This document shows, in pieces, positions 1-45,872 of a stretch of 45,872 bases of DNA. A program made the position numbers and the translations under genes. Numbering within the stretch: position 1 is the stretch's first letter; each line of letters starts with the position of its first letter. The notes below the pieces were generated by a model. It saw only the letters and a program-made list of their open reading frames with translations. It did not search any database and was not told the origin of the DNA. The DNA lies in NCBI GenBank assembly GCA_937870635.1, contig CALMZP010000013.1:1-45872 (forward strand), written 5' to 3'. This DNA is from an uncultured Acidobacteriota bacterium (GTDB lineage Bacteria; Acidobacteriota; Thermoanaerobaculia; Gp7-AA8).

Positions 1-1
1 C

Positions 2-193
2 CGAGGTTACGTCGAATTCTTCCTGCTCCAGGATCTTGTGTCCGAAGACTTCTCCGCCGTGAAAATCGCTGAGCCTTTCGACGATTTCAATGGGTCACCA
101 ATCCCAACCGATATTCGCGAATACAACGCGTACAGAAGCGCTTCGATTGCCTTCATCGAGGCGCTCAACCAGCGTATTCTCGTCTCGTGGTGA
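2..193 (+). CDS. 3' end of an unknown protein (partial at window edge)
   Basis: An open frame enters from the left edge and runs 63 codons to a TGA at 191-193. The residues begin RGYVEFFLLQDLVSED and end in ALNQRILVSW. Composition is that of a normal globular protein, with mixed hydrophobic and acidic residues and no low-complexity shadow pattern. It converges on the secreted-protein gene ending at 208 and leaves a 14-nt gap. I do not recognise the family; the N-terminal part lies outside the window, so no function is proposed. The alternative is that the frame is open by chance, but its amino-acid balance argues against that. Confidence 0.5.
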   Translation, partial: RGYVEFFLLQDLVSEDFSAVKIAEPFDDFNGSPIPTDIREYNAYRSASIAFIEALNQRILVSW

Positions 194-207
194 GCCTCGC
201 CGCACCC

Positions 208-1008
208 CTACGGAGATGGCTGCACGATCGGCGTCATCCAGCCGTCGCCTGTTCGGTTGTCGACTGTGGCTCCGTAGGCGATCCAGTATCCGATGGTGGC
301 GGGTTGGGCCTTGATGGTGATCATCATGTGGCCCCACGCTCCGGCGGGAACCGGCACTTGGATGAGTGAATAGGGTTGGGCGGTAATCGTGAAGGACGTC
401 GATCCGCGCGTTCCGGAAACGGTGACGTCCCACGAGCGCGGTGGCGTACTCGAATCGAAATTCACGATGCCGATGTTCGTGCGGAAGTTTTCATCCTGCC
501 GCAGGCCGACCAGATACGTTGGCTCGCTCCGCCTCACGCTCGTCCATGACACCGCTGGAGCGCTCTGCGAATAGGTACCGCCGCCGCCCGCTGTCCAGAT
601 CCGCGACGTCGCATCGATTTTCGCGTTGACATCGAGGAGATCCGAGGACGTTACCGCCTTGATCTCCAGCGCACCGATTCCGGTCTGGCCCAGCAGGTCG
701 CCCACGACGTCTTCGATGACAAGGAACGAGCTGGCCGGGACCGTCACGATCTTTTCCGGGCCGAAGAAACTGTCGACACCGTGCGCGAGCCACTTGATCT
801 CGACTCGCTGCTGGACGGGGCGGTAATTGATGAGCGTCAGATCGCTGCGGAAATGCGTATTGAACGCGCCGGGCGCGTTTCCGGCGATGGGGACGAGCGA
901 CCAGCTGTCGTCACCCGCGACTCTCCAGAGATCAAGAGTGGGTCGTACCTGCTGAGCGGAAATCGAAAAGGCGAACAGAAACGTCAGGAATGCGAAGCGA
1001 ACGTGCAT
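208..1008 (-). CDS. Secreted protein of unknown function, two-repeat beta domain
   Basis: 266 residues. The start at 1008 was chosen because the protein then opens with a signal peptide (MHVRFAFLTFLFAFSISA, then QQ) and because GAGAGGA lies about 8 nt upstream; longer in-frame starts add arginine-rich residues with no homology character. The mature part has two similar halves: one contains HFRSDLTLINYRPVQQRVEIKWL split over a beta-rich stretch, the other RTNIGIVNFDSS followed by another beta-rich stretch. This suggests a duplicated beta-sandwich exported through Sec. Paralogues of this kind are, from memory, common in Acidobacteriota, but no function is known to me. It is probably transcribed alone, with a palindromic repeat upstream. 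Confidence 0.7.
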   Translation of the reverse strand: MHVRFAFLTFLFAFSISAQQVRPTLDLWRVAGDDSWSLVPIAGNAPGAFNTHFRSDLTLINYRPVQQRVEIKWLAHGVDSFFGPEKIVTVPASSFLVIEDVVGDLLGQTGIGALEIKAVTSSDLLDVNAKIDATSRIWTAGGGGTYSQSAPAVSWTSVRRSEPTYLVGLRQDENFRTNIGIVNFDSSTPPRSWDVTVSGTRGSTSFTITAQPYSLIQVPVPAGAWGHMMITIKAQPATIGYWIAYGATVDNRTGDGWMTPIVQPSP

Positions 1009-1111
1009 TGCGTCGTCCTCTCTGCCGGCCCTGAAGCCCGCCGACCGCAGCATTGTAGCAAGCGCGATCTCAGTCGCGTGGGGACGGCGCATGCCGCACG
1101 ACCCGAACCAG

Positions 1112-1166
1112 CCGGGCAGCAAGCTGCCCGGCGGACGGAAAACAGCGGCAGCAAGCTGCCGCACTC
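1112..1166. repeat. Pair of REP-like hairpins between dcp and the secreted-protein gene
   Basis: Two adjacent hairpins share the same CAAG loop: CGGGCAG-CAAG-CTGCCCG at about 1113-1130 and GCGGCAG-CAAG-CTGCCGC at about 1145-1162. The second continues as GGAGTGCGG on the minus strand and abuts the dcp stop codon (TAG then GAGTGCGGC). The same GGAGTGCGGCAGC core recurs next to the stops of treZ and of the amidohydrolase gene and after the spy terminator. Confidence 0.7.
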
Positions 1167-3317
1167 CTACTGCGGGAAGCCGCGCTTTCTCATCAGGGCG
1201 TCGATCTTCGCCTCGCGGCCGCGGAACTGTTTGTACGCTTCGGCGGGGTCGATGGTGTTGCCGACTGAGAAGACGTACTGGCGGAGGCGTTTCGCTACGT
1301 TCGGGTCGTAGAAGCCTGTGGCTTCCGTGAAGGCTTCGGCGGCATCCGCCGTCAGGGTGTCGGACCAGAGGTAGCTGTAGTAGCCGGCTGAATAGCTGTC
1401 GCCGGAGAAGATGTGCAGGAAGTGGGGGGAGCGGTGGCGCATCACGATCTCGCGCGGCATGCCGATGTCGGCGAGCACGCGGCGCTCGAACGCGTCCGCG
1501 TCGATCTTCTGGCTCCCGGCCAGGTGCATGCGCATGTCCACGATCGCGCTGGCCAGATACTCCGTCGTCGCGAAGCCTTCGTTGAACGTCGAGGCGCGCT
1601 GGATGCGCTCGACCAGGCGCTGCGGGATCGGCTCGCCGGTCTGGTGATGCAGGGCGAACCTCTGCAGGACCTGGGGCGTGGAGAGCCAGTGCTCGAGGAG
1701 CTGCGACGGGAACTCGACGTAATCGCGCGCCACGGCCGTGCCGGCGAGGGACGGGTAGTTCACGTTCGACGAGAGGCCGTGCAGCGCGTGGCCGAATTCG
1801 TGGAAGAGCGTCTCCGCGTCGTCCCACGAGATCAGCACCGGCTCGCCAGGGTTCCCCTTCACGAAGTTCGAGTTGTTGGAGACGATGGTCGTCGTCGGCG
1901 TCTGGAATCGCTCCTGGCGCCGGTACGCGTTCATCCACGCGCCGGAGCGCTTGCCCGCACGCGCGTACGGATCGAAGTACCACAGGCCGACGTGCTGGCC
2001 GGTGGTGCGGTCGGTGACTTCCCAGACGCGAACGTCGGGGTGGTACACGGGGATGTTCGAGACGGGCGTGAAGCGGAAGTTGAAGAGCTCACCCGCGGCC
2101 CAGAACATGCCCTCGCGCAGCTTCTCGAGCTGCAGGTACTGCTTCACTTCGTTCTGGTCGAGGTCGAACTTCGCCTTGCGGACCTTCTCCATGTAATAGC
2201 GGTAGTCCCACGGCTCGATGGTGATGTTCGCCCCTTCGCGATTGGCGAGGACCTGCATGTCGGCGACTTCTTCTTTCACGCGCGCGACAGCCGGCTTCCA
2301 CACGGCTTCCATCAGCTCGACGGCGCGCTCGGGCGTCTTCGCCATCGTGTTCTCGAGCCGCCAGTGCGCATGCGTCTCGTATCCGAGGAGCCTGGCGCGC
2401 TCGGCGCGGAGCTGGAGGATCTGGCTGATGATTCTGTTGTTGTCCGTCGCGCCGCCGAGGTCTCCTCGGTCGGTGAACATGCGCCAGGCTTTCTCGCGCA
2501 GGTTGCGGCGGTCGGAGTAGGTGAGGAACGGATCGACCGACGAGCGCGTGTTCGTGATGACCCACTTGCCGGGATGTCCCTTCGCCGTCGCCGCGGCAGC
2601 CGCGGCGTCACGGAGTGACTGCGGGAGGCCGGCCAGGTCGGACTCGTTCTCGATGACGAGGAACTGATTGGTCTCGTCGGCGAGGACGTTCTGGCTGAAC
2701 CGCGTGAAGAGGCCCGCCAGCTCCTGGTTGATCTGCGACACGCGCGCTTTCGCGGCCGCATCGAGCCGCGCGCCGGCGCGCACGAAGTTGTTGTGATACC
2801 ACCACGTCAGGCGCTGCTGCTCGGGGGTGAGCCGCGCCTTCTCGGGCGAGTTGTAGACGGCCTCGATCCGGCGGAACAGCGGCGCGTTCTGGTAGATCTG
2901 ATCGTTGAACGCGGCGAGCTTCGGCTCCATCTCGCGCTCGACCGCCTGGAACTCGGGCGAGTTCAGCGTCGAGCTCCAGACGCCGTATGCGGTCTCGACG
3001 CGGGTCAGCGTGCGCCCGGTCCGTTCCAGCGCGGCGATCGTGTTCTCGAACGCCGGCGCCGCCGGATCGTTCGCGATCCGGTCGATCTCGGCGAGGTTCT
3101 CCGCCATCGCCGCCTCGAGCGCCGGTTTGAAGTGCGCGACCTCGATCCGGTCGAACGGCGGGACGCCGCCGTGCAGTCCGGACCAGGGGGCGAGGAGCGG
3201 GTTCGTGCTGGTCACAGCAACAGGCTCCGGCGCCGGAGCGGGCGTCGTGACGGGAGGGACAGCGGTCGTGCACGCCGCCATCGCGATCGCGACGGCAGCG
3301 ACGAGGAAACGCGGCAT
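1167..3317 (-). CDS. dcp: M3 family zinc peptidase, peptidyl-dipeptidase Dcp-like lipoprotein
   Basis: 716 residues, close to the size of E. coli Dcp plus a lipoprotein leader. The zinc motif HEFGH is at residues 506-510 and the third ligand Glu at about 535, the same 29-residue spacing known in thimet oligopeptidase. The N-terminal half (NPLLAPWSGLHGGVPPFDRI and following helices) is typical of Dcp. The start at 3317 follows a good GGAGGA ribosome site and gives MPRFLVAAVAIAMAAC, a lipobox ending in MAAC, so the enzyme is probably anchored in the periplasm, where it would remove dipeptides from peptide C-termini. It lies 16 nt downstream of terC on the same strand, so the two are probably co-transcribed. 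Confidence 0.93.
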   Translation of the reverse strand: MPRFLVAAVAIAMAACTTAVPPVTTPAPAPEPVAVTSTNPLLAPWSGLHGGVPPFDRIEVAHFKPALEAAMAENLAEIDRIANDPAAPAFENTIAALERTGRTLTRVETAYGVWSSTLNSPEFQAVEREMEPKLAAFNDQIYQNAPLFRRIEAVYNSPEKARLTPEQQRLTWWYHNNFVRAGARLDAAAKARVSQINQELAGLFTRFSQNVLADETNQFLVIENESDLAGLPQSLRDAAAAAATAKGHPGKWVITNTRSSVDPFLTYSDRRNLREKAWRMFTDRGDLGGATDNNRIISQILQLRAERARLLGYETHAHWRLENTMAKTPERAVELMEAVWKPAVARVKEEVADMQVLANREGANITIEPWDYRYYMEKVRKAKFDLDQNEVKQYLQLEKLREGMFWAAGELFNFRFTPVSNIPVYHPDVRVWEVTDRTTGQHVGLWYFDPYARAGKRSGAWMNAYRRQERFQTPTTTIVSNNSNFVKGNPGEPVLISWDDAETLFHEFGHALHGLSSNVNYPSLAGTAVARDYVEFPSQLLEHWLSTPQVLQRFALHHQTGEPIPQRLVERIQRASTFNEGFATTEYLASAIVDMRMHLAGSQKIDADAFERRVLADIGMPREIVMRHRSPHFLHIFSGDSYSAGYYSYLWSDTLTADAAEAFTEATGFYDPNVAKRLRQYVFSVGNTIDPAEAYKQFRGREAKIDALMRKRGFPQ

Positions 3318-3333
3318 GAACAGTCCTCCAGGC

Positions 3334-4089
3334 TCAGGGTTTCGATGATGGTTCGTGATACCCGTCATGCAGATGCACCGGTTTGCTGACCCGGCGCATC
3401 TTCATGTTCAGCAGCTCCACCACGATCGAGAACGCCATGGCGAAGTAGATGTAGCCCTTCGGAATGTGGAACTCGAGGCCTTCCGCCACGAGCGCCGTTC
3501 CGATGAGCAGAAGGAAGCTCAGCGCGAGCATCTTCACCGTCGGATGACGGTTCACGAACGCGCTGATGGCTCCGGCCGATACGAGCATGATTCCGACGGA
3601 GATGATGACCGCGGTGATCATCACTCCGATGTCTTTGGCCATACCGACGGCTGTGATGACCGAATCGAGGGAGAACACGACGTCGAGGGCCATGATCTGC
3701 ATGATGATCGCGCTCAGCTTCGGTGCGACCTTCACGACCTTCTCGCCCTCTTCACCCTCCAGCTTGTCGTGAATCTCGTGCGTGGCCTTGCCGATCAGGA
3801 ACAGGCCGCCGACGAGCAGGATCAGGTCGCGTCCGGAGATCTCCTGGCCGAACACTGTGAACCACGGGGCGGTGAGCCGCACGATCCACGCGATCGAGAG
3901 CAGAAGGAGCACGCGCATGACCAGCGCGCCGATGAGGCCGAGGTTCCGGGCCTTCTTCTGCTCGGCCGGGGTGGGGAGCTTGCCGGCCAGGATGGAGATG
4001 AAGATGACGTTATCGATGCCGAGGACGATCTCCAGCAGCGTCAGGGTTGCGAGAGCGATCCAGGCCTGAGGGTCTGATAGCCATTCCAT
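3334..4089 (-). CDS. TerC family integral membrane protein
   Basis: 251 residues with about seven hydrophobic segments. Family hallmarks are visible: LEIVLGIDNVIFISIL near the N-terminus and MALDVVFSLDSVITAVG in the middle, where acidic residues inside membrane helices (GIDN, LDS) are thought to handle metal ions. TerC proteins are linked to tellurite resistance and, in more recent work, to manganese export that supplies secreted metalloenzymes. The next gene encodes an exported zinc peptidase, which would fit such a role, but that link is inference. I looked for a yybP-ykoY riboswitch upstream and saw none. Start ATG at 4089. Confidence 0.92.
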   Translation of the reverse strand: MEWLSDPQAWIALATLTLLEIVLGIDNVIFISILAGKLPTPAEQKKARNLGLIGALVMRVLLLLSIAWIVRLTAPWFTVFGQEISGRDLILLVGGLFLIGKATHEIHDKLEGEEGEKVVKVAPKLSAIIMQIMALDVVFSLDSVITAVGMAKDIGVMITAVIISVGIMLVSAGAISAFVNRHPTVKMLALSFLLLIGTALVAEGLEFHIPKGYIYFAMAFSIVVELLNMKMRRVSKPVHLHDGYHEPSSKP

Positions 4090-4160
4090 GGGCGCGAATA
4101 GTAATAGAAAGCCGGGTTTGGCTAGGCGAATCCCGTACCAAAGGGAAAGGGACGACGGCG

Positions 4161-4320
4161 CTCACCGCAGAGACACAGAGTACGCAGAGGGACGCAGAGG
4201 GGGTACCTGCCGTCTCTGCGTCCCTCTGCGTCCTCTGCGTCTCTGCGGTGAAGGCGGTCCCCCTTGAAGTTTTCCTGCCGTCTCTGCGTCCCTCTGCGTT
4301 CTCTGCGTCTCTGCGGTGAA
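4161..4320. repeat. CGCAGAG-type inverted repeat cluster
   Basis: The 322-nt space between terC and the mtrB-like gene holds one forward arm (CACCGCAGAGACACAGAG and more, from 4163) and two reverse arms (TCTCTGCG...CTCTGCGGTGAA, ending at about 4253 and 4320). It is built from irregular CGCAGAG/CTCTGCGT units and can fold into alternative long hairpins. A sister copy lies at 15207-15305. No gene is visible here. It separates the Mtr operon from terC and may act as a transcript end. Confidence 0.8.
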
Positions 4321-4411
4321 GGTCGTCCCCGCAACCAACTCCCAGAAAGCCAGAAGCCTCCCCCGCGCGACTGGCAGGGGAGGCTTCGGGTGGAGGAGGA
4401 GGATGGGGCTT

Positions 4412-6331
4412 TTATGGACGGAACCGAAGGAAGATGCCGTATCTGGTCGAGTCGAAGTCGCCGAATGTTGCCAGCCCTTCGCGATACTCGTCGCGTGACC
4501 ATTCCGCGGCGATGCCCGCCCGGGCGAGGAAGTCGTATACCAACCGTGTGCGGAAGCGGTCGACGTTGAACGGCGTCGTGCCTTCGTTCTCGAAGCGGCC
4601 GCCATTCACGTCGAGCGTGAACGGCGCGCGGAAGAACGTCAGGCCGCCTTCGTAGCTCGTGCCCTGTTCCGCGTAGATCGAGTTCTCGATCACGAAGTTC
4701 TCGGGGCGCCGATACGAGACGTTGCTGTCGACGTCGAACTTGCCGGCCGAGGCGCGCAGCTGCAGCGCCGGGATCGGGGTGAAGGTGATGTCACCGCTGT
4801 ACTGCTGAATGTTGTTATCCAGATTCACACCCTGCTGATCGATCTCCTCGGCCGTCGCGCCGATGCTGAACATCGGACGCGCATACGACGCCCGGATGCG
4901 GATGCGGTCGCGGTCGTCGAAGTCGGTGCGGAAGATCGGCTCATCGGCGGTGTCATGCCGCCACGTGGCGCCGAGGGTGAATCCTTTTTTGGAGAAGGTG
5001 CCGGTGGTGTCGAACGTGCGGATCTTGCGCTCGAACGTGCCGCCGTTGCCGCCGCCGATGACGACCTCTTCGAGATCGGGAGTGATCGTCACGTCGCGGT
5101 TCGATTCGCTGTAGCCGGCGCGCAGGGCGAACGGCCCCATGGCGCGGGCGGAGACCATCGCGGAGAGCGTGTCTTCCTCGCGCTCGAGGACGTTCTCGGT
5201 GTTGATGATCTCTTCGATGTTCGAGCGGTCGGCACCGGAGAAGGTGATGGTGTCGATGAACATCGAGGTGATGAACGCGGCGCCGCTGACCTCGCGGTGC
5301 TCGCGGCGGTAGCCGGCGATGAAGTCGATGCCGTCGCGGATGGAGATCTCGGCGCGCCCTTCACCACGCCAGGTGGTGTTGTCGGCGCGCGAGCCGACGT
5401 TCTCGTTCAGGCCGCTGAAGAAGCGGCCGAGAGGGAAGGAGACGAACGAACCGGTGAGCGATTCGTCCTCGATCCCGTCGGTCTCTGCCGAAGCATGGAC
5501 GAAGCTGCCGATGAGCTTCACGCGGCTGTGCACGTCGCCGACCACGAACGCATTCGTGAACGGGGAGGACACATCGGTGCGGCTGTCGCGGCTGAAGGAG
5601 GTGATGGTGATGTTGCGTCCGAGGATGGGAACGACGTTGTTGCCGGAAGCTTCGCCGGCGTCGAGGCTGAACGTCTCACGTCCGCTGAAGTCGCGCCATC
5701 CCTGCGTGACCTGGCCGTAGACGCGGCCGAGGTTGAAGTTGGCGCCGGCGCGGATCTCCTGGTCGGTGTCGTCGAGATCCGACACGAGCCGGAACTCGTC
5801 CTGGCCCACGAAGTACGTCGTGGTCCCGGGACCGTTCGTCTGGTGATAGGTGTAGCCGATGAACGGCGAGAACTTCCGGCCCGGGATGAATTCGAGATCG
5901 GCGTCGAAGGTGGAGCGGCTGCGGTCGAACGTGTGCTGTCCGGGGATCACTCCCTGGCTGAGGAGAGGATTCGCGAAGCCGGGGATGGCGCTGTACGCGT
6001 CAGCGGTGTGGTAGCCGATGCGGAGGAGGTAGGAACCTTCGCGGGCGGCTTCGATGCGGAACATGCCGGCCGGCGTGCTGCCGAGATCACTGGCGGTGAT
6101 CTTGTACCGGTCGGCGATTGCGGAGTCGGAGACCGAGGTCATCGTGAAGGCGCGGAGGATGAAACCGTCGCGCTCGTTGATCTGCGAGCGGTACATCGAT
6201 TCACTGCCATCGAGGTCGAGCCAGCGGTAGCCGATCTCGATCTCCATGGTCTGCGCCGATGCGATGCTCGCGACGAGCATGAGCGGCAGGACGAGCCAGG
6301 CGAAGCGGGAGCGAGTTCTGGTCATGTTCAT
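4412..6331 (-). CDS. Outer-membrane beta-barrel of a porin-cytochrome conduit (MtrB/PioB or GSU2204-like)
   Basis: 639 residues with a Sec signal peptide (MNMTRTRSRFAWLVLPL, cleavage after ASA). The mature protein has alternating hydrophobic/polar strands throughout, many Arg/Asp/Gly turns, and ends YGIFLRFRP, compatible with a barrel closing strand. The N-terminal GYRWLDLDGSESMYRSQINE stretch resembles MtrB/PioB and Geobacter GSU2204-type porins. It contains no cysteine, so the CXXC motif known near the N-terminus of Shewanella MtrB is absent. Expected role: a sheath in the outer membrane that holds the decaheme MtrA-like protein encoded 10 nt upstream, letting electrons reach the surface cytochrome. 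An AGGAAGAGGAA stretch directly precedes the ATG; a second ATG at 6325 is possible. Confidence 0.8.
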   Translation of the reverse strand: MNMTRTRSRFAWLVLPLMLVASIASAQTMEIEIGYRWLDLDGSESMYRSQINERDGFILRAFTMTSVSDSAIADRYKITASDLGSTPAGMFRIEAAREGSYLLRIGYHTADAYSAIPGFANPLLSQGVIPGQHTFDRSRSTFDADLEFIPGRKFSPFIGYTYHQTNGPGTTTYFVGQDEFRLVSDLDDTDQEIRAGANFNLGRVYGQVTQGWRDFSGRETFSLDAGEASGNNVVPILGRNITITSFSRDSRTDVSSPFTNAFVVGDVHSRVKLIGSFVHASAETDGIEDESLTGSFVSFPLGRFFSGLNENVGSRADNTTWRGEGRAEISIRDGIDFIAGYRREHREVSGAAFITSMFIDTITFSGADRSNIEEIINTENVLEREEDTLSAMVSARAMGPFALRAGYSESNRDVTITPDLEEVVIGGGNGGTFERKIRTFDTTGTFSKKGFTLGATWRHDTADEPIFRTDFDDRDRIRIRASYARPMFSIGATAEEIDQQGVNLDNNIQQYSGDITFTPIPALQLRASAGKFDVDSNVSYRRPENFVIENSIYAEQGTSYEGGLTFFRAPFTLDVNGGRFENEGTTPFNVDRFRTRLVYDFLARAGIAAEWSRDEYREGLATFGDFDSTRYGIFLRFRP

Positions 6332-6341
6332 TTCCTCTTCC

Positions 6342-7298
6342 TCACTTCAGCAGCTGCGGGGAACGGTTGGAGCCGTGGACCGCGACATGGCAGGTCGTGC
6401 AGTTCTGAAACCGCGGATTGGAGATGTTGTGGAACGAGGGAGGCTGCGATCCGGCCGTGGCCATCTGCGTCGGGGAGTGGCATTCGAGGCAGAGTTGCGC
6501 CACGGTTGCCCGTTTGAGCTGATGCGCGTTGGTCGAGCCGTGCGGCTCGTGGCAGCTGCTGCAATCGCCGGCCGAGACGGCGCCGTGCTCGAATACGAAC
6601 GGTCCGTGTTTCTCGCGGTGGCAGGAAGCGCAGGCGATCTCACCCGAGGCGACGGTGCGGATGTTCTCGCGGCCGGCGCGGCCATGAGGCTCGTGGCAGG
6701 AGACGCAGCTCATGCCGCCGCGTCCGAGGCGGTGGGCGAAGGGCTTTCCGCGGAATGCGGCGACCTGCGTCGAATGGCAGGTCGCGCACAGCGCTTCGGT
6801 TTCCTTCGCCAGCAGCGCCGGACGATTTTCCGATTTGTGAATCGAGTGGCAGCTGAGGCAGTTCACCGCTGAGGAGTTCGCGTGAACGCCGGAGCGGGGA
6901 GACTTCTTGTGAGTCGTCGTGTCGTGGCACATCAGGCAGGTGCCGTCGGCGCCTTCGCGGCCGCGCGGTACCGTGATCTGGGCCTTGTCTCCGCCGCCTT
7001 CCATGTGCGCGGTTCCGTCGCCGTGGCACGTTTCGCACGCGCCGTTGGAAACGACGCCGTTCTCGACGTTGCCGCGCGCGTGGGGGTTGTGAAGAAAGTC
7101 CCTGGCCTGGTCGTGACAGTCTCCGCAGCTCATCGCGGGCTGCTCGGCAGTAGCTTCCTCCTGGGTAGCGGGCGGTTCAGCCGGAGTTTCCTGCGCCGGC
7201 GGCTGCGTGGCAGGAGGTTCCTGCGCAACCACCGTCGCTCCGGAGAACAGGACGACTACGAGCAGGAGAAGCAGTCTGCCGGTCGCTTTGGGTGTCAT
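6342..7298 (-). CDS. mtrA: Periplasmic decaheme c-type cytochrome, MtrA/DmsE family
   Basis: 318 residues with exactly ten CXXCH motifs, starting at residues 58, 88, 121, 147, 171, 198, 223, 246, 270 and 300. Length and heme number match MtrA/DmsE (about 330 residues, ten hemes in a wire). The start ATG at 7298 has AAAGGGA about 8 nt upstream and yields a signal peptide (MTPKATGRLLLLLVVVLFSG). A start at 7319 lacks a ribosome site. A Pro/Glu/Thr-rich spacer (residues 28-56) precedes the first heme. Predicted role: carry electrons through the barrel encoded next (10 nt) to the surface cytochrome encoded just upstream. The symbol is by family and operon position. Confidence 0.93.
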   Translation of the reverse strand: MTPKATGRLLLLLVVVLFSGATVVAQEPPATQPPAQETPAEPPATQEEATAEQPAMSCGDCHDQARDFLHNPHARGNVENGVVSNGACETCHGDGTAHMEGGGDKAQITVPRGREGADGTCLMCHDTTTHKKSPRSGVHANSSAVNCLSCHSIHKSENRPALLAKETEALCATCHSTQVAAFRGKPFAHRLGRGGMSCVSCHEPHGRAGRENIRTVASGEIACASCHREKHGPFVFEHGAVSAGDCSSCHEPHGSTNAHQLKRATVAQLCLECHSPTQMATAGSQPPSFHNISNPRFQNCTTCHVAVHGSNRSPQLLK

Positions 7299-7366
7299 CG
7301 ACTTGTCCCTTTCAGTCATGCAGGGCGTCGAGGAGGGCCGGTTCGGCCCTCCTCGACGAGAGAACG

Positions 7367-9481
7367 TCAGCGTGCGTGCACCTTGTCGACGGCCCACTCC
7401 GCGTTGGTGCCGTGGCACACACCGCAGGACTCAGCAGGATTGGTCGAGTTCGGGAACGTCGTGGAGTTCAGGTACGCGTGCGCAGCGGCGTCCTGGCTGT
7501 CGTGGCAGCCAAGGCATGCAGCGGTGCCGGGACCCTGCAGCGTGAAGTAATCGCGCAGCGCGATCACCGGAGCGGCACCGGGAGGAGGAGGAACCTGGTG
7601 GCTGTTGGCGGTGTGGCACTTCGCGCAGTTGCGGCGGTCGCCGGGGAAGAGCACTTCATTGTAGTGGTGCGCGGCGCCGCCGAATCCGTAGATCGTCAGG
7701 TCCTGCGTGAGCTCTTCGCCGCTGTGGATGCGGTGGATCATCCGCTGGAAGGAGATCGACTCGGCTGGTCCGGCGTTCGCAGGACGGCGCGCCACATCGC
7801 TTCCGGTTGGATTGTGGCAGATCACGCATTCCTGCGTTTCCAGGCGCTGGCCGCCATGGAGAGCGAGCCTGTCATGGCACTGGTTGCATTGCGCGGTCGT
7901 CACGACCTGGCGGCGCGGAGTGACGGCGCCTGTGACGGCGGCGTACTTGAGCGGGTTGTAGGCGGCTTCGCGAACCGCTGCGCCCTGGTTGCTGCCGTCC
8001 GGAGCCTTCAGCTGGACCGTGCGATAGATGTCCGCGCTGAACGTCCAGGTGCCGGTGGAGCCTTCGGGGATCGCGTTGGTGAAGGTGTAGGTGGTGTTAC
8101 CGGTGGCGGCGTCAAACTTCGCCGTCGCTCTCGCGTCCTCGCGGAAGTACTTGGCGTAGCTGGAGGTCGGTCCGGCCAGGATCGGCGAGAACGTGGACAG
8201 CTTGGTTCCGTCGACGGCCGATCCGTCGCCGTTCTTGATCGCGAACACCACGGTCGGCTTCTGGCCGGCGGCGACGTTGCTCACGCTGACGATCGTGGAA
8301 GTGATGCCTTTGAGCTGCTTCGACTTCTCGGGGATCGTGTGCGCGCCGACGATCGACGCGTCGAACTCCTGACCGGAGTCAGGAATGTGGCAGCGGTTGC
8401 ACTGCGAGTCGTCGGTCTGCGGCGGAACGCCGGGGCCGTGGCCTTCGCCCGTGGCGAAGTTGACGTCGTTGTGGCAGGCGCCGCAGGCACGGCGGGACGG
8501 CCTCGTCAGGTAAACATCAGCCTGGGTCGGGACGTTCGATGCGTTCGTGCCGACGTGGCAGTTATCGCAGTTGCGCACATCCTGCGGAAAGGTGACACGC
8601 GAGTAGTTGTGAATCGAGTTGCCGAAACCCCAGATGATGAACGGGGTCTTCTGGCGGCCCGGAGCATGAATCCGGTGGGCCAGCTCGGCCATGTTCACGC
8701 TGTTCCCGGTATCGGGATCGGTGGTCTGCGTGCTGTGGCACATGACGCAGAGCTTCACCTCACGGCGCGAGCCGCCGTGCATCGCCAGCGGGTCGTGACA
8801 GTTGAGGCAGCTCGCGGTGTCGCGAATCTTGTCCCACTTCGCGGTGACCGCGGCGCCGTCGGGACGGAAGTCGTGCTCGACGTTCTCGTAGTAGGTCTTG
8901 GTGATGAACGGGCTGAGATTCCGCGTCGCGTAGATGCCCAGGGTGTGGGTCTTCGTCTGATCGAAGCCCGCGGGCAGGGTCGTGCGGAACGTGTACTTCG
9001 CGCGTCCCGTGGCGAGATCGGTCCATGTCCCGCCCGAATCGACCGAAGCCTGGACGACCGTCTTTCCGGCGTTCGGAGAGCCCGCTGCCGCGGTCGCGTT
9101 ACGCGTGGTGTACGCGGTGAACTCACGCGTGTTCGGATCCCAGGACGCGAGGATGAAGCTGATCGAGATCGTGCCGGGCGTGACCTGGCCGAGGCGATCG
9201 AGGGGCTGCTTCATGTCGTCGGTCAGGGACAGCTCGACGACCGGCTTGCGGTCACTGCCGATGGTGACCGACTCGACTTTGATGTTGAGGCCGGGACGGA
9301 TATAAGCAACCCCGTCGTCGGTGAGGTAGTACTCGAGTTCACTGGCGTTGAAGGGTTTTTGCGGGGCAGGAGCCCCCGTTGTGGGGCCGGCGGCCCGTCT
9401 TCTTCCGGTGTCCGCCGAGAGTGACATTGCGAGAGCCCCAGCGACCAGACAGACAAGGACGCGGCGCAGCGGGTGTGACAT
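7367..9481 (-). CDS. mtrC: OmcA/MtrC family decaheme surface cytochrome
   Basis: 704 residues. Ten CXXCH motifs fall in two groups of five (starting at 225, 245, 305, 333, 361 and at 532, 552, 619, 656, 686), each preceded by a beta-rich domain (residues about 45-215 and 390-520). This is the beta/pentaheme/beta/pentaheme plan of MtrC and OmcA. The start at 9481 has a perfect AGGAGG site. The leader (MSHPLRRVLVCLVAGALAMS, possible cleavage after LSA) has no usable lipobox, unlike Shewanella MtrC/OmcA, so attachment would have to be through the barrel complex. It is first in the operon, with 68 nt to the mtrA-like gene. Likely role: terminal reductase or oxidase for minerals or other extracellular electron carriers. 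Confidence 0.93.
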   Translation of the reverse strand: MSHPLRRVLVCLVAGALAMSLSADTGRRRAAGPTTGAPAPQKPFNASELEYYLTDDGVAYIRPGLNIKVESVTIGSDRKPVVELSLTDDMKQPLDRLGQVTPGTISISFILASWDPNTREFTAYTTRNATAAAGSPNAGKTVVQASVDSGGTWTDLATGRAKYTFRTTLPAGFDQTKTHTLGIYATRNLSPFITKTYYENVEHDFRPDGAAVTAKWDKIRDTASCLNCHDPLAMHGGSRREVKLCVMCHSTQTTDPDTGNSVNMAELAHRIHAPGRQKTPFIIWGFGNSIHNYSRVTFPQDVRNCDNCHVGTNASNVPTQADVYLTRPSRRACGACHNDVNFATGEGHGPGVPPQTDDSQCNRCHIPDSGQEFDASIVGAHTIPEKSKQLKGITSTIVSVSNVAAGQKPTVVFAIKNGDGSAVDGTKLSTFSPILAGPTSSYAKYFREDARATAKFDAATGNTTYTFTNAIPEGSTGTWTFSADIYRTVQLKAPDGSNQGAAVREAAYNPLKYAAVTGAVTPRRQVVTTAQCNQCHDRLALHGGQRLETQECVICHNPTGSDVARRPANAGPAESISFQRMIHRIHSGEELTQDLTIYGFGGAAHHYNEVLFPGDRRNCAKCHTANSHQVPPPPGAAPVIALRDYFTLQGPGTAACLGCHDSQDAAAHAYLNSTTFPNSTNPAESCGVCHGTNAEWAVDKVHAR

Positions 9482-9601
9482 TCGGTTCCTCCTTCAGGTT
9501 CCGAGGGCATTGTTGGGCCCTCCCTGTCCGGAGGCAGGTGATGATCAACACCCATGTCGTGTGGCGGTCCCGGCGGGGGAATGTGAGGTGAAACGTTCCA
9601 G

Positions 9602-10012
9602 TTGCGGCGCGCCATGCGGAACCTGCTCGCACCCTACACCGACGTTATTTATTCATTGTTTCGGTTTTTCGCTGGTCTGCTCTTTGTCTTCCACGGGACG
9701 CAGAAACTCTTCGGATTCCCCGGCGACAAGGCCCCCGCCGCCCTCTGGACCCTCGGATTTTTCGCCGGGCTGATCGAGACGGTTGGCGGCGTGATGATCG
9801 CCGTGGGGTTCTTCGCCGCGCCCGCCGCATTCCTGGCCAGCGGCACGATGGCGGTGGCCTACTTTCTCCGCCACGCCCCCGACGGTTTCCTCCCCATCAT
9901 TAATAGAGGCGAGCTGGCGGTGCTGTACTGCTTCGGGTTCCTGCTGATTGCGGCCATGGGGAGCGGGCGATACTCGGTGGATGGGATCCTTCGGCCGCGA
10001 AGCGGCGGATGA
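9602..10012 (+). CDS. DoxX family membrane protein
   Basis: About 136 residues with four hydrophobic segments. The family signature RFFAGLLFVFHGTQKLFG opens the protein and GGVMIAVGFFAAPAAFLASGTMAVAYF follows. DoxX-like proteins are small membrane proteins associated with quinone or thiol redox chemistry; the exact function of this type is unknown. The TTG at 9602 follows GAGGTG by 11 nt; the ATG at 9614 is the alternative start. It diverges from the mtrC-like gene across about 120 nt, where both promoters must lie. I saw no convincing sigma-70 or FNR site there. Confidence 0.87.
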   Translation: MRRAMRNLLAPYTDVIYSLFRFFAGLLFVFHGTQKLFGFPGDKAPAALWTLGFFAGLIETVGGVMIAVGFFAAPAAFLASGTMAVAYFLRHAPDGFLPIINRGELAVLYCFGFLLIAAMGSGRYSVDGILRPRSGG

Positions 10013-10061
10013 GGGGGGGCGGGGGGGCGCGCGGTTCGGGGTTCGAGGGAAGAGAGAGACG

Positions 10062-10236
10062 GGAATGTTGAATGTTGAATGTTCAATGTTGAATGTTGAA
10101 TGAACTCACGATTCAACATTGAACATTCAACATTCAACATCGAGCCTTGACCGCGGGCGAGATCGCCCGCGCTCCACCTACCACCGCGACGCTCACCATT
10201 CAACATTGAACATTGAACATTCAACATTCAACATTC
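10062..10236. repeat. ATTCAAC heptamer repeats, inverted arms plus third copy
   Basis: The space between doxX and the antiporter gene holds runs of the 7-nt unit GTTGAAT (10062-10102), its complement ATTCAAC with ATTGAAC variants (10111-10140), and a third run (10198-10236). The first two can form a long hairpin around GAACTCAC. The AT-rich units contrast sharply with the GC-rich flanks. A different 28-bp palindrome (10151-10178) lies between the second and third runs. No gene is visible in this stretch. Confidence 0.85.
10151..10178 (-). repeat. Palindromic element GGAGCGCGGGCGA-YC-TCGCCCGC, intergenic copy
   Basis: On the minus strand this reads GGTGGAGCGCGGGCGA, TC, TCGCCCGCGG. It matches copies inside coding sequence at 27752-27778, 37419-37444 and 41736-41760 at nearly every position. 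The core GCGGGCGA/TCGCCCGC forms an 8-bp stem. Confidence 0.8.
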
Positions 10237-10297
10237 CGTCTCTCCCCCCTCCCTCATCCGGCCTTAGCCCACCTAACCGTGCTAAGTTCCCATCCGG

Positions 10298-12283
10298 ATG
10301 GAGGAGCGCCTACTTCTCGTCGACGTCGCGATCATCCTCGCTTCGGCGTTTCCGCTTCTTTTTCTGGGCCGGTGGCTTCGTGTGCCGGTGGTGATCTCGT
10401 ATCTCGTCACCGGGATCGTGATCGGGCCGCACGCTCTGGGGTGGATCCGCGATGCGCATCGCGTCGAGGCGATCGCGGAGATCGGCGTCGCGCTCATCCT
10501 CTTCTTCATCGGCCTGCACGTTCCGCTCGCGAAGCTGCGGACGTTCGGCCGCACCACGTTCATTTCGGGCACGCTGCAGATGGCGCTCACCCTCGCCGCC
10601 GGCGTGGCCTTCTCCGTTCCGTTCGGCGCTGAGCTTCGCTCCGCGATCTTCTACTCGCTGATGGTGGCGCTCGGATCGACGGCGGTCGTGCTCCCGATTC
10701 TCACCGCGCGCGACGAGATGGGCGCGCCGTTCGCCCGCCGTTTCCTCGGAGTCTCGCTCTTCCAGGACTTCGCGGTGATTCCGCTGATGCTGCTCGTGCC
10801 GGCGTTTGCGGTCGGCGCCGCGGCTCCACCACTGCGCGCAGTCCTGCCGCGCGTGGCGTTCGCGATCGTTGGCGTGGTCGTCCTGGTCCTCGTCGCGCGC
10901 GTGGTCGTTCCGCGCGTCTTCGTGCACATCGCGAGACTCGGGAGCCGCGAGACCTTCACCGCCGCCACGATCGTCCTCATCCTCGGCACCATCGCCATCG
11001 CCGGCCGCCTCGGCATATCCTCGGCTCTCGGCGCATTCGCGGCGGGCGTCGTCATCGGCGATACCGATTTCATTCACGAGATCGGCGGCGTACTCCGTCC
11101 GTTTCGCGATTTCCTTTCCGCGCTGTTCTTCGCGTCGATCGGCATGCTTCTCCAGCCGCGCTTCATCTTCGAGCACATCTTCATGGTCCTCGGCATCGTG
11201 GTGGTGGTGGTCGGGCTGAAGATCGTCGCTGCATATCCCGCGTTCCGCGCGGGAGGATCGCTCCCGCGGACATCGATGCGCGCTGCGTTTGCAGTCGCGC
11301 CGATCGGCGAGTTCTCGTTCCTTCTCGCGCAGGAAGGGAAGCGCCAGGGCGTTCTGCCTGTCCACGACGAGCAGCTGCTGATCGCCGTGGCGGTGCTGAC
11401 GCTGGCCAGCACTCCGCTGCTTCTGTCCGCCGGATCGGCGCTCGCCGCGAAGTTGAGGGGAGGACTGGAGCCCGATGAAGAGACTCAGGAACGCAGGCGC
11501 AAGAGCCACATCATCATCGTGGGATACGGATTGAACGGCCAGAACGTGGCTCGTGTCCTCAATGCGACGAACGTCCCGCATGTGATTCTCGAAGAGGATC
11601 CGACGCGCGCGGAAGTCGCGCGCGCCGATGGCGGTGATGTCATCGTGGCCGACGCTGCCGACCCCGATGCGCTCGAAGCCGTCGGAGTGGGTCAGGCCCT
11701 CGTTGCCGTGATCGCGATCTCCGATCCCGACGGCACAAGGCGCATCGTGCGCGCGTGCCGCGCGCAGAGCGAGACGCTGCACATTTTGGTGCGCACGCGT
11801 TACGTGTCGGAGGTGGAACGGCTGCGAGCGCTCGGAGCGAATGAGATCATTCCGGAAGAGTTCGAGACCTCGATCGAGATCGTGACGCGATTGATGCGCG
11901 TCCTCGGCGTGCCCGGCAATCTCGTCGCGGCGCAGTTGCGCCTGCTGCGCGATGAGGGTTACCGGATGCTGCGCGATCCCGCCTTGCGAACGGCCGAGGG
12001 GAGAAGGCTGTCAGCGGTGCTGGCGGCGGGGACGGCGCAGACGTATCTCGTGCTGCCGGATACGGCGGCGGAGGGGCATACGCTGCAGGAGTTGCGGATC
12101 GCGGACGATCATCTCGCGGTGCCGGCGATTCTCCGGGATGGAGTGCCGATGACCTCGCCGGCGGAAACCGAGCGTCTCCGTTCGGGCGACATGCTCTTCC
12201 TGGTCGGCGCGCACGAGGATCTCGTGCGCGTCACCGACCGTCTCGATCAGATCGTCACCGCACCAGAATCGTCGCCAGGCTGA
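10298..12283 (+). CDS. CPA2 family cation:proton antiporter with RCK/TrkA domains (KefB-like)
   Basis: 661 residues. Residues 1 to about 385 hold about 12 membrane helices with CPA2 signatures (YLVTGIVIGPHALG, LFFIGLHVPLAKL, SALGAFAAGVVIGD). A Rossmann TrkA-N/RCK domain follows from about 402 (HIIIVGYGLNGQNVARVL, then an acidic strand end EED), and a TrkA-C domain ends the protein (AEGHTLQEL to DRLDQIV). It would exchange K+ or Na+ for H+ under nucleotide control. It lacks the glutathione-gating context of E. coli KefB/C, so no symbol is given. No ribosome site precedes the ATG at 10298. The 3' end overlaps the convergent mgtE gene by 29 nt. Confidence 0.9.
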   Translation: MEERLLLVDVAIILASAFPLLFLGRWLRVPVVISYLVTGIVIGPHALGWIRDAHRVEAIAEIGVALILFFIGLHVPLAKLRTFGRTTFISGTLQMALTLAAGVAFSVPFGAELRSAIFYSLMVALGSTAVVLPILTARDEMGAPFARRFLGVSLFQDFAVIPLMLLVPAFAVGAAAPPLRAVLPRVAFAIVGVVVLVLVARVVVPRVFVHIARLGSRETFTAATIVLILGTIAIAGRLGISSALGAFAAGVVIGDTDFIHEIGGVLRPFRDFLSALFFASIGMLLQPRFIFEHIFMVLGIVVVVVGLKIVAAYPAFRAGGSLPRTSMRAAFAVAPIGEFSFLLAQEGKRQGVLPVHDEQLLIAVAVLTLASTPLLLSAGSALAAKLRGGLEPDEETQERRRKSHIIIVGYGLNGQNVARVLNATNVPHVILEEDPTRAEVARADGGDVIVADAADPDALEAVGVGQALVAVIAISDPDGTRRIVRACRAQSETLHILVRTRYVSEVERLRALGANEIIPEEFETSIEIVTRLMRVLGVPGNLVAAQLRLLRDEGYRMLRDPALRTAEGRRLSAVLAAGTAQTYLVLPDTAAEGHTLQELRIADDHLAVPAILRDGVPMTSPAETERLRSGDMLFLVGAHEDLVRVTDRLDQIVTAPESSPG

Positions 12284-13490
12284 GGAAGAGGCCCATGCTC
12301 GCGACGTCGGTGGCGGTGGTGAGGAAGATGCTCGACGCCGTCGCGGGATCGGCGCCGAGGCGGCGGAGGATAAGCGGAATCAGTGCGCCGGAGAGACCGC
12401 TGATGACGCAGCTGCCGATCATGGCCGCGAAGACGATGAAGGCGAGTGTGATCGCCGCGGGGTGATGCTGTGCGCGTGCGGTGATGTACATGCCGATGCC
12501 CGCGCTCACTCCGACCAGCGCACCGTTGCAGAGGCCGAGGAGTGCTTCCTTCATCACCAGAGCTTTTTCGCGGCCTGGTTTCAGCTCACCCAGGGTCATG
12601 CCGCGCAGTGCCACGGCGAGAGCCTGACAGCCGGTGTTGCCCGACTGTCCCGCGAGAACAGGAAGGAACGCGGCGAGGATGACCATGCGGTCGATCGTTC
12701 CCTGAAAGAGGCCGACGACCGCGGCGGCGATGAATGCGGTGAGAAGGTTCAGCTGCAGCCATGGATGCCGGAACTTGAGGCTGCGCAGCCACGGTGTGGT
12801 GAGACGTTCTTCCTTGTCGACACCAACCATGCGTCCGGCCTGCGCGGAGATCTCGTACGTCTGTTCTTCGAAGATCGCCTGCCCGCGCACCATGCCGACC
12901 AGAGTCCCGTCGGCTTCACAGACGGGGTAGACGGGGAAGTGTCTGCGCACGACCTCCTTCATCGCGTCGGCGACCGGCATCTGCGGCGTGAGGAAGAACG
13001 GGTTGCGGAGCATGACGTCACCGAGGCGGGCGGAGCGCTCGGCGAGGAGCAGGTCGCGCATGGTGATGATGCCGGCGAACTTCCCTTTGTCGACCACGAA
13101 AAGGTAAGTGACGAGCGTGCTCTTGGCCAGCTCGCGCACGAACTCGATCGTGTCGGCAATGGTCTGGTCGGGACGGAACACGGCGTTCGGCAGTTCCATG
13201 AGCCGGCCGATGGAGTCCTCGGGATAACGCTCATTGCGGATCCATTGCGCGCGCTGCTGCGGGGAGGCGGCGCTGAGCACGGCGTTCCGGCGCTCGGGCG
13301 GAAGATCTTCGAGAACATCGCCCGCCGCGGCGGGATTCATCGACTGCAAAACTTCGACGATCGTCGCTGGCGGTACATCGGCGAGCATGCGCACGACATC
13401 GTGCGATCCGCGCAGCGTCGCCTCGGCAGCGAGCTCCCGCGATGAAGACGGGTCATTTGCCGACTGAGTGGGGTCAGCGGTGGTAGTCAT
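12255..13490 (-). CDS. mgtE: Magnesium transporter MgtE
   Basis: 411 residues from the ATG at 13490, which has GGAGG 6 nt upstream; longer in-frame starts give a non-homologous arginine-rich leader. Domain order: a shortened cytosolic superhelical N domain (about 30-130, LQSMNPAAAGDVLEDLPPE), a CBS pair (about 140-260, FVVDKGKFAGIITMRDLL and DGTLVGMVRGQAIFE), and five membrane helices (about 275-411) including VLAGQSGNTGCQALAV, the MgtE pore signature. It is a Mg2+ channel gated by intracellular Mg2+ bound at N/CBS. No Mg riboswitch was recognised in the 207 nt upstream. The last 29 nt overlap the antiporter gene tail to tail. Confidence 0.93.
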   Translation of the reverse strand: MTTTADPTQSANDPSSSRELAAEATLRGSHDVVRMLADVPPATIVEVLQSMNPAAAGDVLEDLPPERRNAVLSAASPQQRAQWIRNERYPEDSIGRLMELPNAVFRPDQTIADTIEFVRELAKSTLVTYLFVVDKGKFAGIITMRDLLLAERSARLGDVMLRNPFFLTPQMPVADAMKEVVRRHFPVYPVCEADGTLVGMVRGQAIFEEQTYEISAQAGRMVGVDKEERLTTPWLRSLKFRHPWLQLNLLTAFIAAAVVGLFQGTIDRMVILAAFLPVLAGQSGNTGCQALAVALRGMTLGELKPGREKALVMKEALLGLCNGALVGVSAGIGMYITARAQHHPAAITLAFIVFAAMIGSCVISGLSGALIPLILRRLGADPATASSIFLTTATDVASMGLFLSLATILVR

Positions 13491-13697
13491 CGGCAGCCTC
13501 CGTGGTCTCGAACGAACGTTAGGACGTGACGGAAAGGATAATCCGGCACCCCTGAAGTTCCCTAGAGGTGTCCAGAATCTGGCCACCTGTCGGGATCTCG
13601 ATGGTCGTTTTCGCCGAGGCACCGGCGTAAGACGCGTGGTTGCAGGCCGTTATGGATTGACGCGCGCTGGCGTCGGGTTTGCGCTCAGAGCGCCGTC

Positions 13698-14846
13698 ATG
13701 GACTCAATGTCAGATCCCCGACGGATGACCGAGATGGTCCTTGTTGTCGACGACGAGCCGGCGACGCGCGCCGGAGTGGCCGTGGCCGTCGGCTCGACTG
13801 GCCGAAGAGTCGTCACGTGCGGCGACATCGAATCGGCCCAGATGGTGATGGAACGGCTGCCGGTGCGCTCGGTCGTGACCGACATGCGCCTGACCGGCCC
13901 GTTCTCGGATGACGGGCTGCGCTTCATCGAATTCGTGATCCGGCATTCTCCGGAGAGCCGCGTCGTGCTGATGACGGGATCGTCGTCGCCCGAGCTGCAG
14001 CGCGAGGCGCGGCTGCGCGGCGCGGTGGCGGTGCTGGAGAAGCCTTTCACGACCGCGCAGATCGACGCCGTTCTGACCGGCGATGATACGGGTGGCGCGA
14101 CGCTGCCGGACATCATCGACGTGCCGCGCATCGAAGACGTGCTCGCCGGCACACGGCTCTATTCCGTGTTCCAGCCGATCGTCTCCATCGATTCGGTCGA
14201 GCCGATCACGTTCGGATACGAGGCGCTCTCGCGCCTCGACACGCCGGGGCCGATGCACGCGCCCGAGTTTCTCTTCGAGTACTCGTCGCGCAAGTGCTGC
14301 ATGACCGATCTGGAGCTGCTGTGCATGGAGAACTCGGTCCGTGACGGTGCGCGGCTGGCGCCGGAGACGTCGATCTTCATCAACCTGCATCCCGCGGCGC
14401 TGTCCGACCGGCGGATCGTCGACGGACTCATCGCTGCGACCGCCGAGCATGGTCTCGCGCCGCAGCGCGTCGTGCTCGAGATCACCGAGCAGGCGGCGAT
14501 GCGGGAGCTACCGCAGACGCTCGAGCACATCGACGCGCTCAACGCGGCCGGCTTCCGGTTCGCGTTCGACGACGTCGGGATCGCGTACTCGCATCTGCTG
14601 CATCTCGAGCGCGTGCGTCCCGCGTTCATGAAGATCAGCCAGGAGTTCGGCGCGGATTTTCATCGCAACGACTTCAAGGCGAAGATCGTCCGCAACGTCG
14701 TGGCCCTGGCGCAGGATTTCGGATGCGACGTGATCCTGGAAGGCGTCGAGGACCCGCGCGTCGTCGACGCCGCCCGCGCCCTCGGCATCCGGTACGTGCA
14801 GGGCTTCCTGTACGGAAGACCGCAAAGGGCGGCGGTGTGGGCTTAA
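13698..14846 (+). CDS. Receiver-EAL protein, putative c-di-GMP phosphodiesterase
   Basis: 382 residues. A receiver domain spans about 11-125, with VVDDEP and the phospho-acceptor Asp in VVTDMRL. The EAL domain spans about 148-380. Most metal and catalytic residues are seen: Glu in YEALSRL, Asn in FINLHP, Glu in EITEQ, Asp-Asp in FDDVGIAYS, Lys in MKISQ, Glu in LEGVE and Gln in VQGFLYGRP. Loop 6, normally DDFGTGYSSL, is DDVGIAYSHL, and this loop links dimerisation to catalysis, so activity may be altered. It would hydrolyse cyclic di-GMP under phosphorylation control. No partner kinase is adjacent. Start choice is weak: ATGs at 13698, 13707 and 13725 all lack a clear ribosome site. Confidence 0.87.
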   Translation: MDSMSDPRRMTEMVLVVDDEPATRAGVAVAVGSTGRRVVTCGDIESAQMVMERLPVRSVVTDMRLTGPFSDDGLRFIEFVIRHSPESRVVLMTGSSSPELQREARLRGAVAVLEKPFTTAQIDAVLTGDDTGGATLPDIIDVPRIEDVLAGTRLYSVFQPIVSIDSVEPITFGYEALSRLDTPGPMHAPEFLFEYSSRKCCMTDLELLCMENSVRDGARLAPETSIFINLHPAALSDRRIVDGLIAATAEHGLAPQRVVLEITEQAAMRELPQTLEHIDALNAAGFRFAFDDVGIAYSHLLHLERVRPAFMKISQEFGADFHRNDFKAKIVRNVVALAQDFGCDVILEGVEDPRVVDAARALGIRYVQGFLYGRPQRAAVWA

Positions 14847-14851
14847 GGGTC

Positions 14852-14968
14852 AATCCCGAGCGAAGCGAGGGATCTCCGGAAGCACCGGCGGCAGCTGGTG
14901 TTTCCTGCGCTCCCCGAACTTCAATTACCGCGGTGGTACCGGAGGATCCCTCGCTTCGCTCGGGATGA
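14852..14968. repeat. Inverted repeat with arms ATCCCGAGCGAAGCGAGGGATC
   Basis: The left arm at 14852-14879 and the right arm at 14939-14968 are almost perfect complements (arm ends TCCCGAGCGAAGCGAGGGAT, then CTCCGG). About 60 nt lies between them. Related copies occur at 39725-39985 and 41884-41982. The right arm supplies the final codons of the small open frame 14925-15158. Confidence 0.85.
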
Positions 14969-15158
14969 AATCGACTGTTACCGTATCTGAATCGGCACCG
15001 GGTTCTTCAGGTACACCGTCTTCGTCTGTCTGCTCCGGAAAATCCGCCGGTACCACGGTGCGGGCCGCGGCTTGCCGCCGTGCGCAAAGGGTGAGGCTGG
15101 CAGACGCCAGCGCTGGCACGAACAGCAACAGACATGCTGCAAAAAGGGTCCGGGTCAT
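14925..15158 (-). CDS. Small putative secreted protein ending inside a repeat
   Basis: 77 residues with a credible signal peptide (MTRTLFAACLLLFVPALASA) followed by a short acidic region (EQTDEDGVPEEPGADSD). The last 13 residues (IPSEARDPPVPPR) are encoded by the inverted-repeat arm, so the native C-terminus seems to have been replaced. A weak GGGCAGGGC precedes the ATG. No homologue is recognised. It could be a real small exported protein or a chance frame; the leader makes the first more likely. Confidence 0.4.
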   Translation of the reverse strand: MTRTLFAACLLLFVPALASASLTLCARRQAAARTVVPADFPEQTDEDGVPEEPGADSDTVTVDFIPSEARDPPVPPR

Positions 15159-15206
15159 GCCCTGCCCGCTGCAAACGGAATGACAGATTTTGGGGGAGGG
15201 ACGACG

Positions 15207-15305
15207 CTCACCGCAGAGACGCAGAGAACGCAGAGGAACGCAGAGGAACGCGAGAGCTTACTCATCTCTGCGTCCCCTCTGCGTACTCTGCGTCTCTGCG
15301 GTGAA
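15207..15305. repeat. CGCAGAG-type inverted repeat, second copy
   Basis: CTCACCGCAGAGACGCAGAG... runs forward from 15207 and TCTCTGCG...CTCTGCGGTGAAG returns by 15305. Unit and ends (CACCGCAGAGAC / CTCTGCGGTG) match 4161-4320. The stretch 15159-15390 otherwise shows no gene. Confidence 0.8.
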
Positions 15306-15390
15306 GGGTTTCTGAAGATGCTAGCCCTTGATCACGGCCAGCGGCTTGAGTCCGCCACCTTCGCCGCGATCCCCGCATCGGCCACGACAT

Positions 15391-15762
15391 TCACCTCCGC
15401 AATGCAGAGAGGATGCGCAGTGCGTCGTCGCGGCGGCCGGAGGGGATGAACAGGTGATCGTGCCTCAGCGCCGACACCACGTTGCAGCTGATCGCCTCGG
15501 CTGCCAGCGCGGTGGTCACGGCCGCCACAAATCCGATTGCCTCGAGGTCGGAGTAGACCGAGAGCGTGATCCAGGCGGCGACGTACGTATAGGGGAGCCC
15601 GAGCTCATCGGCCTGTTCGCGCGAGACGATCGAGGTCGTGCCTTCGAGCTCGCGGAACGTGGCCAGCGCGCCTGCGACGTCGCCGTCGCACCAGACCCAT
15701 TCCCCGTCGTTGACGACGGGATTCATGGTTCGGAGCAGGATCTCGAGATTTTTCTCCGCCAT
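15391..15762 (-). CDS. ACT domain-containing protein
   Basis: 123 residues from the ATG at 15762. Two ACT-like halves are suggested by EEGTTSIVSREQADELG-type loops (here ELEGTTSIVSRE) and by YTYVAAWITLSVYSDLEAIGFVAAVTTALA, which pairs a beta strand and helix with the classic hydrophobic/Gly pattern. The C-terminal HDHLFIPSGRRDDALRIL resembles small stand-alone ACT proteins of about 130 residues. Such domains bind amino acids or other small ligands; the ligand here is unknown. The gene starts 2 nt after the tag stop codon, so the two are almost certainly co-transcribed and translationally coupled. Confidence 0.8.
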   Translation of the reverse strand: MAEKNLEILLRTMNPVVNDGEWVWCDGDVAGALATFRELEGTTSIVSREQADELGLPYTYVAAWITLSVYSDLEAIGFVAAVTTALAAEAISCNVVSALRHDHLFIPSGRRDDALRILSALRR

Positions 15763-15764
15763 CG

Positions 15765-16289
15765 CTATGGTCTCACGAACTTCCGGCGCGCTTTCTCTGT
15801 CGCCGCGCGCCACCGGCAGCCGGGGGCGTGATCGTTCACCATCCCGCATGCCTGCATGAACGCGTAGACGGTGGTTGGGCCGACGAACGTCCAGCCGCGG
15901 CGTTTGAGATCCTTTGCGAGCGCTTTCGCATCGTCGAACCGCCAGAGATATTTCGCGAGAGACCCATGCTCCTTTGCGGTCTCGAGCGCGCGCTTCGCGT
16001 TGTTGATCGTCGATTCGATCTTGCCGCGATGACGGACGATGCCGGCATCGCCGAGGAGGCGCTTCACGTCGCGGGCGCCGAGGCGGGCGACAAGGGCGAT
16101 GTCGAAATCGTGAAAGGCGCGGCGGAAGTTTTCCCGCTTGCGGAGGATCGTGATCCAGCTCAGTCCCGACTGAAATCCCTCGAGGCAGATCTTCTCGAAG
16201 AGTCGCCGGTCATCGGCGACGGGGAGCCCCCACTCGGTGTCGTGGTACTGCTGATACAGGGGATCGTCGCCGGCCCAGGAGCAACGCAT
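15765..16289 (-). CDS. tag: DNA-3-methyladenine glycosylase I
   Basis: 174 residues, a normal Tag size. It starts MRCSWAGDDPLYQQYHDTEWGLPV. The four-residue zinc snap known for Tag is visible: Cys3 and the His of YHDTEW at the N-terminus, and His/Cys of NDHAPGCRW at the C-terminus. The TEWG Glu and the FQSGLSWITILRKRENF segment form the 3-methyladenine pocket. It excises alkylated adenine from DNA in base excision repair. Start ATG at 16289, since residues upstream are not Tag-like. It leads a two-gene unit with the ACT-domain gene. Confidence 0.95.
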   Translation of the reverse strand: MRCSWAGDDPLYQQYHDTEWGLPVADDRRLFEKICLEGFQSGLSWITILRKRENFRRAFHDFDIALVARLGARDVKRLLGDAGIVRHRGKIESTINNAKRALETAKEHGSLAKYLWRFDDAKALAKDLKRRGWTFVGPTTVYAFMQACGMVNDHAPGCRWRAATEKARRKFVRP

Positions 16290-16306
16290 GGCGGCAGCAT
16301 AGCTTT

Positions 16307-16461
16307 GAACGATGAACGATGAACGATGAAGGCAACTGTTGCCCCACGTCACCCTGAGCTGCGAAGACAGCGAAGGGCCTCAAGATGCGCAACTCGAGGT
16401 TCTTCGCCGTCTTCGCGGCTCAGAATGACGTGAACTTCATCGTTCATCGTTTGTTCATCGG
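16307..16461. repeat. Composite palindrome: GAACGAT heptamer arms around a CACGTCACCCTGAG element
   Basis: The outer left arm is three copies of GAACGAT (16307-16330). The outer right arm is CTTCATCGTTCATCGTTTGTTCATCGG (16435-16461, complement). Inside lies an 88-nt inverted repeat (16345-16432) with arms CACGTCACCCTGAG...GAAGACAGCGAAGGGCCTC and their complement. The inner element recurs at 18277-18370 inside a different heptamer hairpin. The stop codon of the lipoprotein gene (16462-16464) touches the right arm. Confidence 0.85.
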
Positions 16462-16749
16462 TTACGGCTGGTTGCCGGGCTTGGAATGCTGCTGAATCTC
16501 CTTGCCTGCTTCTTCGAGGGCGGTGCCGGTCTGGCGCGCTCCCTCGCGTACGGCGGTTTCCGTCGCCTGCGCGGCGTCGCGCAGCGCGGTTTCGGTGGCC
16601 TGGGCGGCGGTGGCGGCGCTGTCTGCCGCTGCTGCCGTGGCGGCCGTGTCGGTCGAGATCTCGACGCTGTTTTCGCCCGTACGCTCGACGTCACAAGCCG
16701 TCAGAGAAAACGCGAGGACGACGATTCCGAGGATTGAAAGTTGTTTCAT
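16462..16749 (-). CDS. Small lipoprotein with alanine-rich coiled repeats
   Basis: 95 residues; GGAGG lies 6 nt before the ATG at 16749. The leader MKQLSILGIVVLAFSLTAC ends in a clear lipobox (LTAC). The rest is Ala/Thr/Glu-rich with a repeated pattern (AAQATETALRDAAQATETAV), giving an 11-residue periodicity typical of an extended amphipathic helix, somewhat like Lpp or apolipoprotein-type proteins. It is probably a periplasmic membrane-anchored helix; partner unknown. It diverges from the kinase-receiver gene across 98 nt. Confidence 0.75.
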   Translation of the reverse strand: MKQLSILGIVVLAFSLTACDVERTGENSVEISTDTAATAAAADSAATAAQATETALRDAAQATETAVREGARQTGTALEEAGKEIQQHSKPGNQP

Positions 16750-16847
16750 GTTGCCTCCGTAGGCCAAATCCGCTTCAACGGTCGTGCCACGAGCCCAGCT
16801 GTAGGTGCTATGCTCTCTTTCAACAAAAACGGAGCCAAATTCCCCTA

Positions 16848-18183
<1,336 letters not shown>

Positions 18184-18188
<5 letters not shown>

Positions 18189-18402
18189 CCGTTAACCGTT
18201 AACCGTTAACCGTTCATTGGCTTACCACATCGGTAGTCGCGTGTCGTCAGGCCTTCGCCGTCAAGCCGGTGCTCGTGGCCACGTCACCCTGAGCCGCGAA
18301 GACGGCGAAGGGCCTCAAGTTGCGTAACCTGAGATCCTTCGGCGTCTTCGCGCCTCAGGATGACGTGGCCTAGACTACGCTCTTGCGGTTAACGGTTAAC
18401 GG

Positions 18403-18423
<21 letters not shown>
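18184..18423. repeat. Composite palindrome: GTTAACC heptamer arms around a CACGTCACCCTGAG element
   Basis: The left arm (18184-18214) is GGTAACC followed by four GTTAACC units; the right arm (18387-18423) is five GGTTAAC units in the opposite sense. An inner inverted repeat (18277-18370) is nearly identical to that at 16345-16432. The two convergent genes both stop inside the outer arms: the kinase at 18186-18188 and the RND pump at 18403-18405. About 60 nt each side of the inner element shows nothing recognisable. Confidence 0.9.
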
Positions 18424-21617
<3,194 letters not shown>

Positions 21618-21621
<4 letters not shown>

Positions 21622-22763
21622 CGGCTCAGCTCCGAGATGAGAACGCCTTCACGAAGCGTGGGGCTGACAGCGGAGACGATTCGCTCGCCGGCGCGCAGGC
21701 CTGAGAGAACTTCAACGCGGTCGCCGCTCGTCTCACCGAGCGTGACGAGGCGCAGCAGGGCTTTGCCTTCGTCTTCGACGACGAATACGCCGGTCACCTG
21801 CCCGCGGCGGACGACCGCGCGGAGCGGGATCATGATCGCCTGAGCATCGCCCGAGCGAACCTGCACGCGGGCGTAGGAGCCGGATCGCCAGGCCGTTCCC
21901 GCGGGAAGGTCGATGGTGATGAGTGAGGTGCGGGTGCGTGGATCGAGCGACGGGACGACGTGCGCCACACGGCCGCGAATGGAAGCTTTGCCGATCTCGA
22001 CGATGACTTCGTCCGAGACTGCCACGGCCGCCGTCTCGTCGACGGTGGCTTCGACGCGATAGTTCGAGGCGCTGTCGATGGTCAGCAGTGGAGTGCCGGG
22101 CGCGGCCTGCGATCCGGGGTCGATGAGCCGCGCGCTGACGACGCCGTCGAAGGGCGCACGCACGCGGGTGTAGCTGGACATCGTCACGGCCTGCGCGGCG
22201 GAAGCGCCGGCGGCATCCCGCTGGGCGAGAAGTTGCTGGCGGGTCTGGCGCGCGCGATCCAGCTCCGCGGCCGCGGAGAGGTGCTGTGCGCGTGCGCGCT
22301 CATACTCCTGCACGCTCACCGAGCCGCGCTCACGAAGCGCGGCAAACCGTTTGAACGTTGCTTCCGCGAAGGCCGCCTGCGCCTGGGCCGACGCGATCGC
22401 GGCGGTTGCGCTGTCGATCGCTTCCGCTGCCTGGCCCTGGCCGGCGCGCGCGAGCGCAACCTGCGCGTTGGCGTCACGGGGGTCGATCTCGAGCAGGAGC
22501 TGGCCCTTCTTCACGCGGTCGCCTTCGCGGACATGCACGGCGACGACGTCGCCCGCGATCCGCGCCGCGATCGAAGAGATCGCCGATGACCGGACCGTTC
22601 CAGCGAAGGAGTGGAGCCGGGGAACTTTTTGGACGGAGACGGCGCTCACCGGCGCGGAGACCGTCACGGTTTCCTGTTTCGGGGTGTCGCCGTTGCCGCA
22701 TGCCAGCGCGAACGCGCTCACGACCGCAAGCGCGATCGCACTATAGAAACGATTCGACATCAT
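21618..22763 (-). CDS. RND efflux periplasmic adaptor (membrane fusion lipoprotein)
   Basis: 381 residues. The lipobox ALAC appears after [22 protein letters not shown], so the protein is anchored in the inner membrane. The order is half-motif 1 of the lipoyl domain ([26 protein letters not shown]), an Ala/Arg-rich coiled-coil hairpin (about 95-200), half-motif 2 ([22 protein letters not shown]), beta-barrel and membrane-proximal domains. It links the pump to the TolC channel. GGAG lies 6 nt before the ATG at 22763. Its first 23 nt overlap the tolC-like 3' end, and its stop overlaps the pump start. Confidence 0.93.
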
Positions 22764-24069
22764 GTAATTCTCCGGTGGCTCGCAGCAGCTCGGCCTGACC
22801 GATGACGTGGTCATGACGCGCGGCGAGCAGATCGAGTTGGGCGCGCAGCACGGCCGTGTCGGCGCGAAGCTGGTCGCTGATGGTGGTCAGTCCGTTGTCG
22901 TAGCGGTCGCGGATGATGCGCGCGGCCGCCTCCGCCTGGGATGCGGCCTTGGTGGCCAGTGCAACGCGTTGTTCCGCGCTCCGCAGGCGGTGCCAGGCCG
23001 TGACGATCTCCATCGTCACGCGGTCCCGCGCCGCTGCTTCTGCCGCGCGGGCGGCTTCCCGTCCCGCACGCGCTTCGGCAACTCTCGCGAACTTCGAGGC
23101 ATCGAGGAGATCGATCGAGGCCACGAGGCCGAAGGTGCGGTCCGCGCCGGAAGTCGTGAACGTGCGGCCGCTGGCGCCCCACGATGCGAATCCGTCGAGG
23201 CGGGGCAGCAGCGATCCCCGTGCGGTCTGCAGCTCGAGACGGGCGTTGTCCACGGTGGCTCTGGCCGCCGCGAGGTCGCCGCGGCTCGCGCCGCGGGCGA
23301 TCGCATGCTCGAGAGTGACGGCGGCGAAGGCCTTCTCGGACGTCGCTGAAGAGATTTCGATCGGCTCCTGCACGGGCCGTTGCAGGAAGGTGACGAGTGA
23401 CGCGCGGGCGATCGCCGCCGCCCCTTCGGCATCGACGAGCTGTTGCCGAAACTCGGCCAGCTGCACTTCCGCGGCGAGGAGGTCCGATTCGACGATCAGA
23501 CCTTCAGACAGTTTGTCGCGGATGGAGGCGACTTCGGCCTCCGCCGCCTTCACGGCGGCTTCGGTGACGGCGCGACGCTCGTCGGCGATGGCGACCCCGT
23601 AATACGCCCGCAGGACGCCGACGATCGTCTGCTGCCGAAGCTCCTCCGCGCCGTGCTTCGATCCGGAAACCGCGTTTTGTGTCTGGCGTGTGGCGTTCAA
23701 CCGGCGGAACTGATCGAAGAACGTATAGCGGATGTTCAGTGCGAGACGGTCGTTCCGGAGGGAGGACGGATCGTTGAGAAAGGCCGGATCGAAGTGCTGC
23801 TGTCCGAACCGCCCCTGCTCGAGCAGCGACCCGAAGACGAAGACCGGGTTGTCGCTCTGCGTCGAAGACGCCGTCGCGTCGATTCTCGGGAGCCATCCCG
23901 ACCGGGCCCGCGCGGCACGTGCCTCAGCCATGCCGACGGATGCCGCGGCCGACACCATCACCGGATTCTTCTCGAGGGCCTCCGCAACGGCCTGGCTCAG
24001 CGTGAGAGGCTGCGCGAAGGCCGTCGCCGTGCCCCCAAGGAGCATCATCATGAAGAGAAGCTGTCTCAC
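22741..24069 (-). CDS. TolC family outer-membrane efflux channel
   Basis: 442 residues from a GTG at 24069 that overlaps the DUF2892 stop codon (GTGA). The signal peptide is MRQLLFMMMLLGGTATAFA, then QPLTLSQAVAEALEKNPVM, the classic OEP repeat start. Two OEP repeats follow, each with a long helical hairpin; the second starts near LEHAIARGASRGDLAAARATVDNARLEL. It is the outer-membrane exit duct of the RND pump encoded downstream. Longer upstream starts run through the DUF2892 gene in another frame and are rejected. Translation is coupled on both sides. Confidence 0.92.
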   Translation of the reverse strand: MRQLLFMMMLLGGTATAFAQPLTLSQAVAEALEKNPVMVSAAASVGMAEARAARARSGWLPRIDATASSTQSDNPVFVFGSLLEQGRFGQQHFDPAFLNDPSSLRNDRLALNIRYTFFDQFRRLNATRQTQNAVSGSKHGAEELRQQTIVGVLRAYYGVAIADERRAVTEAAVKAAEAEVASIRDKLSEGLIVESDLLAAEVQLAEFRQQLVDAEGAAAIARASLVTFLQRPVQEPIEISSATSEKAFAAVTLEHAIARGASRGDLAAARATVDNARLELQTARGSLLPRLDGFASWGASGRTFTTSGADRTFGLVASIDLLDASKFARVAEARAGREAARAAEAAARDRVTMEIVTAWHRLRSAEQRVALATKAASQAEAAARIIRDRYDNGLTTISDQLRADTAVLRAQLDLLAARHDHVIGQAELLRATGELHDVESFL

Positions 24070-24287
24070 GACGCGTCCCGAACCTCGCCATGCATGGCGC
24101 ACTCGCGAACGCCGAAACCGCGGAGGACGGCCATCATCGGGCACCAGTTGGTGAATGCGGACTGGAGAAGATTGAGGCCGACGAAGGCGGTGAAGAGGTA
24201 GAACCAGGGGCTGAGGAGCCAGCCGAGGGCGACCGAGAGGAGGATGAAGAAGCCGGCGATGAGGCGAAGGATGCGTTCGAGGTGCAT
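24066..24287 (-). CDS. DUF2892 (YgaP transmembrane-like) membrane protein
   Basis: 73 residues with two hydrophobic segments (IAGFFILLSVALGWLLSP and FYLFTAFVGLNLLQSAFTNWCP). The NWCPMMAVLRGFGV motif is the family signature. Related domains form the membrane part of E. coli YgaP, which also carries a rhodanese domain. The function here is unknown; the two Cys (NWCP and RECAMHG) could be redox active. It is the first gene of the efflux operon, under a strong-looking promoter, and overlaps the tolC-like start by 4 nt. Confidence 0.87.
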   Translation of the reverse strand: MHLERILRLIAGFFILLSVALGWLLSPWFYLFTAFVGLNLLQSAFTNWCPMMAVLRGFGVRECAMHGEVRDAS

Positions 24288-24324
24288 GTCGATTGATTCT
24301 CCTGCTGCTGGTCAAACCAGCTTG

Positions 24325-24354
24325 TTGCGAACTATATGCCCATAAAGTTATATT
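24325..24354 (+). promoter_or_regulatory. Promoter for arsR, probably giving a leaderless mRNA
   Basis: Plus strand: -35 TTGCGA (24325-24330), an 18-nt spacer, and -10 TATATT (24349-24354). The expected start site is about 24361, only about 3 nt before the first ATG (24364), and neither this ATG nor the one at 24376 has a Shine-Dalgarno sequence. An AT-rich stretch with weak dyad symmetry (24331-24354) shared with the divergent promoter is the likely ArsR operator. Confidence 0.5.
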
Positions 24355-24359
24355 GTCAA
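24331..24359 (-). promoter_or_regulatory. Sigma-70 promoter for the DUF2892-tolC-adaptor-RND operon
   Basis: Minus strand: -35 TTGACA (24359-24354), a 17-nt spacer, and -10 TATAGT (24336-24331). This is near consensus and about 45-70 nt upstream of the DUF2892 ATG at 24287. It overlaps the divergent arsR promoter almost completely. A CTGGT-CAA-ACCAG palindrome (24308-24320) lies in the predicted 5' UTR. Confidence 0.7.
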
Positions 24360-24363
24360 CCGT

Positions 24364-24735
24364 ATGATCTGTACCATGAGCGCGAAACGACTGTCGCCGG
24401 CGGCGATCGAGATGGTCGCCAACCGGTTCCGGATCCTGGGGGAGCCCCTGCGAATTCGCATCCTTCAAGAGTTGCAGGATGGGGAGAAGAGTGTGAGCGA
24501 GCTCGTCACGGCTGTCGGGTCGACCCAGCCGAACGTGAGCAAGCACCTGCGCATCCTTCAGGAAGCGGGGTTCATCGGGCGCCGCCAGGAAGGGAATCTC
24601 GTTTATTGTCATATCGAGGACCCGTCCGTATTCGAGCTATGCAACGTCGTATGCGCGACGCTGGGCGAACAGCTCTCCCTGAACGCGCGGATGGCGGCCG
24701 AGCTCAGCCGGGGCATGGCGCCGCGCAGGCGATAA
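24364..24735 (+). CDS. ArsR family transcriptional repressor
   Basis: 123 residues, one winged-helix domain. The recognition helix is TQPNVSKHLRIL (about 54-65), preceded by GEKSVSELVTAVG and followed by the wing (GRRQEGNLVYCHIED). Cys82, Cys93 and Cys97 (VYCHI, ELCNVVC) are candidate sensor thiols. The Cys in helix 2 used by BigR/YgaV-type persulfide sensors is not present at that position. It is divergent from the RND efflux operon and their promoters overlap, so it very likely represses that operon and itself. The inducer is not identifiable. A start at 24376 (MSAKRLSP) is the alternative. Confidence 0.88.
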   Translation: MICTMSAKRLSPAAIEMVANRFRILGEPLRIRILQELQDGEKSVSELVTAVGSTQPNVSKHLRILQEAGFIGRRQEGNLVYCHIEDPSVFELCNVVCATLGEQLSLNARMAAELSRGMAPRRR

Positions 24736-24778
24736 GGACTTGCCACTTGCTTTGGGCTCCATGTAATTTTGCGGGGTC

Positions 24779-25159
24779 GTGCTGACTCCCGCCCTCAACC
24801 AGTTCATCGCTACCAACATCCAGAGTGTGGAAGAGGTGGAGATCGTCAGCCTGCTCAGCCGTTCGCCAGAGACATTCTGGAGCTCCGAGGCGATCGCGAG
24901 CCAGGTGGGTCTGAACCAGGACGTCGTGGCGGCGAAGGCCCGGGAGCTGGTGCGGCGGGGCATCCTGGCCGCCGGGGAGTCCGGACCGGTGTTCCGATAT
25001 GCACCGTCCAGTCCTGCGATACGGGACAGCGTCACGTCTCTGCTCTCCATGTATCGCGATCACCGCATTTCGGTGATCAACGCGATCTACTCGGCGAACC
25101 TGACGCGATTGCGCAGCTTCGCCGACGCGTTCAAGCTCGGCGGCGGAGGGAACCAGTGA
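24779..25159 (+). CDS. Winged-helix DNA-binding protein, unknown family
   Basis: 126 residues from a GTG at 24779 with GCGGGG upstream. The segment SVEEVEIVSLLSRSPETFWSSEAIASQVGLNQDVVAAKARELVRRGIL reads as a MarR/GntR-like winged helix (helix-turn-helix about 34-62), followed by a long C-terminal helix (about 85-115) that may dimerise. It is the first gene of a three-gene unit; its TGA overlaps the GTG of the next gene. It is likely a regulator of, or a partner for, the two DUF5985 membrane proteins. Family assignment is weak. Confidence 0.65.
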   Translation: MLTPALNQFIATNIQSVEEVEIVSLLSRSPETFWSSEAIASQVGLNQDVVAAKARELVRRGILAAGESGPVFRYAPSSPAIRDSVTSLLSMYRDHRISVINAIYSANLTRLRSFADAFKLGGGGNQ

Positions 25160-25416
25160 TCGGCCTGATCGTGTATGGCCTGTGCGTCGTCACCAGCGCG
25201 CTCTGCGCCGTGCTTCTCCTTCGCGGCTATGCGCGGAGCCGCGTCCCTCTGCTGCTGTGGAGCGGCCTCTGTTTCATCGGGCTGGCGCTGAACAATCTGC
25301 TTCTGTTCATCGATGTGCAGATGGCGCCGATGATCGATCTGTCGACCTGGCGCACAGTGCCGGCCCTGGTCGGCGTGCTGCTCCTGCTCTACGGCATGAT
25401 CTGGGAGACGCGATGA
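25156..25416 (+). CDS. DUF5985-like small membrane protein (first of a pair)
   Basis: 86 residues with about three hydrophobic helices (IGLIVYGLCVVTSALCAVLLL, LLLWSGLCFIGLALNNLLLFIDV, VPALVGVLLLLYGMIW). It starts at a GTG that overlaps the preceding stop (GTGA) and ends in an ATGA overlap with the next gene, so three genes are translationally coupled. The middle segment RSRVPLLLWSGLCFIGLALNN resembles the second member's RDRLFALFATAFGLLALQRL, so the pair are divergent paralogues. Function unknown. Confidence 0.72.
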   Translation: MIGLIVYGLCVVTSALCAVLLLRGYARSRVPLLLWSGLCFIGLALNNLLLFIDVQMAPMIDLSTWRTVPALVGVLLLLYGMIWETR

Positions 25417-25661
25417 CGCAGTCGATCATCAGCGGCGCCCTGGCCATGGCGTACTTCATCGCCGCCATGTTCTTCCTCAAGTACTGGACCGCGGCGCGCG
25501 ATCGTCTGTTCGCACTCTTCGCAACCGCGTTCGGCCTGCTGGCCCTTCAGCGGCTGGCCCTTCCGTACGCGCCGCCAGACCTGGTCTGGCTCCTCTACGT
25601 CGTCCGCCTTCTGGCCTTCGTGCTGATCATCATCGCCATCGTGGACAAGAACCGGGCCTGA
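25413..25661 (+). CDS. DUF5985-like small membrane protein (second of a pair)
   Basis: 82 residues, three predicted membrane helices (SIISGALAMAYFIAAMFFLKYW, LFALFATAFGLLALQRLAL, VWLLYVVRLLAFVLIIIAIVD). The FLKYWTAARDRLFALFA segment is the feature I associate with DUF5985. It starts inside the stop of the preceding gene (ATGA). Two such proteins next to each other could form a hetero-oligomer in the inner membrane. No enzymatic residues are evident. Confidence 0.75.
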   Translation: MTQSIISGALAMAYFIAAMFFLKYWTAARDRLFALFATAFGLLALQRLALPYAPPDLVWLLYVVRLLAFVLIIIAIVDKNRA

Positions 25662-25668
25662 GGTCTCC

Positions 25669-25767
25669 GTGCTCCCCGTGGTCTCCGTGGTAATTCATCC
25701 CACCACGGAGCACACGGAGAGCTCAGTCGCGACAGTTTTGATCACGTCATCCTGTCAGGATGACGTG
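25669..25767. repeat. CTCCGTG inverted repeat and a perfect 25-nt palindrome
   Basis: CTCCGTGCTCCCCGTGGTCT and CTCCGTGGT are followed by the complement ACCACGGAGCACACGGAG, a hairpin at 25669-25718. At 25743-25767 is CACGTCATCCTG-T-CAGGATGACGTG, a perfect palindrome made of only the ends of the inner element seen at 16345-16432 and 18277-18370. It may serve as a transcript end between the convergent DUF5985 and osmC-like genes. Confidence 0.8.
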
Positions 25768-25783
25768 GGCCTTTACGGTGCGC

Positions 25784-26173
25784 CTACAGCGCGATCTCGA
25801 TCTCGAACTCCGGCGGATCGAAGAGCGTCTTCTTCACCGCGCACTGATCGACGGCGCGGTGCAGCGCTTTCTCGTACTTTTCCGGGAACCCCGCCGGCGC
25901 CTTCATATGGATCTGAATCGTCGTCAGGCGTTTCGTGGCCGGATCGCGCACCGGATTCAGCGACAGGGCCAGCCCTTCGGTCGACAGCGCGCGCTCCTGG
26001 CAGAAACGCAGGGCGTAGAAGCCCATGCACGTCGCGATGGAGGCCAGGAAGAGATCGAAGGGCGACATCGCGGTGTTCTGGCCGATGGGTTCAGGCTGGT
26101 CGGTGGGAACGGTGTTGCCGCGGTACGTCGCATCCACCCGAACGCCGCCAGGGAAACTGACTGTGATGCTCAT
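25784..26173 (-). CDS. OsmC/YhfA family peroxide or thiol-redox protein
   Basis: 129 residues from the ATG at 26173 (AAGG 9 nt upstream). The two family cysteines are present: IATCMGFYALRFC and DQCAVKKTL. SPFDLFLASIATC and the C-terminal PPEFEIEIAL fit YhfA-type OsmC proteins. These small dimers reduce organic peroxides using a Cys pair, or act on thiols. It is divergent from the putative seleno-rhodanese gene (111 nt apart), which may indicate a shared sulfur or redox theme. Longer starts run through the divergent gene and are rejected. Confidence 0.9.
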   Translation of the reverse strand: MSITVSFPGGVRVDATYRGNTVPTDQPEPIGQNTAMSPFDLFLASIATCMGFYALRFCQERALSTEGLALSLNPVRDPATKRLTTIQIHMKAPAGFPEKYEKALHRAVDQCAVKKTLFDPPEFEIEIAL

Positions 26174-26284
26174 GCGTCTTACCTTCGCGCGCAGTCCGCC
26201 CGGGGAAGCGTGATCAAAGGGACATTGCGTTGTGACGCTTCTCCGTGTACGGTTGCGCGCTGAAAAACTGAGGAACGCAATTTC

Positions 26285-26869
26285 ATGGCCAAACGAACAC
26301 AAGATCGTATCCAGCAGAATGAGGCGGCGGCGCCGTCTCGCGGACCGCTGATCGTCCTGACCGCGGGCAGCATCGCCGTCGCCGCGCTCGTCGGATGGGC
26401 GCTGACCCGAACCGTAGAGCCCGCTGACCCGGAAACCTCGACCGTCGCGACGTCCTCGCCCGCTCCCGCCACCTCTTCCGCTCCACCGTCCGTCCCGCCC
26501 GCCGGCGCGACACCGCCGCCGGTGCAGACGCCGGAAGGGGCGGTGCCTCGCATCAACGCCGAGCAGCTGAAGCAGATGGTCGACACCGGCGCCATCACTC
26601 TCGTCGACGTACGCGACTCCGTGTCGTACAACAACGGACACATTCCCGGTGCGATTCACATCCCGTTCGCACGCGTGGAAGCGGAGGCCTCGCGGCTGCC
26701 CAAAGACAAGCCGATCGTCGCGTACTGTACGTGACCAAACGAAGAATCGAGCGCCGGTGCGGCGCTCATCCTTCAAAGACAGGGTTTCAACAACGTCTCT
26801 GCTCTCCTCGGCGGTCTCGAGGCGTGGCGCGGCCAGGGCTTCGAAGTCCGCAGCGGCCTCGCGCCCTGA
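26285..26869 (+). CDS. Membrane-anchored rhodanese-like protein, probable selenoprotein (in-frame TGA at 26732-26734)
   Basis: Read through one TGA this is 194 residues. Residues 21-40 form a membrane helix, 45-85 a Pro/Ala/Thr linker, and about 88-190 a rhodanese domain (TLVDVRDSVSYNNGHIPGAIH, then KPIVAYCT). The frame then meets TGA at codon 150 and continues without any shift as PNEESSAGAALILQRQG and GGLEAWRGQGFEV, the rest of a normal rhodanese fold, to a TGA at 26867-26869. Homologues from memory read YC-x-C-PNE here, so TGA replaces a Cys codon in the active-site loop. A GC-rich hairpin with a GGU loop lies 14 nt past the TGA (26749-26767), where bacterial SECIS elements sit. Alternatives are a nonsense mutation or a sequence error. 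Confidence 0.75.
26749..26767 (+). promoter_or_regulatory. Candidate bacterial SECIS hairpin
   Basis: GAGCGCC-GGTGC-GGCGCTC: a perfect 7-bp stem (8 if the outer loop G and C pair) whose loop begins GGU. The stem base is 14 nt and the loop G's are 22-23 nt after the TGA at 26732-26734. In E. coli fdhF the essential loop GU lies about 20-21 nt after its UGA, so geometry and the loop G/U fit. The stem also encodes protein (SSAGAAL), as bacterial SECIS must. Confidence 0.65.
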
Positions 26870-26876
26870 TCGCCGT

Positions 26877-27527
26877 CTAGCGCCGGCGCCGTTCGTCGTA
26901 CATCCGCAGGCCCGCTTCCTCTGCAGACAGGGGAAGCGGCGCGGGCGGCGCGATCTGCAGCGCCTGCACGTAAACGCGCGCGCACGACTCCATGACGATC
27001 GCGGCGTGAAGGGCGCGATCGAGATCGCGGCCGACGCATAGATTGCCGTGATTCGCCAGGATCACGCCGGCGCGCTGCCCGAGCGCGGCCAGCGCGTTCT
27101 CTCCCACCGCATCCGTTCCCGTGAATGCGTAGTCGCTCACTTCGATGGTTCCCCCGAGGTGGAGAAACATCTCGTCGATGATGGGAGGGAGGGGGAGGCG
27201 AAGCACGGAGAGCGTGGTGATGAAGGGCGCGTGCGTGTGCACGAGCGCGCCGATGTCCGGGCGCGCCTGGTAGACGACGCGGTGCATGGGCAACTCACCC
27301 GACGGCGGCGCGACCGACTCCACGGCCTCGCCGCTGGCGAGATCGACGATCACGATCTCCTCGGTCCTCATCCGGTCGTAAGGAATCGACGTCGGAGTGA
27401 TGGCGATGTGATGATCGTCCGCGCGGCGGCTGACGTTGCCCGCGGACCCGACGGCCAGCCCCTGCTCCCACATCTGGCGGGCGTGCAGCCACACGTCGTG
27501 TCGTACCTCGGCGTATCGGTCAGACAT
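26877..27527 (-). CDS. Class II aldolase/adducin family protein
   Basis: 216 residues, the usual size for fuculose-phosphate aldolase relatives. Zinc ligands are seen in HTHAP and in ANHGNLC; the catalytic Glu is in SGELPMH. Opening residues ([23 protein letters not shown], then ITPTSIPYD) are the family's substrate-phosphate loop. Candidate activities are L-fuculose/ribulose-phosphate aldol cleavage or epimerisation, or methylthioribulose-phosphate dehydration; context does not decide. It converges on the rhodanese gene (7 nt apart) and diverges from the ligase pseudogene (24 nt). Confidence 0.87.
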
Positions 27528-27551
27528 CGCGCGAAGAGTACATTACGCGAG

Positions 27552-28041
27552 ATGAATCTGGAGGAACGGTTCGCTGTCTCGCTCGAGGGGCGGCGCGCGC
27601 TTGGCGTCCAGCTCCCGAACTCACTCGACCTGATCGATCTCTTCCTGGCGTGCGTCAGGCCGGGGGCGATCTTCGTGCCGATCAACGTCCTCTATCGCGA
27701 CCGCGAGCGCGATCACATTCTGCGCGATGCCGAACCGGCGCTCACGATCGAGTGGAGCGCGGGCGACCTCGCCCGCGAAGCGGAGAGGGAGAGCTCCGAA
27801 CCGCTGCGCAGGAGTTTCTCGATTTCAAGCCGTCGCTCTTCTTCGGTGTGCCGACGATGTACGTTCGCCTGCTCGACCCTGCTTCGTTCACGGAGGACGG
27901 ATATTTCCGAACCGGTGATCTCGCCACGCGATCCGAAGACGGCTACTACACCCTGCAGGGGAGAAAGAGCGATCTGATCATCTCCGGCGGGTTCAACATC
28001 GATCCGCGCGAGATCGAGGAGATGCTGGCCACGGGGGACGA
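27552..28041 (+). pseudogene. Collapsed acyl-CoA synthetase (AMP-forming ligase) pseudogene
   Basis: Fragments of a roughly 500-residue ligase occur in the right order but with large pieces missing. The start [18 protein letters not shown] jumps to [34 protein letters not shown] (frame 1), then, after a +1/-1 frame change near 27810, [21 protein letters not shown] jumps straight to [26 protein letters not shown] and ends at [12 protein letters not shown]. The AMP-binding TSGTTG-K loop and the C-terminal lysine domain are absent. At least four deletions and one frameshift are needed. A palindromic element sits at one deletion junction (27752-27778). The last residues abut the moaD-like 3' end. 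Confidence 0.82.
27752..27778 (+). repeat. Palindromic element, copy inside the ligase pseudogene
   Basis: GTGGAGCGCGGGCGA, CC, TCGCCCGCGA. It is read here as WSAGDLARE, right where the ligase sequence breaks off. The same element is in frame in treZ (WSAVDLARD) and, in another frame, in the amidohydrolase gene. Confidence 0.8.
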
Positions 28042-28323
28042 TCACCCTCCGCTGAGCGCAGGCAGGATGACGATCTCCGCGCCGTCGCGCACGGGGGCTT
28101 CGAGGCCACCGATGTAGCGGATGCTGTCGCCGTCCACGAAGATGTTCACGTGGGGACGGACTTCGCCGAGCTCCGTGACGACGCGGTCGCGCAGGCCGGG
28201 ACACTCACGCCAGAGCATCGCGAGCGCTTCGTTGACCGATCGCGCTTGCCCGCTCGTGCGGACGTCGCTGCGGTTCCCTGCGAACTCGCGGAGCGGGCCG
28301 GGGATGAGGAAATTGACGGCCAT
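28042..28323 (-). CDS. MoaD/ThiS-like beta-grasp protein
   Basis: 93 residues ending in LPALSGG: the C-terminal Gly-Gly of ubiquitin-like sulfur carriers. The body [49 protein letters not shown] is the MoaD-type fold. The ATG overlaps the stop of the BNR-propeller gene (ATGA), so the two proteins are made together. Molybdopterin or thiamine partners are not nearby, so a dedicated sulfur-carrier or conjugation role is possible but unproven. Confidence 0.9.
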
Positions 28324-29444
28324 CACGGCACGATCGCTGTCTTGACCGCGACGATCGGCGGAAGACCGTCGGCGATCGAGGTCCATGAACGCCCTTCGTC
28401 CGCGGATCCGAAGAGCTTGCCGCTGCGCGTCCCGAAGAACACCCCCGCCGGATCGAACGCGTCGACGGCCATGCCGTCGCGCAGCACGGTCTCGAACGCG
28501 TCGCTCTGCGGGAGCCCGCCAGTCATCGCTTCCCACCGCTGGCCGCCGTCGCGTGTCGCGTAGACGCGCAGCTTTCCTTCGGGAGTGCAGCGGAACTCAT
28601 CGGACTCGAGCGGCACGATCCACGCCTGATCGGGATTCCTCGGATGCGCCGCGATGGCGAAGCCGAAGTCGGAGGGAACGCCGTTGGCGACGTCCGTCCA
28701 GCTCTCCCCTCGATCGTCGCTGCGATAGAGGCCCCAGTGATTCTGCAGGAACATGCGGTCGGGCTTCTGCTTCGACTGCACGACTTTGTGCACGCACTGG
28801 CCGAACTCGGGATATTTGTCAGGGAGGAACTGCGCGCGTACTCCCTTGTTGGACGGCCGCCACGTGGCGCCGCCGTCTTCAGTCACGTACATGCCCGCGG
28901 TCGATACCGCGATGCGCATCTGTCCGGGCCGCTCGGGATCGAGCAGAATCGTGTGCAGGCACAGCCCGCCGCCGCCCGGCTCCCATCGCGGCCGCTGCGG
29001 ATGGTTCCAGAGACCTTCGTTCAGCGACCAGGTCTCTCCTGCATCGTGCGACACGAACACGGCCGCGGGCTCGACGCCTGCGTACAGCGTGTCGCGTTCC
29101 GAGTCGCGGCCGGGAACGATCTGCCAGATCTGCTTGAGTGCCGCTCCCGTCTCGGCCGGGAACTTGATGTTCGCCTCTTCCGGATTGGTCCAGGTGTGGC
29201 CGAAGTCGTCGCTCGCCCGGAGGACGCCACCCCAGTGCATGCTCTGCGGCCCGGCCCACAGCCGATGCCGGCCGGCGCGCGAGTCGAACGCCGCCGCGTA
29301 CACAGCGAAGCCGGGAAAGTAAGGCCCGCCCATCTCCCATTTCGCGCGACCCTTGTCCGCGCGAAAGAGAAACAGTCCCTTCATCGTCCCGACGAGGAGA
29401 AGGGCGTCGCCGCTCTTGGGGGAAACGTGTCTGGCGTCTGGCAT
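28323..29444 (-). CDS. BNR/sialidase-like beta-propeller protein
   Basis: 373 residues without a signal peptide. Several Asp-box repeats (S-x-D-x-G-x-T-W) are visible: SDDFGHTWTNPEE, SHDAGETWSLNE, TEDGGATWRPSN, SDDRGESWTDV, TRDGGQRWEAM, SADEGRSWTSI. These fit a six-bladed propeller as in sialidases and photosystem-II-stability factors. No sialidase catalytic set can be assigned with confidence, so the enzymatic role is open. It is translationally coupled to the MoaD-like gene, a pairing I recall from other bacteria. An AT-rich heptamer hairpin lies immediately upstream. Confidence 0.85.
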   Translation of the reverse strand: MPDARHVSPKSGDALLLVGTMKGLFLFRADKGRAKWEMGGPYFPGFAVYAAAFDSRAGRHRLWAGPQSMHWGGVLRASDDFGHTWTNPEEANIKFPAETGAALKQIWQIVPGRDSERDTLYAGVEPAAVFVSHDAGETWSLNEGLWNHPQRPRWEPGGGGLCLHTILLDPERPGQMRIAVSTAGMYVTEDGGATWRPSNKGVRAQFLPDKYPEFGQCVHKVVQSKQKPDRMFLQNHWGLYRSDDRGESWTDVANGVPSDFGFAIAAHPRNPDQAWIVPLESDEFRCTPEGKLRVYATRDGGQRWEAMTGGLPQSDAFETVLRDGMAVDAFDPAGVFFGTRSGKLFGSADEGRSWTSIADGLPPIVAVKTAIVP

Positions 29445-29448
29445 GGTG

Positions 29449-29534
29449 ATTTTAGATTTTGGATTTTGGATTTTGGATTAGCAAGCAGAACCCAAGAAAC
29501 AAATCCAAAATCTAAAATCCAAAATCCAAAATTG
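29449..29534. repeat. CCAAAAT heptamer inverted repeat
   Basis: The left arm (29449-29480) is ATTTTAGATTTTGG with repeated ATTTTGG units; the right arm (29501-29534) is the complement with CCAAAAT units. The loop of about 20 nt includes GCAAGCAGAACCC. It separates the BNR gene start from the ABC ATPase stop (29537). A sister copy is at 35236-35315. Confidence 0.88.
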
Positions 29535-29536
29535 CC

Positions 29537-30232
29537 CTACGCCGCCCCGGCGTGATCCGCGGTGATGCGGCCGTCGCGCACTTCCACCACCCGGCTGGCG
29601 CGCTTTGCCAGGGCGGGATCGTGCGTGATGATCACCAGGGTGCGGCCCTGCTTCCAGAGGTCGGTGAAGATCGACATGATGTCGCTGCCGCTCGTCGAGT
29701 CGAGGTTTCCCGTCGGCTCGTCGGCGAGCACGATGTCGGGGTCCATGGCCAGCGACCGTGCGATCGCCACGCGCTGCATCTGGCCGCCGGAAAGCTCGGT
29801 CGGCTTGTGATCGAGACGCTCACCCAGGCCGACGCGCGTGAGAAGCTCGGCCGCGCGCGCGCGCCGTTCCTTCGGCGACTTCCCGCCGAAAAGCATCGGC
29901 ATCTCCACGTTCTCCTGCGCGGAGATGTGGGGAAGCAGGTTGAAGTTCTGGAACACGAAGCCGACGCGGCGGTTGCGGATCTCGGCAAGCTGGTCACGAC
30001 TCACGCCGGCGACGTTCTCACCGCCGAGCTCGTAGACGCCGGACGACGCCGTGTCGAGACAGCCAAGAAGGTTCATGAGCGTCGATTTGCCGGAGCCGGA
30101 AGGTCCGACGATGGCGACCATCTCACCCTTCTTGACGTCGAGGTCGATGCCTTTCAGTGCTTCGACCTTCACCTTGCCGGTGTCGTACACCTTGCGAACT
30201 TCGGCCATTTTGATGATGGTGTCGTTTGCCAT
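29537..30232 (-). CDS. ABC transporter ATPase, LolD/MacB type
   Basis: 231 residues. Walker A GPSGSGKST, the Q-loop FVFQNFNLLPHISAQENVEMP, the signature LSGGQMQRVAIARSLAMDP, Walker B IVLADEPTGNLD and the switch His in ITHDP are all intact. This subfamily powers MacB-type exporters and lipoprotein release. It follows two MacB-like permease genes on the same strand (11 nt gap), completing a MacA-MacB-MacB-ATPase set. AGGAA lies before the ATG at 30232; longer in-frame starts overlap the permease gene and are rejected. Confidence 0.95.
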   Translation of the reverse strand: MANDTIIKMAEVRKVYDTGKVKVEALKGIDLDVKKGEMVAIVGPSGSGKSTLMNLLGCLDTASSGVYELGGENVAGVSRDQLAEIRNRRVGFVFQNFNLLPHISAQENVEMPMLFGGKSPKERRARAAELLTRVGLGERLDHKPTELSGGQMQRVAIARSLAMDPDIVLADEPTGNLDSTSGSDIMSIFTDLWKQGRTLVIITHDPALAKRASRVVEVRDGRITADHAGAA

Positions 30233-30243
30233 GAATTCCGTTC

Positions 30244-31500
30244 CTATTCGTACCGCAGCGTTGCCGCGGGATCGATTCGCGCCGCGCGGCGCGCGGGGAA
30301 GTAGCCGGCCAGCAGGCCGATGATGCCGAGGATCGCGGATGTGGCGATGCCGATCTGGATCGAGAGGGTGGGACGGCCGAGGAACGAGAGCACGCGGTTG
30401 CTTTCGATGTCGACCAGGCCGGTGAGTGCGACGAGCAGCGTGGCGATCACGATGCCCAGCGCTCCGCCGGTAAAGGTGTAGACGAGACCTTCCATCACGA
30501 ACGGCGTGATGATCCAGCGCGCCTTCGCGCCGAGAGCCATCTTGACGCCGATCTCGCGCGTCCGCTCCTTGACCACGGCGTACATGATGTTCGCCACGCC
30601 GACGCCGCCGATGATCAGCGTCAGTGCGCCGACGATCCCGAGGAAGATCTGGATGCCGAGGGTGAGGTTGCGGTTCATCTGAGCGGACTTGACGGTGTCC
30701 CACGTACCGAAGGCGCGGTCATCGGTAGGGTCGTACCCGAACTTCGGTCCCATCACTTCGTGGAACTTCTTGAGCGCGCCCTTCATCTCGCCGGGCGCAT
30801 GCGTCTCGATGACCATGACGTTGAGCCGGTCGCGTCCGAAGTGCGCTTTGAACGTGCTGATCGGAATGACCGCGTGGTCTTTGTCCGGGCCGCCGTATGC
30901 GCCCATCTGAATTTTCTTCTGCATCACGCCGATGACGGTGTACGGCGCGTTGCCGACGAGCAGCGTCTTTCCGACGGGATTCTCCTCGCCGAAGATGTCT
31001 TTCGCCAGCTCGTCGCCGAGGAAGACGACGCGGCGGCGCAGCTGCTCGTCGAGCGGGCCGAAGAACCGGCCGCCGGTCTGCGGGTAATGCTTGCGCGATT
31101 CGCCGTACGAATAGTTGGTGCCGATGACGCGGCCGTTCACCGTCTTGCGGCCGTAGGTCATGGAAACGCGCCAGTTGGTCAGCTCGCCGTGAACGCTCTT
31201 GAGCTCGGGCATGCGCGCGCGCAGGAACTCGACGTCGTCGGCGCGCGGGCGGATCGGGCGTCCGGGGGGAAGTCCTTTCCATCCCTTCGTCGTCTCGCCG
31301 GGCCACATCACCGAGATGTTCTCGCCCATGGCGCGGCGGTTCTTGTCCAGCTGCCGTTTCAGGCCCTCGCCGAATGCCAGCAGAAGAAGGATGGCGACGG
31401 TTCCCCACGCGATCGCGGCGATCGTCAGATAAGCGCGTTTCCGCTGGAGCTGCGAGGCCCGCTGGAACAGCGTGAAGATGATGTGCGCGTCAGTTTTCAT
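30244..31500 (-). CDS. MacB/FtsX-like ABC permease (second)
   Basis: 418 residues, four membrane helices in the MacB plan: one N-terminal (YLTIAAIAWGTVAILLLLAFGEGL), a large periplasmic MacB_PCD domain (about 60-280), then three C-terminal helices beginning with GIQIFLGIVGALTLIIGGVGVANIMYAVV. KERTREIGVKMALGAK is the FtsX-family coupling segment. No ATPase domain is fused. It starts inside the stop of the first permease (ATGA). The two permeases are similar (TFLGE and GRFFGPLDE/GRFINPIDE segments), so a heterodimer is likely. Confidence 0.93.
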   Translation of the reverse strand: MKTDAHIIFTLFQRASQLQRKRAYLTIAAIAWGTVAILLLLAFGEGLKRQLDKNRRAMGENISVMWPGETTKGWKGLPPGRPIRPRADDVEFLRARMPELKSVHGELTNWRVSMTYGRKTVNGRVIGTNYSYGESRKHYPQTGGRFFGPLDEQLRRRVVFLGDELAKDIFGEENPVGKTLLVGNAPYTVIGVMQKKIQMGAYGGPDKDHAVIPISTFKAHFGRDRLNVMVIETHAPGEMKGALKKFHEVMGPKFGYDPTDDRAFGTWDTVKSAQMNRNLTLGIQIFLGIVGALTLIIGGVGVANIMYAVVKERTREIGVKMALGAKARWIITPFVMEGLVYTFTGGALGIVIATLLVALTGLVDIESNRVLSFLGRPTLSIQIGIATSAILGIIGLLAGYFPARRAARIDPAATLRYE

Positions 31501-32726
31501 AGCTTCATCGCCACGACCGGGTCGAGCCGCGCTGCGTCGCGAGCGGGGAAGTACCCGGCCACCAGCCCGACGATGCCGAGCGCCACTGCCGTGAGCAGGG
31601 CCACGACGGGGGAGACTTCCGGCTTTCCGACGAACTCCTGGAGCTGTTCGGGAAAAATCGCGCACACCGAGAGCGCGATCGCGAATCCGAGCGCGCCGCC
31701 GAGTGCCGTGACCATCATCGTCTCGAGCAGGAACTGCGACAGGATCCAGCGCTGCTTCGCGCCGAGGGCCATCTTGATGCCGATCTCGCGCGTGCGCTCC
31801 TCGACCACGACGTTCATGATGTTGGAGACGCCGATGCCGCCCACGACGAGCGTCAGCACGCCGATGATGCCCAGGAAGGCATTGAAGGCGAGCATGAAGT
31901 TGTCGAAGAAGGCGAACTGCTCGGTCGTGTTCCAGATCGACAGCGCTTCCTTGTCGGACGGATCGAAACGCAGCCGTTTGGCGAACGCCGTCCGCACACG
32001 CTCGATGAGCTGATCGGTCTCGGCCGTATCCTCCGCCTGGAAGATCATGTTGTCGATGTATTTGTCGCCTGTGATCGCGCGGAACGTGGTGCCGGGGATG
32101 AACGCCTTCTCCTTGTCACGGCCGCTGTAGCTGGAGTCCTGTTCCTTCTTCGTCAGCACGCCGACGACCTGGAACGGCGAGCCGTTGAGGAGCACCGTTT
32201 TGCCGATCGGATCGGTCGTTCCGAAGATGTTCGTGGCGAGCTCGTCGCCGATGAAGATCACGCGGCGCTGCTGGTTCTCATCGATCGGATTGATGAACCG
32301 GCCGCCGGCCTTGGGGATCAGATTGCGCATCGGTCCGAAGACGTGCGAGACACCGGAGATGTCGACCGACAGCGTCCTGGTCCCGTAGTCCATCCGCAGG
32401 CTGGTCATGTACTCGCTCGAGATAGCGTTGAGCCCGCGGACCTCTTTTGCCACGGCCTGCAGGTCTTCCTCGCTGACGCGGATGCGGCGTCCTTTGCCCA
32501 GCCCTTCGAAAGGAACGGCGGTGAGGCCGGGCCATCCGATGACGATGCGGTCCCCGAGGCCGGCGGTGTTCTTGATCATCCGCTTGTGCAGGCCGGTGCC
32601 GAAGGCCAGCATGAGGCTGATCGCGACCGTGCCCCACACGATCCCGAAGATCGTGAGGAACGTGCGCAGCTTCTCGCCGCGCACGTCGCGGATCAGTTGC
32701 CGGAAGACGTCTTTGAACGTGACCAT
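31497..32726 (-). CDS. MacB/FtsX-like ABC permease (first)
   Basis: 409 residues with the same plan as its partner: FLTIFGIVWGTVAISLMLAFGTGL near the N-terminus, a periplasmic domain, and FLGIIGVLTLVVGGIGVSNIMNVVVEERTREIGIKMALGAK near the C-terminus. With the neighbouring permease and ATPase it would form a tripartite efflux or lipoprotein-handling machine that uses the MacA-like adaptor upstream. The gap to the adaptor gene (104 nt) is filled by a heptamer hairpin, unusual inside an operon. Confidence 0.93.
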   Translation of the reverse strand: MVTFKDVFRQLIRDVRGEKLRTFLTIFGIVWGTVAISLMLAFGTGLHKRMIKNTAGLGDRIVIGWPGLTAVPFEGLGKGRRIRVSEEDLQAVAKEVRGLNAISSEYMTSLRMDYGTRTLSVDISGVSHVFGPMRNLIPKAGGRFINPIDENQQRRVIFIGDELATNIFGTTDPIGKTVLLNGSPFQVVGVLTKKEQDSSYSGRDKEKAFIPGTTFRAITGDKYIDNMIFQAEDTAETDQLIERVRTAFAKRLRFDPSDKEALSIWNTTEQFAFFDNFMLAFNAFLGIIGVLTLVVGGIGVSNIMNVVVEERTREIGIKMALGAKQRWILSQFLLETMMVTALGGALGFAIALSVCAIFPEQLQEFVGKPEVSPVVALLTAVALGIVGLVAGYFPARDAARLDPVVAMKL

Positions 32727-32742
32727 CTTTTTCTCTCTGGGC

Positions 32743-32824
32743 CGGTTAACGGTTAACTGTTAACGAATCGTCTTTGCCACGCTTCGTTAACCGTTAACCG
32801 TTAACCGTTAACCGTTAACCGAAG
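32743..32824. repeat. GTTAACC heptamer inverted repeat inside the mac operon
   Basis: The left arm CGGTTAACGGTTAACTGTTAACGAA (32743-32767, contiguous units) and the right arm from 32781 (TTCGTTAACCG, then further GTTAACC units to 32824) pair across a short loop (TCGTCTTTGCCACGC). The unit is identical to that of the 18184-18423 element. It lies between the adaptor stop and the first permease start. Confidence 0.88.
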
Positions 32825-32830
32825 TACCTT

Positions 32831-33931
32831 TTACGAAATCTCTTTTGGTGGCCGCTCTACGATCTTGTCCCCTTTGCGGAGGCCTTGGACCACTTCGATG
32901 TTCAAGCCGTCGGAAACGCCGGTCTTGATCTCGACTTTCTTCGGCTCGGCCTTGGGTGAAGTGGCCGGCAGTTCGACCGTGGTCTTCTTGCCGCCGTCTT
33001 CGAATGCGACGAGACGCTCGGGAACGACGAGAACGTTCTTTTTCTCGCGGATGATGACGTCCGCGTTCGCCGAATAGCCGGCGCGAAGCGTGATCGTCTG
33101 TCCGGGAGTGAGCTCGATCTCGACGTCGAAGAGCGTCGCTCCTTCCTTCTGCTGCGCCTGCGGCGCGATGCGCGCGACTTTGCCGGTCACGACGTCCGTC
33201 GGAAGCGCGCCGACCTTGATGCGCGCCTCCATGCCGACCGAGAGCTTGCCGACATCGATCTCGTCGACGGTGCCCTTGAAGATCAGGTCGCTCATGTCGG
33301 CGATCGTGGCCATCTCCGTTCCGGGCTGATACGAAGTCAGCGGAACGATCGGATCGCCGGGATTGACGAGGCGGGTCAGCACCGTGCCGGCGGCCGGCGC
33401 GCGGATGATCGACTCTGTTCCCGCGGTGCTGGAGAGGTTGCCCTTCTGGACCAGCTCGCGATCCTGACGCGCCTTCTGAAGCGCGACGCGCGCCAGCTCA
33501 TACGCTTCTCTCTTCTGTTCGACGTCCGATTTCGGGAGCACGCCCTGACGGGTCAGCTCCGTCGCCCTCCGATAATCGCTCTCCGCGCGTCTGTACGACG
33601 CCTCGGCCGACTCGACGCGGCGATCGACTTCCGTTCTCTCGAGCGGCGTCGGATCGGGGCCGATCTCGAACAGCGGGTCGCCCGCCCGCACGGTGTCGCC
33701 GACCTCGACCATCGTCCTGCGAACGATGCCTGAGATCTTCGATTTCACCTGGAACTTCTGGCGTGGCTGGATCTGTCCGACTGCCACCGCTTTCTCGACG
33801 ATGGTGCCGGTCGTGACCTCGACGTGCTTGAGGCCGTTTGCATCTTTGTCGTTACGGGTCCATGCGTAGAGACCCGCGCTCGCTGCAGCGGCAACGATCA
33901 GGAACAGCAGCGTTTTCCATAGCTTCGACAT
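32831..33931 (-). CDS. MacA-like periplasmic adaptor of an ABC exporter
   Basis: 366 residues. There is an N-terminal membrane anchor (LWKTLLFLIVAAAASAGLYAW), a lipoyl half-motif (GIVRRTMVEVGDTVRAGDPLFEIG), an alpha-helical hairpin rich in Arg/Glu/Ala (about 100-170), the second half-motif (IIRAPAAGTVLTRLVNPGDPIVP), and C-terminal barrel domains ending GLRKGDKIVERPPKEIS. AGGAG lies 7 nt before the ATG at 33931. It is the first gene of the four-gene export operon and would bridge the permeases to an outer-membrane channel, which is not encoded here. Confidence 0.93.
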   Translation of the reverse strand: MSKLWKTLLFLIVAAAASAGLYAWTRNDKDANGLKHVEVTTGTIVEKAVAVGQIQPRQKFQVKSKISGIVRRTMVEVGDTVRAGDPLFEIGPDPTPLERTEVDRRVESAEASYRRAESDYRRATELTRQGVLPKSDVEQKREAYELARVALQKARQDRELVQKGNLSSTAGTESIIRAPAAGTVLTRLVNPGDPIVPLTSYQPGTEMATIADMSDLIFKGTVDEIDVGKLSVGMEARIKVGALPTDVVTGKVARIAPQAQQKEGATLFDVEIELTPGQTITLRAGYSANADVIIREKKNVLVVPERLVAFEDGGKKTTVELPATSPKAEPKKVEIKTGVSDGLNIEVVQGLRKGDKIVERPPKEIS

Positions 33932-34008
33932 ACGTCTTCTCCTGCCAGGGAGACGGAGCGGAACCGCCCCCCCGTTAGGCGTGATACGGGAGAAGATGGA
34001 AAGGGTTG

Positions 34009-35265
34009 CTAACCGTCCACCTCCGCCATGGCCACGCCGAGGAGGATGATCTTCTTGATGCCGCGATAGAACGGCTCGATCTCGCACGACTCGGTCAGGG
34101 CGTGGCTGTCGCGGCAGGGGGTGGTTCCCGTCGAGATGCCCGACACACCCGCGGCCAGCGCGGCGTTGACATGGTTCGTCGCCGTGGGGGTGATGGACGG
34201 GCTGGCGAAGCCGAGCGCTTCGTAGACTGCTTCGGCGCGGGTGACCAGCGGTCCTTCGCGGTGTCCCGGAATCATCGATGCCGCGCGCCGCGAGATCTCC
34301 TTCAGCTGGAACTTCATGCCGGCGCGCCGCGCTTCGGCCTCCGCGATGGCCACCGCGCGGCGCTCGAGGTCGGCCATGACCTCGTTCCTCACCGAGCGGA
34401 TGTCGATCGAGAACCACGCATCGGCCGCCTTCGCGTTGACGACGTCCGCGCCGCCGAGCATGCCGATGTTGAGGTTCGAATCATCGGGTACGCGGAGCTT
34501 GTAGATCCGATCGATGGCGCGCGCCATCGGCAGCGACGCGGAGTACGGCGGCGTGCGCGACCGCGTGTGTCCGCCGGGTCCGATGAAATGGAACTCGAAC
34601 CAGTTGATGCCGAGGCCGCCGTAGGTGAAGCCGGAGTAACCGCCGTCGAGGGCGATGAAGTGACCGATGCGGCCTTTGTTGTCGGCCAGGAACTGGTCGA
34701 CACCCTTGAATGACGTCTCTTCTTCCACGGTGAAGAGATACACGAGGTCGCCCTTCGTTGTGATGCCGGCGGCCTCGATCGCACGCGCGGCGGCGAGGAT
34801 CGCCTCCACGTTGCGGGTGTTGTCGCCGACGCCCGGCGCGTAGATGCGGCCGTCCTCGACGCGTGGCTCGATCGTGAGCTCCTGCTGGAAGACGGTGTCG
34901 AGGTGCGCGTCGATGACGACCGGCTGCGCGCCGCCCGTTCCCTTGCGGATTCCGATGACGTTGCCCGCCGCGTCGCGCCTCACGGAATCGAGGTTCATGG
35001 CGCGCAGCTGCTGCTCGACATAGGTGGCACGTTCCGTCTCGCGTCCGGATGGTGCGTGGATGCGGGTCAGGGTGATCCACTCCTGAAGGATGTGCTCGCG
35101 GTTGCGCTCGACATGATCGAAGGCGGCGGCGATCTCCGGACGGGCCGCCAGCTGCTGCGCCCGCTGCAACTCGGCCGGGTCGACGGGAGGGCGGGAGGTG
35201 GTCGTGCACGCAGCAAGCAGGAGGACAGCGAGTGCGATTTTGGATTTTGTATTTTGGATTTTCAT
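34009..35265 (-). CDS. M20 family zinc peptidase, lipoprotein
   Basis: 418 residues. Metal ligands follow the M20 order: His121 and Asp123 in DAHLDT, Asp148 in GVGDNTRN, the Glu pair in TVEEET (about 181-182), Asp in ALDGG and a late His in SHALTES. It looks like a PepT or tripeptidase-type enzyme. The leader MKIQNTKSKIALAVLLLAAC ends in the lipobox LAAC, so the protein is membrane-anchored in the periplasm. The first nine codons, including the ATG and the positively charged n-region, are written by a CCAAAAT heptamer repeat arm. It is divergent from the amidohydrolase gene (160 nt). Confidence 0.9.
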   Translation of the reverse strand: MKIQNTKSKIALAVLLLAACTTTSRPPVDPAELQRAQQLAARPEIAAAFDHVERNREHILQEWITLTRIHAPSGRETERATYVEQQLRAMNLDSVRRDAAGNVIGIRKGTGGAQPVVIDAHLDTVFQQELTIEPRVEDGRIYAPGVGDNTRNVEAILAAARAIEAAGITTKGDLVYLFTVEEETSFKGVDQFLADNKGRIGHFIALDGGYSGFTYGGLGINWFEFHFIGPGGHTRSRTPPYSASLPMARAIDRIYKLRVPDDSNLNIGMLGGADVVNAKAADAWFSIDIRSVRNEVMADLERRAVAIAEAEARRAGMKFQLKEISRRAASMIPGHREGPLVTRAEAVYEALGFASPSITPTATNHVNAALAAGVSGISTGTTPCRDSHALTESCEIEPFYRGIKKIILLGVAMAEVDG

Positions 35266-35315
35266 GGTGCCGGTCCACAATCCCACAATCAAATCCAAAA
35301 TCCAAAATCCAAAAT
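35236..35315. repeat. CCAAAAT heptamer inverted repeat overlapping the M20 gene start
   Basis: The left arm (35236-35265) lies within the first codons of the peptidase gene on the minus strand; the right arm (35291-35315) is AAATCCAAAATCC and further units. The loop holds CCACAATCCCACAATC. Same family as 29449-29534. The rest of the gap to 35425 shows only a GAGGAG ribosome site for the next gene. Confidence 0.88.
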
Positions 35316-35425
35316 GACCCGATTCCTCGCAATCTCCCTCTCACTCCTTCTCACCTTCCTCTCTTTGCCGCCACCATGACCGCCATCCAGCCCAGAGCCG
35401 ACATCGTCTATTGAGAGGAGTTTCT

Positions 35426-38400
35426 TTGAAAAACGCAGTTCTGATTCCGGTGCTCGCCCTCGTCGCGGTGGCTGCCTTCGCGCGGCCGAAGAAGTTCGAT
35501 CCCGCGGAGGACATCAACAAGCCGCGTGCGGATGCGAGGAAGGCGGCGTTTACGGTCGACGAGGGAACATGGATGTCCGTCGACCTCTCTCCCGATGGAT
35601 CCACCCTCCTCATCGACATCCTCGGCGACATCTATACGGTGGCGGCCGGGGGAGGGAAAGCGAAGGCCATCACGACCGGTCCTGCGTACGACTGGCATCC
35701 CCGCTTCTCACCGGATGGAAAGGCGATCGCGTTCACGAGCGATCGCGGCGGCACGGACAACATCTGGCTGATGGCCGCGGACGGGAGCAATCCCCGCGCT
35801 CTCACGTCGGAGAAAGACGATTACGTCCGCACGGCGATGTGGACACCTGACGGCAACTACCTGATCGCGCGGAAGGAGACCGGCAAGCGCGGCGGCATCC
35901 CGCCGGTCGAGCTGTGGATGTACCACTTCCACGGCGGCAAAGGCGTCAAGCTCACCGACAAGGAAGAAATGAACAACGCCTCCGGCCCGGCGTTCTCGCC
36001 GGACGGCCGCTACATCTATTACTCGGGCCGGAAGGGCGGCTTCAGCTATCAGCCGAACATTTCGAGAGGCCTGTGGCAGATCTATCGCTACGACCGCGAG
36101 ACCGGCGACAGCGTCCAGCTGACCTCGGGCATCGGCGGCGCGGTGCGTCCGATGGTCACGCCCGACGGAAAACGGATGGTCTTCGTGAGCCGGCGGGATG
36201 AGCACACGGTGCTCGTCGTCCGGAATCTCAACACCGGCGCGGAGCGCGTGATCGCGCGCGACGTCACCCGCGACGAGCAGGAAGGCTTTGCGCAGATGGA
36301 TCTCTGGCCCGCGTACGGTATGACGCGCGACGGGCGCACGATCTATTTCTCGAACGACGGAAAGATCACGAAGCTCGACCTCGAATCGGGCGCGGCACAG
36401 CCGATCGCGTTCAGCGCGGACGTCGAGCAGTGGCTCGCGCCGCGCGTTGCGTGGCAGGAGCGCGTCGAGAGCGGACCGGTACGCACGCGCATCCTGCGAT
36501 GGGCTAATCAGACGCCGGATGGCAGAGCCGTGGTCTTCGATACGTTCGGGCGGATCTGGATTCAATCGATCAGAGACGGCGCGGCGAACGGTGACGCAAG
36601 GCGCCTGACGCGCGACGACTCATCGCAGCCGCGCCGCGAGTATTCGCCGTCGGTCTCGCCAGACGGCAGGTGGGTTGCGTACGTGACGTGGAGCGATGCC
36701 GACGGCGGGCACGTCTGGAAGGCGCCGACTGGTGGGGGAGCACCGCAGAAGCTGACGACCACCGCCGGACACTACGCGAACCCTGAATGGTCTCCGGACG
36801 GCCAGCGTCTCGTGTTCATCCAGGGAAGCGGTCTCGAATTCCGCGGACGTCAGCCCGAAGAAGAGCAGCTCTTCCAGATCCGCTGGATGCCCGCGAACGG
36901 CGGTGAACCCCAGTTCGTGACGACGGTGAAGATCGCCGACACGTTCCGGTTCCATCCGCAGGCGTGGTGGAACAGCGACGGCTCACGCATTTTCTACCGC
37001 CAGTTCATCGAGCCGGCGAAAGCGACGGACGATCCGAAGAACGAGCTGGTCTCGGTCCGCCTCGACGGCACCGATCGGCGGCGTCTGTTGCGTTTCCCGG
37101 CGATCGGAGATCTCGTCCCCTCGCCGGACGAGCAGTGGGTGGCCTTTACGTCGCGCGACAACGTCTACGTCGCTGCGCTGCCGAACATCGTGATGAAGGA
37201 GCCACCCGATCTCAGCCTGACCGAGGGGTCGGTGCCGGTGTGGCGGCTTTCGGAGAATGCCGGCGGCTACGTCGATTGGGCCGACGGCGGCAAGACGATC
37301 ACCTGGACGGCCGGAGCGAATTTTCATCGTCTGCCCTTCGAGCGCGCGATCGCGTTCGTCGAGGAAGAACGCCGCAAGGCCGAGGCGAAGAAGAAAGAGG
37401 CCGACGCCAGGAAGGAAAGTGGAGCGCGGGCGACCTCGCCCGCGGAGGGTGGAGCCTCGGCGCCCGAGGAAGAGGAACCTGATCTCAAGGTTCCGCCGTC
37501 CGAGGCGATCGCCATCGCGGTGTCGCGACCGCGCGCAGTTCCGAGCGGATCGTTCGTCATCCGGAACGCGCGCATCATCACGATGAAGGGCACCGAAGTC
37601 ATCGAGCGCGGCGACGTCGTCGTGACGAACAACCGCATCGTGGCTGTCGGTCCCGCGGGAACCCTGACCGTTCCGTCTGGCGCGCGTGAGATCGATGGGG
37701 CGGGAAAGACCGTCATCCCCGGCATCATCGATACGCACGCACATCTGCATTACTCCGGTCTGGAGATCTTTCCGGAGACCAAGTGGGAGTACGCGGCAAA
37801 CCTCGCGTATGGCGTCACGACCGTGTACGACCCGTCCGCGCCATCGCTCGATGTTTTCGCGCAGGCGGAGCTCGTCGAGGCCGGACTGATGCTCGGTCCC
37901 CGCGTCTACTCATCGGGTGACGTGCTTTACGGCGGGCAGCAGACCGACATCTTCGCCGAGGTGAATGATCTGGAAGATGCGCGGCGGCAGGTGCGGCGGA
38001 TGAAGATGTACGGCGCGCGCATGATCAAGGTGTATCAGCAGCCGCGGCGCGCGCAGCGGCTGTGGTTCGCGGAAGCGGCGCGGCAGGAGAAGATGCTGCT
38101 CACGGCCGAGGGTGCCGGCGAGATGTCCACCGACACGACGTTCGCGATCGACGGCTACACAGCCTTCGAGCATTCGCTGCCGGTCGAGCTGAAGAACGAT
38201 GCCGTCCAGATCTTCGCCAGATCAGGGACGTACTACACACCGACACTTCTCGTGTCGTACGGCGGTCCGTTCGGCGAGCAGTACTTCTGGCAGACGCGCA
38301 ATCCGCACGACGATGTGATGCTGCGGCGCTTCGTCCCTCATTTCATTCTCGACGAGAAGTTCCGCCGGCATCCGTGGATCCATCCATCGGAGTATCACTT

Positions 38401-38794
38401 CCCGGTGGTCGCCGAAGGCGTCGCCAAAATCGACCAGGCCGGCGGCAACGTCTCCCTCGGCGCTCACGGCCAGCTTCAGGGCCTCGGCGTTCACTGGGAG
38501 CTCTGGGCGATGGCGGGCGAGGGTGGGTCGAAGGCGCTGGCGCCGCACGATGCCCTGCGCGCCGCAACACTCGAAGGCGCGGACAAAATCGGTTTCCTCC
38601 CGGACCTCGGTTCGATCGAAGCGGGCAAGCTCGCCGACCTCGTCGTCCTCGACGCAAACCCGCTCGAGGACATCCACAACTCGGTCAAGGTGCGGTATGT
38701 GGTGAAGAACGGCGAGGTATACGAGGCCGGAACGTTGAAGAGGATCTGGCCTGACGAGAGACCGCTGCCGAGATTCTTCTGGACTGAGAATTAA
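35426..38794 (+). CDS. Secreted TolB-like propeller fused to an amidohydrolase
   Basis: 1122 residues. The TTG at 35426 is 5 nt after GAGGAG and opens a signal peptide (KNAVLIPVLALVAVAAFA). Residues 40-640 are a TolB/WD40-like propeller with many SPDG motifs (DLSPDGSTLL, RFSPDGKAIAF, AFSPDGRYIYY). A charged linker (about 640-695, RRKAEAKKKEADARKE then acidic) leads to an amidohydrolase domain (about 710-1110) with DTHAHLH, Lys in RMIKVYQQ, His in FEHSLP and GAHGQLQG. It probably hydrolyses a cyclic amide or peptide-like substrate in the periplasm. Twelve residues of the linker ([12 protein letters not shown]) come from a palindromic repeat inserted in frame. Confidence 0.9.
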   Translation: MKNAVLIPVLALVAVAAFARPKKFDPAEDINKPRADARKAAFTVDEGTWMSVDLSPDGSTLLIDILGDIYTVAAGGGKAKAITTGPAYDWHPRFSPDGKAIAFTSDRGGTDNIWLMAADGSNPRALTSEKDDYVRTAMWTPDGNYLIARKETGKRGGIPPVELWMYHFHGGKGVKLTDKEEMNNASGPAFSPDGRYIYYSGRKGGFSYQPNISRGLWQIYRYDRETGDSVQLTSGIGGAVRPMVTPDGKRMVFVSRRDEHTVLVVRNLNTGAERVIARDVTRDEQEGFAQMDLWPAYGMTRDGRTIYFSNDGKITKLDLESGAAQPIAFSADVEQWLAPRVAWQERVESGPVRTRILRWANQTPDGRAVVFDTFGRIWIQSIRDGAANGDARRLTRDDSSQPRREYSPSVSPDGRWVAYVTWSDADGGHVWKAPTGGGAPQKLTTTAGHYANPEWSPDGQRLVFIQGSGLEFRGRQPEEEQLFQIRWMPANGGEPQFVTTVKIADTFRFHPQAWWNSDGSRIFYRQFIEPAKATDDPKNELVSVRLDGTDRRRLLRFPAIGDLVPSPDEQWVAFTSRDNVYVAALPNIVMKEPPDLSLTEGSVPVWRLSENAGGYVDWADGGKTITWTAGANFHRLPFERAIAFVEEERRKAEAKKKEADARKESGARATSPAEGGASAPEEEEPDLKVPPSEAIAIAVSRPRAVPSGSFVIRNARIITMKGTEVIERGDVVVTNNRIVAVGPAGTLTVPSGAREIDGAGKTVIPGIIDTHAHLHYSGLEIFPETKWEYAANLAYGVTTVYDPSAPSLDVFAQAELVEAGLMLGPRVYSSGDVLYGGQQTDIFAEVNDLEDARRQVRRMKMYGARMIKVYQQPRRAQRLWFAEAARQEKMLLTAEGAGEMSTDTTFAIDGYTAFEHSLPVELKNDAVQIFARSGTYYTPTLLVSYGGPFGEQYFWQTRNPHDDVMLRRFVPHFILDEKFRRHPWIHPSEYHFPVVAEGVAKIDQAGGNVSLGAHGQLQGLGVHWELWAMAGEGGSKALAPHDALRAATLEGADKIGFLPDLGSIEAGKLADLVVLDANPLEDIHNSVKVRYVVKNGEVYEAGTLKRIWPDERPLPRFFWTEN
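37419..37444 (+). repeat. Palindromic element inside the amidohydrolase gene
   Basis: GTGGAGCGCGGGCGA, CC, TCGCCCGCG lies in frame in the interdomain linker. It is identical over the shared length to the pseudogene copy at 27752 but read in a different frame (SGARATSPA). The flanks are low-complexity linker, so the insertion would be tolerated. Confidence 0.82.
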
Positions 38795-38815
38795 GCACTT
38801 CTGGAGTGCGGCGGC

Positions 38816-38969
38816 AAGTAGAACGGCCGTCTTCGGATCGGCTTCGATCAGGCCCTTCTCGAGGAAGTAGTTGAACTGCGCGAGCTGCATCGTCTGGTAC
38901 GGCTGATCGCGGCGCGGCTTTGCGTTCTGCAGGGTGCGATGGATTCCCGATGCCTGGACGGCGCCGGAG
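38816..38969 (-). pseudogene. C-terminal remnant of an unknown gene
   Basis: On the minus strand the stretch reads ASGIHRTLQNAKPRRDQPYQ and TMQLAQFNYFLEKGLIEADP, a strikingly protein-like sequence with balanced composition. No start codon or stop defines a gene, and it runs into a GGAGTGCGGCGGCAAG repeat at its 3' end (38805-38820) and into the NRDE gene's upstream region at its 5' side. I read it as a truncated fossil. The family is not recognised. Confidence 0.4.
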
Positions 38970-39010
38970 CTTATCTCGAAGCGTGCGCGGCGTCGTACAC
39001 TCCCACCGCG

Positions 39011-39739
39011 ATGTGTCTCATCGTGCTCGCGCACCGGGTGTCGGCCCGTTTCCCGTTGATCATCGCGGCAAATCGCGACGAGGAATACGCGCGTCCGTCG
39101 CTGCCCGCGGGATTCTGGGAACGAGAGGAAATCGTCGGGGGACGCGATGCGCTTCACGGCGGGAGCTGGCTGGCCATGTCGCGAACGGGCCGCTTCGCCG
39201 CGGTCACGAACCTCCGCGGCGCCATTCGAACCAACCAGCCTCGTTCGCGCGGCGAGCTGGTTGCCGGCTTCGTGCGTGGTGATGCGACGCCACGAGACTA
39301 TCTCGACGGGATCTCGACACGGATCGCGGACTACGGCGGATTTCATCTACTGATCGGCGAGATGGGGGGAGAGCTCGGGCAGCTGTCGGAATCAGTGCGG
39401 GTGCTCGAGCCGGGTTTCCATGGACTGAGCAACGCTCCGGCCGGGATCACATGGCCGAAGGTGGACACGGCCATCGAGGGACTCCGAGCCGCGATGGAGA
39501 TTCAGGATCGGGCGGCCATGATCGATGAGCTGATGCACGTTCTGCGCGCGATACCGTCTGGTGGCGATCCGACACGCGACCACTTCGTTGCCGGTGAAAA
39601 GTATGGGACGCGTGCTGCGACGGTGATCGTCGTCGAGGATGGGATGGTGGACTTCGTCGAGCAGGGGTTTGGGGAGGGTGGTTCCGTTCTGGGAGATCGG
39701 GCACGGCTGCGGTTTTCGCTGGGTTCATCCCGAGCGTGA
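39011..39739 (+). CDS. NRDE (TANGO2-like) family protein
   Basis: 242 residues from MCLIVLAHR, the conserved N-terminal MC start of the family. NRDE appears as AANRDEEYARPS, followed by the GGRDALHGGSWLAMSRTGRFAAVTNLR segment typical of the group. The fold is Ntn-hydrolase-like; eukaryotic TANGO2 is implicated in heme and lipid handling, and the bacterial function is unsettled. Given the nearby multiheme operon a heme link is tempting but is only inference. The last residues (SSRA) and the TGA come from an ATCCCGAGCGTGAGCGAGGGA repeat. A longer start at 38939 is rejected. Confidence 0.9.
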   Translation: MCLIVLAHRVSARFPLIIAANRDEEYARPSLPAGFWEREEIVGGRDALHGGSWLAMSRTGRFAAVTNLRGAIRTNQPRSRGELVAGFVRGDATPRDYLDGISTRIADYGGFHLLIGEMGGELGQLSESVRVLEPGFHGLSNAPAGITWPKVDTAIEGLRAAMEIQDRAAMIDELMHVLRAIPSGGDPTRDHFVAGEKYGTRAATVIVVEDGMVDFVEQGFGEGGSVLGDRARLRFSLGSSRA

Positions 39740-40017
39740 GCGAGGGACCTGGGGGATGGGCGGCACGAGGCGTGAGGTTCGCGCCACCCGGCCCCCCAGA
39801 TCCCTCGCTGCCCTGAAGATCAGTGACACTTGCGGAGACTGACGTGGCGCCGGCTCTCAAGCCGGCGGTTTTCGTCCGGGGGATCGCCGGCTGGAGAGCC
39901 GGCGCCACGTCAATCCCGATCATGGCCTGAGCATCTTCTCCCACGGTGGTCGGCCGCAGGCCGGGGATGCCTACGCTCGGGATGACACTGGAGAGCGGCA
40001 GCAAGCTCGCACTCCTG
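39725..40017. repeat. Repeat-filled gap between the NRDE gene and treZ
   Basis: Four pieces are seen and no gene. ATCCCGAGCGTGAGCGAGGGACC with a partial complement AGATCCCTCGCTGCC (39726-39817) and a further half CGCTCGGGATGA (about 39974-39985). GTGGCGCCGGCTCTCAAGCC and its complement GCCGGCGCCAC (39843-39910), a strong hairpin. A GGAGTGCGAGCTTGCTGCCGC copy on the minus strand directly after the treZ stop (39992-40016). Confidence 0.8.
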
Positions 40018-41871
40018 TTACCAAGGCTTCAGCACGACCGCCGCCCGCCCCGGCACATCCCAGGTGTCTTGCTTCTCGACCTCCGTCACACCGGATCCGC
40101 CGTACTCGGGTGACTCGCTCGACCAGAGCATCTCCCATCCCTTGGATCCCGTCGGTGGCGCCAGAATCGGCTCCGGTACCGGGTCGAGTTGAAACTCCCG
40201 CTGCGGATTCACGATCAGGAGGCGGTCGTCCGCGCCGCCGGCGAACCATCGCAGCGCGAAGGCGTCCTTCCCGATGACGGAGCCGTGCAGATTGTCGATC
40301 CGCTGGGCCGCGAACACCGGATCTTCGCGTCGCATACGGAGGAGGTCGCGATGAAGCTGCAGGGCGGCGGCGTGGCTCTGGCGCTCGGACCAGTCGAGCT
40401 TGCAGCGATCGAACGAATCGCGGTCGTGGGGCAGCGGAAGTTTGTCGCGCACCGACGCGATCGAAGGAAACTGCGACAGGAAATCGAAACGGCCCCGCGC
40501 GACCTTCTCCGCGAGCTCGGGCTCGTGGTCGGCGAAGTAGACCCATGGAGCCGACGCGCCGAATTCCTGTCCCTGAAAAAGCATCGGAGTCTGCGGAAGG
40601 AGCAGAAGGAGCGCGGTCATCGCGCGGACCTCGCCGGCGGATGCGATCTGGTGAAGCCGTTCTCCGCGCGCGGAGTTCGCGATCTGATCGTGATTCTGCA
40701 GGTAAAGGACGAGCCTCTCCGGCTCGAGATCGACCGAGGGGGTACCGCGACGCTTCTTCTGCCAGCGATAGTGCTGTCCCTGAAAGAGAAAGCCGAGCCT
40801 GGCCATCGACACCAGCTCCTGCGCACTTCCCCGATAGTCGCTGTAATACGCCTCGGCCTTTCCGGTGAGCGCGACGGCGGTGCTGTGGTGCCAGTCGTCG
40901 TTCCACATCGCGTCGATACCGTGTTCACGGATCACGGCCACGTCCTGCGGCTCGTTCTCGGCGATGAAGAAGATCGTGCGGCCGGATGCCGCTTCACGCG
41001 CACGCTCGCTGATCTCGCGCAGGATGTGTGGCCGTGACGCGTCGTGGAGCGACTGCGTTGCGTCGAGACGCAATCCATCGAGGTGATATTCGTCGATCCA
41101 GTGGCACGCGTTCTCGACGAAGAATTCACGCACAGGCTGAGAGTTCTCTCCGTCGAAGTTGATCGCTTCACCCCATTCATTGGTGTACTTCTTCGTGAAG
41201 TAGTCGCCGGCGAACTTCGCTAGATAACAGCCGTCGGGACCTAGGTGGTTGTAGACGACGTCGAGAATGACGGAGAGACGGAGCTGGTGCGCCGCGTCGA
41301 CGAACCGGCGGAAGTCGTCGGGCTCCCCGTAAAGGCGATACGGTGCGAAAAGGTCGACGCCGTCGTATCCCCATCCAAAAGTCCCGGCGAATTCGTTGAC
41401 CGGCATGACCTCGATGCACGTGATTCCCGTATCGCACAGGTCATGGAGATGATCGATCGCCGCGGCGAAAGTTCCTTCGCTCGTGAAGGTGCCGATGTGA
41501 ATCTCGGAGATGACCTGGCCGCGCAGCGAGGCGCCGCGCCAGGCCGTATCGCGCCAGCGATACGACGACGGGTCGATCACCATCGAAGGACCATGCGGAC
41601 CTTCCGGTTGACATCGCGACGCCGGATCGGGATAGGCGTCGCGGTCGTCGAGCCGGTATTTGTAGAGCGTACCCGCGCCCGCGCCCTTCACGAGGCCGGA
41701 GAAGTAACCGTGCGGCTCCTTCGCGAGCGCCTGATCGCGGGCGAGGTCGACCGCGCTCCAACGCTCCCGGTCACCGATGACGACGGAGACGCGCGAGGCG
41801 TCTGGCGCCCATACGCGAAAGTGAACGCCATCCTCAACGACCTCCGCGCCGATGGCGCGACGACGGGACAT
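40018..41871 (-). CDS. treZ: Malto-oligosyltrehalose trehalohydrolase
   Basis: 617 residues, a normal TreZ length. An N-terminal beta domain (EVVEDGVHFRVWAPDASRVSVV) precedes the GH13 barrel. Catalytic residues are in DGLRLDATQSL (nucleophile Asp), FIAENEP (acid/base Glu) and QNHDQIAN (transition-state Asp). DVVYNHLGPDGCYL and NEFAGTFGWGYDG are TreZ/branching-enzyme-like loops. It releases trehalose from maltooligosyltrehalose. No treY gene is in the window. A palindromic repeat is read in frame near the N-terminus (WSAVDLARD, 41736-41760). Confidence 0.95.
   Translation of the reverse strand: MSRRRAIGAEVVEDGVHFRVWAPDASRVSVVIGDRERWSAVDLARDQALAKEPHGYFSGLVKGAGAGTLYKYRLDDRDAYPDPASRCQPEGPHGPSMVIDPSSYRWRDTAWRGASLRGQVISEIHIGTFTSEGTFAAAIDHLHDLCDTGITCIEVMPVNEFAGTFGWGYDGVDLFAPYRLYGEPDDFRRFVDAAHQLRLSVILDVVYNHLGPDGCYLAKFAGDYFTKKYTNEWGEAINFDGENSQPVREFFVENACHWIDEYHLDGLRLDATQSLHDASRPHILREISERAREAASGRTIFFIAENEPQDVAVIREHGIDAMWNDDWHHSTAVALTGKAEAYYSDYRGSAQELVSMARLGFLFQGQHYRWQKKRRGTPSVDLEPERLVLYLQNHDQIANSARGERLHQIASAGEVRAMTALLLLLPQTPMLFQGQEFGASAPWVYFADHEPELAEKVARGRFDFLSQFPSIASVRDKLPLPHDRDSFDRCKLDWSERQSHAAALQLHRDLLRMRREDPVFAAQRIDNLHGSVIGKDAFALRWFAGGADDRLLIVNPQREFQLDPVPEPILAPPTGSKGWEMLWSSESPEYGGSGVTEVEKQDTWDVPGRAAVVLKPW
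41736..41760 (-). repeat. Palindromic element inside treZ
   Basis: On the minus strand this is TGGAGCGCGG-T-CGACCTCGCCCGCG, differing from the copies at 27752 and 37419 at one position. It is read as WSAVDLAR at about residues 38-45 of TreZ, between two strands of the N-terminal beta domain. Confidence 0.72.
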
Positions 41872-41883
41872 CGGAAGATCAGT

Positions 41884-41982
41884 TTATCCTGAGCGAAGCG
41901 AAGGATCTCCGGTGCACCTGCGGCGCTCAAATTTCGTTCGCTGCTCGTGCACCGGAGATCCTTCGCTATCGCTCAGGATAGA
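41884..41982. repeat. Inverted repeat with arms ATCCTGAGCGAAGCGAAGGATC
   Basis: The left arm (41884-41921) and right arm (41944-41982) pair over about 38 nt, including CCTGAGCGAAGCGAAGGATC and CTCCGGTGCAC. Same family as 14852-14968 with a different inner sequence. It lies between the treZ start and the GGDEF gene stop. Confidence 0.85.
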
Positions 41983-41989
41983 GCGACGA

Positions 41990-42958
41990 TCACCGCACTT
42001 CCGGCCGGTCCTCAGGACTTGGCCGGGGTGCGGCGCGCCGCTTTCCCCGGTATAGCGCCTGGTCGCATACAGCCAGAAGCTCGGCGACGGTGGAGCCCGA
42101 CCCGGGCGAGGTGGCCACGCCGTACTGTGCGTTCATCGTCAGCACGGTGTCGTTGAGCGTCCATCGGAGCACGCGGATGTTCGACGCCAGCCGTTCGGCC
42201 ATCTGTCGCGCTTCATCCAGCCTCGTATCGGGGAGCACGAGATAGAACTCATCGCCTCCGTAGCGGCCGATGATGTCTCCGTACCGCGTGTTCGCTTTGA
42301 ACGAGGCGGCTACGTCAGCGAGGATGCGATCGCCGGCGAGGTGGCCGTAGGTGTCGTTGACGGCTTTGAACCGGTCGAGATCGAAGAGTACGAGGCTGAC
42401 GATGCGGCCCTGCCTGAGGATCTCTTCGCCGGTGCGGAAGAGGACGCGGCGGTTGGCGATACCCGTCAGCTCGTCGGTCAGAGCGAGCACTTCCAGCTCG
42501 CGGTTCGCGGCGTGGAGGCGGCGCTCCATCTCCACGCGGCGCGCAGCGCTGCGGATCTTCGCGATGATCTCCACTTCCGCGGACGTCTTGGAAATGAAGT
42601 CATCGAGGCCGCTCTCCAGCGCGCGGAGCTTCGTGGTCGTGCCCGAGCTCGCGGTGAGCAGGATCGTATACAGCCCAGCCGCGGAAGATTCGTTCTGAAT
42701 GCGGCGCACGGTCTCGATGCCGTCGAGGCCGGGCATGGCCAGGTCGATGAGGAGGATGTCAATGGGCGGCTCGCAGCGCATGCGCTCGATCGCGCTCGCG
42801 CCGTCGTCGGCCAGCTCCACGATGAAGTTGGCTCGGGTCAGCACATGTTTCACGTAACGGAGGTAGGCGCGGTCATCGTCGACGGCAAGGATACGGATGT
42901 TGTATCCGGCTTCGCCGTCGTTACGTCTCCGCGACAGACTCTCCTCTGGAGTCGACAT
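41990..42958 (-). CDS. Receiver-GGDEF diguanylate cyclase (PleD/WspR-like)
   Basis: 322 residues from the ATG at 42958 (a TTG at 42976 is possible; neither has a clear ribosome site). The receiver domain spans about 20-140, with AVDDD and phospho-acceptor Asp in LLIDLAMP. The GGDEF domain follows (about 165-310) with TDELTGIANRR, FDLDRFKAVNDTYGH and an intact active site YGGDEF. The RYGD five residues before GGDEF is the RxxD inhibitory site, so product feedback is expected. It makes cyclic di-GMP when phosphorylated. With the receiver-EAL protein at 13698 the window encodes both arms of c-di-GMP turnover. Confidence 0.94.
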   Translation of the reverse strand: MSTPEESLSRRRNDGEAGYNIRILAVDDDRAYLRYVKHVLTRANFIVELADDGASAIERMRCEPPIDILLIDLAMPGLDGIETVRRIQNESSAAGLYTILLTASSGTTTKLRALESGLDDFISKTSAEVEIIAKIRSAARRVEMERRLHAANRELEVLALTDELTGIANRRVLFRTGEEILRQGRIVSLVLFDLDRFKAVNDTYGHLAGDRILADVAASFKANTRYGDIIGRYGGDEFYLVLPDTRLDEARQMAERLASNIRVLRWTLNDTVLTMNAQYGVATSPGSGSTVAELLAVCDQALYRGKRRAAPRPSPEDRPEVR

Positions 42959-43035
42959 GCCCGGCGGTTGACGCAATCGAAGTGCCTATGCCGGAAGTAT
43001 GGTGATCTGCATCACTTTCGATATAGGGGCTCCGG

Positions 43036-43213
43036 GAAGGATGAAGGATGAAGGATGAAGGATGAAGCTCGGCGTTTCGAGAGGCGGAGCCGCACATTCT
43101 GCGAAAACTGGCACCTTTTCACCCAGTCCTGCCTTCATCCTTCATCCTTCATCCTTCATCCTTCATCCTTCATCCTTCATCCTTCATCCTTCATCCTTCA
43201 TCCTTCATCCTTC
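43036..43213. repeat. GAAGGAT heptamer repeat, inverted arms
   Basis: The left arm (43036-43067) has four GAAGGAT units. The right arm (43133-43213) has eleven complementary CCTTCAT units without a single change, one of the longest perfect runs in the window. The 65-nt loop shows no gene. The right arm extends into the 3' end of the LytTR gene and supplies its stop codon at 43191-43193. Confidence 0.92.
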
Positions 43214-43994
43214 CGACGACTCCGATCACCCGCTCGAGCTCCTCGCGCTTGTTTCTCGACACGCTCAGCTCCGTTCCGTCCTTGAGCCTCACCGCGTAAT
43301 CGCCGCCGGGCTTTTTGAGAAACGCGTCGATCTGGGCGATCCGCGCGATCGCGGACCGATGGATGCGGAAGAACATCGCCGGGTCGAGCCGCTCTTCGAG
43401 CGCATGCATCCGCTCGCGCACGGCAAAGCTGGCCGGCCCGATATGAAGCTCCGCGTATGGCCCGTCCGCGGTGATGTAGTCGATCTTCTCGATGGGCACG
43501 ACGCGGGCCTGACCCCTCGTCTCGACAGCGATGCGCTCCATGTACTTCGAGGGAGCGGCGCCCGCCGGTCGCGACTCGAGCAGTGAGAGCAGGCGCTCGG
43601 CGACCGACGTGGCGTCGCGGCGCGCGATCTCTTCGCGCGCCCTGCGCAGCGCCTGCTCGAACCGCTCGTCATCGAACGGCTTGACGAGATAGTCGAGCGC
43701 GGCGAGGTCGAACGCCTTCAGCGCGAACTGGTCGAACGCCGTGACGAAGATTGTCACGGGCATCTTCTCGACACCGACCTCCGCGACCACGTCGATTCCG
43801 CTGCGGCCGGGCATCTGCACGTCGAGAAACACGAGGTCCGGATGCTTCGCGAGGATCTCGTCCGGGGCATCGTCGCCGTTGTTCACGGTCCCCACGATCT
43901 CGATGTCCGTTTCGCGGTGCAGCAGGTCTTCGATCCGCTGGCGGGCGAGCGGCTCGTCGTCGATGACCATGGCCCTGATCTTCTTCTCGCTCAT
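43191..43994 (-). CDS. LytTR-family response regulator
   Basis: 267 residues. The receiver (about 4-120) has VIDDEP, phospho-acceptor Asp in FLDVQMP, Thr/Ala in VTAF and Lys in LVKPF. The LytTR DNA-binding domain (about 155-255) includes VPIEKIDYITADGPYAELH, HRSAIARIAQIDAF and GDYAVRLKDGTELSVSRNK. It starts next to the kinase stop codon (overlap near 43994-43997), so it is the kinase's partner. The last residues (RMKDEG) and the TGA come from GAAGGAT repeat units, so the C-terminus has been rewritten by the repeat. Confidence 0.93.
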   Translation of the reverse strand: MSEKKIRAMVIDDEPLARQRIEDLLHRETDIEIVGTVNNGDDAPDEILAKHPDLVFLDVQMPGRSGIDVVAEVGVEKMPVTIFVTAFDQFALKAFDLAALDYLVKPFDDERFEQALRRAREEIARRDATSVAERLLSLLESRPAGAAPSKYMERIAVETRGQARVVPIEKIDYITADGPYAELHIGPASFAVRERMHALEERLDPAMFFRIHRSAIARIAQIDAFLKKPGGDYAVRLKDGTELSVSRNKREELERVIGVVGRMKDEG

Positions 43995-45067
43995 CACCGA
44001 TACGGCAGAACGACCTCGGCGATCGTTCCTCCCTCGCTCCCGGTTCGCAGCGCGATGTCCGCGCGCTCACCGTACATCTGGCGCAGGCGTTCGCGTGTGT
44101 TCGACAAGCCGATGCCCGGCTCGCCCGGCTTCTCCGACGGGCCCGGACCGTCGTCTTCGATCGAGATGATCAGGCGCTCGCCGTCACGTCGCGCGGCGAG
44201 CATCACCCGTCCGTCTCCGTGAGTGCTGCTGACGCCGTGCTTGAGCGCATTCTCCACGAGCGGCTGGAGGATGAGCGATGGAACGCGCGCACCGCCCAGA
44301 CCGGGCTCGATCGACTCGCGAAAGTCGAGCTTCCCCTGAAAGCGGACGTTCATGATCTCGACATACCTCCTCACGAACCCGAGCTCCTGCTCCAGCGGCA
44401 CCTCCTCGGCCGCGGCCGTGTCGAGCGTGTACCGCAGCAGATCGCTCAGCCGCGCGATCATCCTGCGAACACCGGCAGGGTCGCGTTCCACCAGCGCCGA
44501 GATCGCATGGAGCGTGTTGAAGAGGAAGTGCGGATTGATCTGCATGCGCAGCGCTTCCAGCCGTGCGTGCGCGAGCTGCCCCTGAAGCTGAAGTGCTTCC
44601 TGGCGTCGGTGACGGTCGCGTTCCGAATACTCGCGGGCGAATCCAGCCGCGAGCACGGCGAAGTAGACGAAGAACTGATTCAGGAACGACACGCGAAACG
44701 ACATCATCGTCGTGATGAAGGCCGCGCGCCTTCGGGGCATGTGAAACATTTCGAAGCGAAGGAAGTCGAGCACGCCGTTCGCGACGGCGGTGATGATCAG
44801 GCCGGCCAGGAGCATGCCCACCGCGCGGACCAACACGTGCGTCCTGGCCCGCATCGCCCACGCGCTCACGAAGAAGATCGCCGGCGTGAGTGCGGCCCAG
44901 AGCATCGCTTCGAGGTATCCGAGGAGGATGGGGGCGGTTGGGGAGATGAAGCGAAGGCCGGACAGGCGCGGATCGAGGAGGCGGTTCACGGCTGAGAAGG
45001 TTGCCAGGGCAAACCAGAAGAGGAAGATGGCGATGAGCTCGCCGCGCCGGAGACGCCAGCCGTTCAC
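43994..45067 (-). CDS. LytS/YehU-type membrane sensor histidine kinase
   Basis: About 357 residues from a GTG at 45067. The start is uncertain because no ribosome site is seen and the frame is open upstream. Four to five membrane helices (IAIFLFWFALATFSAV, LEAMLWAALTPAIFFVSAWA, GMLLAGLIITAVANGVL, FFVYFAVLAAGFA) precede a coiled linker. The phospho-acceptor His is in ALRMQINPHFLFNTLHAIS, followed by the ATPase domain with PLVENALKHGV and EDDGPGP and GIGLSNTRERL. It phosphorylates the LytTR regulator encoded next. The signal sensed is unknown. The divergent spy-like gene could be a target. Confidence 0.9.
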   Translation of the reverse strand: MNGWRLRRGELIAIFLFWFALATFSAVNRLLDPRLSGLRFISPTAPILLGYLEAMLWAALTPAIFFVSAWAMRARTHVLVRAVGMLLAGLIITAVANGVLDFLRFEMFHMPRRRAAFITTMMSFRVSFLNQFFVYFAVLAAGFAREYSERDRHRRQEALQLQGQLAHARLEALRMQINPHFLFNTLHAISALVERDPAGVRRMIARLSDLLRYTLDTAAAEEVPLEQELGFVRRYVEIMNVRFQGKLDFRESIEPGLGGARVPSLILQPLVENALKHGVSSTHGDGRVMLAARRDGERLIISIEDDGPGPSEKPGEPGIGLSNTRERLRQMYGERADIALRTGSEGGTIAEVVLPYR

Positions 45068-45222
45068 GAATGCGAGTTTAGTGGAGCGCTCGCGGCCACG
45101 CGCGCGATTGACAGCCTCAGCGTGCAATTCATGACATCCCGGTGCCGTTCGTAGTCCTGATGGAAGCGGAATCGCTGCTGGCGCGTCTAACTGTACGAAC
45201 ACCGACTAAAGGAGTCGACCGA

Positions 45223-45690
45223 ATGAACATGAAAAAGACGATCACCACTGCGGTAGCACTCGCCCTCGGCACCTCTCTGGCGTTCGCGGGTGGAGGAGAA
45301 GGCAAGCGCGGCATGCATCACGGCAGGCACGGGATGCACGGCGAGGCCGGAATGGCCCGCATGGCCGAGAAGCTCAATCTCACCGACGCGCAGAAAGCCC
45401 AGCTCAAGGAGCAGCGCGCGAACTTCCGCGCCTCCAACGAAGCTCGCTTCGAGACGCACAAGGACACGATGCGCCAGTACCGTGAAGCCCGCAAGGCTGG
45501 TGACACCGCGCGCGCCGAGCAGCTGAAGGCCACGCTCGAGATCCAGAAGGGCGAGCTCCAGCAGCTCCGCAAGGCTCAGCACGAAGCGATGCTCGGCATC
45601 CTCACGCCCGAGCAGCGTATCCAGCTCGAAGCCATGAAGGCCGAGCACAAGGGCCGCCGCGGCGACAAGCGCCAGCACCGGCCGAACTGA
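45223..45690 (+). CDS. Spy/CpxP-like periplasmic protein
   Basis: 155 residues from the ATG at 45223 (AAAGGAG 10 nt upstream). The signal peptide is MNMKKTITTAVALALGTSLAFA. Two LTxxQ motifs are present: LNLTDAQKAQLKE and ILTPEQRIQLEAM, the mark of the Spy/CpxP fold of periplasmic chaperones and metal-stress proteins. A His/Met/Gly-rich stretch after the leader (GMHHGRHGMHGEAGM) may bind Cu or Zn. The helical middle is Arg/Ala/Gln-rich. It is divergent from the LytS-type kinase (155 nt) and ends in a strong terminator. Confidence 0.87.
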   Translation: MNMKKTITTAVALALGTSLAFAGGGEGKRGMHHGRHGMHGEAGMARMAEKLNLTDAQKAQLKEQRANFRASNEARFETHKDTMRQYREARKAGDTARAEQLKATLEIQKGELQQLRKAQHEAMLGILTPEQRIQLEAMKAEHKGRRGDKRQHRPN

Positions 45691-45713
45691 GGCGACGAAC
45701 AGGCAGTTTCAAG

Positions 45714-45744
45714 AAAGGCAGGCCCTCGTGGCCTGCCTTTTTTT
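45714..45744 (+). terminator. Rho-independent terminator of the spy-like gene
   Basis: AAAGGCAGGCC-CTCGT-GGCCTGCCTTT: an 11-bp perfect stem and 5-nt loop followed by a run of T to 45744. It begins 23 nt after the stop codon. It is the only textbook intrinsic terminator seen in the window. Confidence 0.95.
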
Positions 45745-45872
45745 GGAGTGCGGCAGCAGCAGCCGCATTTGCCTGGTGTCTGGTGCTTGGTGCAGCGTGG
45801 TCCGCATTCCACGTCATCCTGAGAGGCTGTGCAGGTATCGATTTCTCGAGCGACACGATGACGAGCAGGGCC
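45745..45872. other. Intergenic tail with repeat fragments
   Basis: GGAGTGCGGCAGC follows the terminator directly (45745-45757), the same core found after the dcp and treZ stops. CCACGTCATCCTGAGA at about 45810-45825 is half of the CACGTCATCCTGAG element. No gene is supported to the window end. Confidence 0.6.

Follow-up and report, generated by a model that had tools for sequence, protein, structure and literature searches.

A predicted selenocysteine-containing, membrane-anchored rhodanese from an uncultured Acidobacteriota bacterium and its exported relatives

Known selenoprotein rhodaneses and the present locus

Selenoproteins of the rhodanese type were already listed in metagenome work of 2005 and 2008, in which Sec-containing "rhodanese-related sulfurtransferases" were predicted computationally from environmental DNA of the Sargasso Sea and GOS collections (PMC1088965, PMC2398784), much as the protein described here was. 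Those forms are marine and fall in COG2897/COG0607, and in the accessible parts of the two reports a CxU motif, export and placement in metal islands are not described. Recent reviews include a CxU selenoprotein rhodanese, represented by the model NF041203 (PMC9312934, PMC13188914); one of them designates it form 3 and discusses other selenoproteins that are implicated in metal resistance (PMC13188914). TsoB (NF045694), a rhodanese/DsbD fusion-like protein, is another selenoprotein with a rhodanese domain, and it carries a double Sec (UxxxxU) together with a DsbD-like part.

The gene considered here lies in a window (the whole stretch of DNA that was analyzed, 45,872 nucleotides) from an uncultured Acidobacteriota bacterium, and its features are collected in Table 1. 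The best NCBIfam match of its product is NF041203, "rhodanese-related (seleno)protein" (rhodanese_LYCAU), with which it shares the rhodanese domain, a YC-x-U/C loop and the existence of both seleno and Cys forms. Features that set the window protein apart from NF041203 are its membrane anchor, its long linker and its YCTUPxEESS loop. Its match begins at position 17 of the 126-position model and scores 84.3 bits, and the relatives tested score 71-111 bits; membership was rejected because all of these values are below the cut-off of 115. Against TsoB the window protein scores 26.7 bits (cut-off 805), and it has one Sec and neither the double-Sec motif nor the DsbD-like part. The fold and the canonical Cys position are common to the single-domain rhodaneses GlpE and PspE, but standard loops of that type lack Sec, contain a single Cys and are shorter. 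A literature search on Sec rhodaneses with membrane anchors, in Anaerolinea, or in connection with Chloroflexi ArsR/cadmium/zinc found none in the collection of papers searched.

CxU rhodanese selenoproteins are already catalogued, and the exported branch to which the window protein belongs scores under the NF041203 cut-off. The new element is that, in two phyla, such genes repeatedly lie next to those for ArsR, P-type ATPase, CzcCBA and CDF proteins.

Table 1. Features of the predicted Sec rhodanese gene and its neighbors, in window coordinates
Feature	Coordinates	Strand	Basis or remark
Predicted Sec-containing rhodanese gene	26285..26869	+	194 residues, Sec150; standard caller halts at 149
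GAGGAA, ribosome-binding-like	26270..26275	+	ATG 9 nt further on; sequence inspection
Likely single transmembrane anchor, residues 20-41	26342..26407	+	by-eye sequence inspection
Pro/Ala/Ser/Thr-rich linker	26408..26542	+	low confidence in AlphaFold2 model
Rhodanese domain, residues 88-188	26546..26848	+	PF00581, AlphaFold2, Foldseek
TGT, Cys148, on canonical rhodanese catalytic Cys	26726..26728	+	alignment and model
In-frame TGA, predicted Sec150	26732..26734	+	ORF reading and relatives
SECIS-like hairpin GAGCGCC-GGTGC-GGCGCTC	26749..26767	+	apical loop 26756-26760
Terminal TGA stop	26867..26869	+	past completed domain; translation
OsmC-family gene, divergent from rhodanese	25784..26173	-	pair also in relative G002 (L099)
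ArsR/SmtB-family metalloregulator	24364..24735	+	HTH_metalloreg 82.9 bits, cut-off 55
RND efflux set	18403..24612	-	three genes
RND permease	18403-21621	-	scores under CusA/CzcA cut-off
RND membrane-fusion gene	21618-22814	-	part of RND set
RND outer-membrane channel	22741-24612	-	part of RND set

Decoding of the in-frame UGA and the downstream hairpin

The sequence-only reading had described a frame that crosses a TGA in the active-site loop and then completes a rhodanese domain, together with a membrane anchor, a Cys-x-Sec loop, a perfect 7-bp hairpin with a GGU-starting loop 14 nt downstream, and a product that a standard gene caller would end at 149 residues. Each of these features was recovered. 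The PF00581 HMM spans the TGA of the window ORF (80.9 bits, cut-off 22.2), the loop reads YCT-U-PNEESSAGAAL with Cys148-Thr-Sec150, a hydrophobic segment is apparent by eye at the position of the proposed anchor, the ORF runs on to its full length, and the hairpin begins 14 nt past the TGA with a 5-nt loop that opens GGU. The machinery for selenocysteine that the same reading had looked toward (selA, selB, selC and selD) is also complete in the genome of the window, which is 4.52 Mb in size and 98.7% complete: SelA (404 bits), SelB (349.7 bits), SelD (369 bits) and tRNA-Sec (71 bits; tRNA-SeC with anticodon tca in ARAGORN) are all present. The SelD gene carries an in-frame TGA of its own, at TTGGUACK, and of the 61 genomes searched in the group, the window's own among them, 57 have a SelB that scores above its cut-off.

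The window hairpin has a folding energy of -19.1 kcal/mol (RNAfold), a value that is modestly low in comparison with synonymous-codon shuffles (z -1.84, p 0.043), and the mean z of the group A hairpins against such shuffles is -1.17. Free energy by itself is weak as SECIS evidence, and codon conservation was therefore used instead. In 48 relatives, drawn as loci by protein similarity with the codon disregarded and counted when they had the searched loop pattern, the codon at the TGA column is TGA in 38 and Cys (TGC or TGT) in 10, with no instance of TAA, TAG or another residue; two paralogues in the window's own genome have Cys there, and the alignment of Cys with the TGA that had been anticipated for homologues is thus observed. 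Codon +22 is GCC in all 38 TGA forms and in one of the 10 Cys forms, codon +25 is NGT in 35 of the 38 as against none of the 10, and the hairpin loop G is present in every TGA form; these sequences are related to each other, and the counts are hence given without a formal probability. Both codons concerned are rare among their synonyms in the window genes, where CGT supplies 11.8% of the Arg codons and GGT 13.5% of the Gly codons, and the NGT kept in the TGA forms is therefore a synonymous-site constraint that fits the GU of the loop.

TGA copies retain a core hairpin with loop NGU, whereas Cys copies lose the hairpin. Among 80 distinct copies found by pattern, the inner five stem pairs are kept in 72-80, two of the five being fixed by the search pattern itself, and the outer two pairs are not kept. 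The full 7-bp stem was rejected as the conserved element, since the inner 5 bp alone hold in Chloroflexota. Some of the conserved stem positions coincide with a stretch that is also conserved in the protein, S-A-[RG]-[AV]-[AV]; despite this overlap, the choice of codons argues for an RNA element. It is the conservation of TGA at one column and of the core hairpin that goes beyond chance.

With the Sec machinery, the TGA/Cys pattern of the column and the loop codons kept in TGA forms, the selenocysteine reading has strong support: SelB and tRNA-Sec would insert selenocysteine at UGA 26732 under the direction of the downstream hairpin, and the gene almost certainly encodes a genuine selenoprotein. 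It is very improbable that the TGA is read as another amino acid (Trp, or by near-cognate suppression) without Sec; the inserted residue cannot be seen from comparative DNA, but homologues have Cys at the column and never Trp, the gene itself uses TGA as its ordinary stop codon, and tRNA-Sec and SelB are at hand, SelB nearly throughout the group. More improbable still is a nonsense mutation in a pseudogene or truncated gene, for although a single base change turns TGC/TGT into TGA and the assembly is fragmented (171 contigs), the same TGA with an intact domain 3' of it occurs in the 38 relatives and in 89 further stretches from two phyla and more, a paralogue in the same genome matches, the loop codons are kept in TGA forms alone, and the Sec machinery is full. 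Many assemblies made independently of one another carry the TGA, which makes an error in base calling very unlikely, and pseudogene and sequencing error were both rejected on this ground.

The sequence-only reading had further supposed a replacement of Cys by Sec. Cys homologues do exist, as it required, but the proposed direction fared less well. A tree on 100 columns nests the Cys forms within the Sec clade in group A and in group B, and requires at least three separate changes to Cys on well-supported branches, although it has few columns and open forks and its Chloroflexota rows were chosen by TGA pattern. This suggests that Sec is ancestral in the group and favors loss of Sec to Cys over a recent gain; Cys-to-Sec gain was set aside, with the same caution over columns and forks.

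Export, fold and proposed chemistry of the Cys-x-Sec loop

In the translation with TGA read as Sec, the N-terminus ahead of the hydrophobic segment is basic, and the rhodanese domain should therefore face outside. The window product is thus probably a single-pass membrane protein with an extracytoplasmic rhodanese domain. Relatives have, by eye, signal peptides, lipoboxes or membrane anchors, and because three different targeting signals are seen, the predicted extracytoplasmic location of the exported rhodanese group is well supported.

AlphaFold2 models the rhodanese domain with a pLDDT of about 95, and the best Foldseek matches are rhodaneses (3tp9, 3nhv, 3gk5, BpPRF and GlpE; top E 3.3e-11). 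Cys148 directly follows strand 144-147 in the model. In the alignment with 3tp9 it falls on the canonical Cys of YCRTGG--RS, Sec150 lies at +2, and the window loop is two residues longer than the usual rhodanese loop. The earlier suggestion that Sec stands in for the catalytic Cys thus survives in part: Cys does align at the TGA column, but the canonical Cys148 is retained and Sec is found two residues beyond it.

Sulfur or thiol redox chemistry is predicted for the window protein because of the rhodanese fold, a prediction that we regard as evenly poised. Cys148 would take up sulfane sulfur or an oxidizing equivalent, and Sec150 would resolve it via a Cys-Sec selenenylsulfide, or the two roles may be reversed; formation of such a selenenylsulfide in the loop is plausible. 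The protein would then be a fast-acting sulfurtransferase or thiol-selenol redox enzyme outside the cytoplasm, re-reduced by a Dsb- or thioredoxin-like partner, and it may protect or repair exported thiols under metal stress. The explanation as a whole, a Sec membrane rhodanese with Cys-Sec sulfur/thiol chemistry and a role in metal stress, is one that we moderately favor.

Gene neighborhoods, paralogues and distribution

The Sec rhodanese of the window lies about 1.5 kb from the ArsR/SmtB regulator and the RND set, and all of these, with the OsmC gene, are kept in relative G002 (L099). Two adjoining DUF5985-matching ORFs lie between the ArsR and OsmC genes (24769-25661). The same genome has a paralogue (C90:14402-14953) that is 43% identical over the alignment. 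It shares the TGA column, its loop reads YCTUPAEESSARAAL, and its hairpin, GAGCGCC-CGGGC-GGCGCTC, has the same stem as the window hairpin. This paralogue sits in a metal island with a P1B-ATPase, CzcC-, CzcB- and CzcA-like genes, a P-II-like gene and a CDF gene; the CusA/CzcA RND of the island scores 1368 bits, whereas in all 4.5 Mb of the genome no more than three P1B-ATPases and two CDFs exceed their cut-offs. In this genome the heavy-metal island at L018 4409-18244 takes in P1B-ATPase, CzcCBA-like RND, P-II-like, Sec rhodanese and CDF genes and, in addition, a DsbA-like gene. Two more paralogues have Cys at the column (C91, YCTCPAEESS; C106, YCACVKEHT), and the presence of Sec and Cys paralogues in one genome makes the advantage of Sec testable.

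Across 91 neighborhoods, ArsR genes occur in 20, P1B-ATPases in 20 and CDF genes in 9. Same-strand genes predominate in these raw counts, which include closely related species. A CDF gene is immediately 3' of the Sec rhodanese in both Acidobacteriota and Chloroflexota, and other recurrent neighbors are SCO1-like genes, DsbA-like genes and a second rhodanese, a lipoprotein. Placement beside metal genes suggests extracytoplasmic thiol/sulfur repair under metal stress and would link selenium use to metal-resistance islands, but a metal-stress role drawn from gene order is tentative. It is weakest for the window copy, which has ArsR and an RND pump nearby, because no P1B-ATPase or CDF gene is near and the pump scores below the heavy-metal cut-off.

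A protein of this kind might instead be an ordinary extracytoplasmic thiosulfate/persulfide sulfurtransferase that is near metal genes merely through shared islands. We consider this rather unlikely; a persulfide dioxygenase-rhodanese fusion and GlpE are among the solved structures closest in fold, and the partner of the window copy is OsmC rather than a metal exporter, but a same-strand adjoining CDF gene in both phyla is more than loose linkage would give. It is unlikely, too, that the protein is no enzyme and that the CxU pair binds or senses soft metals outside the membrane for adjoining efflux systems. ArsR, P1B-ATPase, CzcCBA and CDF neighbors would suit such a function, and a recent review states that Sec may coordinate metal in several other selenoproteins (PMC13188914); the rhodanese fold favors sulfur chemistry, as does the canonical Cys that is kept, and around the loop of the window domain no additional metal ligands are obvious. 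The most extended form of the metal-stress proposal, speculative and in our view unlikely, is that exported CxU rhodaneses would constitute a dedicated selenium-dependent arm of metal efflux in Acidobacteriota and Chloroflexota, co-regulated through ArsR with Zn/Cd-type exporters, in which extracytoplasmic Cys-Sec restores metal-poisoned thiols or persulfides.

The relatives in the 48-locus set form four groups by their loops: that of the window (anchored or lipoprotein, YCTUPxEESS), a secreted group (YCAUxxEHTSA), a group fused to a membrane domain (LYCTUPNEAS) and a group of short proteins that look soluble (YCTUPNEHSS). In a wider set of 297 genomes from the phylum, 50 have close matches; many of these contain one TGA in frame, counted irrespective of its column. 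A scan for TGA forms in 84,980 species genomes gave the 89 further stretches, mainly from Anaerolineae and other Chloroflexota, with several from Thermoanaerobaculia or other Acidobacteriota and one from Acidimicrobiia; forms of Thermomicrobia type, in which the rhodanese is joined to a larger membrane protein, also occur. Genus-level relatives of the window are the Thermoanaerobaculia records G002 (L099), G008 (L110) and G015 (L134), and this kinship places the window in that group. This distribution would extend the use of selenocysteine to extracytoplasmic rhodaneses across two phyla. Since gene callers halt at the TGA, members of the group would be annotated as truncated, with half of the domain missing. 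Two named strains also carry members, Thermanaerothrix daxensis GNS-1 (L145) and Thermalbibacter longus CFH 74404 (L095, a fused form), which opens the way to experiments.

Several further architectures were observed. A separate group of TGA rhodaneses with the loop LYCTUPNEAS (L053-L058, L062, L070, L075, L081 and L082) is fused at the C-terminus to a multi-pass membrane domain that is DedA-like by eye. In L094 and L095, whose hosts are Thermalbibacter longus and bacterium HR26, the Sec rhodanese is fused to a large membrane protein that resembles a cation/proton antiporter. Zinc-ribbon-like CxxC motifs precede the membrane segment in eight Chloroflexota loci (L088, L090, L091, L100, L127, L136, L140 and L164). 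In another eight loci (L083, L087, L097, L107, L121, L128, L153 and L156), a lipoprotein rhodanese with a Cys loop lies directly 3' of the Sec rhodanese and shares its strand.
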